From NCBI RefSeq assembly GCF_023805295.1, contig NZ_JAMSHT010000001.1:558001-622000 (forward strand): a stretch of DNA of 64,000 nt, written 5' to 3'. The translations under genes were made by a program, and so were the position numbers. Shown piece by piece: positions 1-64,000 of the stretch; positions within the stretch are counted from its first letter, which is position 1, and each line of letters starts with the position of its first letter. This DNA is from Sphingomicrobium sediminis. GTDB lineage: Bacteria > Pseudomonadota > Alphaproteobacteria > Sphingomonadales > Sphingomonadaceae. The notes under the pieces were generated by a model. That model saw only the letters and a list, made by a program, of their open reading frames with translations, was not told the origin of the DNA and did no database searches.

Positions 1-629
1 GGCGCCTCGTCCGATAGAGCGACGTCCATGGCGTGGATCGCATCTGCCTCTTTGAGCTCGACATGCATGCCTGCGATCGCTCCCAGCGTTTCGCGGCTCG
101 CAATGCCTTCTGCCGCGTCGATCATCGGCGGCCATTCGCGATCAACATAATAGATGTCGTGCCAGCGCTTTCGCAGGATGCGGGCAGTAGCCGGTTCGAT
201 GATGCCAGCGCGCACCGCCGCGACGAGGGTGGCGCGCACATCGACCATCGGCACACTCACCGCTTTCCAGCCGATCCGCGCATCGCCGTGGACGAGCGCG
301 ACTTCGTCGTCGCCGACAAGCAAGCCGGAGCGATAGGCGTCGAAGATCGAGCCGATGCCCGTCATACCGAATTCATGCAGTTCGGCGGCGCGCAACGCGC
401 CCATGCTCGATGCGCCATAGAGCCGGGTGCCGGCGGCCATCAGCGACAGCGCCTCCTTGTGCATGACGGCGGCGCGTTCCTCGAAATAGCCGTCCAGCAG
501 CAGGACTTTGGCGGGCGCCTCGTCGACCAAGGCGAGAAAATCACCCGCTTCGGCCGGTGCTCGCCAGTCGATGCCGCGCCAGCGGTCGCGAAGGTCGAGT
601 GGCAAGGACGGGCCGGCGAAAACAATCAT
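1..629 (-). CDS. TfuA-like protein, partial (C-terminus beyond the left edge)
   Basis: Translating the minus strand from the ATG at 629-627 gives an open frame to the window edge with no stop (209 residues seen). The N-terminus IVFAGPSLPLDLR and the block YGASSMGALRAAEL at residues 71-84, followed by GMTGIGSIFDAYRSG, are the signature of the TfuA-like core domain. The start overlaps the ycaO stop as ATGA. TfuA proteins are encoded beside YcaO enzymes; in methanogens and thioamidated RiPP pathways the pair installs a backbone thioamide, with TfuA thought to help deliver sulfur. The partner YcaO and this gene should therefore act together on one substrate. The family call is firm; the reaction is inferred. 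Confidence 0.9.
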   Translation of the reverse strand, partial: MIVFAGPSLPLDLRDRWRGIDWRAPAEAGDFLALVDEAPAKVLLLDGYFEERAAVMHKEALSLMAAGTRLYGASSMGALRAAELHEFGMTGIGSIFDAYRSGLLVGDDEVALVHGDARIGWKAVSVPMVDVRATLVAAVRAGIIEPATARILRKRWHDIYYVDREWPPMIDAAEGIASRETLGAIAGMHVELKEADAIHAMDVALSDEA

Positions 630-1756
630 GCGCGCCGCTCCTTTCCGAGCGAGCCAAGCCCCGGGCAGAAGGCGCGGACGATGTGGAAGGGGCCCGTCTG
701 CGCGATGTCGAGAAACGCAGTCTCATCGAAGCCTCGGGCCGCAAGTTTTTCGACGAGCCTTTCGACGTCGCGATCACCCGGTTCGATGCTGTCAAAGGGC
801 AGGGGGTCGATCATGGGGGCTGGCGGCGGAGCCAGGGTCGCCATGATCCCGCGACGTTCTTCCGTGTAGAGCCACGGCCAGCAATCGTCGCGCGCACCGG
901 CGATGAAAGTGAGGCGGCTTTGTAGCGCCTCGGATATGGCTTGGAATAGAGCGAGTTCCGGGTCCGGATGCGCCGCATATCCGACCGAGCCCGCATAGGG
1001 TCGGGCTCCCTTGGTCGCATCGCTGACGCCCGCACCGATGACCGGAGTTGCGGTCAGGGATGGCAAAACGAAGAGGCGAAGCGCTGCGCCAGCCTCCCGG
1101 ACGCGGCCGTGCAATGCGGCGAACCAGCCGAACGGGATCGTTCTTTCGTCCAGCTCGCATTCCAGCCGCTCGAACATGTCAGCGGCATGAAAGGCAGATA
1201 CCGCGTCGCGTTCGATCAGTTCGTGGAGCGCCGTGCGCTGCGCCTCTTCACGTGTGGAGCCAGTGGCCAGCCCGGCGCTGGCGCGCTCGAAGGGGCTGTC
1301 GGCAAAGCGGGTGAAATCGAGCGAGGCGCTAGCCAGCGGCACATGCAGCCTGCTGCCGTCCACGCGGGTCGCGGCGATCCATTGGTGTGTTGTGTCCGCT
1401 GGCGGCGTTCGGTCGCGATGCCGCGCGAGGTCTGCGATATGGTCGGGGCGTTCGTCTGCCGGAAGGTCGTTCCAACTCGCTTCCGGACCCTCGGCCTCGA
1501 ACCGCTCTGCGGCGTCGCTCTCGACGGCTTCCAAAAGCGCGCCGAGTTTGGCCGTGTCTTGGTCTGCGCCCTTGCCCTGATGCACCGACAGCGCGCGCGA
1601 CATCGGCCGGACGGCCTGCCAGACGGGCAGCCCGATCCTGTCGAGCCTCGTAATGTCGGCGAGCCGCGTGACGCCTGCCGCCTTGGCCGCCGTCCACGCA
1701 GCATCGAACAGCGCCGCGGCCGGAGCCGCGCGCTGCCCGTCACTTGGAAAATTCAT
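626..1756 (-). CDS. YcaO-domain protein, TfuA-associated type
   Basis: 376 residues. YcaO enzymes use ATP to phosphorylate a peptide amide oxygen, leading to azoline, amidine or thioamide formation. Visible YcaO landmarks are SAGLATGSTREEA (residues 160-172), the nucleotide and metal-binding helix HELIERD with E179 and E182, and EALQSRLTFIAGARDD (276-291), which resembles TfuA-partnered YcaO proteins. No E1-like or ocin-ThiF partner is visible, and the C-terminus (FCPGLGSLGKERRA) lacks the Pro-rich tail of azoline-forming cyclodehydratases. The gene lies 15 bp after a small gene at 1772-2017 and overlaps the tfuA-like gene by 4 bp, so the three look like one operon. Thioamidation is the likeliest chemistry by association; the substrate is unknown. 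Confidence 0.9.
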   Translation of the reverse strand: MNFPSDGQRAAPAAALFDAAWTAAKAAGVTRLADITRLDRIGLPVWQAVRPMSRALSVHQGKGADQDTAKLGALLEAVESDAAERFEAEGPEASWNDLPADERPDHIADLARHRDRTPPADTTHQWIAATRVDGSRLHVPLASASLDFTRFADSPFERASAGLATGSTREEAQRTALHELIERDAVSAFHAADMFERLECELDERTIPFGWFAALHGRVREAGAALRLFVLPSLTATPVIGAGVSDATKGARPYAGSVGYAAHPDPELALFQAISEALQSRLTFIAGARDDCWPWLYTEERRGIMATLAPPPAPMIDPLPFDSIEPGDRDVERLVEKLAARGFDETAFLDIAQTGPFHIVRAFCPGLGSLGKERRA

Positions 1757-1771
1757 TGCCGCCTTGAGGGC

Positions 1772-2017
1772 TTAGGGAACCTGGTCCGTATTGATGCCCT
1801 TGAACTCGACTTCGGAGAAATCGACGGCGTGATAGTAGGTGTGCGGCTTGTCATGCTCTTCCTGATAGGCCTTGCGCATGTCTTCGACACCCTTGACCTT
1901 CTTCATGTCGTCGGCGGCAATAGCCTCGTCCATATTGTAGATGAGCATCTTGCCGGTGGTGAGATAATAGGTCTCGCCAACCTTAATGACGAACCGGCTC
2001 TTCTTGTCCTTGGCCAT
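1772..2017 (-). CDS. Small conserved-looking protein heading the YcaO/TfuA operon; candidate substrate
   Basis: 81 residues starting MAKDKKSRF, with no cysteine, no signal peptide and no membrane segment. It is rich in Lys, Asp, Glu and Tyr, with two similar spots, GETYYLTT and KPHTYYHA. The start has a strong Shine-Dalgarno GGGGGAAA four to five bases upstream and a plausible promoter just ahead. I do not recognise the family. Its place as first gene directly before ycaO and tfuA makes it a candidate precursor or protein substrate of those enzymes. Against this, it is larger and better folded-looking than a typical RiPP precursor and lacks an obvious leader/core boundary. It could instead be a metabolic accessory protein. 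Confidence 0.8.
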   Translation of the reverse strand: MAKDKKSRFVIKVGETYYLTTGKMLIYNMDEAIAADDMKKVKGVEDMRKAYQEEHDKPHTYYHAVDFSEVEFKGINTDQVP

Positions 2018-2049
2018 GGTTTCCCCCTTAATGGTTACCCGGAACGTTC

Positions 2050-2078
2050 ATTCTATCAACATCCATGATAATAACCAA
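2050..2078 (-). promoter_or_regulatory. Candidate promoter of the small protein-ycaO-tfuA operon
   Basis: On the minus strand a -35-like TTGGTT (2078-2073) is followed after exactly 17 bp by a -10-like TAGAAT (2055-2050). Transcription would begin near 2043, giving a 5' leader of about 26 nt before the ATG at 2017. The -10 matches 5 of 6 bases and the -35 only 3 of 6, so this is suggestive rather than certain. Confidence 0.45.
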
Positions 2079-2244
2079 CGATAAACGACTGTTTAGCGGG
2101 GCTTTGTGCCCAACATTCGGTTTTCATTCCCGTTTATCGAAGCGGGAGCGTCATTGGTCGGTGAATGGGAACAAGCGACTGGAAGGGTGAGACAAGACAC
2201 CTTAGCTGTGCTATTCGGACAATACACTTTGATGGGGGAAGTTT

Positions 2245-3885
2245 ATGAGCTTCATTTCAGTACTTGCCGCGAGCCTGCTGGCGACGCAGCCCGCACCCAA
2301 TACGGCCGCCGCAGCACAGGCATATCTCGACCGTGCTTATCCCGCGGACGGGCCCGGCGTCAGCGCGATCATCGTCGATGACGGCGAGATCGTGTTCAAG
2401 GGCGCTGCGGGCATGGCCGACATGGAGGCTGGCACGCCGCTCACTGGCGACAGCAAGCATTGGATCGGGTCGATCACCAAGCAATTCTCGGCCGCGATGA
2501 TCGTCAAGCTCGTGGAAGAGGGGGCGCTGTCCTACACCGACCCGCTGTCAAAGTTCCTGCCCGACTATCCGGGCGGCGATTTGATCACGGTCCACCAGCT
2601 GCTCAATCACACGTCGGGTGTGCAGAGCTATACGTCGATCCCGGGCTGGATGATGAACCCCAAAAATACCTCGCAGGATCTGACAACTGCTGAGTTGATT
2701 GCCGAATTTTCGGGGCTCGACCCGGTTTCGCGGCCCGGCGAGACCTGGAGCTACAATAATAGCGGCTATGTGCTGGTCGGTGCGGTGATCGAAGCAGTCA
2801 CCGGTCAGCCCTGGCACGAAGCCATTCGCACCCGCCTGCTAGAGCCCGCGGGGATCAACGACATTCTCTACAGCGAAGATGGCGCCGACCTGCTCGCCAA
2901 CGGCTATACCCGCGGCGGCGATGGGGTCGAGCCGGCACGCGATTTCTCCCCGACCATTCCGCACGCGGCAGGCGCGCTGATCGGCGATGTCGAGGCGTTG
3001 GCGAAGTGGTATGACGCCTTGTTCGATGGTCGCATCGTCAGCGAGGCCGGGCTCGCCCGAATGACCACCTGGACACGCACCTATGACGGGGAGACCGAAA
3101 ATTACGGCTATGCGCTGGCCGAAGACGACCTGCTGGGTCGCGACGGCATCGGCCATGGCGGCGGCATTTTCGGCTTCAACACGGCCAGCACCTATTATCC
3201 CGGCGAAGACCTGTTCATCGCCGTCTTCGCCAATAGCGACGCAGCCGTCACGCGGCCGTCCATCGCATCGGCGCGGCTCGCCGCACTCGCGCTGGGCGAA
3301 CCATTCGCCATGTATGACGAAGTGGAATTCGATGCTGCCGAGCTTGAGGGCTGGACGGGTGTCTATGCGTGGGACGAGGAAGACGAGGTCATCCTCAAGA
3401 TTGAAGATGACAAGCCTGTCCTCGTGACCGCGTCCGGACGCCCGCTGCAATTCAAGGCGGCTGGCGATGGTATCTATTTCCGCGATCCCTCGGCGAGTGT
3501 CGCATGGTTCCGGCTGTCGAGCGATCGCGCAGCGCGCAAGACGCTCGAATGGCATGATGGCGAAGGTGCGAAGATCCTGCTGCGCACCGGCGATGTGCCC
3601 GAGGGCCCCGAAGCCTATGTGCTGAGCGATGCCGAGCGCGAAGCCTGGGTTGGCCGCTATCGCTTCCCTATCGGCATCTTCACCGTTGCCCAAAACGCCG
3701 ATGGCGAGATGACCGGTCAACTCGAAGGGCAGGGGCCGGTGCCGTTCGTGCCGACGTCCGCAACCGAGGCGACCGCCGACGCGGTTGGGGCGCGGCTTGT
3801 CTTCGATGTCGAGGATGGCAAAGCCAAGACCGTGAAGATCTTGCAGGGCGGAGCCGAACTGATGGGCGAGCGGATAGAGGAATAG
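2245..3885 (+). CDS. Serine hydrolase of the class C beta-lactamase / PBP-like family
   Basis: 546 residues. A short hydrophobic N-terminus (FISVLAASLLA) looks like an export signal. The beta-lactamase-type domain has SITK (S76, K79) as the nucleophile motif, YNN (Y170 to N172) as the second motif, and GHGGGIFG in place of the KTG box. The last 200 residues form a separate beta-rich region. The start at 2245 is supported by GGGGGAAG seven bases upstream. Such proteins are D-aminopeptidases, esterases or carboxypeptidases; true beta-lactam hydrolysis is not implied. It is monocistronic, divergent from the YcaO operon. Confidence 0.85.
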   Translation: MSFISVLAASLLATQPAPNTAAAAQAYLDRAYPADGPGVSAIIVDDGEIVFKGAAGMADMEAGTPLTGDSKHWIGSITKQFSAAMIVKLVEEGALSYTDPLSKFLPDYPGGDLITVHQLLNHTSGVQSYTSIPGWMMNPKNTSQDLTTAELIAEFSGLDPVSRPGETWSYNNSGYVLVGAVIEAVTGQPWHEAIRTRLLEPAGINDILYSEDGADLLANGYTRGGDGVEPARDFSPTIPHAAGALIGDVEALAKWYDALFDGRIVSEAGLARMTTWTRTYDGETENYGYALAEDDLLGRDGIGHGGGIFGFNTASTYYPGEDLFIAVFANSDAAVTRPSIASARLAALALGEPFAMYDEVEFDAAELEGWTGVYAWDEEDEVILKIEDDKPVLVTASGRPLQFKAAGDGIYFRDPSASVAWFRLSSDRAARKTLEWHDGEGAKILLRTGDVPEGPEAYVLSDAEREAWVGRYRFPIGIFTVAQNADGEMTGQLEGQGPVPFVPTSATEATADAVGARLVFDVEDGKAKTVKILQGGAELMGERIEE

Positions 3886-3895
3886 GCAAGAAAAA

Positions 3896-3924
3896 ACGCC
3901 CGGGCAGTGGAGGTGCCCGGGCGT
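3896..3924 (-). terminator. Rho-independent terminator (best on the minus strand)
   Basis: An 11-bp perfect stem, ACGCCCGGGCA (3896-3906) with TGCCCGGGCGT (3914-3924), closes a 7-nt loop. Read on the minus strand the stem is followed by six T residues (complement of 3891-3896); on the plus strand the tail is only CCTTG. It therefore fits the end of a minus-strand transcript better than the end of the serine hydrolase gene, although it may slow both. Confidence 0.7.
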
Positions 3925-3944
3925 CCTTGCGTGACGATTGCTCG

Positions 3945-4037
3945 TCAGCCCCCGATAGCCGAAACGAAGAGCGAGTTCGGATCGGACAGGCGTTTGGCTA
4001 AGCCCTTCGCGGCACTCCTGTCACCCCCAAACATCAT
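3945..4037 (-). CDS. Possible 30-codon small protein
   Basis: A minus-strand reading frame from the ATG at 4037 encodes MMFGGDRSAAKGLAKRLS and ends SLFVSAIGG. A GGGGG run sits just ahead of the paired ATG codons, and a good terminator lies 20 bp after the stop. A ribosome site, short frame and T-tailed hairpin in one 140-bp stretch are what a real small gene or sRNA would show. I recognise no homolog; the frame also stays open upstream into the antisense of proS, which weakens the coding argument. Confidence 0.35.
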   Translation of the reverse strand: MMFGGDRSAAKGLAKRLSDPNSLFVSAIGG

Positions 4038-4155
4038 TCCCCCGCGCTTTTTGCGGCATGTTGTTGCAAGCGCGCCACGCTGCCTTGGCGATTGAAATGG
4101 TGCGCGCGCGTCCCTAGAGCGTGGCAAACGCCTTTTCGATCGAAAGCATAAAACC

Positions 4156-5472
4156 GTGCGCCTTTCCCGCTCCTTTCTCCCCGTCCTCAAGGAAAGCCCC
4201 TCTGGGGCAGAAATTGCCAGCCACAAGCTGATGCTGCAGGCCGGGCTCGTGCGCCAGACCGCCGCCGGCATCTATGCCTGGCTGCCGCTCGGCCAGCGTG
4301 TGCTTCGTAAGGTCGAGCAGATCGTGCGCGAGGAGCAGGACCGCGTCGGCCAGGAAATGCTGATGCCGACCATCCAGTCGGCCGACTTGTGGCGCGAAAG
4401 CGGGCGCTACGACGCCTACGGCCCCGAGATGCTGCGCATCACCGATCGGCACGACCGCGAGATGCTCTACGGCCCGACCAATGAGGACATGATCACCGCG
4501 CTCTTCCGTGATGACGTGAACAGTTATCGCGACCTGCCGCGCATGCTCTACCACATCCAGTGGAAGTTCCGCGACGAACGCCGCCCGCGTTTTGGCGTGA
4601 TGCGCGGCCGCGAATTCCTCATGAAGGACGCCTACAGCTTCGACCTCGACGAGGCCGGCGCGCGCCTCAGCTATTATCGCCAGCTGCTCGCTTACCTGCG
4701 CACTTTCGGCCGCATGGGGATCAAGGCGGTGCCGATGCAGGCCGATAGCGGTCCCATCGGGGGCAAGCTAAGTCACGAATTTCTCGTCCTCGCGCCCAAT
4801 GGCGAAAGCGAGCTCTTCTACGATGCGGCGGTCGAGGAGATCGATTTCGAACGTGACGGGCTGAGCTATGACGATGCCGATGCGTTGGAGGCGCTCTTCA
4901 AGGAAGCGACCGGCGTCTATGCGCGCACCGACGAGACCCATGAGGAAGACCTTTGGGCCGATGTCCCGGCGGAGCGCCAGCGCACCGGTCGCGGGATCGA
5001 GGTCGGGCATATCTTTTATTTCGGCGACAAATATTCGAAGGCCATGGGTCTCAAGGTCTCCGGCCCCGATGGCGACATCACGCCGATGATGGGCAGCTAT
5101 GGCGTCGGCGTGTCGCGCCTGGTCGGTGCGATCATCGAAGCCAGCCACGACGACAATGGCATCGTCTGGCCCGAAGCGGTCGCACCGTGGAAGGTCGGGA
5201 TCGTCACGATGCGCGCCGATGACGAGGCGACTGTCGCGGCAGCCGAGGACCTCTATGCCAAGCTCAAGGCCGCGGGCATCGAAACGCTCTACGACGATCG
5301 AGACGAGCGCGGCGGCGTGAAGCTTGGCGGCATGGATTTGATGGGTCTGCCATGGCAGATCATCATTGGCCCGCGTGGTCTCAAGAATGGCGTCGTGGAA
5401 GTCAAAAATCGACGGACAGGGGAACGCGAGGAATTGACCCCCGAAGCCGCGCTGGCCAAGCTGACCGCATGA
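4156..5472 (+). CDS. proS: Prolyl-tRNA synthetase, short alphaproteobacterial form
   Basis: 438 residues; charges tRNA-Pro with proline. The class II signatures are present: [15 protein letters not shown] near residue 38, then [20 protein letters not shown] as motif 2 and [13 protein letters not shown] as motif 3. The insertion (editing) domain of the E. coli-type enzyme is missing, as in other alphaproteobacteria, which accounts for the short length. The start is GTG at 4156: no in-frame ATG lies upstream before a TGA, and VRLSRSFLP matches the usual N-terminus. Its stop overlaps the lolC/E start (ATGA), making it first gene of a proS-lolC-lolD unit. Confidence 0.97.
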
Positions 5473-6719
5473 TCCTTTCTGCCCATGAGCGAATGATCGC
5501 TCGGCGCTACCTCCTTCCCCACAAGGGCGAGGGCTTCATCTTCGTCGTCGCCGGTTTCTCGGTTGGCGCGGTGGCGCTCGGCGTGGCGGCGCTAATTGTC
5601 GTCATGAGCGTCATGAACGGTTTCCGCGCCGACCTGTTCGACCGCATCGTGGGCCTCAACGGCCATGCGGTGGTGCAGGGCTATAACGGCCAGCTCGAAG
5701 ACTGGGAGAATGTCGTCGACCTCGCCATCGCAACCGAAGGTGTGACCGAGGCGACGCCGATGATCGAGCAGCCGCTCATGGCCTCTTCCAACGGACGGGT
5801 CGAAGGTATCTTGCTGCGCGGCCTTCGGGTCGAGGACATTACCGGCAATCCGCTCATCAGCGAGAATATTACCGCAGGTCGGCTCAGTGACGTGCGCGTC
5901 GGGTCGGGCAATATCGCGCTGGGCGCGCGGCTCGCCGAGAGTCTCGGCGCGCGGGTCGGCAGCGAGGTGTCGCTGATCAGCCCCGAAGGGCGCTCTACAC
6001 CCGTCGGCACCTTGCCGCGCATCGTCTCCTACCGTGTGTCCGCCATTTTCGAAGTCGGCGTCTACGATTATGACAAGGCGTTCGTGGTCATGCCGGTCGA
6101 GGATGCGCAGACCCTGCTCATGCTGGGCGACATGGTGACGACGGTCGAACTGGAAGTCACCGATCCCGATCGCGTCGGCCGCCTGTTGGCCCCGCTCGCG
6201 CCGCAAGTCAGCCGCAGCGGGGTGATCGTCGACTGGCGACAGATGAATTCGGCGCTGTTCGAAGCGCTCGAGGTGGAGCGCGTGGCGATGTTCATCGTCT
6301 TGTGCATCATCATCCTGGTCGCCGCCTTCAACATCGCCAGTTCGCTGATCATGCTGGTTCGGGCGAAACGACGCGACATTGCGATCCTGCGCACCATGGG
6401 CGCGAGCCGGGCGGGGATGACACGCATCTTCATGGCAGTGGGTCTGACGATCGGGCTGGTCGGCATCCTGATCGGGCTTGCATTGGGAGCGACCTTCCTT
6501 TTCTTCCGCCAGGGCGTAGTCGATCTCATCCAGGCAGCCTCGGGGCAGGATTTGTGGGACCCGTCGGTCCGCTTCCTGTCCGAATTGCCTTCCAAGACCG
6601 ACCCGTTCGAGGTGGCAGCCATCGTTCTCGTCACCTTAATCCTCGTGTTCATTGCGACCCTGTTTCCGGCGCGCAAAGCCGCAGCAACCGATCCGGTGGA
6701 GGTGCTGCGCTATGAGTGA
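5469..6719 (+). CDS. lolC: Lipoprotein-releasing ABC transporter permease, LolC/LolE family
   Basis: 416 residues, typical for LolC/E. Inner-membrane subunit of the Lol complex, which extracts outer-membrane lipoproteins and passes them to LolA. There is an N-terminal membrane helix (residues 20-45, [20 protein letters not shown]), a large periplasmic domain, and three C-terminal helices with the FtsX-like permease core ([16 protein letters not shown]). It ends [17 protein letters not shown], a family hallmark. The start at 5469 overlaps the proS stop; the gene overlaps lolD by 8 bp. Only one permease gene is present, so it may act as a LolF-like homodimer. Confidence 0.95.
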
Positions 6720-7401
6720 GCCGGTTCTTGAAACCAAGGACCTGCGCCGAAGCTTCACGCAGGGCCATGTCACCATCGAGGTGTTGCGCGGTGTCGATCT
6801 CACGATCCAGCCGGGCGAGATTGTCGGCCTGTTGGGACCGTCGGGCGCGGGTAAGTCGACCTTGTTGCAGGCGGTTGGCCTGCTCGAGGGCGGCTTCCAG
6901 GGCTCGATCCGCATCAACGGCCAGGAAGCCTCGCACATGAATGCGGGCCAGCGTACCGAGCTGCGCCGCGATGCATTGGGCTTCGTCTATCAGTTCCACC
7001 ATCTCCTGCCCGACTTCGATGCGTTAGAAAATGTCGTCCTGCCGCAGCTCATCCATGGCGCGGATCGCGAAGATGCCGACGATCGTGCCCGCGAATTGCT
7101 GTCGCGGTTAGGCCTTGCCGAGCGTCTGGACCATCGTCCGTCCAAATTGTCGGGCGGCGAGCAGCAGCGCGTCGCCGTAGCACGCGCGCTCGCCAATCGT
7201 CCGCCGCTCATTCTTGCCGACGAGCCCACGGGCAATCTCGACGAGGCGACCAGCGAGCGCGTCTTCGGTGCCTTCATGGAGTTGGTGCGTGCCGAGGGGT
7301 CGGCCGCACTGGTGGCAACGCATAACGAGGCGCTGGCGGCGCGCATGGACCGCGTGATCCGCCTTCACGATGGCAAGTTGGGACCGGGCCTCAAACTTTA
7401 G
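6712..7401 (+). CDS. lolD: Lipoprotein-releasing ABC transporter ATPase LolD
   Basis: 229 residues. ATPase powering lipoprotein release with the upstream permease. It has Walker [10 protein letters not shown], the Q-loop region [12 protein letters not shown], signature [15 protein letters not shown], Walker [13 protein letters not shown] and switch His in [17 protein letters not shown] with ENV following is typical of LolD rather than other MacB-like ATPases. The ATG at 6712 lies inside the end of the permease gene, implying translational coupling. Confidence 0.96.
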
Positions 7402-7416
7402 AGCGGGAGACGAGAG

Positions 7417-7920
7417 ATGTGGCTGATTGCGGGATTGATGATGATCCAGGATGCCCAACCGTCACCACCACCGCCGCCTTGCGCCAGCGAAGCCCATGCC
7501 CAGCTCGACTATTGGGTCGGCGAATGGGATGTCTTCCCAACCAACGACCCCGACCGCAAGGTCGCCGACAGCGTGATCGAAAAGCTCTATGATGGCTGTG
7601 CGGTGCGCGAAAATTGGATGCCTTTGGGTCGAACCGGGGGTGGCAGCCTCAACAGCCTTCGTGACGATGGTCGCTGGCACCAGCGCTGGATCGGCTCCAG
7701 TGGCGAGACCGTCGATTTCGTCGGCGGTCCGGACGCGGAGGGCAACATGGTCATGACGGGCTGGTGGGCGAATTATGCTGGCCCCGGACAGCACCGCTTC
7801 GTGCGGATGACCTATTTCCGCAATGCGGATGGCAGCGTGCGCCAGCTGGGTGAAATCAGCAGCGATCATGGCATGACCTACACCACCGGTTATGATCTAA
7901 CCTACCGGCGCAAAACCTAA
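7417..7920 (+). CDS. Hypothetical exported protein, possible lipocalin-like fold
   Basis: 167 residues starting MWLIAGLMMIQDAQPSPPPPP: a short hydrophobic stretch, then a Pro run and Cys22. The body has LDYWVGEWDVFPTND, a pattern seen in small beta-barrel proteins annotated DUF1579-like, and many Trp/Tyr residues (GWWANYAG, RMTYFRN). A Shine-Dalgarno GGGAGACGAGAG precedes the ATG. It lies 15 bp after lolD and may be cotranscribed. I cannot name a function. Confidence 0.75.
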   Translation: MWLIAGLMMIQDAQPSPPPPPCASEAHAQLDYWVGEWDVFPTNDPDRKVADSVIEKLYDGCAVRENWMPLGRTGGGSLNSLRDDGRWHQRWIGSSGETVDFVGGPDAEGNMVMTGWWANYAGPGQHRFVRMTYFRNADGSVRQLGEISSDHGMTYTTGYDLTYRRKT

Positions 7921-7985
7921 AATTAGTTGTGGATAAGTCGCCCGCCCCGGTTGGCCCGGGGGCAGGGCTGAGTCATAGTGTTGCG

Positions 7986-10900
7986 ATGGTCTACGTCCCG
8001 CTCCGTATCTTCTCCAGCTTCACCATGCTCGAGGGCGCGATCGAGCCGAAGGCGATTGCCGCCAAGGCCAAGGAGCTCGAATTTCCTGCCGCGGGCCTGT
8101 GCGACCGCAACGGTCTCTACGCTGCGATGGGCTTCTCCAAGGAATGTATGAGCGCCGGCGTACAGCCGGTCGTCGGGACACTGCTCGGCGTCAAACGGCC
8201 TTCGGGCATGGGGCAGGAGGTCATCGACTGGCTCCCGCTCTTCGCGCAGGACGAGGCGGGCTACGACAATCTGTGCCGGCTCGTCTCGGCCGCGCATCTC
8301 GACCGTCCGATCGAGGAAGATGCGCATGTCACCATGGACTTGTTGGCGGAGCGAACCGAAGGGCTGATTGCTTTGTCGGGCGGCGGCGAGGGGGGTGTCA
8401 CGCGCCTGTTCGCTGAAGGCCAGGATGACAAGGCCGAAGCCCTGGCGCGCCAGCTTGCCGGCATGTTCGAGGGGCGTTTCTACATCGAGCTGTCGCGGCG
8501 CGGTGACCCAGTCGAGGAAGCGGCCGAGGCCAAGCTGATCGACTATGCCTATGCCAACGACCTGCCGCTCGTGGCGACCAACCCCGCGCAGTATGACACG
8601 CCCGACTTTCACGCAGCGCATGACGCCATGCTGTGCATCGCTTCGTCCAGCCAGGTCGACAATCCCGATCGCAAGACGTCGTCGCCCGAAGCATGGCTCA
8701 AGCCCGCCAGCATCATGGAAGCGACGTTCGCGGACCTGCCCGAAGCGATCGAAAATTCGGGTGTGATTGCGCGGCGTTGTGCCGTCGCCGCGCCCAATCG
8801 GCGCCCGATCCTGCCGACAATGTCGGACGACGAGGATGAAGCGCTGCGCAAGGCCGCGCATGCGGGGCTGGAAAAGCGCATCGAAGACAAGCCTGAGGAA
8901 GAAAAGCCGACCTATCGCGAGCGGCTCGATTATGAGCTCGGCATCATCGCGAACATGGGCTTTTCGGGTTACTTCCTGATCGTTGCCGACTTCATCCAGT
9001 GGGCCAAGGATCATGATATTCCGGTGGGGCCGGGGCGTGGGTCGGGCGCGGGCAGTGCGGTGGCCTGGTCGCTGCTCATCACCGATCTCGATCCGATCGA
9101 GTTGAAGCTGCTGTTTGAACGCTTCCTCAACCCCGAACGTGTGTCGATGCCCGATTTCGACATCGATTTCTGCGAAACCAATCGCGACAAGGTGATCCGC
9201 TACGTCCAGGAGAAATATGGGCGCGACAAGGTGGCGCAGATCATCACCTTCGGTCGCTTGAAGGCGCGCGCCGTCCTCAAGGATACGGGCCGTGTCCTGC
9301 AAATGGGCTATAATCGCGTCGACCGCCTCGCCAAGCAGGTGCCCAACCTGCCGGCGGACCCGTGGGACCTGAAGCGCGCGCTGAACGGCATCAGCGAGCT
9401 TGCCGCCGAGGTGAAGTCCGACAGCGACGTGAAGCGCCTGTTCGACCTCGCGACCAAGTTGGAAGGTCTGCCGCGTCATTCCTCGACCCACGCAGCGGGA
9501 GTGGTCATCGGCGATCGTCCGCTCGATCGGCTAGTCCCGCTCTATCGCGATCCACGCTCGGACATGCCGGTGACGCAGTTCGACATGAAGCATGTCGAGC
9601 AAGCGGGACTCGTCAAATTCGACTTTCTCGGCCTCAAGACGCTGTCGGTGCTCAAGGAAGGCGCGCGGCTGTGCGCCAAGAAGGGCGTCACGATCGATTA
9701 TGCCTCGCTGCCGTGGGACCATGAAGAGGTCTACAAGCTCTTGCAGCGCGGCGACACGGTCGGCGTGTTCCAGCTGGAATCCGAGGGTATGCGCCGCACG
9801 CTCTCGCTCGTGCGCCCGACCAATTTCGGCGACATCATCGCGCTCGTCTCGCTCTATCGACCGGGCCCGATGGACAACATTCCGCTCTTTGCCGACCGCA
9901 AGAATGGCCGCGCCGAGATCGCCTATCCGCATCCCTTGCTCGAAGAGGTGCTGGAAGAAACGTATGGCATCATCGTCTACCAGGAACAGGTGATGCAGGC
10001 CGCGCAGGTGCTGGCGGGCTACAGCCTCGGCGACGCGGACCTGTTGCGCCGCGCGATGGGCAAGAAGATCCAGGCCGAGATGGACAAGCAGCGCAAGCGC
10101 TTCGTCGAGGGGGCCGCGAAGAACGATATCGCACCGGCCAAGGCCAACGAATTGTTCGACATTATCGACAAGTTTGCCGGCTACGGCTTCAACAAGTCGC
10201 ACGCTGCGGCCTATGCGCTGATCGCCTATCACACGGCATGGCTGAAGGTGCACCACCCCGCCGAATTCTATGCCGCCTCGATGACCTACGACATGAACCT
10301 GACCGACAAGCTCGGCCTGTTCGTGGAAGATGCGAAGCGCAGCGGCGTCGAGGTGCTGCCGCCCGACATCAACCATGCGCGCGCCATCTTCGACGTCGAG
10401 GGCGGCAAGGTGCGCTATGCGCTCGGCGCCCTCAAGGGCGTGGGCGAAAAAGCCATGGAGCAGCTCGTCGCCGAACGCGAAGCGGGCGGGCGGTTCGCGA
10501 GTCTCGAGGATTTTGCCGGACGCATCGATCCGCGCCTGCTCAACCGGCGCCAGCTGGAAGGCCTCGCCGCGGCAGGTAGCTTCGACACGCTGCATGATGA
10601 TCGCGCGACCTTGCATGCCGGTGCCGAGACGATCCTGCGCCATGCCCAGTCGGCCGCCTCCGAGCGCGAGAGCGGGCAGGGGGGCCTGTTCGGCGGCGAT
10701 GCTGCAGAGAGCGAGGTGGCAGCGATCCGCCTGCCGCAGGTCGAATGGAATGTCGCCGAGCGCATGGCGGCGGAGCGTGAGGCGTTCGGTTTCTATTTCT
10801 CGACCCATCCGGTCGAGGCCGAAGCCCATCTGTTCGCCGGGCAGGACGTGAAGCGTTTTGCCGACCTCGCTACGATGAACGTCAAACCGGGCAGCCGCGC

Positions 10901-11429
10901 AGTGGCGCGGATGGCGGCGATGGTCGAGAACGTCAACAATCGCACCTCGGCGCGGGGCAATGCCTATGTGAGCGCCATCCTGTCGGACCCGTCCGGCCAG
11001 TTCAGCGCGATGGCCTTCGACGATAGCGCTTGCGAAGCGCTTCGCGAGGCGGCCGAGGAACGCGCCGCGGGCATGATGTCGGTCGAACTCGACCGCCGCG
11101 AAGGCGAGGATGAAGTGCGTGTCACGGTAAAGGGTTTCGTGCCATTTTCGCAGCTGGCCGATCGCCAGCGCTTGCGGCTCGAGGTGCATGTCCACGATCC
11201 GGTTCAGGTCGACTTGCTCAAGGAAGTGCTGGAGCCGGGCGGGCGCAGCAGCGTGGCCGTCACCGTGCGGATCGCGACCGGCCAGTCGGTCACCCTGCTA
11301 CTGGGCCGCGAATTCAAAGTGAATGCCGACATTGCCGACAAGCTGTCGCGGATCCTCGGTGAGGATGCGGTCAGCCTTGGCAGTGACGAACCGGAAAAGC
11401 CGCGCCTCGTCTATTCGGCGGCGGGCTGA
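7986..11429 (+). CDS. dnaE: DNA polymerase III alpha subunit
   Basis: 1147 residues; the replicative polymerase. It begins YVPLRIFSSFTMLEGAI, the PHP domain start of alphaproteobacterial DnaE. The catalytic palm motif PDFDIDFCE is near residue 394, GPGRGSGAGSAVAW near 345, and GYGFNKSHAAAYALIAYHTAW marks the fingers. A helix-hairpin-helix and an OB fold (VARMAAMVENVNNRTSARG) follow. An in-frame GTG at 7929 would add 19 residues; neither start has a clear ribosome site, and I prefer the ATG at 7986 because the homology begins there. This is the DnaE1 type, not the mutagenic DnaE2. Confidence 0.96.
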   Translation: MVYVPLRIFSSFTMLEGAIEPKAIAAKAKELEFPAAGLCDRNGLYAAMGFSKECMSAGVQPVVGTLLGVKRPSGMGQEVIDWLPLFAQDEAGYDNLCRLVSAAHLDRPIEEDAHVTMDLLAERTEGLIALSGGGEGGVTRLFAEGQDDKAEALARQLAGMFEGRFYIELSRRGDPVEEAAEAKLIDYAYANDLPLVATNPAQYDTPDFHAAHDAMLCIASSSQVDNPDRKTSSPEAWLKPASIMEATFADLPEAIENSGVIARRCAVAAPNRRPILPTMSDDEDEALRKAAHAGLEKRIEDKPEEEKPTYRERLDYELGIIANMGFSGYFLIVADFIQWAKDHDIPVGPGRGSGAGSAVAWSLLITDLDPIELKLLFERFLNPERVSMPDFDIDFCETNRDKVIRYVQEKYGRDKVAQIITFGRLKARAVLKDTGRVLQMGYNRVDRLAKQVPNLPADPWDLKRALNGISELAAEVKSDSDVKRLFDLATKLEGLPRHSSTHAAGVVIGDRPLDRLVPLYRDPRSDMPVTQFDMKHVEQAGLVKFDFLGLKTLSVLKEGARLCAKKGVTIDYASLPWDHEEVYKLLQRGDTVGVFQLESEGMRRTLSLVRPTNFGDIIALVSLYRPGPMDNIPLFADRKNGRAEIAYPHPLLEEVLEETYGIIVYQEQVMQAAQVLAGYSLGDADLLRRAMGKKIQAEMDKQRKRFVEGAAKNDIAPAKANELFDIIDKFAGYGFNKSHAAAYALIAYHTAWLKVHHPAEFYAASMTYDMNLTDKLGLFVEDAKRSGVEVLPPDINHARAIFDVEGGKVRYALGALKGVGEKAMEQLVAEREAGGRFASLEDFAGRIDPRLLNRRQLEGLAAAGSFDTLHDDRATLHAGAETILRHAQSAASERESGQGGLFGGDAAESEVAAIRLPQVEWNVAERMAAEREAFGFYFSTHPVEAEAHLFAGQDVKRFADLATMNVKPGSRAVARMAAMVENVNNRTSARGNAYVSAILSDPSGQFSAMAFDDSACEALREAAEERAAGMMSVELDRREGEDEVRVTVKGFVPFSQLADRQRLRLEVHVHDPVQVDLLKEVLEPGGRSSVAVTVRIATGQSVTLLLGREFKVNADIADKLSRILGEDAVSLGSDEPEKPRLVYSAAG

Positions 11430-11707
11430 TGCTGCTAGTTTTCTTGCTTGCGCTGCAAGAGATCGAACTGCCGGTCCCGGTCTACAAGGTCGTGCATCAC
11501 GGCGATCATCATGCGGTGGAAGTCGATATCTTCCTCGCCTCTGATGGTGCCATGGTAAATGACCGAGTTTCGCAATTGATGCACGAGACCTGCGCACCGG
11601 GAGAATATGACATTATCGAGGTCGATTTCGAAACAGTCGATCCCGCTGGATTGCCCGGTGGAAGACGGATTTGGGACTACGTCCAAACGTTTCGTTGCGT
11701 AGATTAG
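11429..11707 (+). CDS. Hypothetical 92-aa protein coupled to dnaE
   Basis: The ATG shares its A with the dnaE stop (TGATG), a spacing typical of translational coupling. The product begins MLLVFLLALQEIELPVPVYK, a weak signal-like stretch, then KVVHHGDHHAVEVDIF and ends FRCVD. It carries two cysteines. It overlaps the end of mtgA on the other strand by 4 bp. I recognise no family; the tight coupling and absence of a competing frame support a real gene. Confidence 0.6.
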   Translation: MLLVFLLALQEIELPVPVYKVVHHGDHHAVEVDIFLASDGAMVNDRVSQLMHETCAPGEYDIIEVDFETVDPAGLPGGRRIWDYVQTFRCVD

Positions 11708-12618
11708 ACCTCAGGCAGATCGGACGGCGGCGGGGCTTCGACCGGGTCGATTCCCGGGGTTTCCTGCGGCGCGGGATCGATCGGATCGGTGGGATCGGGA
11801 ATGACGGGCGCTTCGTCCGGTGCCGGTTCCTGGTCGGGCGAGGGCGTGGCCGGCTTGGGCACGGGCGCCGGGTCGGGACGCGGATCGTCGGGGCGGTCGG
11901 GCTGCGATGACATTTGCACTTCTCCATCCTGGTACACACAGGCATCGAGGGCATCGCGTTCGACCGTAGCCATTCGCGAGGCGATGGTCGAGCCGTAACG
12001 TGCTGTAAAACCGGTCGGATTGCGGCCCGGGCGTTCCTTGGGGAGCGGCAGGACCGCTGCGATGGCGGCAGCTTCGCGGCGCGATAGCTGGTCGGCCCCA
12101 TGGTCGAAATAACGGCGTGATCCCTCGGCAACGCCATAGGTGCCGATCCCGGTTTCCGCGACGTTCAAGTAGACTTCCATGATGCGCCGCTTGCCCCACA
12201 ATTTCTCGATCAGGAAGGTGAAGTAGGCCTCGGCTGCTTTGCGCGGGTAGCCGCCCCCTTGCCAAAGAAAGACGTTCTTGGCGGTTTGCTGGCTGATCGT
12301 CGAACCGCCGCGGATGCGCCCGCCCTTGGCATTCTGCCGGCGCGCATTGTCAATGGCTTCCCAATCGAAGCCGGCATGCGAACAGAATTTGCTGTCTTCG
12401 GCGGCGATCACGGCGCGGACCATGTCCCGGTCGATCCGCTCCAGCGGCTCCCAATCCTTGGTGATGCTGTTGTCGTCCATCAGCATGGTCGCAGTATAGG
12501 GGACCGGCACCCAGCGATAGAAGAGCACCATCACGATGCTCGACGCGAACATCAGGAAACCCAGCCAAAGTAGCCAAACGATAATCCGCCGCGGCAGGGA
12601 ATTGGAGCGTGTCGCCAT
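11704..12618 (-). CDS. mtgA: Monofunctional biosynthetic peptidoglycan transglycosylase
   Basis: 304 residues. GT51 glycosyltransferase that polymerises lipid II in the inner membrane. A single N-terminal helix (residues 11-34) anchors it. The catalytic block is VIAAEDSKFCSHAGFD with the first Glu, then RGGSTISQQTAKNVFLW and the second Glu region KRRIMEVYLNVAETG. The core ends near residue 235 and is followed by a tail of about 65 residues made mainly of Pro, Asp and Glu, unusual for MtgA, which normally stops at about 230 residues. Confidence 0.95.
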   Translation of the reverse strand: MATRSNSLPRRIIVWLLWLGFLMFASSIVMVLFYRWVPVPYTATMLMDDNSITKDWEPLERIDRDMVRAVIAAEDSKFCSHAGFDWEAIDNARRQNAKGGRIRGGSTISQQTAKNVFLWQGGGYPRKAAEAYFTFLIEKLWGKRRIMEVYLNVAETGIGTYGVAEGSRRYFDHGADQLSRREAAAIAAVLPLPKERPGRNPTGFTARYGSTIASRMATVERDALDACVYQDGEVQMSSQPDRPDDPRPDPAPVPKPATPSPDQEPAPDEAPVIPDPTDPIDPAPQETPGIDPVEAPPPSDLPEV

Positions 12619-12756
12619 GCCTGATTGCTAGCGCCGCGCGGGCCACGCGTCGAGCGGCTTTGCGAAACGCCAGATGAACGCCGCGTTCAAAACCCGCTCA
12701 GTCGCGCTCCTCCATAAGGCAGGTTGAGTATCCGTGGATTGCAGGGAGGTCATGTC

Positions 12757-14832
12757 GTGACCAGAACCATTCTTATCGCTTCCGTCGCCAGCATGGCCGT
12801 TGCCGTGCCGCTCGCCCCCGTCGGGGCCAGCGTGGCGGCGACGGTCGAGGTGCAAGAGCGGCAGGACCGCCAGCAGGCGCGCGAAGAGCGCCGCAAGGCC
12901 GCCGAGGAGCGTCGTGAGGCCAATCGCGCCGAGCGCCGCGCCCAGGCGCAGGAACGGCGGAGCGAAGCGCGACAGGATCGCCGTTCGCAGGCCCGTGAAG
13001 ATCGCCGTACCGCCGATCGCCGGCAGGAGGAGCGTCGCGCGCAAAGCCAGCAGCGCCAGCAGGCAAGACAGGAAGATCGGCGGGCGCAGCAGCGTCAGCA
13101 GGCGCGCGAAGAACAGCGCCAGCAGGCCCAGCAACGTCGCGAGGCGCGTGCGGCCGAACGCCAGCAGGCTCAGCAACGCCGCGAAGCGCAGCAGCAGGAA
13201 CGTCGTGCGCAGCGCCAACAGCAAGAGCGTGAGGCCCAGCGCGCCGAGCAGCGTCGCCAGGCCGAACAGCGCCGTGAGGCCCGCCAGCAGGAGCGCCGGG
13301 CACAGCAGCAGCGCGAGGCTCGCCAACAAGAACGTCAGGCCGAACGGCGTCAACAAGCGCGGCAGGAAGAGCGCCGCGCCGAACGTCGCCAGCAGGCCGA
13401 GCAGCGCCGCGAAGCCCGCCAGCAGGAACGCCGTGTCCAGCAGCGGCAGGAAAGCCGCCAGCAAGCGCGCCAGCAGGAACGTCGCGCTGCCGAACGTCGC
13501 CAGGAAGCCCGCCAGGAACGCCGAGCAGAGCGTCGCCAGGAAGCGCGTCAGGAGCGCCGTGCTGCCGAACGCCAGCAGGAACGCCGGATCGAGCAGCGGC
13601 AGGAACGGCGGGCAGAACGCCGTGCCGAAGCCCGCCAAGAGCGTCGTGCTGCGGAGCGTCGCCCGGATCGTCGTGAAGCAATCCGTGCCGAACAGCGGCG
13701 TGACAATCGCCTAGAACGTCGCATCGATCGCGAACGTGCGCAGGAGCGTGCGGAGCGTCGCACCGAGCGCCGCATCGAAAATCGTGCTTTCGAGCGCGAA
13801 ATGCGCCGGATCGAGCGCCGCGCCGAAGCCCGTCGCGACCATCGCGACTGGATGCGCGACAATGACAGTGCCTCGGTCCTGCGGCGCTATGACGACCGTT
13901 CGACCCGCTATGTCCGCCCGGGCGCGCGCATCGATCGTGATTGGTACAGCGCTTCGTTGCCGCCGCGCTATCGCGACCGCTATCGGGATTCCTCGAGCTA
14001 TTATTATCGCTACGACCGCGATCTCGATTACGTCTATCGGGTCGACCGTCGCCGCAACGTCGTGATCAACATCATCTCGACCCGCTATAGCCCGACCTAT
14101 ATCGGCTATCCGGTCGACACCTATTATGATGATTACGATTATTATGACGACTATGACTATTACGATGTGCCGTACGGCTATCGCGGTGCCTATTATGACG
14201 ATGCGGACTATTATTACCGCTCGTTCGGCCCGGCCATCTACCAGGTCGATGCCAAGACCCAACTGATCCTCGCCGCGGTGGCGTTGCTCACCCAGAGCGA
14301 CTTCAACATCGGTTCGCGCATGCCGTCGGGTTACGACGTCTATAACGTACCGGTCAGCTATCGCGATCGCTATTATGACAGCGATGACGACTGGTATCGC
14401 TATGACGATGGCGCGGTCTACCGGATCGATCCGCGGACCCGCTATGTCACCGACCGCTATCCGCTCTATGACATTGAATATGCGATCGGGTCGCCCTGGC
14501 CCGTCGACTATCCGGCCTACAATGTCCCCTACGGCTATCAGGGGCTCTATTATGACACGCCGGACATGCATTACCGCTATGCGAACAATCGCATTTACGG
14601 TGTCGACCCGACCACCCAGCTCATCACTTCGCTGGTGTCGCTGGTGATCGGCAATCCCTACGAGATCGGGCAGGCGCTGCCCGCATCCTACGGGGTCTAC
14701 AACGTCCCGCGTGCCTATCGCGGCCGCTTCGTCGACCGAGACGACCGCTGGTATCGCTATGCCGACGGCTACGTCTACGGCGTCGATCCAGACAGCTACG
14801 AGATCGTCGACCGGTACGACATTTACAGCTAG
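12757..14832 (+). CDS. Exported Arg/Gln/Glu-rich protein with four C-terminal Tyr-rich repeats
   Basis: 691 residues from a GTG at 12757, chosen because GGGAGG lies seven bases upstream and the start gives a clean signal peptide (TILIASVASMAVAVPLAPVGASVAA). Residues about 30-375 are a low-complexity run of Arg, Gln, Glu and Ala (units such as RREARQQERRAQQ), predicted to form a long charged helix or coiled coil. The C-terminal part has four repeats of about 59 residues, each with YNVPxxYRxxYYD followed by WYRYxxGxVYxVDPxT; the second half of alternate repeats is a hydrophobic LITSLVSLVIG-like segment. I recognise repeats of this style from sphingomonad RcnB-like exported proteins but cannot assign a function; a cell-surface or periplasmic role is inferred from the signal. 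Confidence 0.85.
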   Translation: MTRTILIASVASMAVAVPLAPVGASVAATVEVQERQDRQQAREERRKAAEERREANRAERRAQAQERRSEARQDRRSQAREDRRTADRRQEERRAQSQQRQQARQEDRRAQQRQQAREEQRQQAQQRREARAAERQQAQQRREAQQQERRAQRQQQEREAQRAEQRRQAEQRREARQQERRAQQQREARQQERQAERRQQARQEERRAERRQQAEQRREARQQERRVQQRQESRQQARQQERRAAERRQEARQERRAERRQEARQERRAAERQQERRIEQRQERRAERRAEARQERRAAERRPDRREAIRAEQRRDNRLERRIDRERAQERAERRTERRIENRAFEREMRRIERRAEARRDHRDWMRDNDSASVLRRYDDRSTRYVRPGARIDRDWYSASLPPRYRDRYRDSSSYYYRYDRDLDYVYRVDRRRNVVINIISTRYSPTYIGYPVDTYYDDYDYYDDYDYYDVPYGYRGAYYDDADYYYRSFGPAIYQVDAKTQLILAAVALLTQSDFNIGSRMPSGYDVYNVPVSYRDRYYDSDDDWYRYDDGAVYRIDPRTRYVTDRYPLYDIEYAIGSPWPVDYPAYNVPYGYQGLYYDTPDMHYRYANNRIYGVDPTTQLITSLVSLVIGNPYEIGQALPASYGVYNVPRAYRGRFVDRDDRWYRYADGYVYGVDPDSYEIVDRYDIYS

Positions 14833-14923
14833 GCGATACGAAGGGCGGGGACCGCGAAGGTTGCCGCTCGTTCTCGCAATAGCTTCTTGCCGCGATGCAG
14901 CATGACGCTTACATCGCTCCCCC

Positions 14924-17575
14924 ATGACTTCGACCAACGATATTCGCCGCAGCTTCCTCGATTATTTCGAAGGCCAGGGCCACGAACGGGTGCAGAGTGC
15001 GCCGCTGGTGCCGCATAACGACCCCACGCTGATGTTCGTCAATGCGGGCATGGTGCCGTTCAAGAACGTCTTCACGGGGCTTGAGAAGCGCGATTATTCG
15101 ACCGCGACCAGCAGCCAGAAGTGCGTGCGGGCCGGCGGCAAGCATAATGACCTCGACAATGTCGGTTATACCGCGCGCCACCACACCTTTTTCGAGATGC
15201 TGGGGAATTTCAGCTTCGGCGATTATTTCAAGGAAGAGGCGATCACCCACGCCTGGACCCTGCTCACCAAGGAGTGGGGCTTGCCAACCGACAAGCTGAC
15301 CGCGACCGTCTATCACACGGACGACGAGGCATTCGACCTATGGCGCAAGATTTCGGGCCTGCCCGAAGAGCGTATCATCCGCATTGCGACCAAGGACAAT
15401 TTCTGGGCGATGGGATCGGACGGGCCGTGTGGTCCGTGCAGCGAGATTTTCTACGACCATGGCGACCATATCGAGGGCGGGCCCCCGGGCAGCCCCAATG
15501 AGGATGGCGACCGCTTTGTCGAAATCTGGAACCTCGTCTTCATGCAGTTCACCCAGGCCAATGACGAGGTCGTCGGCGACCTGCCCAAACCCTCGATCGA
15601 CACCGGCATGGGCCTTGAGCGCATCGCCGCGGTCATGCAGGGAGTACACGACAATTACGATATCGACCTTTTCAAGGCGCTGATCGCAGCCTCGCAAGAG
15701 CTGACCAAGACCGGCTCCGACGGCGAGAGCGGCGTGTCGCATCGCGTCATCGCCGACCACCTTCGCTCGTCCAGCTTCTTGATTGCCGACGGCGTGCTGC
15801 CGGCCAATGAAGGGCGCGGTTATGTGCTGCGCCGGATCATGCGCCGTGCCATGCGTCACGCGCATCTTCTGGGTTCGAGCGACCCGCTGATGCACCGTCT
15901 GGTACCCGAGCTGGTGAGCGAGATGGGCGGGGCCTTCCCGGAACTCGTTCGCGCTCAGCCGCTGATCGAAGCGACGCTGGAGCAGGAGGAAGTCCGCTTC
16001 CGCAAAACGCTCGCCAATGGGTTGAAGCTGCTCGACGAAGCCAAGAAGGACATGGACGAGGGCGCGAAGCTGCCCGGCGAGACCGCCTTCAAGCTCTACG
16101 ACACGTACGGCTTCCCTTACGACCTTACCGAGGACGCGCTGCGCCGCGAGGGACTGGAGGTCGACCGAGACGGTTTCGATGCCGCGATGGCCAAGCAGAA
16201 AGAAGCCGCGCGCGCCGCGTGGAAAGGCTCGGGCGAACAGGCCTCCGACGAAGTCTGGTTCGACCTTGCCGACCAGCATGGCGCCACCGAATTCATCGGC
16301 TACACGTCGACGAGCGGCGAGGGAGTTGTCCAGGCAATCGTCAGGGATGGCCAGCCGGTCGATGCAGCGGGCGAGGGCGACAGCGTTTCGATCCTGCTCA
16401 ACCAGACGCCATTCTATGGCGAAAGCGGCGGACAGGTCGGCGATGCCGGCCAGCTCAGCACCAATGACGGCTTCCTCGCCATCGTCGAGGATACTGCCAA
16501 GCCTCTGGGCAAACTGCACGCGCTGCAGGCCAAGATTGCCAAGGGCGGCGTGAAAGTCGGCGACACGGTGCATCAAGATGTCGATGTTGACCGCCGCGAT
16601 CGCACGCGCGCCAATCATAGCGCGACGCACCTCGTCCATGCCGCGCTGCGCAATATCCTCGGCGGCCACGTCACGCAGAAGGGCAGCCTCGTCGCGCCCG
16701 ACAAGCTGCGCTTCGACTTTTCGCATCCCAACGCGCTGACGCCCGATGAGATCAAGGCCATCGAGGCCGAGGTGAATGACGAAATCCGTGCCAACGAGAC
16801 GGTCGGCACGCGCCTGATGACGCCCGACGATGCGGTCGAGGCCGGTGCGCTGGCCCTCTTCGGCGAAAAATATGGCGACGAGGTCCGCGTCCTCTCGATG
16901 GGCCGCACTACCGACAAGACCTACTCGGTCGAACTGTGCGGCGGCACCCATGTACGCGCCACCGGCGACATCCAGCTGTTCAAGATCACTTCAGAAAGCG
17001 CGGTGTCTTCGGGCGTGCGCCGGATCGAAGCGCTGACGGGTGAAGCGGCGCGGCAATGGCTGCTCGACCGCGATGCCAAGCTGCGTGCTGCGGCCGGTGC
17101 ACTCAAGGCCTCGCCCGACGAAGTGCCCGAGCGGATCGCGGCTTTGGTCGACAATGCGCGCAAGCTCGAAAAGGAGCTGGCCGATGCCAAGAAGGCGCTC
17201 GCCATGGGCGGCGGCGGTCAGGCGGATGCTGGCCCGGAAGAGGTCGCTGGCAGGAAATTCCTCGGCAAGGTTGTCGAAGGGCTCGAGCCCAAGGCGCTCC
17301 GCCCGACCATCGATGAGATGAAGGGTCAGCTCGGCAGCGGTATCGCTGCGCTCGTCGCCGTCAATGACGGTCGTGCCAGCGTCGCCGTAGGCGTCACCGA
17401 CGACCTCACGGGTGATGTGAGTGCGGTCGATCTTGTCCGTGCTGCGGTCGAAAAGCTCGGTGGCAAGGGTGGCGGTGGCCGTCCCGACATGGCGCAGGGC
17501 GGTGGGCCTGATGGCGATGCTGCAGACGACGCCCTGTCGGCGTTGAAGGACGCGCTCTCAAGCGTCAGCGCCTAA
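14924..17575 (+). CDS. alaS: Alanyl-tRNA synthetase
   Basis: 883 residues, full length for the bacterial enzyme. Class II catalytic domain starting [17 protein letters not shown] with [13 protein letters not shown] and [18 protein letters not shown]; the editing domain has zinc ligands in HSATHLVHA and CGGTHV; a C-terminal C-Ala domain ends with a DHHA1-like [11 protein letters not shown] stretch. It overlaps the end of the convergent antiporter gene by 4 bp. The 90-bp gap upstream holds nothing I can interpret, and there is no strong ribosome site at this ATG. Confidence 0.97.
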
Positions 17576-19320
17576 TCGCGTCGCTTGCCGAGGCTGGGGC
17601 TCATCTCGAGCCCGCCTTCTTTCTGGATCTCGTCGCGCATGTCGCTGCGTTTCTGGTGAATGCTGGCAATGACCGGGCCCATGGCAAGCCCGATATCGAC
17701 CAATACGGCCTCGGAAAGCTGGAGCGAGGCTTCCAACGCCTCGGGCACCGCGTCCGTTACACCCGCCTTGTAGAGCTTTGCCGCATGTTCGCTGTCGCGG
17801 GCGCGGGCGATAATCGGCAGGTCCGGAAAATGATCGCGCACCTGCTTGGTCAGGCGCGCGGTCAGCACCGGATCGTCCATCGTCAACACCAGCGCGTCGG
17901 CAAGGTGCAGGTCCAGTCGCTCGATCAATTCGGCGCGCGAGACGTCGCCATAAAGCACTTCATAACCGCTATCGCGCGCCCGGCGAACGCTATCGATGTC
18001 GCTGTCGATGGCGAGATAGGGGCGTTGATGCTCGGTTAGCATCTGCGCGATCAGTTCGCCAACACGACCAAAGCCAAAGATGATCGTCCGGTTGGCGGTT
18101 TCGTTTGAATCCATTTCTGCGGCCATCTCCTCGCGCTCCACCCGACGACCGGCGAAGCGGCCAAGGTCGGCAAGGAAGGGCGTGATGGTAAGGCCAAGTG
18201 CGGTCGCTGCAGACCAGAAACTTACCGTCTCCATGCTCAGCACGCCCGCCGTCCCGGCAGCGCCCAGCAGGATCAGGGTTGTTTCCGATGGGCTCGCCAT
18301 CATGATGCCGGTTTCCGCCGATACGCCGCGCCGCGCCCCGGCAATGCGCAGGAGGACGCCGGTAACAACGGCCTTCACCACCAAAACACCGAGCAGCCCG
18401 CCGAGGAGCAGGGGCCATTGTTGCGCGACCTCGCCAATATTGATCAGCATGCCGATCGAGATGAGGAAGATGCCGAGCCCAAGCCCTTTCAACGGCGCGA
18501 TAACGACGTCGACTTCGCTATGATATTCGGTCTCGGCGATGATCATGCCGGCAATCAGCGCGCCGAGGATCGGCGACACGCCCGCCGCGGATGTCGCTAC
18601 CGCCGCCAAGATCACGGTCAGCAGCGAAATCGCGAAAAAGCCTTCGGGCGATTTCGTGCGCGCGGCTTGGGCGAGCAGGGGAGACAACGCAATCCGCCCG
18701 ACCACAAGGATCGCGATCACCGCCAGCCCGCCACTCAGCGCAACTTGCTGCAAGCCCGCGACATCCGCGCCGCCCACCGTACCGAACACGAACAGCATCG
18801 GGACCAGCGCCACATCCTCGAACAGCAGCATGGCGAGGGCGGCCTTGCCGACCGGGCTCTTGGTGCCCGAAATGGGCAAAACCAGGGCGGTCGAACTCAT
18901 GGCGAGCGCGAGGCCCAGCGCCGCGGCACTCTTGGTTTCCCAGCCGAAAACAAACAACAAAACCGCACCGAAAATGCTCGCAATGACAAGCAATTCGGCC
19001 GCGCCGATGCCGAACACCATTTTCCGCAGCGCCCAAAGACGCTTGAAGCTGAGTTCAAGTCCGATGGCGAACAGCAGCAGGATCACGCCGAAATCGGCGA
19101 ATGGCTGGATCGCCTCGGGATCATCGATGGTGAAATGCCGTAGCCAGCGAATCTCGTCGCTCATCGCGCCGAGCGCGAAGGGGCCTGCAGCAATCCCGAC
19201 TAGGATGAAGCCGATAACCGGGTTGATTTTGAAGCGCGCGAAGGTGGGAATGACAATCCCTGCAGCGCCGAGAATCACCAGCGCGTTGCCAAGGCCTTCA
19301 ATGTCGAGTTCGCCCGCCAT
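17572..19320 (-). CDS. Kef-type cation:proton antiporter with RCK (TrkA-N) domain
   Basis: 582 residues. The first 380 residues hold about 12 hydrophobic segments of the CPA2 exchanger fold (for example [18 protein letters not shown] and [13 protein letters not shown]). Residues about 405-520 form a Rossmann RCK domain with [16 protein letters not shown] and the acidic turn AIDSDID, followed by [11 protein letters not shown]. Members export potassium in exchange for protons. It has no visible KefF/KefG partner nearby, so glutathione-adduct gating cannot be claimed. Confidence 0.92.
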
Positions 19321-19358
19321 GGGGCATCAATGCCGCAGTGCAGCGACGATGTCAGCCC

Positions 19359-20969
19359 TTAACCGCCGCCAGGTGTGCCGGGGCCGATCGGTTCGGCGCG
19401 GGGACGCTCCTTGTCATGCGGTTCGCCAACGTCCCACTTGATGTCGTAGAGGTCGAAGCGGCGGTCGGCGAGGTTTCGCACCGTACCTTCAGCGCGAGCC
19501 CAGCTGAGATCCGCAAGATTGACGTCGCTGATCGTCAGCGTCTCGACATTCTCGGTCGCCTCGGCGGCAATGCCGTCGCGAGCAAAGGGGAAGTCGCAGG
19601 GCGTCAGGATACAGCTTTGCGCATATTGGATATCCATGTTGTGGACGTTGGGCAAATTGCCGACATTGCCGCTCATCACCATGAAGCACTGGTTTTCGAT
19701 GGCCCGGGCCTGCGCGCAATAGCGCACCCGAAGATAGCCCTGGCGGCTGTCGGTGCAGAAGGGGACGAAGATGATCCGCGCGCCTTCGTCGACGAGGCGA
19801 CGGGCGAGTTCGGGAAATTCGCTGTCATAGCAGATCAGCACGCCTATCGGGCCGCAGTCGGTCGGAATGGTGTCGATCGTGTCGCCGCCCTTGATATTCC
19901 ACCAGTAACGCTCGTTAGGCGTGGGGTGGATTTTCTCCTGCTCGTGCACCGCGCCATCGCGAAGGCACACGAAGGCGACATTTTGAATGTCGCCGTCGGC
20001 GGTGCGCGTGGGGTGCGATCCGCCGATAATGTTGATGTTGTAGCGCATCGCCATCTCCGACAGGCAGTCGCGGATGCGCGGGGTAAATTCGGATAGCTTG
20101 GTGATGGCGTCCTTGGGCTTGAGCTCCTTCTCTTCAGGGCTCAGCAGCATCAGGGTGAAGAGTTCGGGGAAGAGAACAAAATCGCTCTCGTAATCCGCCG
20201 CGACCTCGACAAAATACCGAACATTATCAATGAATTCTTCGAAGTCCTTCACAGCGCGTGCCTGTAACTGGCAGGTCGCGATGCGGACGCTTTCGACGCC
20301 GCGGGGTAGGCGGAATTTGCGGGGCTGGTCGCGGTCCACATAGGGATTGCGCCAGACCATGTGCGCGGCATGGCCCATGCTGCGCGTATCTTCGCGCAGA
20401 TATTGTTTGAGAACGCCGATCGGCTCGAAGCCGTTGGCGAGCTGGAAGCGGATGACGGGATCGTGGATTTCGCCCTCGACCACCTTGTCGATATAGTCCT
20501 GCGGGCCGGTCACCTTCTTGCGATTGCGGCGGTAGCTGGGCATCCGGCCGCCAAAGGCGATGCCGGTCAGCTCCAGCTCTTCAGCGAGCTTGCGGCGTTC
20601 TTCATAAAGCCGCCGCCCGATGCGGGTACCGCGCGCCTTCGCGTCGACGACCATTTCATAGCCGTACAGCCAATCACCGGTGGGGTCGTGGCGTGACCCA
20701 AAGCCGCCGCCGGTAATTTCGCGCCAGCTATGCTTGGAAAGCGCGATGCTCTCGCTAATGCGCATGGTCGCGCAATAGCCGACGATATTGTCGTCGAGCA
20801 CTGCGACAAAGGCGCCGCGTGGATAATTGTTGATCTGCCCGCGGATCTCGCCCGCCGTATAAGGGACGAAATCCTTATAGGCGCGCGCCGCCAGGTCTAC
20901 GATGCCCGGAATGTCCGACAGGCTGGCCTGCCGGACTTCCAGACGTGCTTTGGCTTTCTGCTTCACCAT
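19359..20969 (-). CDS. GNAT acetyltransferase-carbon-nitrogen hydrolase fusion
   Basis: 536 residues in two domains. Residues 10-195 are a GNAT fold (IPGIVDLAARAYKDF; acetyl-CoA loop KARGTRIGRRLYEE). Residues 225-515 are a nitrilase-superfamily amidohydrolase with the triad Glu269 (LFPEL), Lys346 (QEKIHPTPNE) and Cys380 (LICYDSEFPE). The two-domain architecture is a known protein family of unknown substrate; an omega-amidase or N-acyl-amide activity is possible. It lies 25 bp after icd on the same strand. All three triad residues are present, so the enzyme should be active. Confidence 0.9.
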   Translation of the reverse strand: MVKQKAKARLEVRQASLSDIPGIVDLAARAYKDFVPYTAGEIRGQINNYPRGAFVAVLDDNIVGYCATMRISESIALSKHSWREITGGGFGSRHDPTGDWLYGYEMVVDAKARGTRIGRRLYEERRKLAEELELTGIAFGGRMPSYRRNRKKVTGPQDYIDKVVEGEIHDPVIRFQLANGFEPIGVLKQYLREDTRSMGHAAHMVWRNPYVDRDQPRKFRLPRGVESVRIATCQLQARAVKDFEEFIDNVRYFVEVAADYESDFVLFPELFTLMLLSPEEKELKPKDAITKLSEFTPRIRDCLSEMAMRYNINIIGGSHPTRTADGDIQNVAFVCLRDGAVHEQEKIHPTPNERYWWNIKGGDTIDTIPTDCGPIGVLICYDSEFPELARRLVDEGARIIFVPFCTDSRQGYLRVRYCAQARAIENQCFMVMSGNVGNLPNVHNMDIQYAQSCILTPCDFPFARDGIAAEATENVETLTISDVNLADLSWARAEGTVRNLADRRFDLYDIKWDVGEPHDKERPRAEPIGPGTPGGG

Positions 20970-20994
20970 GGAGGCAGGACGCGCGGGAGCGCGA

Positions 20995-22215
20995 TTAGCT
21001 CCAGTTTTTCATGCGCTCTTCGAAGTTGGTCACGATCGCTTCGAAGAACTGCTCGGTGGTCATCCAGCTCTGGTCGGGGCCGATGAGGATGGCGAGATCC
21101 TTGGTCATCTGGCCGCCTTCGACGGTCTTGATGATGACGTCCTCGAGCGTCTCGGCAAAGCGGACCACATCGGGCGTGTCGTCGAACTTGCCGCGATACA
21201 TGAGGCCGCGGGTCCAGGCGAAGATCGATGCGATCGGGTTGGTCGAGGTAGCACGACCTTCCTGATGCTGGCGATAGTGGCGCGTCACGGTGCCGTGCGC
21301 GGCTTCGGCTTCGACGGTCTTGCCGTCGGGCGTCATCAGGACCGAGGTCATGAGGCCGAGCGAGCCGAAGCCCTGTGCGACCGTGTCAGACTGGACGTCG
21401 CCGTCATAATTCTTACAGGCCCAGATGAACTTGCCGTTCCACTTGAGCGCGCTCGCGACCATGTCGTCGATCAGGCGGTGCTGATATTCGATGCCGGCTT
21501 CGGCGAACTTGTCGGCGAACTCATTGTCGAACACTTCCTGGAACAGGTCCTTGAAGCGGCCGTCATAGGCCTTGAGGATGGTGTTCTTTGTCGAAAGGTA
21601 GACCGGCCAGCCACGGTCGAGGCCGTAATTCATGCAGGCACGGGCAAAGTCGCGGATCGAATCGTCATGGTTGTACATGCCCATGGCGACGCCGCTGCTC
21701 GGGAAGTTGTGAACTTCCTTTTCGATCACTTCGCCATCTTCGCCCACGAACTTCATGGTCAGCGTGCCGGGGCCCGGGACGAGGAAGTCGGTGGCGCGAT
21801 ACTGGTCGCCAAAGGCGTGACGGCCGACGACGATCGGGTCGGTCCAGCCCGGCACGAGGCGCGGGACATTGTCGATGACGATGGGCTCGCGGAAGACAAC
21901 GCCGCCAAGGATGTTGCGGATCGTGCCGTTGGGCGAACGCCACATTTTCTTGAGGTTGAATTCCTCGACGCGCTGCTCATCAGGGGTGATGGTCGCGCAC
22001 TTCACGCCGACGCCATATTCCTTGATGGCATTGGCCGCGTCCACGGTGATCTGGTCGTCCGTTTCGTCACGCTTGGTGACGCTGAGGTCGTAATATTTGA
22101 GGTCGATGTCGAGATAGGGAAGGATCAGCCGTTCGCGGATCCATTTCCAGATGATTTGGGTCATCTCGTCGCCATCGAGTTCGACGATCGGATTCTTGAC
22201 CTTGATCTTTTCCAT
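20995..22215 (-). CDS. icd: NADP-dependent isocitrate dehydrogenase
   Basis: 406 residues. Converts isocitrate to 2-oxoglutarate and CO2 in the TCA cycle, yielding NADPH. It is the subfamily II (eukaryote-like homodimer) type, recognised by the start [39 protein letters not shown], the metal site region [18 protein letters not shown] and [14 protein letters not shown]. The length fits that type. It is divergent from psd with a 139-bp gap. Confidence 0.97.
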
Positions 22216-22354
22216 GGAAGATTTGCCTCACTGAAATGGGGTGTTTGGGTTGGCGCTGGCTCTAAGGGCAGTGGGGCCGATAAGCAACCGGCTCGCGGTG
22301 CCGCGCATTATGGACGGGATTGTTTCAGCGATTATTCGCCCCTAGGGAGCCGGC

Positions 22355-23104
22355 ATGGCAGAGATTGAAAAACCCGACAGTCATGTGACCGCGGTCAAGT
22401 GGCGCTTTCCCGACGTACATCCCGAAGGACGCAAGTTCGTCCTGATTTCGGGTTTCATCACCTTCCTGGCTTTCTTGCTGCTGCCCAACGGGTGGTTGTC
22501 GGAAATCTTCCAGTGGGCGTTGGTGATCATCACGATCTGGGTCGCGGCCTTCTTTCGCGATCCGGTGCGCACGAGCCCGGCCGACCCCGACCTCGTCATC
22601 GCGCCTGCCGACGGCCTGGTGACGATGATCAAAGAGGTCGCGCCGCCGCCCGAACTGGCCGGCGAGGGACTGCTGCCGGCGGGCAACTATACCCGCGTGT
22701 CGATTTTCATGAGTGTCTTCGATGTGCACATCAATCGTTCGCCGATTGCCGGGCGGGTCACCAAGATCGCCTATGTGCCGGGCAAGTTTGTCAACGCCGA
22801 CCTCGACAAGGCGAGCGAGGATAATGAGCGAAACCATATCCTCGTCGAGCGCCATGACGGCGTGAAAATCGGTTTCACCCAGATTGCCGGCCTGGTGGCA
22901 CGGCGCATCCTCACCGATGTCAAGGAAGGCGACGTGATCGACAAGGGCGAGCGCGTCGGCCTCATCCGCTTCGGCAGCCGCGTCGATGTGTATCTTCCCG
23001 AAGGCACGGGCTCGAACATCCTGCTCGGCCAGCGCACGATCGCTGGCGAGACGGTGATCGCCAAGCTCGGTACGACGCCGGCGCTGGAGGGCAATAGCCA
23101 GTGA
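22355..23104 (+). CDS. psd: Phosphatidylserine decarboxylase, short bacterial form
   Basis: 249 residues. Makes phosphatidylethanolamine from phosphatidylserine at the inner membrane. Two hydrophobic segments ([32 protein letters not shown]) precede the catalytic part. The self-cleavage site that creates the pyruvoyl cofactor is GSR in [13 protein letters not shown], near residue 208, the form used by short archaeal/alphaproteobacterial Psd instead of [20 protein letters not shown] is a family hallmark. It overlaps pssA by 4 bp (GTGA), pairing the two enzymes of PE synthesis. Confidence 0.96.
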
Positions 23105-23865
23105 GCCGGGAAGGAAGCATGCGCGGATTGCCGTTTCGGGCCGTCGTGCCCAATGCGATCACGGCGATGGTGCTTTGCCTTGGCCTTACCGGGGTGCGCT
23201 TTGCGATCGATGGCCGCTTCGATGTCGCCATCTACGCGATCGTCGGGGCAGGGGTACTGGACGGCTTGGACGGCCGTATCGCGCGCCTCCTCAAGGCCTC
23301 GACGCGTTTCGGTGCAGAGCTGGATAGCCTCGCCGACAATATCGCGTTTGGCGTGTCGCCTGCGCTGATCCTGTTTCTTTGGTCTTTGAACGAAGCGCCG
23401 CGCTTCGGGTGGATCGCCAGCCTGGCGCTCGCCGTATGCTGCGCGCTCCGTCTCGCGCGTTTCAATGCGCAAATCGATGCCGATGACCAGCCGCACAAGT
23501 CGGCGGGCTTCCTGACCGGTGTTCCGGCGCCGACGGGGGCAGGGCTCGCTTTTGTGCCGATGTATCTGGCGTTCGTGTTCGAAGAGCCGCAATTCCAGGC
23601 CTGGTATATCGTCATGCCCTGGGTGCTGTTCATTGCCCTGCTGATGATCAGCTCGGTCGCGACCTTCAGTTGGAGTTCTGTGCGGGTGCGCCGCTCGTGG
23701 CGCCTGCCGGCACTGGCGGGCATCGGCCTGTTGGCCGCGGCATTGCTGACGATGACGTTCGAAGCTTTGTTGCTGATCAGCGCCGTCTATCTCGGCCTGC
23801 TGGCCTTCAGCATGGCCGCCTATCGCCGGGTCAAGCAGCGGCGGCGAGCGGCTGCGGCCGACTGA
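23101..23865 (+). CDS. pssA: CDP-diacylglycerol-serine O-phosphatidyltransferase
   Basis: 254 residues; makes phosphatidylserine, the substrate for Psd. It is a CDP-alcohol phosphatidyltransferase with the signature [14 protein letters not shown] then [10 protein letters not shown] (DG-x2-AR-x8-G-x3-D-x3-D), near residues 55-80, and about seven membrane helices. It starts with GTG within the psd stop. The family is the Bacillus/alphaproteobacterial membrane type, not the soluble E. coli PssA. Confidence 0.95.
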
Positions 23866-24043
23866 CGCTCACGATATTCTCGCGCTGCCAGCGCACCGTG
23901 ACGGGACGCTCGACGATTACTGGTTCGGGACGGCTCTGGCCGGCCAGCGCGGCTCCGATCTTTCTGCCTTCGGCCATCAAGAACAGGCGCATGCTGGCGA
24001 TGAGGGCTGCGGCGAGGAAGGTGAAGAAAAGTCCGACGATCAT
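23831..24043 (-). CDS. Small single-pass membrane protein, putatively SOS-regulated
   Basis: 70 residues from the ATG at 24043, with AGGGG about eight bases upstream. Residues 2-22 (IVGLFFTFLAAALIASMRLFL) form one membrane helix; the rest is a charged, Pro- and Arg-containing tail (RPEPVIVERPVTVRW). Its last 35 bp overlap the end of pssA on the other strand. Three GTTC-N7-GTTC boxes, the alphaproteobacterial LexA site, lie 27-66 bp upstream and overlap a TTGACT promoter element. Small LexA-controlled membrane proteins such as Caulobacter SidA block cell division after DNA damage; the same role here is inference from size, topology and operator only, as I see no sequence match. Confidence 0.65.
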   Translation of the reverse strand: MIVGLFFTFLAAALIASMRLFLMAEGRKIGAALAGQSRPEPVIVERPVTVRWQRENIVSVSRPQPLAAAA

Positions 24044-24069
24044 GGCTCTGGCCCCTTTGGCTGAAGTGC

Positions 24070-24121
24070 GTTCCTGTTCCGTTCTTGTTCTTTAGTTCCA
24101 CCTTTGTTCCGCCGAAGTCAA
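24070..24121 (-). promoter_or_regulatory. Cluster of three LexA-type operator boxes over a promoter
   Basis: GTTC occurs at 24070, 24076, 24081, 24087, 24095 and 24106. These make three exact GTTC-N7-GTTC sites: 24070-24084, 24076-24090 and 24095-24109. On the minus strand a -35-like TTGACT lies at 24121-24116 with a weak -10 (AACTAA or GAACTA) 17-18 bp on, so the boxes sit in the spacer, on the -10 and just downstream, the usual place for repression. The gene served is the membrane protein at 23831-24043; rpsB on the plus strand starts over 170 bp away. Confidence 0.7.
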
Positions 24122-24161
24122 GCCAATTCGGTCACTTTTTGTTCTCATTGCGTTTAAGAGG

Positions 24162-24190
24162 TTGATCGCGGGGGGCTTTTCGACTATTTC
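24162..24190 (+). promoter_or_regulatory. Candidate rpsB promoter
   Basis: TTGATC (24162-24167) and TATTTC (24185-24190) are separated by 17 bp and would start transcription near 24197, leaving an 83-nt leader before rpsB. Matches are 4 of 6 at -35 and about 3 of 6 at -10. The leader contains no motif I can assign to a known S2-binding element. Confidence 0.3.
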
Positions 24191-24279
24191 GCGCCACATC
24201 TCGCAGGCGGGACCACCATACCGGTGCTCCATTTGGGGTGACAGGACCCGCCGTGGCAAAACCGGATAGGAGAAGAGAT

Positions 24280-25032
24280 ATGGCGGCACCTGTCGTCACG
24301 ATGCAGCAATTGCTTGAGGCCGGCACGCATTTCGGCCACCAGACCCACCGTTGGAACCCGCGCATGAAGCCGTACATTTTCGGCGCGCGTAACGGTGTCC
24401 ACATCATCGACCTTTCGCAGACCGTTCCGCTGTTCGCGCGTGCGCTCGACTTCGTGCAGCAGACCGTCCAGCGCGGCGGCAAGGTGCTGTTCGTCGGCAC
24501 CAAGCGCCAGGCGTCGGAAGCGGTTGCCGAAGCTGCGGCTTCGTGCGGCCAGCACTATGTCAACCATCGCTGGCTCGGCGGCATGCTGACCAACTGGAAG
24601 ACCATTTCGAACTCGATCAAGCGCCTCAAGAGCCTTGAAGAGAAGCTGTCGGGCGACACTGCCGGCTTCACCAAGAAGGAAGTCCTCCAGCTGACCCGCG
24701 AACGCGACAAGCTCGAGAAGAGCCTTGGCGGTATCCGCGACATGGGCGGCCTGCCGGACGTCATGTTCGTCATCGACACCAACAAGGAAGAGCTGGCCAT
24801 CAAGGAAGCCAACGTGCTTGGCATCCCGGTCATCGCGATCCTCGATTCGAACTCGGATCCGAACGGCATCGCCTTCCCGGTCCCGGGTAACGACGACGCC
24901 AGCCGCGCCATCCGTCTTTACGGCGATGCCATCGCTGCTGCGGTCAACGAGGGCCGTGGCCAGGGCCAGGCCGACGCGGGTGTCGACATCGGCGCAATGG
25001 AAAACCCGCCGGCGGAAGCCGCGACGGCGTAA
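24280..25032 (+). CDS. rpsB: 30S ribosomal protein S2
   Basis: 250 residues. The start at 24280 follows AGGAGAAGAG and gives the usual [17 protein letters not shown] beginning; an upstream in-frame start at 24238 lacks homology. Landmarks are [35 protein letters not shown] and [16 protein letters not shown]. It opens the rpsB-tsf-pyrH-frr cluster. A strong hairpin separates it from tsf. Confidence 0.98.
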
Positions 25033-25075
25033 CCAAACGGTCTTGTCGTCCGGCTAGGGCGACACCAGATAAAGT

Positions 25076-25113
25076 GGAAAGGCCGGTGCCCCATGACGGG
25101 TATTGGCCTTTCC
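25076..25113 (+). terminator. rpsB-tsf intergenic hairpin (attenuator-like)
   Basis: GGAAAGGCC (25076-25084) pairs perfectly with GGCCTTTCC (25105-25113), and the inner bases GTGCCC/GGGTAT extend the stem with G-U pairs, leaving a CATGAC loop. The tail TCGCAAC is not T-rich, so it is more likely a partial terminator or processing site that sets the S2 to EF-Ts ratio than a full stop. Confidence 0.55.
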
Positions 25114-25182
25114 TCGCAACATGACTTCGAATGTGCTGCCGCGCCGAGCGAGGGTGCGGCATTCAGAAAGGATGATACTGAC

Positions 25183-26106
25183 ATGGCGATCACTGCCGCC
25201 CAGGTGAAAGAACTGCGCGACCGCACCAATGCGGGCATGATGGACTGCAAGAAGGCGCTCGGCGAAACCGACGGCGACATGGAAGCTGCGGTCGACTGGC
25301 TGCGCACCAAGGGTCTTGCCGCCGCTGCCAAGAAGTCGGGCCGTACCGCTGCCGAAGGTCTCGTCGGCGTTGCCGTCGATGGCACCAAGGGCGCGGTCGT
25401 CGAGGTCAACTCGGAAACCGACTTCGTTGCCAAGAATGACACGTTCCAGGCCTTCGTGAAGGACGTTGCCGGTCTCGCGCTCGAAGCCGAGGGCGACATC
25501 GAGAAGCTTTCGGGCATGAGCTATCCGGGTGCCGACGGCACCGTTGCGGATCGCCTGACCGACAATATCGCCACCATCGGCGAGAACCAGTCGCTGCGTC
25601 GCACCTCGGTTCTGTCGGTCGAGAAGGGCGCCGTCGTCAGCTACGTCCACAACGCCGCTGCGCCGAACCTCGGCAAGATCGGCGTGCTGGTCGCGCTGGA
25701 AAGCGAAGCCGGTGAAGAAGCGCTCATGACGCTCGGCAAGCAGATCGCGATGCACATCGCCGCTGCCAACCCGCTGGCGCTGACCGCTGACGACCTCGAC
25801 CCCGAGATGATCGCGCGCGAGCGTGAGATCGCCAAGGTCAAGGCCATGGAATCGGGCAAGCCCGAGAACATCGCCGAGAAGATGGTCGAAGGTTCGATCA
25901 AGAAGTTCGCCAAGGAAAATGCCCTGCTTTCGCAGCTGTTCGTGATGGACAACAAGACGCCGGTCGCCGACGTCGTTGCCGCCGCGGGCAAGGAAGCCGG
26001 CACCGCCATCACGCTGAAGGGCTATGAGCGCTTCCAGCTGGGCGAAGGCATCGAAAAGGAAGAATCGGACTTCGCTGCCGAAGTGGCTGCTGCTGCCGGC
26101 GCGTAA
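25183..26106 (+). CDS. tsf: Translation elongation factor Ts
   Basis: 307 residues. Nucleotide exchange factor for EF-Tu. The N-terminal UBA-like domain begins [25 protein letters not shown], and the core has [14 protein letters not shown] and [16 protein letters not shown]. The start at 25183 was chosen over 25093 because homology begins there and AAAGGATG lies upstream. A terminator follows 20 bp after the stop. Confidence 0.98.
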
Positions 26107-26127
26107 AGCCTGTTCGATTTTCGACAC

Positions 26128-26170
26128 ATGAAAGGGGCGGGGGCTTAGCGGCTTCCCGCCCTTTTTCATG
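26128..26170 (+). terminator. Terminator after tsf
   Basis: ATGAAAGGGGCGGG (26129-26142) pairs with CCCGCCCTTTTTCAT (26155-26169) with one bulge; the loop is about 12 nt and the 3' arm contains TTTTT. The hairpin is symmetric enough to terminate in both directions, but only plus-strand genes border it. pyrH begins about 80 bp later and so may have its own promoter. Confidence 0.75.
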
Positions 26171-26250
26171 GGGATAAATGCTTGGCAGTCCGCCTGCCGC
26201 CCCTTAAAGCGTGTCGCCAACGCGAGACGCCCCGCCATCAGGAGACCCAT

Positions 26251-26973
26251 GTGACCCGCCCCAAATTCAACCGCATCCTGCTGAAACTTTCCGGCGAGGT
26301 GCTGATGGGCAAGGGACAGTTCGGGATCGACCCGGCGACCACCGGCCGCGTTGCAGGCGAAATCAAGAAGGCCAAGGAGGAAGGCTACCAGCTGTGCGTC
26401 GTCGTCGGCGGCGGCAACATCTTCCGCGGCATTGCCGGCGCCGCGCAGGGCATCGACCGCGCCAGCGCCGATTATATGGGCATGCTCGCCACCGTCATGA
26501 ACGCGCTGGCCATGCAGAATGCGCTCGAGCAGATCGGCGTCGATACGCGCGTCCAGTCGGCCATCCCGATGGCGAGCGTGTGCGAACCCTATATCCGCCG
26601 CCGCGCCATGCGCCACATGGAGAAGGGCCGCGTCGTGATTTTCGCTGCCGGCACGGGCAGCCCTTATTTCACCACCGACACGACCGCCGCGCTGCGTGCT
26701 GCCGAGATGAATTGCGATGCGCTGTTCAAGGGTACCAGCGTCGATGGTGTCTATAATGCCGACCCCAAGAAAGTCGAAGGCGCGACGCGCTATGAAAGCC
26801 TGTCTTTCGACCGCGTGCTCGCCGACAATCTGCGCGTCATGGACGCGAGCGCCGTGGCATTGTGCCGCGACAATGATATTCCGATCGTCGTTTTCAACAT
26901 TCGCGACGAAGGCAACCTCACGCAGGTGCTGGCGGGCGATGGCACCGCGACGATCGTTCAGAACGAGGAGTAG
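26251..26973 (+). CDS. pyrH: UMP kinase
   Basis: 240 residues; phosphorylates UMP to UDP. Amino-acid-kinase fold with [30 protein letters not shown] and the C-terminal [15 protein letters not shown] and GTTI-like ends. The start is GTG at 26251 with AGGAG six bases upstream; the ATG two bases earlier is out of frame and stops at once. Followed by frr after 3 bp. Confidence 0.97.
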
Positions 26974-26976
26974 ATC

Positions 26977-27534
26977 ATGGCTCAATATGACAAGAGCGAC
27001 ATTAGCCGCCGCATGGACGGCGCGCTGGAAAACCTGAAAGGCGATCTGTCGGGCCTGCGCACCGGCCGCGCGTCGACCGCCTTGCTCGACCCCATCCAGG
27101 TCGAGGTCTATGGCGCCAACATGCCGCTGAACCAGGTCGCGACCGTCTCGGTCCCCGAGCCGCGCCTCATCTCGGTTCAGGTTTGGGACAAGTCGAACAT
27201 CGGCAATGTCGAAAAGGCGATCCGCGCCGCCGGTCTCGGCGTCAATCCGGTGGTTGATGGCCAGCTTATTCGCCTGCCGCTGCCCGATTTGACGGAAGAG
27301 CGCCGCAAGGAGCTTGCCAAGCTGGTCGGCCAATATGCCGAAAAGGCCAAGGTTGCGGTCCGCAACGTGCGCCGCGACGGCAATGACGCGATCAAGGCCG
27401 ACGAGAAGGCCGGCGAATTCGGCGAGGACGAGCGCAAGCGCCTCGAGGCCGAAGTGCAGAAGCTGACCGACGACAAGATTGCCGACATCGACAAGGCGGC
27501 CGACACGAAGGAAAAGGAAATCCTGGGCCAGTGA
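26977..27534 (+). CDS. frr: Ribosome recycling factor
   Basis: 185 residues, exactly the family length. Splits post-termination ribosomes with EF-G. It has [42 protein letters not shown] and the C-terminal coiled arm [13 protein letters not shown]. The stop overlaps the uppS start (GTGA). Confidence 0.98.
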
Positions 27535-28286
27535 GCCAGCCTGCCCCCGACAGCCAGGCCGATGCCGGGTCGCCGGGGGAGGGCCCACGCGCCGTCCCGC
27601 GCCACGTTGCCATCATCATGGATGGCAATGGCCGCTGGGCCGCCGCCAAGGGTCTTCCGCGCGTTGCCGGTCATCGTGCCGGTGCCGAAGCGGTGCGCCG
27701 CACGCTGAAGGCCGCAGTCAAGGCGGGCGTCGAATGCCTGACGCTCTATGCTTTTTCGTCCGAGAATTGGCGGCGCAGCGAGGAAGAGGTCACCGACCTC
27801 AAGGGCCTCATGCGCTTCTATCTCGATCGCGAGCTTGAGGAGCTGGCCAAAGAGGGCGTGAAGCTGCGCTTCATTGGAGAGCCCAGCGCCTTCGGCCCCG
27901 ACCTTTGGGAGCGGCTCCAGAAAGCCGCAGCCAAGACTGCCGACAATGATCGCCTGACGCTCAATGTCGCGCTCAACTATGGCAGCCGGGCCGAGATTGC
28001 CCGCGCCGCGCAATGTCTTGCAAGCAAGGTTGCCGACGGTCAGATGGATGCGGCCGCCATCGACGAAGATGCGATGGGCGCGATGATGCAGACGGCTGAC
28101 TTGCCCGACCTCGACCTCTTGATCCGCACGTCGGGTGAGATCCGCCTATCCAATTTCCTTTTGTGGCAGGCGGCTTATTCCGAGCTCGTCTTCCTCGACC
28201 TTTATTGGCCCGATTTCGACGATGCGGCTTTCCAAGGCGCACTTGACCAATATGCCGGGCGGCAACGGCGGTTTGGCGGCCGATGA
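27531..28286 (+). CDS. uppS: Undecaprenyl diphosphate synthase
   Basis: 251 residues. Adds eight isopentenyl units in cis to farnesyl diphosphate to give the C55 carrier used in peptidoglycan synthesis. The catalytic Asp31 is in [23 protein letters not shown] and [19 protein letters not shown] are the other conserved blocks. The first 22 residues, a Pro/Gly-rich stretch, are extra. GTG start inside the frr stop; overlaps cdsA by 4 bp. Confidence 0.97.
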
Positions 28287-28915
28287 ACGAATTGATCGTT
28301 CGTACCATCGCCGGTGTGGTGATGATTTTGGGCGCCATCGCGGCGGCCTATGCCGGTGGTTATCCCTTCGCGCTGCTCGTGGCGATCGCCTCGACAGCTG
28401 TCTATTGGGAATGGTCGCGGATCGTCACCGGATGGAATGTCGGGTGGAAGATTGGCGGCTTTTTCTACTGCCTCATTCCGGCCCTCGCGCTGCTGTGGGT
28501 GCGCGATCGTTCGATGGACGGGTTCGGTCTCGTCATGTGGGTGTTCATCGTGACCTGGGCGACCGACATTGGCGGCTACGCCTTCGGCAAGACCATGGGC
28601 AAGAACAAGCTGGCACCGGCCATCAGCCCCAACAAGACCTGGGAAGGCCTGATTGGCGGCATGATCGCGGCAGCTATCTTCGGCGGCATGTGGGCGTGGA
28701 TTTCGACCCTGCCGCACATCCTCTACATGGCCGCACCCTTTGCAGCAGTGGCTGCACAGTTGGGTGACCTGTTCGAAAGCTGGATGAAGCGCCGCGCGGG
28801 GCTCAAGGATAGCGGCAGTCTGTTGCCCGGCCATGGCGGTGTGTTCGACCGCCTCGATGGCTTTCTTGTGGTAGCGACATTGGCCGGATTTGGGGTTTAT
28901 ACTGGCATCTTATGA
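28283..28915 (+). CDS. cdsA: Phosphatidate cytidylyltransferase
   Basis: 210 residues, shorter than the 270-285 of E. coli CdsA. Makes CDP-diacylglycerol from phosphatidate and CTP, feeding PssA encoded upstream in this window. The signature SWMKRRAGLKDSGSLLPGHGG-type block is intact near residues 164-184, as is ISPNKTWEG. About six membrane helices. It overlaps uppS and dxr by 4 bp each. Confidence 0.95.
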   Translation: MNELIVRTIAGVVMILGAIAAAYAGGYPFALLVAIASTAVYWEWSRIVTGWNVGWKIGGFFYCLIPALALLWVRDRSMDGFGLVMWVFIVTWATDIGGYAFGKTMGKNKLAPAISPNKTWEGLIGGMIAAAIFGGMWAWISTLPHILYMAAPFAAVAAQLGDLFESWMKRRAGLKDSGSLLPGHGGVFDRLDGFLVVATLAGFGVYTGIL

Positions 28916-30072
28916 CGCGTGACCTCGCCATTCTCGGCGCCACCGGTTCGGTAGGCGGTTCGACCCTCGACCTGATCGACGGGCGCGAGGACGATTTTCG
29001 TGTGAGCGCGGTGACCGGGGCGTCCAATGTTGCCAAGCTCGCCGAGATCGCGCGCAACACGCATGCGAAAGTCGCCGTGATCGCCGACGAGGGATTGCGC
29101 GGAGAGCTCGAAGACGCGCTGTCGGGTAGCGATACGAAGGTCGAGGCCGGTGCGCAGGCCTTGTGCGATGTCGCTGCCGAAGCCGACCTCGTGATGGCGG
29201 CAATCGTTGGGACAGCGGGGCTCAAGCCGGTGATGGCGGCGCTTGAAGCCGGCCGCACAGTGGGGTTGGCCAACAAGGAATCGCTGGTCACGGCGGGCGC
29301 GCTCATGACCGATGCTGCCAAGCGTCACGGCGCAACGATCCTGCCCGTTGACAGCGAACATAACGCGATTTTCCAGTGCCTTGCGGATGGAAGCTGCAAC
29401 CATGTCTCGCGCCTTATCCTTACTGCGAGCGGTGGGCCGTTCCGGACGCTGCCGCGCGAAGAGGTGTTCAACAAGACGCCGGCGGAGGCCGTCGCGCATC
29501 CCAATTGGTCGATGGGCGCCAAGATCAGTGTCGACAGCGCCACGATGATGAACAAGGGCCTCGAACTAATAGAGGCACATCATTTGTTCGGCCTGCCGAG
29601 CGAGCGGATCGACATTATCGTGCATCCGCAATCGGTAGTGCATAGCTGCGTCGAATATGTCGACGGCTCGATCCTCGCCCAGATGGGGCCGAGCGACATG
29701 CGAGTGCCGATCGCGCATTGCCTCGCCTGGCCCGAGCGCATGGAAACGAGCATCGAGCGGCTCGATCTTGCTGCCGTCGCGCGTCTCGATTTCGAAGCGC
29801 CCGACCCGGTGCGTTTCCCGGCGCTTCGATTGGCGCGCACCGCGCTGGAAGCGGGTGGCGGCGCTGCGGCGCGCATGAACGCGGCCAACGAAGTGGCGGT
29901 CGCGGCCTTCCTCGACAATCGCATCGGCTTTGGCGACATTACCGACCTCGTTGAGCAAGTCCTCGACGAGGCGAGCAACGAGGCGCCGCTCGGCGGTATC
30001 GACGATGTGCTGGCCATCGATGACGCAGCTCGTAGCCGGGCCAGCGAACTGGTGCGGGATCGCGCGGCATGA
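28912..30072 (+). CDS. dxr: 1-deoxy-D-xylulose 5-phosphate reductoisomerase
   Basis: 386 residues. Second step of the non-mevalonate isoprenoid pathway, making MEP with NADPH. NADPH loop GATGSVGGSTLDLI at the start; KESLVTAG and the metal site PVDSEHNAIFQCL; then KISVDSATMMNKGLE. Coupled by ATGA overlaps to cdsA and rseP. With ispD at the right end of the window, two MEP-pathway steps are represented. Confidence 0.97.
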   Translation: MTRDLAILGATGSVGGSTLDLIDGREDDFRVSAVTGASNVAKLAEIARNTHAKVAVIADEGLRGELEDALSGSDTKVEAGAQALCDVAAEADLVMAAIVGTAGLKPVMAALEAGRTVGLANKESLVTAGALMTDAAKRHGATILPVDSEHNAIFQCLADGSCNHVSRLILTASGGPFRTLPREEVFNKTPAEAVAHPNWSMGAKISVDSATMMNKGLELIEAHHLFGLPSERIDIIVHPQSVVHSCVEYVDGSILAQMGPSDMRVPIAHCLAWPERMETSIERLDLAAVARLDFEAPDPVRFPALRLARTALEAGGGAAARMNAANEVAVAAFLDNRIGFGDITDLVEQVLDEASNEAPLGGIDDVLAIDDAARSRASELVRDRAA

Positions 30073-31181
30073 TCGAACAACCGAGCATTCCGTTCATCAT
30101 CTTCGCTTTCATTGCGGTGCTGGGTCCGCTCGTCTTCTTCCACGAGCTTGGTCATTATGGCGTGGCGCGCCTGTTCGGCATCAAGTCGGAAGCGTTCTCG
30201 ATCGGCTTCGGCAAGGAAGTGCTGGGCTGGACCGACAAGCGCGGCACGCGCTGGAAGGTCGGGTGGCTGCCGCTCGGCGGATATGTCCGCTTTGCCGGCG
30301 ACATGGATGTCTCCAGTCGCCCTGCGCCAGAGGACCAGGATCCCGATCACTTCCAGAATAGGCCGGTCTGGCAACGTTTCCTAGTGGTGTTAGCAGGGCC
30401 GATGGCCAACTTCCTGCTCGCGATCGTGATCTTTGCGGGCTTCTTCCTTGCGGTCGGCGATTTCCAGTCCACTTCGCGCATCGGCACGGTGGAAGAGGGC
30501 AGCGCGGCAGCCGAGGCGGGACTTCTTCCCGGGGACGAAATCACCTCGATTGCGGGACGCGATGTCGAGACGTTCGACGATATCATGCGTACCGTGGTCA
30601 TCCGCCCGGGCGAGGATGTCACCATCGTCTTCGAACGTGATGGCGAAACCCGCACGACCCAAGCCGAAATCGACAATTATACCGAAACCGATCGCTTCGG
30701 CGAAGAGCATCGGATCGGCCGACTGGGGGTCGGCGGCTCGATGCAGCGCGTGGCGATCGGCCCGTTGGCCGCGATCGGCAAGGCGACGTCGGAGACCTGG
30801 AAGCTGCTCAACTGGATCGTCGATGGCATCGGGCGGATCCTGTTCGGGAACCTGTCGATCGAGGAGATGGGCGGTCCGATTAAGATGGCGCAGATCAGCG
30901 GCCAGCAACTGCAGGCGGGCTGGTTTACCTTCATCACCTTTGCCGCGTTGCTGTCGATTAATCTGGGCTTCATCAACCTCCTGCCAATCCCCATGCTCGA
31001 TGGCGGTCATCTCCTCTTTTACACGATCGAGGCGATCCGCCGGAAACCCGTCGGTGAAATGGCGCAGGAATGGGCATTTCGAGCTGGCCTGGTCTTCCTT
31101 GGAGGATTGATGATTTTCCTGACAATCAACGATTCGCGGTCAATCGGGCTCTTTGAGCGGTTGGGAAGCTTGATTGGATAG
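30069..31181 (+). CDS. rseP: RIP metalloprotease RseP (site-2 protease)
   Basis: 370 residues. Intramembrane zinc protease that cleaves anti-sigma factors and remnant signal peptides. The zinc motif is HELGH with His25, Glu26 and His29 in the first helix; the third ligand is in LLPIPMLDGGHLL. One PDZ-like domain lies around residues 130-200 (GLLPGDEITSIAGRDVETF). It precedes bamA by 96 bp, the usual order. Confidence 0.96.
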   Translation: MIEQPSIPFIIFAFIAVLGPLVFFHELGHYGVARLFGIKSEAFSIGFGKEVLGWTDKRGTRWKVGWLPLGGYVRFAGDMDVSSRPAPEDQDPDHFQNRPVWQRFLVVLAGPMANFLLAIVIFAGFFLAVGDFQSTSRIGTVEEGSAAAEAGLLPGDEITSIAGRDVETFDDIMRTVVIRPGEDVTIVFERDGETRTTQAEIDNYTETDRFGEEHRIGRLGVGGSMQRVAIGPLAAIGKATSETWKLLNWIVDGIGRILFGNLSIEEMGGPIKMAQISGQQLQAGWFTFITFAALLSINLGFINLLPIPMLDGGHLLFYTIEAIRRKPVGEMAQEWAFRAGLVFLGGLMIFLTINDSRSIGLFERLGSLIG

Positions 31182-31277
31182 GCCGAGTAGGGCACTCAGG
31201 CGCGACAGTTTTGAGAAGCGGCCATTCCCAGTCGGGAGTCTGAAGCGCCGCAGCATCTTTGAAGAGGGCGGGGACGC

Positions 31278-33905
31278 GTGATTTTGAACCAAGTAAAGGC
31301 CAAGCGCCGTAACATTGCAGGTCTGCTGGTAGGTACTTTCCTGAGCGGTGTCGTCGTACCCGCAGGAGCCAGCGCCCAGGAACTGCGTGTCGATGAGCCG
31401 GCCAACCTCCTGACCGATCCTGCAGCGCGCGAAGGTACGATCGTGACGCTGGACGTCACCGGCGCCGAGCGTATCGAGCGCGAGACGGTCATCGCTTATT
31501 CGGGTCTCAACCCCGGCGATACCTACGATGCTAGCCGCCTCGACCAGGCACTGCGCGCGCTCTACGACACCGAATTGTTCGCCAACGTCGTGATCACCGG
31601 CGCAGACACCGGTAACCTGGTCATCGAGATCCAGGAGAACCCGGTCGTCAACCGCATCGTTCTCGAGGGCAACAAGAAGCTCAAGAATGACGAGATCGAG
31701 CCGGAAATCCGCCTCGCACCGCGTCAGATCTTCACGCGCTCGAAGGTCCGCGCCGACGTCGACCGCATCATTGAGCTCTACAAGCGCGAAGGCCGCTTCG
31801 CTGCGGTGGTCGAACCCAAGATCGTCACGCTCGACCAGAACCGCGTCGACCTCATTTTCGAAATCACCGAGGGCTCGAAGTCGAAGATCCGCTCGATCAA
31901 CATTATCGGCAACGAGCAATTTTCCGATGGCAAGCTGATCAAGGAAATGTTCAGCCGCGAAGCCGGCGGTTTCCTCGGCTTTTTGAAGTCGAACACGGCC
32001 TACGACCCCGATCGTATCGCCGCTGACCAGCAGGCGCTTCGCGCTTTCTACCTGACGCAGGGCTATGCCGACTTCCGCGTCATCAGCGCGCAGGCCGAGC
32101 TGACGCCGGACCGGGAAGACTTCGTCATCACTTTCGTTGTCGAGGAAGGGCCGCGCTTCAAGTTCGGCCAAGTTTCCGCCGACAGCGCGCTCCGCGACTT
32201 TGACGAAGAAGCCATGATGTCGCTGGTCGGCATCGAAGAAGGCGAATGGTTCGACGCCGAGCGCGTCGAGGATGTCGTCACCGGCCTCAACGAAACGGCG
32301 GGCTTCATCGGCTATGCCTTTGCCGACATCCAGCCGAGCTATAATCGCAATGGCGACGATCAGACGATCGACATCACCTTCGCCACCAACGAGGCGCAGC
32401 GTGTCTACATCGACCGCATCGATATTAACGGCAACACCGTCACCCGTGACGCCGTGATCCGCCGTGAATTCCGCCTGTTCGAAGGCGATGCCTTCAACGC
32501 CGCGCAGATCCGCCGCAGCGAAGACCGCATCAAGTCGCTAGGTTTCTTCCAGGAAGAATTGGCGATCGAACAGGTGCCGCTTGGTGACGACCGCGTCGCG
32601 CTGGCATTGGATGTCGAGGAACGTCCGACCGGTCAGATCAGCTTCTCGGCCGGTTATTCGAGCCTTGAAAACTTCCTGCTCGCCGCGTCGATTTCGCAGA
32701 ACAACTTCATGGGTAAGGCCCAGCAGCTGTCGGCAGGCGTCAACTGGTCGCGCTATTCGCAGTCGGTCCAGGTCGGTTTTGCCGAGCCTTATTTCCTCGG
32801 TCGCCCGATCCTGCTGGGCGTCGACCTTTATCGCCGCGACTTCAACAGCTTCAACTTCGTCGGCAATGACCGTCGCACCACCTACAGCCAGGTTTCGACC
32901 GGGGGCGGTGTTCGCATCGGCTTCCCGGTGACCGAATATATTTCGGCCGGTGCGCGCTATCGTCTCGTGCTCGACGAGATCGATCTCGACCGCGATACAT
33001 TCTTCAGCGATTTCGATGACAGCGGCAGCCTCGATGATGACGAGTGCGATCCGCTCAAGGCCGGTACCTATCTGTGCGGCGAGCTTGGCAATCGCATCAC
33101 CTCGTCGATCGGCTACAGCCTTGCTTTCGACAATACGAACGGCATCCGCGCGACGCGTGGCCTTCGCGCCAGCATCAGCCAGGATTTCGCTGGCCTCGGC
33201 GGCGATGTGAAGTATCTCCGCTCCGTTGCAGCAGCGACGCAATATGTCGGCCTGCCCGCCGACTTCATCTTCTCGCTCAACCTGCAGGCTGGTTACATCA
33301 TGCCGCTCGAGGAAAGCGAGATTGTCGGTCGCGACGAAATCCGCATTACCGACCGTTTCTTCGGACCCAACTTCCGCGGCTTCGACATTCGCGGCATCGG
33401 TCCGCGCGTCGAGCGCCTTGCCTACGACCTCGAAGGCAATGTGATCGAGGATTCGAGCCGCGTGTCGAACTCGCTCGGCGGCAAGGCCTTCTACTTCGGC
33501 CGCGCCGAGGTTGAAATTCCGGTCTCGGCGGGTGTCCGTAACTTCGGTCTGCGCCCGTCCGTCTATGTCGATATCGGCTCGGTTTGGGATCTCACATCCC
33601 CGGTCACCGACGACATTCTCTTCTTCTGCTCGCCCATCGATGCCGATGGCGGGCTGGATCCCCAGATCGTTCGTCCGGACGACGGATTTGCCAGCTGCGA
33701 CGATATCGCGACCGGCTATCTCCAGACCCCGGGCTATCGTGAAGTGTTCGTCGGCAATTCGCCGAGCCCCCGCCTGTCGGTGGGTATCGGTGTCAACTGG
33801 GTCTCGCCCTTCGGTCCGCTGCGCCTCGACCTTGCGCACGCGCTCCTTACCCAAGACGGCGACGAGACCCAGCTCTTTTCATTCAACGTAGGAACTCAAT
33901 TCTAA
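31278..33905 (+). CDS. bamA: Outer membrane protein assembly factor BamA
   Basis: 875 residues, slightly longer than E. coli BamA. A signal peptide ends ASA before QELRVDEP. Five POTRA domains cover roughly residues 50-450 and a 16-strand barrel the remainder. The barrel has the conserved NxFGxG-like region NNFMGKAQQLSAGVN, the lid motif region FGPNFRGFDIRGIGPR and ends in FSFNVGTQF with the terminal Phe. Start is GTG at 31278. It inserts barrel proteins into the outer membrane with Skp, encoded next. Confidence 0.97.
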   Translation: MILNQVKAKRRNIAGLLVGTFLSGVVVPAGASAQELRVDEPANLLTDPAAREGTIVTLDVTGAERIERETVIAYSGLNPGDTYDASRLDQALRALYDTELFANVVITGADTGNLVIEIQENPVVNRIVLEGNKKLKNDEIEPEIRLAPRQIFTRSKVRADVDRIIELYKREGRFAAVVEPKIVTLDQNRVDLIFEITEGSKSKIRSINIIGNEQFSDGKLIKEMFSREAGGFLGFLKSNTAYDPDRIAADQQALRAFYLTQGYADFRVISAQAELTPDREDFVITFVVEEGPRFKFGQVSADSALRDFDEEAMMSLVGIEEGEWFDAERVEDVVTGLNETAGFIGYAFADIQPSYNRNGDDQTIDITFATNEAQRVYIDRIDINGNTVTRDAVIRREFRLFEGDAFNAAQIRRSEDRIKSLGFFQEELAIEQVPLGDDRVALALDVEERPTGQISFSAGYSSLENFLLAASISQNNFMGKAQQLSAGVNWSRYSQSVQVGFAEPYFLGRPILLGVDLYRRDFNSFNFVGNDRRTTYSQVSTGGGVRIGFPVTEYISAGARYRLVLDEIDLDRDTFFSDFDDSGSLDDDECDPLKAGTYLCGELGNRITSSIGYSLAFDNTNGIRATRGLRASISQDFAGLGGDVKYLRSVAAATQYVGLPADFIFSLNLQAGYIMPLEESEIVGRDEIRITDRFFGPNFRGFDIRGIGPRVERLAYDLEGNVIEDSSRVSNSLGGKAFYFGRAEVEIPVSAGVRNFGLRPSVYVDIGSVWDLTSPVTDDILFFCSPIDADGGLDPQIVRPDDGFASCDDIATGYLQTPGYREVFVGNSPSPRLSVGIGVNWVSPFGPLRLDLAHALLTQDGDETQLFSFNVGTQF

Positions 33906-34561
33906 TGAAACATCTTCTTGCCGCGGCCAGTGTGCTCGCCGCTGCCACCACGCTTCCGACGGCGGCGTTCGCGCAGTCGGTTCCCGATGCCAAGGTTGGC
34001 GTCGTCAACACGACCCAGCTGGCCACGACCTGCAACGCCTGCGTGACTGCCAATGCGCAGCTCGAAGCACAGGCCCAGGTCATCAATGCGCGTCAGCAGG
34101 AGCTGCAGACCGCGCTCAACACCGAAGCACAGGCCATCAACACGCAGATCGAAGCGCTTCCGGAAGGCGCAGAGCCGTCGGCCGAGCTGTCGCAGCGCGT
34201 GCAGGCGTTCGAGATCGCCCGTGCAGCCGCCAATCGTGAGATCGAAGGCCGCGATGCTGCGCTCGCCCGCAATCAGCAATATGTCCTTCGCCAGATCAAC
34301 GTGGCGCTTGCCCCGGTCTGGAACGAGGTCCTGACCGCACGCGGCCTCAGCGTCCTGATGCGAGCCGAAGATGCTCTGGCTTTCTCGCCGAGCATCGACG
34401 TCACCGCGGACGTCCTGCAGCGTCTCAACACGCGTCTCACTACGCTCCAGACCGTCGCCCCGCCGCCGCAGCAGCCCGGCCAGGCGCAGGGTCAGCAGCC
34501 GGCACAGGGCCAGCAGCAGGGTCCGACGACCCCGCAGGTCACGCCGCAGCCGCAGCGCTAA
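33905..34561 (+). CDS. skp: OmpH/Skp-family periplasmic chaperone
   Basis: 218 residues. Signal peptide ending AAFAQS; then VGVVNTTQLATTC and a long Gln/Ala-rich coiled coil typical of Skp arms (residues 40-140). The C-terminal 40 residues are Gln/Pro-rich (QPGQAQGQQPAQGQQQG), an extension absent from E. coli Skp. The ATG overlaps the bamA stop by one base, so the chaperone is coupled to BamA. Confidence 0.88.
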   Translation: MKHLLAAASVLAAATTLPTAAFAQSVPDAKVGVVNTTQLATTCNACVTANAQLEAQAQVINARQQELQTALNTEAQAINTQIEALPEGAEPSAELSQRVQAFEIARAAANREIEGRDAALARNQQYVLRQINVALAPVWNEVLTARGLSVLMRAEDALAFSPSIDVTADVLQRLNTRLTTLQTVAPPPQQPGQAQGQQPAQGQQQGPTTPQVTPQPQR

Positions 34562-34570
34562 GGGGCTTCG

Positions 34571-35044
34571 ATGAGCGAACAGGGAAGCGACAGCGCCGTC
34601 ATCGGCCCGCTTGATGTCACGCGGGTGATGGCGGCGTTGCCGCATCGCTATCCGCTGCTCCTCGTCGACCGCGTCGAGCGGGTCGAGAAAGACAAGTCGA
34701 TCACCGCCATCAAGGCGGTGTCGATGAACGAGCAATTCTTCCAGGGGCATTTCCCCGGTCGTCCGATCATGCCGGGCGTGCTGCAGATCGAAGCGCTGGC
34801 ACAGGCTGCCGGCGTCCTTGCGGTCGAGAGCATGGATCTCGCGGGGTCGGGCAAGCTCGTCTATTTCATGGCGATCGGCGACACCAAGTTCCGCAAGCCG
34901 GTCGAGCCGGGCTGCCTGCTGCAGCTCGATGTCGAGATCGTCCAGATGCGGCGCAATATCTGCAAGTTCGAGGGCAAGGCCTCGGTCGACGGGCAGGTGA
35001 CCTGCGAGACCAGCTTTACCGCGATGATTGCCGACCCTCCGTAG
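34571..35044 (+). CDS. fabZ: 3-hydroxyacyl-ACP dehydratase FabZ
   Basis: 157 residues; hot-dog fold dehydratase of fatty-acid elongation. [12 protein letters not shown], then catalytic His60 in [11 protein letters not shown] and Glu74 in VLQIEALAQ. In most Gram-negatives fabZ sits among lpxD, lpxA and lpxB; here lpxD is missing upstream and a convergent ABC gene follows directly, ending the cluster. Confidence 0.97.
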
Positions 35045-35049
35045 GACGA

Positions 35050-35745
35050 TTAGAGGCGATAGCCGCCTTCCGGATCGCGTCTCAAGTCGAACAATTGCGC
35101 GATCTGGTCCGAGTGTTCGAGCTCGAAACGGGGCGCGTCAGCGATGATGCGCCCTTCGCGCATCAGGACCAGACGCGGAAAGCTCGACAGGCTCGACAGG
35201 TCGTGAAGCGCGACGATGACGGCGCGTCCCGCTGCGGCTTCTTCGGCCAACAGGTCGCGGATCGTCAGCACCCAATAGGGGTCGAGATTGGCGAGCGGTT
35301 CGTCGAGCAGTAGATAGCCGGCTTCCGGTGCCAGCGCCCGCGCAAGCAGGACCCGCGCGCGTTCGCCGGTCGACAGCGAATTGGCGGCGCGCTTGAGGTA
35401 GGGTTCGAGCTCCAATCGATCGATGAGCGCGTCGATCCTGTCCTGCCGCACCTCGATCGGAGCGAGCCGGAGCAGGTCGCGGACCGGAATGGCCCAATCC
35501 ACTTGCCGCGACGCAGGAAGAAAAGAAAATAGCCGCGCACGTTCGGCCGGCCCGGTGCCACGCAAGGTGCGCCCGCCTATTTCAAGCTGATCATAGGTGC
35601 CGGTAATGCCGGCCAATGCGCGCAGCAGGCTCGTCTTTCCGCACCCATTAGGGCCGATCAGCGCGACCAATTCGCCGGGGGCGATGGCGATATCGCAAGA
35701 CTGCAGGCGGTGCTGCATCGTGATGTTCTTGCCGACGAGGCTCAT
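35050..35745 (-). CDS. btuD: Cobalamin ABC transporter ATPase
   Basis: 231 residues. Walker A GPNGCGKTS, signature LSTGERARVLLARAL, Walker B YLLLDEPLANLD, switch His in ALHDLSS. It is last of the btuB-F-C-D operon behind a cobalamin riboswitch; the riboswitch makes vitamin B12 rather than haem or siderophore the likely cargo. ATGA overlap with btuC. Confidence 0.9.
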   Translation of the reverse strand: MSLVGKNITMQHRLQSCDIAIAPGELVALIGPNGCGKTSLLRALAGITGTYDQLEIGGRTLRGTGPAERARLFSFLPASRQVDWAIPVRDLLRLAPIEVRQDRIDALIDRLELEPYLKRAANSLSTGERARVLLARALAPEAGYLLLDEPLANLDPYWVLTIRDLLAEEAAAGRAVIVALHDLSSLSSFPRLVLMREGRIIADAPRFELEHSDQIAQLFDLRRDPEGGYRL

Positions 35746-36686
35746 GACGCTGTCCCCCGGTTGATCCGCATCAGCAGCATGATGAAGAGCGGAGTGCCGA
35801 TCAGCGACGTGATGACCCCGATGGGTATGGGGCGTCCCGGAGGGCCAGCGCGCACCAGCATGTCAGCGCCGAGAAGCAAGGCTGCGCCGAGCAAGGCAGC
35901 CGGGAGAAGCGCACGACCAGGATGACCGCGCATCAACGCGCGCGCTGCTATCGGGGCGATCAGGCCAACGAAGCCGATGGCTCCACAGGCTGCGACGCAG
36001 GCGCCAATGGCGATGGCGGACAGGATGATCGTTTCGCGGGCGAGGCGCGCGGGGGCGATGCCGTAGGACGCAGCCACGTCATTGCCGAGCGCGATGAGGT
36101 CATAAGCTTTGCGGCGACGCCAGAGCAGGGCGCCCGCAATGGCGGCAGGAATGAGGGCGGAGAGGGCGTCGGGCCAACCGCGGTCGACAAGACTGCCCAT
36201 CATCCAGCGCCACTGGTCGTAAAAGGCGAAGGGCGAGGGGGCCAAGGCGAGCAGCAGCGACGTTGCCGCGCCCGCTGCCAACGCAATGGCCAGACCGGCG
36301 AGTAGCAAGCGCGCCGGATCGGCGCCGCGTCCGGCAATCGCGAAGAGCCCCAAGAGCGCGAGTCCAGACCCCACCGCGCCGCCAGCAGCAAGCGCGATGG
36401 GAGTCGTCAGGACCGCAAAGTGCGCCGTCGCGACTGCGCCAAGTGCACCGCCTGACGCGGCCCCGGTAATGTCGGGCGAGGCGAGGGGGTTGGCGAAGAT
36501 GGCCTGCAGCGCTGCGCCGGTGATCCCGAGCGCAGCGCCATAGCCGATGGCGAGCAAGGTCCGCGGCATGCGCAGCTCGGTAATGATGATCTTCGCGACC
36601 TCCGGATCGAGCTCGGATATGTCGAGCGGGAAAGCGAGGTGCAGGATGGCCAGCAGGCAGAGCAGGATGAAGGGCAGGAAACGCAT
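35742..36686 (-). CDS. btuC: Cobalamin ABC transporter permease
   Basis: 314 residues in about ten helices of the FecCD/BtuC family. ELRMPRTLLAIGYGAALGITGAALQ near residue 40 and GAIGFVGLIAPIAARALM near 235 are family signatures. The start at 36686 follows from the ATGA overlap with btuF; the longer open frame upstream lies inside btuF. Forms the inner-membrane channel with BtuD. Confidence 0.92.
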   Translation of the reverse strand: MRFLPFILLCLLAILHLAFPLDISELDPEVAKIIITELRMPRTLLAIGYGAALGITGAALQAIFANPLASPDITGAASGGALGAVATAHFAVLTTPIALAAGGAVGSGLALLGLFAIAGRGADPARLLLAGLAIALAAGAATSLLLALAPSPFAFYDQWRWMMGSLVDRGWPDALSALIPAAIAGALLWRRRKAYDLIALGNDVAASYGIAPARLARETIILSAIAIGACVAACGAIGFVGLIAPIAARALMRGHPGRALLPAALLGAALLLGADMLVRAGPPGRPIPIGVITSLIGTPLFIMLLMRINRGTAS

Positions 36687-37435
36687 CACCGTTCCCGCTC
36701 CTGCAGCCGCTCGACTACATCCAGCATGCCGGGGCCGCCGCACAGGAACGGCCTGCCGTCAACGGTCAGGCGAGGCACGTCCATATTGCGAACCAGCGGA
36801 TGCGTGCGCCAATCGCCACCGCGATGCCAGGCGGCGGAATGATAAGCGCTCTCGACGATGAGGTCGGGATCGGCACGGGCAATCTGTTCGACCCGGCCGC
36901 GCTCGGCGCTCAGGCGGATAGGGTCGAGCCCAGCCATGCCCAGCCAGCCGCGGGCGAGCTCGCCAACCCGGGTGCCTCCAGGCGAAATCCAGAGAACGTC
37001 GCTTCGGGCGAACCCTCCTGCATTTGCCTTCAACGCATCGAACCGGGCGACCCACCGACGGCTCGCATCGGAATTGCCAAACAGCGCGCCCATCTGTCGC
37101 ACCCGCGCGGCGACCGCGTCGGGTGTCTCGTCATAGCCGATCGTGACAATGCGAATGCCGAGCCGGTCGGCGATGCGCTGTCCGCCGCTGGGAAGGGTCC
37201 GACTTGTGAGGACGATGTCGGGGCGAAGCGAGGCGACATCCGCAATCGTGCCATTGTTGACCGGGATGCCGCTGGCGCGGTCCGCGAAGACGTTCTCTCG
37301 GCTGTCAGCACCCAGATGCGTGATGCTGGCGATCTGGCCGTGCCTCGCAAAGGCGAGTGCATATTCGTCCGCGCACAGATCGAGGCTCGCCACGCTCAGT
37401 GACGCGCTGCTAGCGATGAAGAGCGATGCCCACAT
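36686..37435 (-). CDS. btuF: Cobalamin-binding periplasmic protein, BtuF-like
   Basis: 249 residues. The short hydrophobic start MWASLFIASSASLSVASLD suggests export. The body is the helical-backbone binding fold of BtuF/FecB: LCADEYALAF, then LRPDIVLTSRTLPSGG and a C-terminal domain with DPDLIVES. The chosen ATG at 37435 has GGGGG six bases upstream and lies inside the end of btuB (26-bp overlap). Confidence 0.85.
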   Translation of the reverse strand: MWASLFIASSASLSVASLDLCADEYALAFARHGQIASITHLGADSRENVFADRASGIPVNNGTIADVASLRPDIVLTSRTLPSGGQRIADRLGIRIVTIGYDETPDAVAARVRQMGALFGNSDASRRWVARFDALKANAGGFARSDVLWISPGGTRVGELARGWLGMAGLDPIRLSAERGRVEQIARADPDLIVESAYHSAAWHRGGDWRTHPLVRNMDVPRLTVDGRPFLCGGPGMLDVVERLQERER

Positions 37436-39299
37436 AGATCCCCCGTCCGGGTCGAGCATAGCCGACCACGTCCTGATATCGAGTGTCGAAAAGATTATCG
37501 CCGCGCAACCAGATCTCGGCCCGTTCCGTTACCGCGTAGGCAATTCGGGCCGACGCCAGAAGATAGGGGTCGAGCCGGACGCGCTCGGCAGGAAAAAGAT
37601 CGAAGTCCGTGTCGAACCGCGCTCCGACATAGGCCGCCGAGGCGCCATAGGTGAAAGACCCGGATCGACCCGTGACATACAGAGCGGCGCGATGCTCGGG
37701 ACGACGTGTTTCGCTGAGGCGGGTCCCATCGGGCGCTGCTGGGTTGGTTGCATCAAGATAGGAATAATTGATGCCAAGAATCGCATCGAAGGGGAGCTTG
37801 TATGTCACTTCGGCCTCGAGCCCTTGTCGCCGGCTTTCGCCGTCACCATTCGCGGTCGTCGAGGTAAAGGTTTCGCTATCGAAGACATCGACAATTTCCC
37901 GATCGAGACGTTGGTCGAACCAGGTCAAAGATGCCTGCAGGTCGCCACTGTCGAACCGCAGCCCGAGATCGAAGCCGCGGCTTTTTTCGGGTGTCAGATC
38001 GGGGTTGCCGACGAAGCTGCCCGGGAAGAAACCGTACAGGTCGTAGAAGCTTGGCTGCGCAATCCCCTCTCCATAGCTCGCAGCAAGGGAAAATCCGCTC
38101 GTCACCGGAATCCTAATGCCGGCAGAAACACTGGTTGCGTCGGCAAAATCACCGAACATGTCGTGACGAATGGCGGCGTCCATGCTTAGGCCGGGACTGG
38201 TCATGCGCCACTCCGCCACAAGAGCGGTCAGGTCACGGTCGCGCTGCTGGCGCGTGAAGCCACCAAAAGCGACGTCATCGGCAGCAAAGTCGTCACGTTC
38301 GTAATCTAGGGCGACGGTAAAGCGATGATCGGTGTCGCCGACCGAGAAATTGCGCGATGCCTCGGCGGAGAGGTTGAGCCGCTCGGCATTGGTGCGATTG
38401 AGTTCGGCCTCATCCAGCAGGTTGACGTTTTGTGAGGCAAGCAGACCACCCGCTACGCTGAGTTCGAGCGGTCCCTCATGGCGAATTTCTAACCGGCCTG
38501 CGCCAAGGCGATTTTCGGTCGTATCAAGCGTGTCGGCCCGAAGGAAACTGTCGGGGTCGAAGCCGTCAAACTCGCTACGTCCCTCGAGCACAAAGCCCGA
38601 TGCCGCCAGCGAAAGGTCCCCACCAAGGTCGATCAAAGCCGCCAAGCGCGCATTGGTCTGGCGATAGCCGTCGCGTTCGCCATCGGCGCCAAAACTGTCG
38701 ATGCCTCCGGTTTGGCTATGTCCTACCGCTCCTCGAAGACGGACGGCACCCGTCTCAGTCCCAAGGCTGCCACCTGTTCGGAAGCTGTCATTGCTGCCGG
38801 CCTCCCCGAACACATGCCAGCGCGATCCGAGATAGGCAGGGTCTTGGCTGGAAACAGTGACGACGCCGCCAATCGCCTCGGCGCCCCATAAGGCGGACTG
38901 CGGACCACGCAGGATTTCGAGGCGGTCGCCGAGCGCCGCGTCGAGCAGTTCGAACCGTGCCTCATTCCCAGCGGCGGGGTCATTGGCCTTGATGCCGTCG
39001 ATAAAGAGCAAGGTATGATTGGCCTCGGCACCGCGAATGCGCAATTGCGCCTGCGTGCCGGCGGGCCCGGTTTCCGCCAAAGCCGTGGACGGCGCCAGCC
39101 GCAGAAGTGGCGTGAGGCGCGCTTCGCCCAAGCGATCGACTTCGTTTGTCGACAGGATTGTGACCGCATCGCTCGTGGCCCTCGTGAGCACCGGATCGCG
39201 CGAGGCCGCCACCACGATAGCGCGCTCATTGGGCACGACATAATCGGCAATGACGATCCGGTCGGGGTCGACTGGGGGAGTGGGCAGGTCCTGAAACAA
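37410..39299 (-). CDS. btuB: TonB-dependent vitamin B12 receptor, BtuB-like, without visible signal peptide
   Basis: 629 residues. Plug domain (LRIRGAEANHTLLFIDGIKAND; LEILRGPQSALWGAEAIGGVV) and a 22-strand barrel ending GIYVGIALHR. Transport of corrinoids across the outer membrane is inferred from the riboswitch upstream and btuFCD downstream. Oddly, the open frame begins with a TTG at 39299 (AAGGAAAGAG six bases upstream) giving FQDLPTPPVDPDRIV; a TGA lies 13 codons further up and no hydrophobic signal sequence exists in any frame between riboswitch and plug. Either the export signal is lost, or there is a sequence error or damage to the 5' end. Confidence 0.88.
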   Translation of the reverse strand: MFQDLPTPPVDPDRIVIADYVVPNERAIVVAASRDPVLTRATSDAVTILSTNEVDRLGEARLTPLLRLAPSTALAETGPAGTQAQLRIRGAEANHTLLFIDGIKANDPAAGNEARFELLDAALGDRLEILRGPQSALWGAEAIGGVVTVSSQDPAYLGSRWHVFGEAGSNDSFRTGGSLGTETGAVRLRGAVGHSQTGGIDSFGADGERDGYRQTNARLAALIDLGGDLSLAASGFVLEGRSEFDGFDPDSFLRADTLDTTENRLGAGRLEIRHEGPLELSVAGGLLASQNVNLLDEAELNRTNAERLNLSAEASRNFSVGDTDHRFTVALDYERDDFAADDVAFGGFTRQQRDRDLTALVAEWRMTSPGLSMDAAIRHDMFGDFADATSVSAGIRIPVTSGFSLAASYGEGIAQPSFYDLYGFFPGSFVGNPDLTPEKSRGFDLGLRFDSGDLQASLTWFDQRLDREIVDVFDSETFTSTTANGDGESRRQGLEAEVTYKLPFDAILGINYSYLDATNPAAPDGTRLSETRRPEHRAALYVTGRSGSFTYGASAAYVGARFDTDFDLFPAERVRLDPYLLASARIAYAVTERAEIWLRGDNLFDTRYQDVVGYARPGRGIYVGIALHR

Positions 39300-39419
39300 C
39301 GTCTCTTTCCTTTGCGTCCGTGGCTGTCGTCACGGCGGAAAGAGGCCGCGCTTGGCCCAAATCGGACGAAGCGGTTCCGTCTTGTCCCGCGCCCCGCCGC
39401 TGACCCCGGCAGCAAGGAC

Positions 39420-39560
39420 GGACGACGGACGTTAAGGTCGGTATCTGGCTTCCCCGATTTCGCTCCGGGGTTACAGTTGCGGGCACAGCGCCGGATCCAC
39501 ACCGGCTTCCCTCTTCGTCGCCCCCATTACAGGGGCGAAACCTTTGTCCGTGCGTTCAGG
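39420..39560 (-). promoter_or_regulatory. Cobalamin (AdoCbl-type) riboswitch
   Basis: Read on the minus strand the segment contains GGGAAGCCGGTG, then CGCTGTGCCCGCAACTGTAA and the B12-box sequence GAAGCCAGATACC, the conserved core of cobalamin riboswitches in the right order. A closing P1 stem forms from CGGACAAAGG (39550-39541) with CCTTAACGTCCG (39437-39426). About 120 nt follow before the btuB start, room for an expression platform that I cannot resolve. High B12 should switch the uptake operon off. Confidence 0.93.
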
Positions 39561-39611
39561 CGCTAAAGGCCGCGGCTTTTGCTTGTCAAGCAGGACATCA
39601 TTCGCTAGGGA
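39561..39611. promoter_or_regulatory. Back-to-back promoters sharing a 13-bp palindrome (btu operon and rpmE)
   Basis: TGCTTG-T-CAAGCA is a perfect 6-1-6 inverted repeat at 39580-39592. On the minus strand it provides TTGACA (39589-39584), 17 bp from TTAGCG (39566-39561), which would start transcription at the foot of the riboswitch. On the plus strand it provides TTGTCA (39583-39588), 17 bp from TAGGGA (39606-39611), for rpmE. The two -35 hexamers overlap by five bases, so the promoters should compete for polymerase. Confidence 0.5.
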
Positions 39612-39666
39612 CGCCCGACATTTCCTCATGGCTGGTCGGAAACCAGCTCAACCAACGGAAAAACAA

Positions 39667-39897
39667 ATGAAAAAAGATACGCACCCCGATTACCACATGA
39701 TCACCGTCGAAATGACCGACGGCACCACCTTCCAGACCCGTTCGACCTACGGTTCGGAAGGCGACACGCTGCACCTCGACATCGACCCGAAGACCCACCC
39801 GGCCTGGACCGGTGGTTCGCGCAAGGCTGCGCAGGGCGGTCAGGTCGAACGCTTCAACAAGCGTTTCGGCGGTCTTTCGCTCAAGTCCAAGAAGTAA
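39667..39897 (+). CDS. rpmE: 50S ribosomal protein L31
   Basis: 76 residues starting [18 protein letters not shown]. It has no cysteine, so it is the zinc-independent form common in alphaproteobacteria. [15 protein letters not shown] and FNKRFGGL are typical. The start at 39667 follows homology. A small hairpin, GCTGGT/ACCAGC with a CGGAA loop, lies about 30 bp upstream. Confidence 0.96.
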
Positions 39898-39903
39898 GCG
39901 ACG

Positions 39904-40428
39904 ATGGGTGGGCGCACGCCCCCCGTCATCGAGACCGATCGACTTCGGCTTCGCGCCTTTCGCGAGGCCGATTTCGACGCATGGGTCGACATCATGCAAA
40001 AGCCCGAGGTGCACGAGCATCTGGGGCCCACGAAGACGCGGCAGGATCTCTGGCTGCGGACCAACAATGCCGTCGGCCAGTGGTACGTGCTCGGTTATGG
40101 CGGCCTGATGGTCGAGTTGCGTGTCACGGGCCGTATCATCGGCACCTGTTCGATTTTCGAGGCTAAGCGCGGCCTCGAATTCGAGGGCGAGCCCGAAGTC
40201 GGCTATATTTTCGACGATGCCTATCACGGCCAAGGCTATGGCAGCGAAGCGCTCGGCGCGATGATCGAATGGGCGGAGGCCAATATGAAGCCGACGCCGC
40301 TCTGGGCGATCATCGACCCCAAAAACCCCGCATCACACGCGCTCGCCGCCAAGTTCGGCTTCGAGAAGGTGTCCGAAGACGATTACGAAGGCGACAAGCT
40401 CGACATCATGCGTCGACCCGCTTGGTAG
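39904..40428 (+). CDS. GNAT-family N-acetyltransferase (RimJ/RimL-like)
   Basis: 174 residues. ETDRLRLRAFREADFDAW at the start and the acetyl-CoA loop DDAYHGQGYGSEALGAMIEWA near residues 98-118 define an Acetyltransf_3-type GNAT. It starts 6 bp after rpmE. The substrate, an N-terminal amino group or a small molecule, cannot be read from sequence. Confidence 0.9.
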   Translation: MGGRTPPVIETDRLRLRAFREADFDAWVDIMQKPEVHEHLGPTKTRQDLWLRTNNAVGQWYVLGYGGLMVELRVTGRIIGTCSIFEAKRGLEFEGEPEVGYIFDDAYHGQGYGSEALGAMIEWAEANMKPTPLWAIIDPKNPASHALAAKFGFEKVSEDDYEGDKLDIMRRPAW

Positions 40429-40430
40429 GC

Positions 40431-42359
40431 TTACCAGCCGCCGCCGCCACCACCGCCGACACCGCCGCCCGAGAACCCGCCGCCACCAATGCCGCTCGAC
40501 GAGCCCGGAGCCGTCGAGGCCGACGCGATCGTCGCCGCCATGTTGGCGCCGAGCGCGGTCGCAAAGCTGGTCGGGTTGGACCAGATGTTACGGCTGCCCG
40601 AATACCAAATGAAACTGTCATTATAGCCCGAGCCGGGATCGGTTGCGGCAGCTTTGAGCGTGCCTTCGAAGCGCTTCGCCCATCGATTTTCAACGCCTAG
40701 GGCGATGGCATAGGGCAGATAGCGTTCGAACAGTTTCAATTGCTCACGCGGCGGCTGCATGCGGTCGTAGCGTTCCTGTTCGGTCGTATCGAGATACTGG
40801 CGAAAGCCGGCAATCCGGTCGAGCATCGCGCGACCCTGCTTGGTCGGCGCATCCATCCAGAAGAAGCCCGAAATGGCGAGCAAGCCCCCGCCGATCATCG
40901 GCAGCAGGACTGGGACGACATTGCCGCTCGCAAAGGCGAGGGGGATGAAGGGCAGTCCGATCAGGAATCCACCCAAGCCGGCGATCAAGGCCAACACGAT
41001 GATGGGCCAGCGCAGGATTTCGCCTTCATCTGGTCGCCCGAGGAAGAAGAGCGCGCCGACCGTCACGCCAGCGACCGACAGCAGCAATTGCATCGGTTCA
41101 GCGAGGTCTTCTGCCCAGACCACGGCTGCGGCCGCAATCCAGATCCCGGCAATGACGAAAAGCAGGCCGGCAAAGGCCCAACCGAGGTTACGATGGAAGG
41201 CGGTGCCTTCGTAGCGTTCCTTGTAGGGACGGGCGAGCGCCTTGCGGGCGCGACGGAATTTCTCGTGATGTTCCTTGTCCATCTCGATCGAGAAACCGGG
41301 CAAGGCCAAGGCCTGCAACATGGCGGCTTCGCCTTCGTCGAGGGGACGGATGTCGTGCCGCGTCGCCGTGCGGATAATCTCCATCTTGCCCTTCTTAAAG
41401 AAGCCGCTGTCGCCTTCGTTCAACTGGACGTGCCCCTTGATCGCACTGTCGATCAGGGCTGCGGAAAAGCCGCGATGGTCCATCTGCTGTTTGGTGAGAT
41501 AGCGGATGGCTGCGGGCGAAAGACTGTCGGGCGGCGCAAAAAGCGGGACGACGGTGCCCTTGGGCGGGTCGCGGCCGACGGTTCGCCAGGCATGGTAATA
41601 ATAGCCGAGGATCAGCAGGAACCCGAGAAGGCCGGCAATAGGGGGCGCAAAATCGGCCAGCGTGTTGGCGATCTTGTCGGCTTCGCTGAGCGGGGTGACG
41701 ACACCCTTTGGAAAGCTGGCAGCGACGGTCAGGCCTTGGCCTGCACGCAGCGTGCCGTTGAACTCGAACCGGATCTCGCGCTCGTCGCGGCGGGTCATGG
41801 CGGCGGGAATGCCCTTGTCGCCCTGACGGCCCGCAAAACTATCCCACTCGAGAAACTCGGCATCTTCGGGAAGACGGATGATCGCGCTCGATCGCTCGAT
41901 CGGGAAAGACCAGCCATGGCCGGTGACGTTCCAGTAAAGCGAATCGAATTCCTCAAACCGGCCGACCGCACGGCCGAGGCGGTAACGTATGCGATAGGTA
42001 TGCTCGCCCGACGGCAGCATCGTGTCGGCATTGCCGAGACGGATGTTCACGCCATTGCCCTTGCGGGTTACTTTCGCCTCTTCGGGGCGGCCGTTGCGGG
42101 TGGCGTCGATAAATTCGAACCCGACATTGAAGCGCGATCCGGCGTCACCGGCATAGCGGGTTGGAATGTCACGGAAGATGCCGCGGCGGATTTCGCGACC
42201 TAGCGCGCGCACACGGATCGTCTCGCTGACGAGGATCGACCCGTCTTTCTGCACGGTGGCCTCGGCGTGGAAGTTGCGGATGACTTCCTGCGCGGCTGCC
42301 GGGCTTGCGCCCAGCAGCATCAGCAGGCCGAGGAAAAACGCCCCCCAGCGCACCATCAT
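40431..42359 (-). CDS. DUF2207 membrane protein
   Basis: 642 residues. Signal peptide (GAFFLGLLMLLGASPAAAQ), then an extracytoplasmic beta domain beginning EVIRNFHAEATVQKDGSILVSE, the DUF2207 pattern. Helices occur near residues 235 (GLLGFLLILGYYYHAW) and in a cluster at 400-500. The C-terminus is a run of Gly, Ser and Trp (GGGGFSGGGVGGGG), usual for this family. It lies directly after lemA, a common pairing; function unknown. Start at 42359 or 42356 (two adjacent ATG codons). Confidence 0.88.
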   Translation of the reverse strand: MMVRWGAFFLGLLMLLGASPAAAQEVIRNFHAEATVQKDGSILVSETIRVRALGREIRRGIFRDIPTRYAGDAGSRFNVGFEFIDATRNGRPEEAKVTRKGNGVNIRLGNADTMLPSGEHTYRIRYRLGRAVGRFEEFDSLYWNVTGHGWSFPIERSSAIIRLPEDAEFLEWDSFAGRQGDKGIPAAMTRRDEREIRFEFNGTLRAGQGLTVAASFPKGVVTPLSEADKIANTLADFAPPIAGLLGFLLILGYYYHAWRTVGRDPPKGTVVPLFAPPDSLSPAAIRYLTKQQMDHRGFSAALIDSAIKGHVQLNEGDSGFFKKGKMEIIRTATRHDIRPLDEGEAAMLQALALPGFSIEMDKEHHEKFRRARKALARPYKERYEGTAFHRNLGWAFAGLLFVIAGIWIAAAAVVWAEDLAEPMQLLLSVAGVTVGALFFLGRPDEGEILRWPIIVLALIAGLGGFLIGLPFIPLAFASGNVVPVLLPMIGGGLLAISGFFWMDAPTKQGRAMLDRIAGFRQYLDTTEQERYDRMQPPREQLKLFERYLPYAIALGVENRWAKRFEGTLKAAATDPGSGYNDSFIWYSGSRNIWSNPTSFATALGANMAATIASASTAPGSSSGIGGGGFSGGGVGGGGGGGW

Positions 42360-42360
42360 G

Positions 42361-42927
42361 TTACGCGTTTCCGAAGTCGACCTGAGGCGCCTGGAAAATG
42401 CCGGCCTCGTCGGGATCCTCATAGTAGGGCTCGGTCTTGAAGCCGAACGGCCCCGCGATGAGATTGTCGGGCACCGACTGGATGCGGGTGTTCAGGTCGC
42501 GCGCGGTGGCGTTGTAGTAGCGACGCGCCGACTGCAGTTCGTTTTCGGTCTGGACCAATTCGTCCTGCAGCTTCTGGAAATTCACGTCGGCCTTGAGGTC
42601 GGGATATTGCTCGACCACGGCCATGAGACGACCAAGCAGGCCGGTCATGATGCCATCGGCTGCCGCGGTGGCTTCCACACCTTTGGCCTGAACCGCATTG
42701 CCACGCTGGGCAATGACTGCTTCCAGCGTATCCTTCTCGTGACTGGCATAGCCCTTCACGCTCGCAACCAGGTTCGGGATGAGGTCGGCACGGCGGCGCA
42801 GCTGGACGTTGATGCCGCTAAAGGCTTCGTGGACCAGCGCACGCAGGCGCACCAACTTGTTGTAAATTCCGACGCCGAAAAGCAGCAGGATGGCAAGGAC
42901 GCCAAGTACGACGACAGTCTCAAGCAT
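42361..42927 (-). CDS. lemA: LemA family protein
   Basis: 188 residues. One N-terminal helix (VVVLGVLAILLLFGVGIYN) with a helical bundle outside: NKLVRLRALVHEAFSGINVQLRRRADLIPNL-type core and YNATARDLNTRIQSVPDN. Ends AGIFQAPQVDF-like. Paired with DUF2207 one base downstream, so translation is probably coupled. Confidence 0.94.
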   Translation of the reverse strand: MLETVVVLGVLAILLLFGVGIYNKLVRLRALVHEAFSGINVQLRRRADLIPNLVASVKGYASHEKDTLEAVIAQRGNAVQAKGVEATAAADGIMTGLLGRLMAVVEQYPDLKADVNFQKLQDELVQTENELQSARRYYNATARDLNTRIQSVPDNLIAGPFGFKTEPYYEDPDEAGIFQAPQVDFGNA

Positions 42928-42978
42928 GTGATGATTCCCCCAAATTTACTGTTGGGAGAGTATCTAGCACAGAATGCT

Positions 42979-44181
<1,203 letters not shown>

Positions 44182-44273
44182 GGGGGAGCCTTTACAGCGG
44201 CTTTGATGTGGGTTCCAGTGAAACCTTGCCCATCCGAGCGCCGTATAGGGTGGGGAGCAAAGAGGGAGTTTGT

Positions 44274-45761
44274 ATGACCGACATCGGCAATGCCGCGGAA
44301 TTCCTCGCGCTCGCCTTCATCTGGGTGATCGGATTGATCGCACTGGTCGCGGTGGTGCTCTTCATCATTGACGTTACCCAGTCGAGCGATGCGGTGCGGC
44401 GCAATTTCCCAGTGATCGGCCGGTTCCGACATCTCTTCACGGAACTCGGCGAATTCTTCCGGCAATATTTCTTCGCGATGGACCGCGAGGAAATGCCCTT
44501 CAACCGCGCCCAGCGCGACTGGGTCGACCGCGCTGCCAAGGGTAAGGGCAATACGATCGCGTTCGGCTCGACCAAGAATTTGCAGCCCGTCGGCACACCC
44601 ATTTTCGTCAATTGTCCCTGGCCCAAGCTCGATCATGGCGAGACCCAGGCTGCGCCGATGCGGATCGGGCCGACGGCCAAGCATCCCTATGACGCGCCCA
44701 GCTACTTCAATGTCTCGGGCATGAGCTATGGCTCGCTGTCCAAGCCGGCGGTGCGGGCGCTGTCGCTTGGTGCTGCACGCGCGGGATGTTGGATAAATAC
44801 TGGGGAAGGGGGCTTGGCGCCGGCGCATCTGGAGGGCGGCGGCGATGTCGTATTCCAGATCGGAACGGCCAAATATGGTGTGCGTACCGAAGATGGAGAG
44901 CTGTCGGACGAGAAGCTGCGCGAGGTCGCCTCGAACCCCGAAGTGAAGATGTTCGAGCTCAAATTGAGCCAGGGGGCAAAGCCGGGGAAGGGCGGGATCC
45001 TTCCCGCCGCCAAGGTCAATGAAGAGATTGCCGAAATCCGCGGCATCCGGGCCCACGAAGCCAGCATCTCGCCCAACCGGCACCCCGAGATCGACAGTGT
45101 CGACGACCTCATCACGATGATCCGGCACCTGCGCGCCGTCACTGGCAAGCCGGTCGGCATCAAGTTCGTGATTGGCGCCTATGGATGGCTGGAAGACTTT
45201 TTCGATCGCCTTTCCAAGGGCGAGCCTGACGATGCGCCCGATTTCATGACGATCGATTCTGGCGATGGCGGGACCGGCGCGGCGCCGATGCCGCTGATGG
45301 ACAATGTCGGTCTGGTCATTCGCGAAAGCCTGCCGATGGTCGTCGATATGCGGGACAAGGCCGGCCTCAAGGATCGCATCCGCATCATCGCATCAGGCAA
45401 GATGATTACGCCGAGCGACATTGCCTGGGCGCTTGCGACGGGTGCCGATTTCGTCAATTCGGCGCGCGCCTTCATGTTCTCGATCGGCTGCATCCAGGCG
45501 ATGAAGTGCAACACCAACAAATGCCCGACGGGCGTGACCACCCACAACAGGCGACTGCAACGCGGCCTCGTGCCAGAGGACAAGGCGGTGAAGGTCGAAC
45601 ATTTCGTCGAGAATATGCGCAAGGAAGTGAACATCATCGCGCATAGCTGCGGCGTCGACAGCCCACGCGACCTCAAGCGCTATCACGTCCGGATCGTCTG
45701 CCCCGATGGGCGTTCACGGCCGATGGACGAGCTTCATCCGGGGCCAGCGCTGCAGAGTTAG
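44274..45761 (+). CDS. FMN-binding glutamate-synthase-family protein
   Basis: 495 residues. A single N-terminal helix ([20 protein letters not shown], residues 12-31) is followed by a domain like the FMN/ferredoxin-binding half of glutamate synthase: [51 protein letters not shown] and an iron-sulfur Cys cluster in [16 protein letters not shown]. There is no amidotransferase domain, so it is not a normal GltB. The start at 44274 follows GGGAG. A membrane-anchored oxidoreductase of unknown substrate. Confidence 0.88.
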
Positions 45762-46372
45762 GGCCGTGTAATCCCCACCAGGGCCTTAAGCGCCATTCGC
45801 TGCTTTTCGATCAGTTGCTCGCGCGCTGGCGGGTCCAGTCGCGCGGCATGGCGCATGATGGTGCAGCTCGACATGACCATCCATCGCGCCGTCTCGCGGC
45901 TTTGGTCCGAGGCGTCGATATCCTCGAGGAAAGCCAAAAGCAGGTCGGCATTCCGCTCGGTGTCGCGGCGGTCCAGTTCGCTCAATGCGTTGTCGTAATG
46001 GATAGCGGGCCAAAGGCGCAGCGCGATCGGATTATCGACATAGAAGGCGAAGATGGCATCGAGCCCGGCATCGATGCGCTGCTCGGGCGTATCTTGGCGG
46101 CGATCGATGAGCGCGCGCGCAATTACCTTGTTGAGCTGATCCCCATATTTCTCGACCAGGCTTCGTAGCAGCGCGGCCTTGGTCGGGAAGAATTCGTAAT
46201 AAGCGGCCATGCTGGTCCCGGTTTCGCGCAACACGGCACGTACCGAGAAATCTGCAACACCTTGCTCGATAATCAGCCGTTCGGCAGTCGCCATCAATTC
46301 GGCCAGCCGCTTCTGGCTGCGCTCCTGGACCGGCTGCTTGCGCATCCGTGTCGATTTGAGTGAATCCGGCAT
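45758..46372 (-). CDS. TetR-family transcriptional regulator
   Basis: 204 residues. N-terminal helix-turn-helix: RLIIEQGVADFSVRAVLRETG then SMAAYYEFFPTKAALLRSL (residues 32-72). The C-terminal ligand domain is not informative. Divergent from the DJ-1-like gene with 118 bp between them, which contain several matching half-sites; it probably represses itself and that neighbour. Confidence 0.92.
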   Translation of the reverse strand: MPDSLKSTRMRKQPVQERSQKRLAELMATAERLIIEQGVADFSVRAVLRETGTSMAAYYEFFPTKAALLRSLVEKYGDQLNKVIARALIDRRQDTPEQRIDAGLDAIFAFYVDNPIALRLWPAIHYDNALSELDRRDTERNADLLLAFLEDIDASDQSRETARWMVMSSCTIMRHAARLDPPAREQLIEKQRMALKALVGITRP

Positions 46373-46417
46373 GCAGTGCCAGTAACTGCGCCAATTCGAC
46401 TTTACAGTACAGGCTTT

Positions 46418-46473
46418 TGTTCAGGCTGTAGCTAAACCAGAACAGGCGTACTACTAGGAACATTGTTCTGGTT
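46418..46473. promoter_or_regulatory. Operator-like inverted repeats between the TetR and DJ-1-like genes
   Basis: Three copies of one half-site occur: TGTTCAGG (46418-46425), CCAGAACA (46437-46444) and TGTTCTGG (46464-46471). The last two extend to a 10-bp perfect inverted repeat AACCAGAACA/TGTTCTGGTT with a 19-bp gap. GAACA-T-TGTTC (46458-46468) is a further 5-1-5 palindrome. Likely binding sites for the divergently encoded TetR protein. Confidence 0.55.
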
Positions 46474-46490
46474 TTGTCGGGAGTCCGAAG

Positions 46491-47153
46491 ATGAGGGAGC
46501 GGCAAGTCTTGCTTTTCGGCCACCCTCCAATTCGGCCATTCGGCCCCGATCTTCCTCTCTACGTCGATCCCGCAAATATCCGTGATGCAACCAAGGCATT
46601 GGAAACGCATCACGTTGCCACCGTTCTCGGGTCGCCTGAAGGCGGCATGATCGTGCCGGGTGATGATCCGGTGGCGCGAAGCCTTGCGCTTCCACTGCTG
46701 GACCTAAACGGCTTTGACGGGCTGCTACTGTTGGGTGGGGAGGGCGCCCTGCTGGCATTCGAGGATTACGAGGCCGTGCATCTGCTCGTCGGCAAGTTCA
46801 ACGCTTCCGGGCGTCCTGTCGGGTTGGTCGGTCATTCGACCTGCGCGGTGTTCCATGCGCGCGATGGCGAGGGGAGGTTGCTCTGCGAAGGCCGTAGATG
46901 GACCGGACCGCTTGCCGAGGAAGACCGCTTGTCCGAACATTCACGCGGCGTCGACTTCCAGCCATATTATATCGAGGAACGGTCAGAGGACTTTCCCGAC
47001 AGTCATTTCGTGCAAGGACCTGCATTCGAGGCGCATGTCGAGATCGACGGCGATTTAGTAACCGCTCAGCATCCGATTGCCACGGCGCAGGTCGCGCATG
47101 AAATTGCCACCATCATTGCACGAAAGTCCGGCTTTCAACCCGTCGCGGCCTAG
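46491..47153 (+). CDS. DJ-1/PfpI-superfamily protein with a displaced catalytic cysteine
   Basis: 220 residues. The fold is recognisable from GFDGLLLLGGEGALLAFEDYE, RPVGLVGHSTCAVFHA and the C-terminal DGDLVTAQHPIATAQVAHEI, which parallels DGxLITGQNPxS of Hsp31-like proteins. At the nucleophile elbow the usual ICHGPA reads VGHSTCA: the Cys position is Gly114 before His115, and a Cys occurs at 118. The upstream GGHG motif reads GGEG. It is thus unlikely to be a standard glyoxalase or protease. It ends 15 bp before crtW. Confidence 0.75.
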   Translation: MRERQVLLFGHPPIRPFGPDLPLYVDPANIRDATKALETHHVATVLGSPEGGMIVPGDDPVARSLALPLLDLNGFDGLLLLGGEGALLAFEDYEAVHLLVGKFNASGRPVGLVGHSTCAVFHARDGEGRLLCEGRRWTGPLAEEDRLSEHSRGVDFQPYYIEERSEDFPDSHFVQGPAFEAHVEIDGDLVTAQHPIATAQVAHEIATIIARKSGFQPVAA

Positions 47154-47168
47154 GCCATAACCCCTTCC

Positions 47169-47918
47169 GTGACCGACCATATCGCAACCGAGCGCCAGGC
47201 GCGCACCGGGCTCTTGCTGGCCATCGCCGTCATTGGCGCGTGGCTTGGCGGGCATGTCGCGGCCGTGTGGGTGCTGACGGCGTGGGAACAGCCGTTCTTC
47301 GCAATCGCTCTGTTCATGGTGCAGACTTGGCTGTCGGTCGGGCTGTTCATCATCGCGCACGATGCCATGCATGGCTCGCTCGCGCCCGGTATGCCAGCGG
47401 TGAACAAGGGCTTCGGTCGGCTCGCGCTGCGGCTTTACATGGGCTTCAGCTATGACCGGCTCTATCCCAAGCATCACGCCCATCATGACCATGTCGGCAC
47501 GGCCGACGACCCTGACTTCGATCCCGACCATCCCACGAGCCTGCCGCGCTGGTACTGGACCTTCATGACGCGCTATCTCGACTGGTATGTCTTCTGGGTC
47601 ACGGGGACAATCGTCACCATCTATGCGGTTACGCTCTTCCTCGTTGGAGGATGGGAGCGTGCGGTGCACATCCTGTTCTGGGCCGGCCCGTCACTCGCCG
47701 CCTCGATGCAGCTTTTCTACTTCGGCACCTATCGCCCTCATCATCATGTCGAGGGCGAGGTTTTCGCCGATCACCACAATAGCCGCTCCAACGACTTTCC
47801 GGTGTGGAAGAGCCTGTTGACCTGCTTCCATTTCGGCTATCATCACGAACATCACCTGCACCCCGGCACGCCATGGTGGCGGTTGCCCGACGTGCGCCGA
47901 CAAGCGAAGGCAAAATGA
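47169..47918 (+). CDS. crtW: Beta-carotene ketolase CrtW
   Basis: 249 residues. Membrane di-iron oxygenase placing keto groups at C4 of beta-ionone rings. Histidine clusters are HDAMHG near residue 64, HHAHHDH near 101 and HHEHH near 225, with FYFGTYRPHH before the last, a CrtW feature. Start is GTG at 47169. The stop overlaps the crtZ start by ATGA. With CrtZ it should give canthaxanthin- to astaxanthin-type pigments if beta-carotene is made elsewhere. Confidence 0.94.
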   Translation: MTDHIATERQARTGLLLAIAVIGAWLGGHVAAVWVLTAWEQPFFAIALFMVQTWLSVGLFIIAHDAMHGSLAPGMPAVNKGFGRLALRLYMGFSYDRLYPKHHAHHDHVGTADDPDFDPDHPTSLPRWYWTFMTRYLDWYVFWVTGTIVTIYAVTLFLVGGWERAVHILFWAGPSLAASMQLFYFGTYRPHHHVEGEVFADHHNSRSNDFPVWKSLLTCFHFGYHHEHHLHPGTPWWRLPDVRRQAKAK

Positions 47919-48454
47919 GTTTCGAGTTTCTCACCACATTTCCGGTCTGGCAGGGCCTGCTAATCGCACTTGGCGTCGTCGTCGCGATGGAGATCACCGC
48001 CTATGCCGTGCATCGCTGGGTGATGCACGGGCCGCTCGGTTGGGGCTGGCATGCCTCGCACCATGAGCCGCGCGAGGGCATGTTCGAACGCAACGATCTC
48101 TACGCGGTCGTCTTCGCCTTTATCGCAACGGGCCTGTTCATGGCCGGCGCGCTTGGTCCTGTCTGGCTCTGGTATGTGGGTCTCGGCACCACGATGTACG
48201 GCGTGCTCTACTTCATCGCGCATGACGGGCTGGTGCATCAGCGCTGGCCGTTCCGCATCGTCCCCAAGGGCGGCTATATGCAGCGGCTCTATCAGGCGCA
48301 CCGCCTCCACCATGCGGTCGATGGTCGCGATGGTTGTGTCAGCTTCGGGTTTCTCTATGCGCCGCCCATCCGCAAGCTAAAGGCGGACCTCAAATCCAAG
48401 AGCCACCTACGCGTACGCGATCCCGACGACGTTCCCGAATTGCAGGTGCGCTGA
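47915..48454 (+). CDS. crtZ: Beta-carotene 3-hydroxylase CrtZ
   Basis: 179 residues. Fatty-acid-hydroxylase superfamily with HRWVMHG, HASHHEPREG, IAHDGLVHQRWPF and HRLHHAV supplying metal ligands. Four membrane helices. The start at 47915 within the crtW stop shows the two are translated together. No crtE, crtB, crtI or crtY lies in the window. Confidence 0.94.
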   Translation: MSFEFLTTFPVWQGLLIALGVVVAMEITAYAVHRWVMHGPLGWGWHASHHEPREGMFERNDLYAVVFAFIATGLFMAGALGPVWLWYVGLGTTMYGVLYFIAHDGLVHQRWPFRIVPKGGYMQRLYQAHRLHHAVDGRDGCVSFGFLYAPPIRKLKADLKSKSHLRVRDPDDVPELQVR

Positions 48455-48476
48455 CCCCCTCAACCAAATGAGGTGT

Positions 48477-48524
48477 AACCTTTTCTCGGTTGTTGCCGTA
48501 TCTATCTGAAAAGATAGAAAGGTT
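48477..48524 (+). other. Hairpin covering the msrA ribosome site
   Basis: AACCTTT (48477-48483) can pair with AAAGGTT (48518-48524), which contains the Shine-Dalgarno of msrA four to five bases before its ATG. Inside, CTATCT-GAAA-AGATAG (48502-48517) makes a second stem. Together they could gate translation of msrA; this is a fold seen by eye only. Confidence 0.35.
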
Positions 48525-48527
48525 TGC

Positions 48528-49193
48528 ATGATGCATCTCGGCAAGGTTGTGGCAGCTGTAGCAGCGATCTGGTTGATCGTCGGGCTTTCGGGCATGAGCA
48601 GCGCCCGTGCATTGCACGAGCGTGTCCCGGCGCCGCGCACTACCATCCCCAATGACCGGAGCACCGAAGTCGCCATCTTTGCGGGCGGCTGCTTCTGGGG
48701 TGTCGAAGCCGTGTTCGAGGAATTGGAGGGCGTGAAGTCCGCTGTTTCCGGCTTTTCGGGTGGGTCCAGTCCCACCGTCACCTACCAGCAGGTCATTCGC
48801 GGCGGCACCGGCCATGCCGAAGCCGTGCGCGTCACCTTCGATCCCCGCGTCATTTCCTATGGCGAACTCATGCAGGTCTATTTTTCGGTGATCGCCGATC
48901 CGACCCAGCTCAATCGGCAGGGCCCCGACGTCGGTCGCCATTATCGCGGCGCCTTCTTCCCGATCGATGATCGCCAAGCAAGCCAGGCCCGCGCTTATAT
49001 CGCGCAGCTCGATCGCGCGAAGATCTGGGACAAGCCCATCGTCACGGCGATTGAGCCCTATCGCCATTTCGTGACAGCCGAAGCCTATCATCAGGACTTC
49101 GCCCGCAAGAACCCGTTCCATCCCTACATCATGCAGCATGATGCGCCGAAGGTGCGCGCGGTGAAGGAATTGTTTCCGGATATGGTGGGGTAA
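48528..49193 (+). CDS. msrA: Peptide methionine-S-sulfoxide reductase, probably exported
   Basis: 221 residues. The catalytic motif GGCFWGVE is near residue 50, with GFSGGSSPTVTYQQV and GPDVGRHYRGAFFP after it. About 25 N-terminal residues (VVAAVAAIWLIVGLSGMSSARA) look like a signal peptide, so this copy should repair oxidised methionines in the periplasm. Its stop is one base from the tRNA-Ser 3' end on the other strand. Confidence 0.93.
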   Translation: MMHLGKVVAAVAAIWLIVGLSGMSSARALHERVPAPRTTIPNDRSTEVAIFAGGCFWGVEAVFEELEGVKSAVSGFSGGSSPTVTYQQVIRGGTGHAEAVRVTFDPRVISYGELMQVYFSVIADPTQLNRQGPDVGRHYRGAFFPIDDRQASQARAYIAQLDRAKIWDKPIVTAIEPYRHFVTAEAYHQDFARKNPFHPYIMQHDAPKVRAVKELFPDMVG

Positions 49194-49284
<91 letters not shown>

Positions 49285-49299
49285 GCAGCGCGTTCGGCG

Positions 49300-49328
49300 C
49301 AGCTAACGTCTTAGAGAGACTTTGTCAC
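49300..49328 (-). promoter_or_regulatory. Candidate promoter of tRNA-Ser
   Basis: Minus-strand GTGACA (49328-49323) lies 17 bp before TAGCTG (49305-49300), giving a start point about 9 bases ahead of the mature tRNA 5' end. The -35 matches 5 of 6 bases and the -10 is weak. Confidence 0.35.
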
Positions 49329-49431
49329 CTTTGATTCAGCTTTGAACTTCTAGCCTCACTTGGTCGCTGTGCATGGGCAATGCGACGAATTTGGCTGTTT
49401 TGCCGGACTGAGGAGGGATAGGAAGTCGATC

Positions 49432-50499
49432 ATGAACGTAGGTCTCCTGATGCGTAGCCTCCTGTCCGCCGCCGCCTTGTGCGTTGCTGTGCCCGCGTGC
49501 GGGCAACCCACCATCGTCACACCCGAAGAGAATAGTGCAAGCACCGCCGCGATGAGTTGGCCTGCCTACAAGGCGCGGCTGATGGCATTGGCGCGCAGCG
49601 AAGGCATCAGCGATCGCACCATCTATGCGGTGATTCCCGACCTCGAACGCAACCAGCGCGTGATCGAGCTCGACCGACGTCAGCCCGGGAGCAGCTCGTC
49701 GTCGGGACGCATCCCACCATTTGCGCCCTACCAGCGTCGGCAGGTGACGCCGCAGATCATCGATCTGGGGCAGGACGAATATCGCCAGCATGCCGCTTAC
49801 TTGCGCAGTCTTGAGCAGCGCACAGGCGTCGATGCAGAAATCATTCTCGCCATCTACGGCAAGGAAACCGCCTATGGCGCGATCACCGGCAATTTCGACC
49901 TGTTCGAAGCGCTTGGGACGCTGGCCTGGGAAGGGCGCCGGCGCGACCTGTTCGAACCCGAATTCATCGCTGCGCTGAAATTGCTCGACCAAGGGCACCC
50001 GCGCTCGCGCCTCAAGGGTAGCTGGGCCGGGGCCGCGGGCAAGACGCAATTCATGCCGACAAATATCCTTCGCCTTGCAGCTGACGGCGATGGTGATGGC
50101 GATGCCGACATCTGGAATTCGGAGCGCGACGCCTTCGCGTCGATCGCCAATTATCTCGTCGATGCGGGTTGGGAAGGCGGCCCGCGCTGGGGCATTCCGG
50201 TGCGTGTGCCTGCCGACCTCGACCGCGAGGCGATCAAGACTCGATTGGCGGCGCGGCGCTGCCCGGCGGTCTTTGCCCGTCACAGCCAGTGGCTTCCCAT
50301 GTCGGAATGGCGCCGTCTCGGCGTGACGCCGGTCGGTCGCAGCCTTGATGGCGATACGCTCGCCACGTTGATCGAGCCCGATGGACCCGGGCGCACGGCC
50401 TATCTGACGACGCAGAATTATCGCGCCATCCTCGATTATAACTGCTCGAACTTCTACGCGCTCTCGATCGGGCTCGTCGCCGACGGCATCGAGCGTTGA
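49432..50499 (+). CDS. Lytic murein transglycosylase, MltB family
   Basis: 355 residues. Cleaves peptidoglycan glycan strands with 1,6-anhydro product. The start at 49432 gives a signal ending VAVPAC at Cys23, possibly a lipoprotein. Catalytic Glu145 is in AIYGKETAYGAITGNFD; WAGAAGKTQFMPTNILRLA and DAFASIANYL follow. The region CNSxxFYALSIG-like near the end (YNCSNFYALSIGLVADGI) matches the soluble SLT_2 subgroup. Confidence 0.93.
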   Translation: MNVGLLMRSLLSAAALCVAVPACGQPTIVTPEENSASTAAMSWPAYKARLMALARSEGISDRTIYAVIPDLERNQRVIELDRRQPGSSSSSGRIPPFAPYQRRQVTPQIIDLGQDEYRQHAAYLRSLEQRTGVDAEIILAIYGKETAYGAITGNFDLFEALGTLAWEGRRRDLFEPEFIAALKLLDQGHPRSRLKGSWAGAAGKTQFMPTNILRLAADGDGDGDADIWNSERDAFASIANYLVDAGWEGGPRWGIPVRVPADLDREAIKTRLAARRCPAVFARHSQWLPMSEWRRLGVTPVGRSLDGDTLATLIEPDGPGRTAYLTTQNYRAILDYNCSNFYALSIGLVADGIER

Positions 50500-50575
50500 T
50501 CTTCGCTTGAGGGAAGGGCCGCGAGGCGCTTATGCTGCGAGCGACCCACCCTCTCGAGTAAAGAACCCAGACACG

Positions 50576-51730
50576 ATGCGCTTTCTTCCCCTTGCCTTTC
50601 TCGCCATTCCCGCCGTTGCGCTCGCCAGCCCCGAATTCGAAGGCGAGGCACCGATTGCCTATCTGATCGACCTCCAGTCCGGCACGGTCCTCTTCGAGAA
50701 AGACGCCGACCGCCAAATCCCGCCCGCTTCGATGGCCAAGATGATGACGGCGCATGTCGCCTTCGCGCTGATCGACAGCGGCAAGCTGGACGAGGATGAG
50801 ATTTGCACCGTCGATCCCGATACGTGGCGGCAATGGTCTGGCCCTGCTGCGGGGTCGACCATGTTCCTGTCGCCGGGCGAGGATGTGAGCGTCGAGAATT
50901 TGCTTTTCGGCGTGGTCACCGTCTCCGGCAACGACGCCTCGACCGTGCTCGCCGAATGCATTGCCGGCACCGAAGACGCCTTCGTAGAGCGCATGAATGA
51001 CAAGGCCGAAGAACTCGGCATGTCGAACAGTCGCTTCGGCAATGCCAAGGGCTGGCCCGATGAAGGCGCAAGCATGGTGACGGCGCGCGATCTCGGTACG
51101 CTCGCCGCCTCGACAATCGACAAATATCCCGAACTCTACGCCAAATATTATGGTCGCGAAGCCTTCACCTGGGGCGAAACCGGCGGCGGCACGCCGATCA
51201 CGCAGCCCAACCGCAATCCTTTCATCGACCGCCTCGAAGGCGGTGACGGCCTCAAGACCGGCCATACCGAAGAGGCTGGCTATGGCTTTACGGGATCAGC
51301 CATTCGCGACGGACGTCGCCTCGTGATGGTCGTTGCGGGTCTCGATTCCTATGGCGGCCGTGCAAGCGAGTCGGTGCGCTTCATGGAATGGGGCTTCAAC
51401 GCGTGGGAGACCGAGCCTTTGTTCGGTGAAGGCGCGGAAATCGGTTCGGCAAAGGTACAGCTGGGCTCCAGCGGCAGCGTGTCGCTCGTCGCCCCGCGCG
51501 ATCTTGCCGCGACCTATCCGGCCGGCAGCGACGAGGATCCGCGCGCCGTCATCCGTTACGAAGGCCCGTTGAAGGCCCCGATCGCAGCTGGCGACCATGT
51601 TGCCGACTTGGTGGTCAATCATGACGGCGCCATCTCGGTCCTGCCGCTGGTCGCTGGCGAGGATGTCGAGGAAGCCGGTTTCTTCCGGCGCGTCTGGCTC
51701 GGTTTCAAACAATTGTTCGGCATGGCCTGA
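50576..51730 (+). CDS. dacC: D-alanyl-D-alanine carboxypeptidase (PBP5/6 family)
   Basis: 384 residues. Trims the terminal D-Ala of peptidoglycan stem peptides. Signal peptide to ALAS; SMAK (Ser52, Lys55), SGN (117-119) and KTG (227-229) are all present. The C-terminal domain ends with an amphipathic stretch (FFRRVWLGFKQLFGM) that would anchor the enzyme on the periplasmic face. Followed by tmk after 3 bp. Confidence 0.95.
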   Translation: MRFLPLAFLAIPAVALASPEFEGEAPIAYLIDLQSGTVLFEKDADRQIPPASMAKMMTAHVAFALIDSGKLDEDEICTVDPDTWRQWSGPAAGSTMFLSPGEDVSVENLLFGVVTVSGNDASTVLAECIAGTEDAFVERMNDKAEELGMSNSRFGNAKGWPDEGASMVTARDLGTLAASTIDKYPELYAKYYGREAFTWGETGGGTPITQPNRNPFIDRLEGGDGLKTGHTEEAGYGFTGSAIRDGRRLVMVVAGLDSYGGRASESVRFMEWGFNAWETEPLFGEGAEIGSAKVQLGSSGSVSLVAPRDLAATYPAGSDEDPRAVIRYEGPLKAPIAAGDHVADLVVNHDGAISVLPLVAGEDVEEAGFFRRVWLGFKQLFGMA

Positions 51731-51733
51731 TCG

Positions 51734-52363
51734 ATGGGGGCGGGGCGGTTCATCAGTCTGGAAGGCGGGGAAGGGGTCGGAAAATCGACCCAGCTCGATG
51801 CGCTGTCGCAGGCCTTGGAGGGAAGGGGGCTCGAAGTCCTCGTCACCCGTGAGCCGGGCGGGAGCCCGGGCGCAGAAGCAATCCGCAAACTGCTCCTCGA
51901 AGGCGAGGACACGCGCTGGACGCCGCGCGCCGAAGCGTTGCTCTTTGCCGCGGCACGCGCCGACCATGTCGCCAAGACGATCAAGCCCGCGCTGGCCAAG
52001 GGTGTGTGGGTGTTGAGCGATCGTTTCCTCGATTCCTCGCTTGCCTATCAGGGCGAGGCTGGCGGTCTCGGCATCGATGCGGTGCGCGACCTGCATCGCT
52101 TCGGGAGCGAGGATTTCCTGCCCGACCGGACGCTCGTCCTGCAATTGCCGGACGGTGAGGGCGCACGCCGCGCCGCCAGTCGCGACAGCGATGGTGCCGA
52201 CCGTATCGGTGGCCGCTCGCCAGCCTATCACGCGCAGGTCGATGCAGGTTTTCGCAAGATGGCCGAGGCCGAACCCGATCGTGTCCAGATCATCGATGCC
52301 AGCGGCAATGCGCAGACGGTGACAGCGCGCTTGCTCTACGCATTGGGCGACCTGTTGCCATGA
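51734..52363 (+). CDS. tmk: Thymidylate kinase
   Basis: 209 residues; dTMP to dTDP. P-loop GGEGVGKSTQ, DR(F/Y) motif in SDRFLDSSLAYQG, and ETTREPGGSP-like VTREPGGSPGAEA. Overlaps holB by 4 bp (ATGA), the usual tmk-holB pair. Confidence 0.97.
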   Translation: MGAGRFISLEGGEGVGKSTQLDALSQALEGRGLEVLVTREPGGSPGAEAIRKLLLEGEDTRWTPRAEALLFAAARADHVAKTIKPALAKGVWVLSDRFLDSSLAYQGEAGGLGIDAVRDLHRFGSEDFLPDRTLVLQLPDGEGARRAASRDSDGADRIGGRSPAYHAQVDAGFRKMAEAEPDRVQIIDASGNAQTVTARLLYALGDLLP

Positions 52364-53322
52364 TCATCGGGCAGGATCCGGCGCTCAAGCGTTTCCTCGA
52401 TGCTTGGCAGTCGGGTACGCCGCATCATGCGTGGCTGCTCGCTGGTCCGAAGGGCGTCGGGAAAGCCACTTTCGCAACTGAAGCAGCGACGCGCATCTTG
52501 GCCGAAGCGCAAGGGCCGATGCCGGAGGGCGAGGGGCTCGACGTCGCTGCAGATCATCCCGCGCGCAAATTGCTGGACGCAGGGTCGCATCCCGACTTCC
52601 GGCGCCTGCAACGCGGCATGAACAAGTCCGGCACCGCGCTAGCGCGCAATATTTCGGTCGATCAGGTCCGCGAGCTATCCAGGCTTTTCGAAGTGACCGC
52701 GTCGATGGGCGATTGGCGCGTGATCATTATCGACAGTGCCGACGATCTCGAGGCAAGCGCGGCAAACGCCTTGCTCAAGATGCTGGAAGAGCCGCCCGAA
52801 AAGACGATCTTCTTCCTTGTCGCGCATGCACCCGGTCGATTGCTGCCGACGATCCGGTCGCGCTGTCGTCGGCTCGACTTCGACCTGCTGTCGGATGACG
52901 CCATGACGTCGATCCTCTCTCAGGAGCGTCCAGACGATAGCGAGAGCGAGCGCAGCACATTGGTCTCGCTCGGGCAGGGATCGGTGGGCAGGGCGCTGGC
53001 AATTGCCGAGCATGACCTTGGCGCATTGGCCGAGGAAGCGCGCATGCTGATGCGTGAGGGCGACCCCACCAATGCGCGCCGCTCGAAACTGGCCAAATCG
53101 CTGGCTCTGAAGGCCGCGCAGCCCAAATATGCGGAGTTTCTGGCGATGCTGCCGGGCGTGATCGCGGCCGAGGCGAAAATTGCCGAAGGGGCTCGCCGCG
53201 CCAAACTGCTCGACGCCTATGACGAGGCTCGCCGCACCGCGATCATCGCGCCGCGCCTCTCGTCTGATCCCGCATCGACCATCTTCACGCTGGCAGGACG
53301 GCTTGCCGCCGCCGCGGACTGA
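52360..53322 (+). CDS. holB: DNA polymerase III delta-prime subunit
   Basis: 320 residues. Clamp-loader subunit. HHAWLLAGPKGVGKATFATE carries the P-loop, then VDQVRELSRLFEVTASMG and ANALLKMLEEPPEKTIFFLV with the SRC-type RSRCRRLDF. The zinc-knuckle cysteines of some homologs are absent. Upstream of metG by 16 bp. Confidence 0.94.
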   Translation: MIIGQDPALKRFLDAWQSGTPHHAWLLAGPKGVGKATFATEAATRILAEAQGPMPEGEGLDVAADHPARKLLDAGSHPDFRRLQRGMNKSGTALARNISVDQVRELSRLFEVTASMGDWRVIIIDSADDLEASAANALLKMLEEPPEKTIFFLVAHAPGRLLPTIRSRCRRLDFDLLSDDAMTSILSQERPDDSESERSTLVSLGQGSVGRALAIAEHDLGALAEEARMLMREGDPTNARRSKLAKSLALKAAQPKYAEFLAMLPGVIAAEAKIAEGARRAKLLDAYDEARRTAIIAPRLSSDPASTIFTLAGRLAAAAD

Positions 53323-53338
53323 GGCTAGGCGGGAGCCG

Positions 53339-54844
53339 ATGTCCAAGCCTTACTATCTCTCGACCGCCATTTCCTATCCCAATGGCGCGCCCCATATCGG
53401 CCATGCGTATGAGGCGATTGCCGCCGACGTGATGGCCCGTTTCCGCCGCAGCCAGGGGCGCGACGTCTATTTCCAGACCGGTACCGACGTGCACGGCCTG
53501 AAGATGGCGCAAGCGGCACGGGACCAGGGCATGGAGCCGGCCGAGCTTGGTGATAAAATGTCCAACATGTTCAACGCGATGTGCGATGACCTTGGCATCA
53601 CCTATGATCGCTTCATCCGTACCACCGACTCCGATCATCATCGTGCGGCGCAGGCCATCTGGCGCCAGATGGCGGAAAAGGGCGACCTTTATCTCGGTCG
53701 GTACGAAGGCTGGTATTCGGTCCGCGACGAGGCCTTCTATGACGAGAAGGAGCTCAAGGAAGGCGAGAATGGCGAAAAGCTCTCGCCCGAGGGGACGCCG
53801 GTCGAATGGCAGGTCGAGGAGACCTGGTTCTTCAAATTGTCGGCCTACCAGCAGCCTCTGCTCGACCATATTGCAGCAAATCCGGACTTTATCGCGCCCA
53901 AGAGCCGCAAGAATGAAGTGGTGAGCTTCATCGAGGGCGGTCTCAAGGATCTGTCGGTCAGCCGCACCAGCTTCGATTGGGGCGTGCCGGTGCCCGACAG
54001 CCCCGGGCACGTCATGTATGTCTGGCTTGATGCGCTCACCAATTACATCACTGGTGTGGGCTATCCCGATGGTGGCGAAAATTGGGAGAAATACTGGCCT
54101 GCCGACTGCCATTTGATCGGGAAGGACATCGTTCGTTTCCACGCCGTCTATTGGCCCGCTTTCCTGATGAGCGCGGGGATCGAGCTGCCCAAACAGGTCT
54201 ATGCCCACGGCTTCCTTTTGGGCGAAGGCGGCGTCAAAATGTCCAAGAGCCTTGGCAATGTCGTCGATCCGATGGAAATTGCCGGCCGGCATGGCGTCGA
54301 CGCGTTGCGCTACTTCCTGCTGCGCGAAGTCACGTTCGGACAGGATGGCAGCGTTACCGAGGATGCACTCGTCACGCGCGTCAATGCCGAACTCGCGAAC
54401 AGCTTCGGCAATTTGGCGCAGCGCACCTTGTCGATGATTCATAAGAATTTGGACGGCGTCTTGCCCGCGGCGGGCGACGCGGATGCCGACAAGGCATTGC
54501 TCGAGACGGTCCGCGCGGCCTGCGAGGACAAGTTGCCAGCCGAATTCGACCGCTGGGCCTTCGAGAAGGGCACCGAGGCGTGGTTGCAGGCTGTTTATGC
54601 CTGCAATGCCTATGTCGACGAGATGGCGCCCTGGGCGCTGAAGAAAACCGATCCCGATCGCATGGCCGAAGTGCTCGGTACGCTGGCGGCAACGCTGACC
54701 CCGTTGGCGAACGCGATCTTGCCGGTCGCCCCCAAAGGCGCGCAATCGATCCTTGACCAGCTTTCGGCGGGAGAGGGGGGCAGCCCTATCGACAAGCCCG
54801 TCCCTGCCTTCCCGCGCCTGGAAATGCCGACGGAGGATGCGTGA
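53339..54844 (+). CDS. metG: Methionyl-tRNA synthetase
   Basis: 501 residues. Class I signatures HIGH (AISYPNGAPHIGHAYEA) and KMSKS (GGVKMSKSLGNVVDP). The Cys zinc knuckles of the E. coli enzyme and the C-terminal dimerisation domain are both missing, as in the short alphaproteobacterial form. The start at 53339 has GGCGGGAG upstream. Confidence 0.96.
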   Translation: MSKPYYLSTAISYPNGAPHIGHAYEAIAADVMARFRRSQGRDVYFQTGTDVHGLKMAQAARDQGMEPAELGDKMSNMFNAMCDDLGITYDRFIRTTDSDHHRAAQAIWRQMAEKGDLYLGRYEGWYSVRDEAFYDEKELKEGENGEKLSPEGTPVEWQVEETWFFKLSAYQQPLLDHIAANPDFIAPKSRKNEVVSFIEGGLKDLSVSRTSFDWGVPVPDSPGHVMYVWLDALTNYITGVGYPDGGENWEKYWPADCHLIGKDIVRFHAVYWPAFLMSAGIELPKQVYAHGFLLGEGGVKMSKSLGNVVDPMEIAGRHGVDALRYFLLREVTFGQDGSVTEDALVTRVNAELANSFGNLAQRTLSMIHKNLDGVLPAAGDADADKALLETVRAACEDKLPAEFDRWAFEKGTEAWLQAVYACNAYVDEMAPWALKKTDPDRMAEVLGTLAATLTPLANAILPVAPKGAQSILDQLSAGEGGSPIDKPVPAFPRLEMPTEDA

Positions 54845-55620
54845 TGCCACTGATCGATAGTCACTGCCATCTCAACTATGAGGGTCTGGTCGAGCGTCAG
54901 GATGACGTGCTGGCTGCGGCGCGCGAACGTGGCGTCACGGGTATGCTCAACATTTCGACGCGGCAGAAGGAATGGCCGGACATCGTCGCGACGGCGGAAC
55001 GCAACGATGATGTGTGGGCGACCATTGGTGTCCATCCGCACGAAGCCGACGCGCATCCCGACCTTGGTGTCGAGGCGCTGGTCGAGGCGGCGCAGCATCC
55101 TAAGGTCGTCGCGATCGGCGAATGCGGGCTCGATTATTATTACGACAAGTCCGATCGTGAAGCTCAAAAGGCCCGCTTCGAGGCGCATATCGAAGCCGCA
55201 CGCCAGACCGGCCTGCCGCTCGTCGTTCATACGCGCGATGCCGAGGAGGATACGGCCGAGATTCTGCGCCGTGCGGTCGAAAAGGGCGGCGTGAAGGGGG
55301 TGCTTCACTGCTTCACCAGCTCGCAATGGCTGGCCGACGAAGCGCTCGATTTCGGCTTCTACATCTCGCTGTCCGGCATCGTAACTTTCAAGAATGCCAA
55401 GGACTTGCAGGAAACTGCTAAGACATTGCCGCAGGACCGTTTCCTTGTCGAAACCGACAGTCCGTTTCTGGCGCCGGTGCCCAATCGCGGCAAGACGTGC
55501 GAGCCGGCATTCGTGGCGGATACGGCGGCGTTCGTGGCCGATCTGCGTGGCGAGGATCTGGACGAATTGCAGGCGCGCACGACCGACAATTTCTTCCGCT
55601 TGTTCGACAAGGCTGCTTGA
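54844..55620 (+). CDS. tatD: TatD-family metal-dependent hydrolase
   Basis: 258 residues. TIM-barrel nuclease family: LIDSHCHLNY at the N-terminus, GECGLDYYYDKS, VVHTRDAEEDT, VLHCFTS and FLVETDSPFLAP supply the metal ligands. The ATG at 54844 overlaps the last base of metG; a GTG three bases earlier is possible. Acts on DNA or D-aminoacyl ends in characterised members. Confidence 0.94.
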   Translation: MPLIDSHCHLNYEGLVERQDDVLAAARERGVTGMLNISTRQKEWPDIVATAERNDDVWATIGVHPHEADAHPDLGVEALVEAAQHPKVVAIGECGLDYYYDKSDREAQKARFEAHIEAARQTGLPLVVHTRDAEEDTAEILRRAVEKGGVKGVLHCFTSSQWLADEALDFGFYISLSGIVTFKNAKDLQETAKTLPQDRFLVETDSPFLAPVPNRGKTCEPAFVADTAAFVADLRGEDLDELQARTTDNFFRLFDKAA

Positions 55621-55681
55621 GCCTTCACAAAAGGCGATTTGATCCCCATTTTGCTCTCATGAGCAGCTTGAAGGACCGCGC

Positions 55682-56269
55682 GTGACCAACGACTGGATGC
55701 TGGGTGGCGTCTATCTGTTGCTGGCCATGGCAATCGTGGTCTCGGCACTGCTGACCCGGCGTGAACCCATTGCAAAACTGCTAAAAATGGCGCTCGCCTG
55801 GATTGCGATCTTCGGGGCGGGTTTTGTATTGTTCGCGTTCCGGGACGATCTCACCATGGTCGGTGATCGCCTGAAGTCCGAGGTTACGGGGGCGCCGATC
55901 GAGGCCGGAACGGAAGTTCGAGTGCCGATGGCGATCGATGGCCATTTCTGGGTCGAGGTCGAAGTGAACGGCACGCCGGTCAATTTCCTGGTCGATAGCG
56001 GTGCGACGATGACGACCATCGATCGGCAAACCGCCGAGGAAGTCGGACTAGCCGTCAGCGATCGCCGCGACCAGCGTGTGCGGACCGGTAACGGCATCGT
56101 GACCGTCTCGCGCGGCCGCGCCGACACGTTGCGGCTTGGACCAATCGAACGGCAAAATATGCAGATGCATGTTGCGGACGAGCCAGGTCTCAATGTGATC
56201 GGGATGAACTATCTGTCGTCACTGTCACGTTGGGGCGTCGAGGGACGCTGGCTGGTCTTGGAGCCCTAG
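55682..56269 (+). CDS. Membrane-anchored retropepsin-like aspartic protease
   Basis: 195 residues from a GTG at 55682 (GAAGGA six to seven bases upstream). Two hydrophobic segments (residues 7-25 and 35-53) precede a single aspartic-protease domain with VNFLVDSGATMTTIDR as the active-site motif and LNVIGMNYLS as the flap/second hydrophobic motif. Matches the TIGR02281 type found in alphaproteobacteria; must dimerise to be active. Substrate unknown. Confidence 0.9.
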   Translation: MTNDWMLGGVYLLLAMAIVVSALLTRREPIAKLLKMALAWIAIFGAGFVLFAFRDDLTMVGDRLKSEVTGAPIEAGTEVRVPMAIDGHFWVEVEVNGTPVNFLVDSGATMTTIDRQTAEEVGLAVSDRRDQRVRTGNGIVTVSRGRADTLRLGPIERQNMQMHVADEPGLNVIGMNYLSSLSRWGVEGRWLVLEP

Positions 56270-56457
56270 AGGCGAATAGCGGCGATATTCGGCATTCTCC
56301 TCTAACACGATTTTACATAATATATATTATCAGACTTATGGATCGACGGGGTAGGCAGGCCATTTTCCTCCCCTCTCGTCATCACCAGCCGTCGTAAAGG
56401 CTTTTGCTTTGTCCAAGCCTTCGTCATGGTGTCGAGCAATCAAGACGGAGGAATATG
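56270..56457. other. AT-rich intergenic stretch with a 14-bp palindrome
   Basis: The 188 bp before mazG include ATAATATATATTAT at 56317-56330, a perfect palindrome in an otherwise GC-rich neighbourhood. It could be a promoter or regulator site for mazG. I see no hairpin terminator for the protease gene. Confidence 0.4.
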
Positions 56458-57192
56458 ATGGGTCTCGACCGCCTCGTGGCGATCATGCGGCGCCTGCGCG
56501 ACAAGAAGACGGGCTGCGAATGGGATAGCGTCCAGACGTTCGAGACGATTGCGCCCTACACGATCGAGGAAGCCTATGAGGTCTCCGAAGCGATCCACCA
56601 GGGCGATATGGACGGTCTGGCCGACGAATTGGGCGATCTCCAACTGCAAGTCATCTTTCACAGTGTCATGGCCGAGGAAATTGGCGCTTTTACGCTCGAT
56701 GACGTCTTCGACCGCATTTGCGACAAGATGGAGCGCCGCCACCCGCATATTTTCGGTGACGCCAAGCAAGGCGGACATCAACTCTGGGAAGAGATCAAGG
56801 CAGCCGAGCGCAAGGAAATGGACGACCAGAGCGCGCTGGCCGGTGTCGCATTGGCCCTGCCTGCGCTCGAACGTGCCCAGAAACTGCAGAAACGCGCCGC
56901 GCGTACCGGTTTTGACTGGCCCGATGCGAGCGGCGCCAAAGCAAAGATTGCCGAGGAGCTTGCCGAGTTGGAGGCTGCGGGCAACGATGCGGAGCGCGAG
57001 GAAGAGCTTGGCGACCTGCTATTCGCCGTGGTGAACCTGGCGCGTTTTCTTAAGGTCGACTCTGAAGAAGCACTACGTAAGGCCAACAGAAAGTTCGAGA
57101 AACGGTTTCGCACGATCGAGGCCCATCCCGACTTTGCGGAAGCCGACCTTGACGGCAAGGAAGCGCTCTGGCGCGAAGCGAAAAAGGCCTAA
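56458..57192 (+). CDS. mazG: Nucleoside triphosphate pyrophosphohydrolase MazG
   Basis: 244 residues. Two MazG repeats: the first with GCEWDSVQTFETIAPYTIEEAYEV and ELGDLQLQVIFH (EExxE...ELGD metal ligands), the second near residues 165-215 with EELGDLLFAVVNLARFL. Clears non-canonical NTPs. Two ATG codons occur; the second (56458) has the better distance from GGAGG. Overlaps the convergent hflX end by 4 bp. Confidence 0.95.
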   Translation: MGLDRLVAIMRRLRDKKTGCEWDSVQTFETIAPYTIEEAYEVSEAIHQGDMDGLADELGDLQLQVIFHSVMAEEIGAFTLDDVFDRICDKMERRHPHIFGDAKQGGHQLWEEIKAAERKEMDDQSALAGVALALPALERAQKLQKRAARTGFDWPDASGAKAKIAEELAELEAAGNDAEREEELGDLLFAVVNLARFLKVDSEEALRKANRKFEKRFRTIEAHPDFAEADLDGKEALWREAKKA

Positions 57193-58481
57193 AGCTTCTC
57201 GAAACGCTGCCAGTCGCGGTCGGACAATTCGACGCTCAACACCATTTCGTCGCCGTCGACATCGCTGTCGTGAACTTTTCCGTTGGCATGCAGCCAGCTG
57301 ATGCGTGCCCCGTCGCTTACCGGGAGGCGTAGTTCGCGGCGCTCGCGCTCGGGGTCGAGACGCTTGCCGACGATGGCGCGTAATTCGTCCACCCCCTCGC
57401 CAGTCTCCGCGCTGATCAGGATGGCGCCTTCGCGCTCAGCCTGTTCGGTCACGAATGCCAGCTTCTCGCCCTCCAGCAGATCGACCTTGTTCCAGACCTG
57501 CAGCCGCGGCGGTGCGCCCTCTCCCTCCAGTCCCAATTCCTTCAGGACTGCATCGACGTCATCCGCCTGCGCCTCGGTATCGGGATGCGCGATGTCGCGG
57601 ACGTGCAGGATGAGGTCGGCGCTGGCGACTTCTTCCAAGGTCGCCCGGAAGGCCGCGATCAGCTGCGTCGGCAGGTCGCTGACGAAGCCTACCGTGTCTG
57701 AGAGGATGACCTTGTCATGGCCCGGCAGGTTTACCGCGCGCATGGTCGGGTCGAGGGTGGCGAACAGTAGATCCTCGGCCATCACCGTCGCATCGGTCAT
57801 GCGGTTGAACAGCGTCGATTTGCCGGCATTGGTATAGCCGACCAGCGCGACCACCGGATAGGGCGCGCGTTGCCGCCGGACGCGGTGGAGGCCGCGCGTT
57901 TTCTTGACTTGTTCCAGTTCGCGCCGGATCTTGGCCATGCGATCGCGGATCATGCGCCTGTCGGCCTCGATCTGCGTTTCACCGGGGCCGCCAAGAAAGC
58001 CAAAGCCGCCGCGCTGGCGTTCGAGGTGGGTCCAACTGCGCACCAGGCGGCCGGCCTGATAGTCGAGATGCGCCAATTCAACCTGCAATCGGCCTTCAGC
58101 CGTCGCCGCGCGCTCGCCAAAGATTTCGAGGATAAGGCCGGTTCGGTCGATCACCTTGGCCTTCGTGCGGTCTTCCAAATTCTTCTGCTGGACTGGCGTC
58201 AGGCTGTGATCGACGAGAACCAAAGTCGCGTCGGCTGCAGCCGCCATGGCCGCAATATCGTCGACTTGGCCGCCACCGAACAAGGTCGGAGGCCGAACCT
58301 GTCGGACCGTGAAACTGGTCTGATCGGCGACCTCGATCCCGATGGCCTCGGCAAGCCCCGAGGCCTCTTCAAGCCGAGCATCGGCATCGCGCGCATGCGG
58401 ATAGCCGCGAATGACGGGCACGACGAGTAGAGCCCGTTGACCGCCGGCGCCCTCGTCTTCGTCGCGGTTGAAAACACTCAT
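57189..58481 (-). CDS. hflX: Ribosome-associated GTPase HflX
   Basis: 430 residues. GTPase motifs are [12 protein letters not shown] (G1), [10 protein letters not shown] (G3) and NKVDLLE (G4); the N-terminal HflX domain has the GGGQVD-like [12 protein letters not shown] and the glycine-rich linker [17 protein letters not shown]. Splits stalled ribosomes. Last gene of the dusB-ntrY-ntrX-hfq-hflX run; ATGA overlap with hfq. Confidence 0.96.
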
Positions 58482-58903
58482 GAGCCAGCCGCCGCAACCG
58501 TTGAAATGGCATGTTTGAAGGCAAGCTGGAGCCCTTCGCGCGTTTCGATCAGCAGTGCGTAATTGTCATAGTCGAGCAGGATGCCTTCAAGCCCGATGCC
58601 GTTGACGAGGAAGATCTTGACCGGCTTGCCCTCGAGCCGGTGCAGGAAATCGCCCTGCCGGTCATGTGCGCGCGAGGCGTCTTCGTCGGGCGCTTCGGTC
58701 GCGGCAGCAAGAATGGTCGAGATGGCCTGTTTGTAGACAAGTTGCTCATCGCCATGGCGTTTGAGCAGCAGGCTGTAGCTATCAAAGCCGCTCAGCTGCC
58801 CCTGCAGGCGCACGCCCTTGACGAGATAGAGTGTCACCGGCGCCCCTGTCCGGCGCTGGTGGTTCAGGAAGGCGTCCTGGAGATTGGCGGGGCGATCGGA
58901 CAA
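58478..58903 (-). CDS. hfq: RNA chaperone Hfq with two tandem Sm domains
   Basis: 141 residues, about twice the usual core. Domain 1 (8-65) has [26 protein letters not shown] and YKQAISTI; domain 2 (83-136) has [22 protein letters not shown] and FKHAISTV. They are joined by an acidic linker (66-82). The proximal-face QDxFLN and rim RR are kept only in domain 1; the YKHAISTV-like end is closer to canonical in domain 2. A ring would need three chains instead of six. The neighbour hflX is the classical partner gene. Confidence 0.95.
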
Positions 58904-58912
58904 TGGGCGGTC

Positions 58913-60295
58913 CTACGACTTGTCGCCGCGCTTCTCGTTGATACCGAGTGCCTTGAGTTTCCGGTGCAGCGCCGAACGCTCCATGCCGATGAAGGCGGCG
59001 GTGCGGGAAATATTGCCCGAGAAGCGACGAATCTGGACGCGCAGATATTCGCGTTCGAAATTCTCGCGAGCTTCGCGCAGTGGCGAGCCCATCATGGCCA
59101 CGGTCGACGTCGCGCCATTGCCGTCGCCCTTTGTGTCGGTGACTTCGGGTGGCAACAGGTCGATCTCGATCGCTTTGGCGCGGTCGCCCGGCGTCATGAT
59201 CATGGTGCGCTCAATAATGTTGCGCAGCTGGCGGACATTGCCCGGCCAGTCATGCGATTGCAGCGCAGCCATGGCTTCGTCGGTCACCCGCGGCGGCTCG
59301 ATGCCGCGCTCGGCGGCGAAGCGCGCGATGAAATGATCGGCCAAAACGACGATATCCTCGCGCCGTTCGTTGAGCGGCGGGATCGAGACCGGCACGACAT
59401 TGAGGCGGTAATAGAGATCCTCACGGAAATTTCCCTCGTCGATCTCCTGTTGGAGGTCCTTTGCGGTGGCCGAGAGGACGCGGACGTCGACCTTGACCGG
59501 GCGGGTGCCGCCGACGCGCGTGTAGCTCTGGTCGGTAAGGACGCGCAGGATCTTGGCCTGCGTGTTGGAAGGCATGTCGGCAATCTCGTCGAGGAAGAGC
59601 GTCCCACCATGCGCCTGCTCCAACAGGCCCGGGCGCGCGGCGCCATCCTTCTCGCTGCCGAATAACTCCTCTTCGACCCGGTCGGGCGCCATCATCGCCG
59701 CCGACACGGTGACGAAAGGCCCGTCGACCCGCGGGCTCCAGCCATGGATCATGCGCGCGGCGATTTCCTTGCCGACGCCTGCGGGGCCGGAAATCAGCAC
59801 GCGGCTGCCGGTCGGTGCGACACGCTTCAGCGTCGCGCGGACCGCGTTGATCGCACCCGACGTCCCTTCAAGCTGTTCCTCGCGCATCGCCGCCTGCTTG
59901 AGCTGCGCATTTTCGCGGCGCAGGCGGTCCGTCTCCGTGGCGCGTTCGACAAGGTGGAGCAGCTTGCCGGCTTCGAACGGCTTTTCGATGAAGTCGACGG
60001 CCCCTGCCCGCACCGCGGCAACCGCCGTGTCGAGATTGCCGTGACCCGAAATCATGATCACCGGCAGCGTGCTGTCGCGCCGTTTGATCTCTTCGAGTAA
60101 TTGTAGCCCGTCCAGTTCGCTTCCCTGCAGCCAGACGTCGAGCAAGGCGAGATGCGGGCGGCGCTGGTCGATGGCCTCGAGCGCGCCCTTGCTGGTGCCG
60201 GCGCTGCGGACTTCATAGCCCTCATCCTCCAGCACGCCGGCCACGAGTTCGCGAATGTCGGCTTCGTCATCGACGACCAATATTTCCAATGCCAT
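58913..60295 (-). CDS. ntrX: Response regulator NtrX, without the sigma-54 GAFTGA loop
   Basis: 460 residues. Receiver domain with phospho-acceptor Asp53 (LLDVWL); AAA+ domain with Walker A GPAGVGKE (170-177) and Walker B GGTLFLDEIADM; C-terminal Fis-type HTH NISRTAAFIGMERSALHRKL. Where sigma-54 activators carry GAFTGA this protein reads FGSEKDGAARPGLLE (213-226). It is therefore unlikely to drive sigma-54 promoters, as noted for other alphaproteobacterial NtrX. Its ATG overlaps the ntrY stop by one base. Confidence 0.95.
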   Translation of the reverse strand: MALEILVVDDEADIRELVAGVLEDEGYEVRSAGTSKGALEAIDQRRPHLALLDVWLQGSELDGLQLLEEIKRRDSTLPVIMISGHGNLDTAVAAVRAGAVDFIEKPFEAGKLLHLVERATETDRLRRENAQLKQAAMREEQLEGTSGAINAVRATLKRVAPTGSRVLISGPAGVGKEIAARMIHGWSPRVDGPFVTVSAAMMAPDRVEEELFGSEKDGAARPGLLEQAHGGTLFLDEIADMPSNTQAKILRVLTDQSYTRVGGTRPVKVDVRVLSATAKDLQQEIDEGNFREDLYYRLNVVPVSIPPLNERREDIVVLADHFIARFAAERGIEPPRVTDEAMAALQSHDWPGNVRQLRNIIERTMIMTPGDRAKAIEIDLLPPEVTDTKGDGNGATSTVAMMGSPLREARENFEREYLRVQIRRFSGNISRTAAFIGMERSALHRKLKALGINEKRGDKS

Positions 60296-62553
60296 TACTC
60301 GGGATCCTCGTCATATTCATTGTCGTCGCCGGCGCGGATGAGCGGGTCACCCGGCGCAGCTTCGGCACGTTCGTCCAGCGTCGCCGCATCGAAATGGATG
60401 CGGATATGCGTGCCCCCGCCCGGCCGGTCGAGGAAGGCGATATCGCCGGCATGTTCCTCGACAATCTTCTTCACGATGGCGAGGCCGAGCCCGGTGCCGC
60501 GAACGCGTGTAGTCATATAAGGCTCGGTTAGCCGTTCGCGTTCCTGCGGCAGGCCGACGCCGGTATCGAACAGTTCGATCACGACATCGCCTCCGGTGCG
60601 CGCGACCTTCAGCTCAACCCGGTCGCCATCCTCATTCTCGACGCCCTGTTTTCGCCTTGTTTCAATGGCTTCGACGGCATTCTTGACGATATTCGTCAAT
60701 GCCTGGGCGAGCTGGCGGCGGTCGCAGACCATGCGGATATCCGCACTTTGCGGGTCGATCGAGAAATGGATGCCGGGATGCGCGACTTCGTGGAGGAACA
60801 GCGCAGCGCGCGCGATGTCGTGGACGTTCTCCTCGCGGAAAACGGGCTTCGGCATGCGCGCGAAGTTGGAAAATTCATCGACCATCCGCCGCAGGTCGCC
60901 GACCTGGCGAACGATGGTGTCAGTAAGACGCGCAAAGGTCTCGTCATCCTGAGGCACGGTATCGCCATAGCGGCGCTGCAGTCGCTCGGCGGCGAGCTGG
61001 ATCGGCGTCAGCGGGTTTTTGATCTCATGCGCGATGCGGCGGGCAATATCCGACCAGGCAGCACGGCGCTGGTCCGAAAGCTGGTCGGTGACGTCGTCGA
61101 ACGTCAACACGGTGCCGTCATCATAGCGCACCCGCTTGATCGCCAGCGTGCGCGCGCCGGTTTCGCTCGGCAATTCGACGATCGCTTCCTGACGCGCATC
61201 GGCGAGATATTCCGCAAGTTCTGAAGACAAATCGTCGAGCTTGCGGCCTTCGAGTGACTTTTCATCGTCGCCCAGCAGCATGGCGGCGGAGCGGTTGATA
61301 AGCTGGATATTGTGGTCATCGTCGATGGCGATGACGCCGGCGGTCACCGAGCCAAGCACGGCCTCGATGAATGCGCGGCGCAGGTCGGACAGCTCATTGG
61401 CTTCGAGCAGCGCGCCGGTCTGGTCCTCGATGCGCGACGTCATGCGGTTGAAGGCATGGGCCAGCACCGTGATCTCGTCCGCTGCCGGTTGCGGCGGCAC
61501 GCGCGCGGTGAAGTCCCCCTCCTCCACCCGGTTGGCGGCAAGCACGAGTTGCCCGACCGGGCGGGCCAACCTGTCAGCGAGTTTCAGTGCGGCAAAGATT
61601 GCCAGAGCGACGATGAATAGCGCGCCGAGCAACAAGGCCGCGTTGAACTTCAACTGGTTGGTGCGCGATCGCTCGAGCAGGTCGCTATAGCTGGTGCGTA
61701 CTTCGTCGGCGCGGTCGATCTGCACCTCCAGCGCCGTGCTGATGTAGCGGACCGCATAGAGATAGCCATTCTCGACATTGGGCAATTGCGTCAGGACGGC
61801 GATACGACCCGGCATCTCGACGCTGACCGTATCTCCCCCCTGGAGGTCTTCACGGGCCGCGAGGATCTTCTCCTCGTCGATCATGCCTTCATAGGCGTTG
61901 GCGGCCGCGTAGACGTCGATTTCGCCATCCGCGATGCGGAGCACGGCGCTCTCGTTCAATTGACGAAAATAGGTCTGGTCCTCGACCGTGATCTGGAATT
62001 CCTCGCCCTGCGGCGGCATCGTCTGCAGCGCACCGACAAGATCGACTGCCATGTAGAGCGCCTCGTCCGACACATCGAGTATCTCTTCGGTTAGCGTCGA
62101 ATTGGCGATCTCGACCGTATTTTCGAGCATCGAGCGAGCGCGGTCGGAGAACCAGAATTCGAGCCCCGACTGGATCAACAGCGACGCGAAGATGGCGACG
62201 ACCACGGTCGGCACGGCGGCGATGATCGAGAAAAGCGCGACCAGCCGCGTATGCAGGCTCCCCGTCCCCACCCCTTGCCGCTCGCCGCGCACACGCGCGA
62301 TGCGGCGCGACAGCAGGACCATCAGGATGATGGCGGGAATGAGGTTGCCCACCATCAGCAGCGCGATCATCAGCGGGCTGAGCAAGGTCGGCTCGCCATG
62401 ATCGTGCAGCAGGAGGTCGGCCGAATAGCCCAATGTCCCGATCAGGACGATGGCCACGATCAGCGTCAGTATACGCATGCGCGAACGGTGGCGCTGGTCC
62501 GCCTTGGGCGGGAGCGCCGGCTGCGCTTCAGAATCGGGTGAACGTACGTCCAT
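60295..62553 (-). CDS. ntrY: Sensor histidine kinase NtrY
   Basis: 752 residues. Two N-terminal helices, a further pair flanking a periplasmic sensor region (about residues 90-310), HAMP (RLARPVGQLVLAANRVEEGDF), PAS, then the H-box ARRIAHEIKNPLTPIQ and ATPase boxes NIVKNAVEAIE, DTGVGLP and GTGLGLAIVKKI. The ATG at 62553 with GGCGGGA six bases ahead is preferred to the GTG at 62571. Phosphorylates NtrX. No ntrB-ntrC pair accompanies it. Confidence 0.95.
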   Translation of the reverse strand: MDVRSPDSEAQPALPPKADQRHRSRMRILTLIVAIVLIGTLGYSADLLLHDHGEPTLLSPLMIALLMVGNLIPAIILMVLLSRRIARVRGERQGVGTGSLHTRLVALFSIIAAVPTVVVAIFASLLIQSGLEFWFSDRARSMLENTVEIANSTLTEEILDVSDEALYMAVDLVGALQTMPPQGEEFQITVEDQTYFRQLNESAVLRIADGEIDVYAAANAYEGMIDEEKILAAREDLQGGDTVSVEMPGRIAVLTQLPNVENGYLYAVRYISTALEVQIDRADEVRTSYSDLLERSRTNQLKFNAALLLGALFIVALAIFAALKLADRLARPVGQLVLAANRVEEGDFTARVPPQPAADEITVLAHAFNRMTSRIEDQTGALLEANELSDLRRAFIEAVLGSVTAGVIAIDDDHNIQLINRSAAMLLGDDEKSLEGRKLDDLSSELAEYLADARQEAIVELPSETGARTLAIKRVRYDDGTVLTFDDVTDQLSDQRRAAWSDIARRIAHEIKNPLTPIQLAAERLQRRYGDTVPQDDETFARLTDTIVRQVGDLRRMVDEFSNFARMPKPVFREENVHDIARAALFLHEVAHPGIHFSIDPQSADIRMVCDRRQLAQALTNIVKNAVEAIETRRKQGVENEDGDRVELKVARTGGDVVIELFDTGVGLPQERERLTEPYMTTRVRGTGLGLAIVKKIVEEHAGDIAFLDRPGGGTHIRIHFDAATLDERAEAAPGDPLIRAGDDNEYDEDPE

Positions 62554-62623
62554 GCCGGTCCCGCCTAGCACGGAAGCGTTGCATGAAAAACACAGTTTTT
62601 GGGGGTAAGGTCACACGGCCCGA

Positions 62624-63622
62624 TCAGGCCGCGTCGCGCTCCGCCCAGGGGGCATAGAATTCGCGCAGCATCGCAATGACGCGGGCCGGGTCTTCCTGCT
62701 TGTTCACCTCGTTGCGGAACTCCGCCGAGCCGTGCAGGCCCTTGGTGTACCAGCCGAGATGCTTGCGCGCGACATTGACGCCGACCTTGGTGCCGTACAG
62801 CGAGAGCATGTCCTCATACTGTTCGAGGATAGTCGCCAGCTGTTCGTCCATGCCGGGATCGGCCTTGGTATCGCCATGCATGAAGTCGGCAATGATTTGG
62901 CCGAGCAGCCAGGGCTTTCCGTAAGCACCGCGCCCGATCATGACACCATCAGCGCCCGACTGGTCGAGCGCTTCATGCGCATCCTCGATCGAGTTGATGT
63001 CGCCATTGACGATGACGGGCAGGTTGGTCGCCCCCTTGACGTTGGCGATGTAGGACCAGTCGGCGCTGCCCTTGTAGAGCTGGCAGCGCGTGCGGCCATG
63101 CACGGTGATGAGCTGCGCACCGAGATCCTCGGCGATGCGCGCCAGCTCGGGAGCGTTGAGGCTCGAATGATCCCAGCCCATGCGCATCTTGACCGTCACT
63201 GGCACCTTCACCGCCTTGACCGTCGCTTCGATCAGCGAGGCTGCCAGCGGCAGGTCGCGCATCAGCGCGCTGCCGGCATAGCCGTTCACGACCTTCTTCA
63301 CGGGGCAGCCCATGTTGATGTCGATGATCGCCGCGCCCTTGTCTTCGTTCAACTTGGCCGCTTCGGCCATGCGCTGCGGCTCGCAGCCGGCAAGCTGGAG
63401 CGACACCGGATTTTCGCTCGGGTCCCAGGTCGACTTCTGCAAGCTCTGGCGAGTTTCGCGGATCATCGCTTCGGATGCGATCATCTCGGACACGGTGAGG
63501 CCGCAGCCATGCCGCTTCACGATCTTGCGAAACGGTACGTCCGTGACGCCCGTCATCGGCGCAAGGATGACAGGGTCGGCGATTTTGATATCGCCAATCA
63601 TGATGGGCTTCAGTCGTGCCAT
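62624..63622 (-). CDS. dusB: tRNA-dihydrouridine synthase, DusB family
   Basis: 332 residues. FMN TIM-barrel: VILAPMTGVTDVPFR, INMGCPVKKV with the catalytic Cys, VHGRTRCQLYKGSADW and GVMIGRGAYGKPWL. The start at 63622 matches the family start (LKPIMIGDIKI); longer starts up to 63775 would run across the divergent ispD promoter. Heads the ntrYX-hfq-hflX run. Confidence 0.94.
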   Translation of the reverse strand: MARLKPIMIGDIKIADPVILAPMTGVTDVPFRKIVKRHGCGLTVSEMIASEAMIRETRQSLQKSTWDPSENPVSLQLAGCEPQRMAEAAKLNEDKGAAIIDINMGCPVKKVVNGYAGSALMRDLPLAASLIEATVKAVKVPVTVKMRMGWDHSSLNAPELARIAEDLGAQLITVHGRTRCQLYKGSADWSYIANVKGATNLPVIVNGDINSIEDAHEALDQSGADGVMIGRGAYGKPWLLGQIIADFMHGDTKADPGMDEQLATILEQYEDMLSLYGTKVGVNVARKHLGWYTKGLHGSAEFRNEVNKQEDPARVIAMLREFYAPWAERDAA

Positions 63623-63675
63623 GATGGGCGGCCCTTTACCCAAATCCCCCTTCACAGGCAAATCTTTCGCCGCCA

Positions 63676-64000
63676 TGGCTAGGATCATGCATGTCACCGC
63701 ACTCATCGTCGCTGCAGGATCCGGAACTCGGATGGGCGGCGACCTGCCCAAGCAATATGCCCGGATTGGCGGCAAGGCGGTGCTCGCCCACGCCGTCGAC
63801 GCCCTTCTCTCTCACTCGAAGATCGACGCCGTGCGCGTTGTAATCGGCGAAGGGCAGGAAGACATCGCGCGTGAAGCGCTAGAATGGCGCGATGTCGGCG
63901 ATTTCATCATCGGGGGCGCAACGCGCAACGAAAGCACGCGCAACGGTTTGGCCGCTGTGGAGACGAGCCATGTGCTGGTGCATGACGCGGCGCGCCCCTT
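63676..64000 (+). CDS. ispD: 2-C-methyl-D-erythritol 4-phosphate cytidylyltransferase, partial (C-terminus beyond right edge)
   Basis: 108 codons seen. LIVAAGSGTRMGGDLPKQYARIGGKAVL is split here as the nucleotide-binding start LIVAAGSGTRMGG plus LPKQYARIGGKAV, and GGATRNESTRNGL with VHDAARP complete the IspD signature. In alphaproteobacteria this is often an IspD-IspF fusion; the window ends too early to tell. An in-frame ATG at 63688 is an alternative start; neither has a good ribosome site. Confidence 0.93.

Follow-up and report, generated by a model that had tools for sequence, protein, structure and literature searches.

Across the genus genomes searched, an 81-amino-acid protein, YcaO, TfuA and a tetratricopeptide repeat (TPR) regulator form an all-or-none set, as observed in gene order, co-occurrence, the regulator itself and a palindrome at its promoter. 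On balance, we think it probable that they constitute a self-contained module in which the YcaO-TfuA pair has the small protein as its dedicated substrate and thioamidates it, with the regulator acting through the palindrome. Considering that the small protein occurred only together with the enzyme pair and its own regulator in the searched genomes, it is probably the component that is modified. From sequence comparisons, we infer that it is the substrate rather than a mere partner, that thioamidation is the chemistry, and that the thioamide would be located in the small protein.

Gene organization of the YcaO-TfuA locus

The window, i.e., the whole stretch of 64,000 nucleotides that was analysed, covers positions 558001-622000 of contig C1 in a genome of 2.33 Mb (G000). 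ORF calling placed three tightly packed genes on the minus strand, in the order small 81-aa gene (1772..2017), ycaO (626..1756) and tfuA (3..629). The small ORF starts with ATG and encodes a Cys-free protein, likely a precursor-like substrate of YcaO-TfuA. It is separated from ycaO by 15 bp, and the end of ycaO has 4 bp (626-629) in common with the start of tfuA. A ribosome-binding site, AAGGGGG (2023..2029, minus strand), was read from the sequence 5 bases ahead of the ATG. The original prediction had described this arrangement, including the lack of Cys and the strong ribosome site, and all of it was found again. The promoter proposed there for the small gene held as far as a consensus match goes: a scan of positions 1700-2500 returned two sigma-70-like sites, one of them inside the gene, where shuffles lead to an expectation of 0.3, and the pair upstream of the gene (2068..2095, minus strand) agrees with the consensus at 9 of 12 positions, which is not evidence of function.

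Of the 231 aa of the complete TfuA (9934-10629 of L002, the stretch from the window's own genome), 209 are encoded in the window, and the final 67 bases of the gene lie left of it. There, L002 also contains a gene for a 524-aa winged-helix/TPR regulator on the plus strand (L002 8370-9944; genome 556370-557944), which is convergent with tfuA and overlaps it by 11 bp. A GNAT gene, assigned by Pfam, is divergent from the regulator gene (L002 7543-8316, minus strand). When the neighbouring genes were judged by reading, no peptidase or exporter was recognised beside the window's genes, either within the window or to its left. The original prediction, which saw neither kind of gene on this side and placed the missing end of the locus left of position 1, was incomplete in that a regulator and a GNAT, both module-bound in the genus, are found there.

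Two further neighbours were observed. A SulP-like transporter, its identity read from the sequence, lies left of the window and is absent from the other 39 loci compared. Inside the window, a serine hydrolase gene (Pfam Beta-lactamase; 2245-3885) is divergent from the small gene. Because relatives of this hydrolase occur near the module in just two other genus loci (L016 and L018), it is probably not part of the module.

The YcaO and TfuA enzymes

Both enzymes scored far above their Pfam cut-offs (YcaO, 376 aa, 151.6 vs. 25.7 bits; TfuA, 138.7 vs. 30 bits), and the YcaO is the sole YcaO match in the genome. Among solved structures, YcaO matched best to M. jannaschii MJ1094 (PDB 6pe3; 3.7e-17) and the complete TfuA to a TfuA (6xp8; 2.2e-25). 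Residues E179, E182 and E276 of YcaO, which we take to be ATP-site residues, are present at the numbers originally given and lie within stretches that align with MJ1094. Judged by their closest relatives, MJ1094 and a structurally characterised TfuA, the two enzymes appear to be of the thioamide-forming sort, with scores below cut-off for the McrA-type family. The closest curated families, TIGR03266 and NF033432, share with MJ1094 a link to McrA-glycine thioamidation in methanogens. However, the equivalog cut-offs were missed by a wide margin (135.5 vs. 365 bits and 159.7 vs. 235.2 bits, with TfuA scored without its last 22 residues), and McrA would not be expected in this bacterium. An azoline-forming YcaO is expected to come with a ThiF/E1-like partner, and none was recognised on reading the window's neighbours.

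An anti-phage library gave no match for the regulator, YcaO, TfuA or the small protein. A plasmid search with YcaO returned 279 records, every one below 60% identity, and a genome-contig scan with YcaO returned three loci.

Co-occurrence of the small protein with YcaO and TfuA

TfuA was detected in 9 of 61 genus genomes, and the same nine carry the small protein family; in each of the nine loci (L002, L014-L021), ycaO is immediately preceded by a homologue of the small ORF. A profile search found the small family in none of the 52 TfuA-negative genus genomes; since some of the nine loci had contributed to the genus profile, these 52 misses are the informative part of the comparison. Among 249 genomes of the sphingomonad family, TfuA occurred in 20 and the small family, searched with a wider profile (A2), in 10, all within those 20 and none among the 229 TfuA-negative genomes (both counts being taken as the same draw). 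The sets of 61 and 249 genomes were drawn evenly and do not comprise all species, and the genomes are related, so that the counts are not independent events. The original prediction had proposed to ask whether the small family accompanies YcaO-TfuA in other genomes or is widespread without them, and these counts speak for the former.

Beyond these sets, a search of ~5.8 billion proteins found five close to the small protein, the query included, and a genome-contig scan with the small protein returned 48 stretches and no relative. Of 147 genomes from the order, two matched the small protein, and both are TfuA-positive. Genus genomes with a YcaO and no TfuA (G154 and G162 over the cut-off, five more below it) contained no small homologue in any case.

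Outside the genus, 18 loci of the family were compared (L058-L075). A detectable homologue precedes ycaO in L059, L060, L061, L063, L064, L065 and L068, and the genome of L067 carries a small-family homologue on another contig. An ORF of 88-154 aa lies within 170 bp upstream of ycaO in L066 and L069-L074, with no detectable similarity to the small family, and no small ORF was recognisable before ycaO in L058 and L062. At class level, a small upstream ORF was taken as the partner, by eye, in five of 13 loci (L098, L099, L100, L102 and L105). Given the family- and class-level loci that lack detectable homologues, the small family is therefore particular to sphingomonads, and some YcaO-TfuA pairs lack an obvious small neighbour. 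Shared ancestry of the small ORFs of other lineages was considered and rejected: in hhalign comparisons of 12 sequences, with 30 shuffles each, none stood clear of its shuffles, the best being L073, for which 1 of 30 shuffles was as good. These ORFs are positional equivalents only.

Individual loci showed further peculiarities. L075 (4524-6350) is degraded, with a TfuA match over just 34 of 119 positions, a small-protein-like stretch that is read into the ycaO start and a weak small-family match (0.0069). In L071-L074, YcaO and TfuA are fused in one frame of 633-636 aa, with an ORF of 96-154 aa just upstream. L102, from another alphaproteobacterial family, has a 145-aa ORF before YcaO-TfuA (6651-7088) with three GKQRFA-type repeats; it looks like a multi-core precursor, which is an analogy to the small protein and not homology. 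Small exported proteins near the module in L059 (3530-3994), L072 (3504-4049), L073 (2290-2790) and L074 (2563-3102) resemble the UrcA family by eye; the two that were tested gave no Pfam match over the cut-off. In the class-level loci L094, L096, L099 and L100, the gene downstream of tfuA reads by eye as cyclic-nucleotide-binding (Crp-type), possibly another kind of sensor.

Sequence and predicted structure of the small protein

The small protein had been called unrecognised, in agreement with our searches: it gave no Pfam match at E values up to 1 and none in NCBIfam or PADLOC, and its family matched nothing among solved-structure profiles (best E 0.33) or PHROGs (best E 0.11). The ORF behaves as a gene, as homologues differ by 0.52 at third codon positions vs. 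0.39 and 0.37 at first and second positions. Its mean pairwise identity of 42.8% is lower than that of either enzyme (YcaO 51.9%, TfuA 56.2%). Conservation is highest at residues 11-30, lowest at 31-60 and intermediate in the tail, and besides M1 the residues I11, Y18, T20, Y27 and G43 are invariant across 13 aligned sequences. In the wider alignment (A2), the row of L060 was placed by eye; an HMM built without L060 still finds L060 at 4.2e-4.

The AF2 model of the window's protein is weak (mean pLDDT 56.9). It has strands at residues 9-13, 16-20 and 24-28, helices at 29-35 and 38-55, a short strand at 64-67 and low confidence over 60-81. A second family member gave a similar outline, weaker still (pLDDT 49.3). 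Residues 9-28 (FVIKVGETYYLTTGKMLIYN; 1934..1993, minus strand) thus coincide with the highest conservation and with low-confidence AF2 strands in a hairpin-like block, which is likely a recognition element. Residues 60-81 (1775..1840, minus strand), with pLDDT below 50, form a tail that is predicted to be disordered and varies between lineages in alignments A1 and A2; they are a candidate for the modified part. Within the genus, the tail carries (V/I)NTG close to its end in most proteins, INTD in the window's protein and VQTG and VNFA in two others, and the ends in other lineages are quite different (SMAQTN, SFQQTW, FEATDPP). The small protein looks like a recognition part with a free tail, a pattern that is no proof by itself.

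As pointed out in the original prediction, TYY occurs twice in the small protein, the first time in the best-conserved N-terminal block, where it looks more like part of a recognition element than a target. The proposal that these spots are repeated modification targets was rejected, because the second is not conserved: only 6 of 13 aligned sequences have TYY there, and the remainder show TWY or TAY or have lost the site.

A TPR regulator bound to the module

ORFs of at least 60 aa neighbouring 40 YcaO-TfuA loci (9 genus, 18 family, 13 class) were clustered, and the 14 largest clusters, several of them antisense frames, were viewed. One more widely recurrent neighbour emerged across the 40 loci, the TPR regulator gene. 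Of the 27 genus and family loci, 24 have this gene next to tfuA; 23 of these show a convergent arrangement with an overlap of 8-134 bp, and in L058 the distance to tfuA is 234 bp. A full-length orthologue was found in all nine TfuA-positive genus genomes (44-65% identity, E 4.3e-134 or better) vs. none of the 52 TfuA-negative ones. In genus genomes without the module, the best match (E 1.1e-27) covers the head alone; among the weaker matches, a few (E 6e-22 or worse) extend further along the protein. For the family set, with a limit of E 1e-60 and at most four candidates scored per genome, the regulator was present in 18 of 20 TfuA-positive vs. 0 of 229 TfuA-negative genomes. The two TfuA-positive genomes without it are G229, in which TfuA is degraded, and G237; G324 retains the regulator ~14 kb away from tfuA. 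Because the 13 class-level loci show only weak relatives (L095, L104 and L105, one with a cyclase head), the tight link between regulator and module is confined to the sphingomonad family.

Ten regulators and weak relatives, the latter including the class-level proteins of L095, L104 and L105, were scanned for domains, and TPR matches were found in all ten, some below the cut-off. The regulators of L002, L014, L020 and L060 have a Trans_reg_C head that scores over the cut-off, whereas that of L066 has just a Trans_reg_C match below threshold. In L002, Trans_reg_C and TPR are both over the cut-off, i.e., a TPR domain is joined to a DNA-binding domain, as in peptide-sensing TPR regulators (RRNPP-like in role). 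The L064 regulator has a BTAD match over the cut-off and a weak AfsR match, and BTAD is just under the cut-off in L073. The regulator type thus appears to be a winged-helix head in the genus and a SARP/BTAD-like head in other lineages, a kind of head that is common in pathway activators. The TPR region of the L066 regulator, one of three scanned, also matched TIGR04510, a 'putative peptide modification system cyclase' (E 1.2e-4). However, the score is far under the cut-off (20.8 of 400), and the head of the regulator here is DNA-binding and not a cyclase.

A candidate operator and divergent genes

The intergenic space between the regulator and GNAT genes contains a common GATTCTGACTCAGAATCTTTTCAGAAT-like sequence in the genus loci, and the palindrome site at the regulator promoter reads ATTCTGACTCAGAAT. 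With one mismatch allowed, the pattern ATTCTGANTCAGAAT lies between the two genes in eight of nine module genomes; the exception, G195, carries GATTCTGAAAAGAATC at the same place. Elsewhere, the pattern occurs once more, in G194. It is absent from all nine control genus genomes chosen for lacking the module, and also from the region before the small gene. Of the 18 genomes, G000 alone contained a reversed control pattern, with one site on each strand. We infer from these sequences that the regulator binds the palindrome.

The GNAT gene is divergent from the regulator in all nine genus loci, with E values of 2.4e-52 or better vs. 6.3e-31 for the best match elsewhere, and is module-bound in the genus. 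In seven of nine genus loci, an ORF for a hydrophobic peptide of 38-40 aa (e.g., MFNQAFIGLLAIVLTASTFGGTISIMGADAPAAQDVLVA) lies between regulator and GNAT and is read with GNAT; no such ORF was detected in L002 and L014. This peptide, divergent from the regulator and with a conserved GGT motif, was observed at L016 (2269-2388) and as equivalents in L015 and L017-L021. The 39-aa peptide belongs to a rare family of 14 proteins, and weak look-alikes (E 0.005-0.008) occupy the same place in L058 and L060.

Proposed function and alternative explanations

In the module as we picture it, the YcaO-TfuA pair probably binds the N-terminal hairpin block of the small protein (residues 9-28). TfuA would supply sulfide, and YcaO would convert at least one backbone amide into a thioamide at the expense of ATP, most likely in the flexible C-terminal third. 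The convergent TPR regulator would control its own promoter and the divergent GNAT through the nearly genome-unique palindrome and, in most genus relatives, the 39-aa hydrophobic peptide as well. There is precedent for the single steps: TfuA hydrolyses thiocarboxylated ThiS as sulfur donor (reported in part of PMC8939145), and a YcaO thioamidates a folded protein, uL16, which is counted, after MCR, as only the second protein to carry a thioamide installed by a YcaO, with more protein substrates suggested to be still undiscovered (excerpts of PMC13063428). The original prediction had left the small protein as either substrate or dedicated partner; its tie to YcaO-TfuA is supported by co-occurrence, and between the two roles the sequence features lead us to favour the substrate.

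A possible, though less likely, explanation is an ordinary small RiPP cluster, the product of which is cut and exported by unlinked proteins and acts outside the cell, with the regulator as a pathway-specific activator. YcaO-TfuA clusters are mostly interpreted in this way in the available part of PMC8120280, and the TfuA-related thioamidated RiPP clusters described there share with our locus the adjacent ycaO and tfuA and a small upstream ORF more variable than the enzymes. Our locus differs from them in the lack of a recognised exporter or peptidase, the Cys-free protein of an unnamed family and the convergent, module-bound TPR regulator. Genes for leader removal and export are usual in such clusters, though not obligatory. 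The SARP-like regulator heads, such as BTAD and the weak AfsR match in L064, would fit a pathway activator, and the GNAT might serve in tailoring or self-protection, for which there is precedent. However, no recurrent peptidase was seen by eye among the 14 largest neighbour clusters of the 40 loci. The sole transporter cluster, an ABC ATPase in seven loci, was read as the LolD neighbour of proS in four genus loci, and the tail of the window's protein has no GG or AxA site.

We consider an RRE-like role unlikely, in which the small protein would assist YcaO-TfuA in recognition or as a scaffold and the modified target would be another protein encoded elsewhere. E. coli YcaO does modify such a target, the full-size uL16, and resembles our system in being a Pseudomonadota YcaO that acts without a RiPP exporter (excerpts of PMC13063428). 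Also consistent with a partner are the N-terminal strands and helix, which could form a small domain in the low-confidence AF2 model, and the failure to recognise an exporter or peptidase. However, the small protein has no match to an RRE or other domain, and it is less conserved than the enzymes with a lineage-variable tail, unlike a partner of a fixed target. Moreover, the uL16-type YcaOs are reported without a nearby TfuA in the same excerpts, whereas the window's YcaO has both TfuA and an adjacent small gene, which the E. coli type lacks, and reaches 17.1 bits with the NF040716 model, the cut-off of which is 700. A ThiS-like role of the small protein, as a dedicated carrier of sulfur to TfuA, is very improbable: the hydrolysis of thiocarboxylated ThiS by TfuA (part of PMC8939145) and the similar size would fit, but the window's protein ends in NTDQVP without a C-terminal GG, its relatives end in NTGP, NTGDDD or FATE, with PGG in L016 alone, and there is no ThiS-family match.

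The locus had been put forward as possibly undescribed. YcaO-TfuA clusters in Proteobacteria have been described in general (PMC8120280, in part), and the claim is fair for the small protein and the regulator within the open-access full-text literature, where we found no paper joining YcaO and TfuA with Sphingomonas or with a tetratricopeptide regulator. The term 'Sphingo' is absent from the main text of PMC8120280, and the small family may be among the thousands of peptides predicted in its supplements.

Returning to the favoured reading, a module with a thioamidated substrate, its compactness, with a candidate substrate, the enzymes, a regulator and a candidate operator all in one set, would allow a direct test of the role of such a modification in a bacterial cell, and the association of regulator and enzymes can be used to find further systems. 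An intracellular role is possible because of the module-bound regulator, the nearly unique palindrome and the lack of recognised export genes. Tentatively, and with doubts greater than for any reading above except the sulfur carrier, the thioamidated small protein might be an intracellular ligand, and the TPR regulator might read its modification state, and thereby the supply of ATP and sulfide, and switch its own gene, the divergent GNAT and the 39-aa membrane-type peptide by way of the palindrome. If this were true, a backbone-modified protein would serve these bacteria as a one-component signal.
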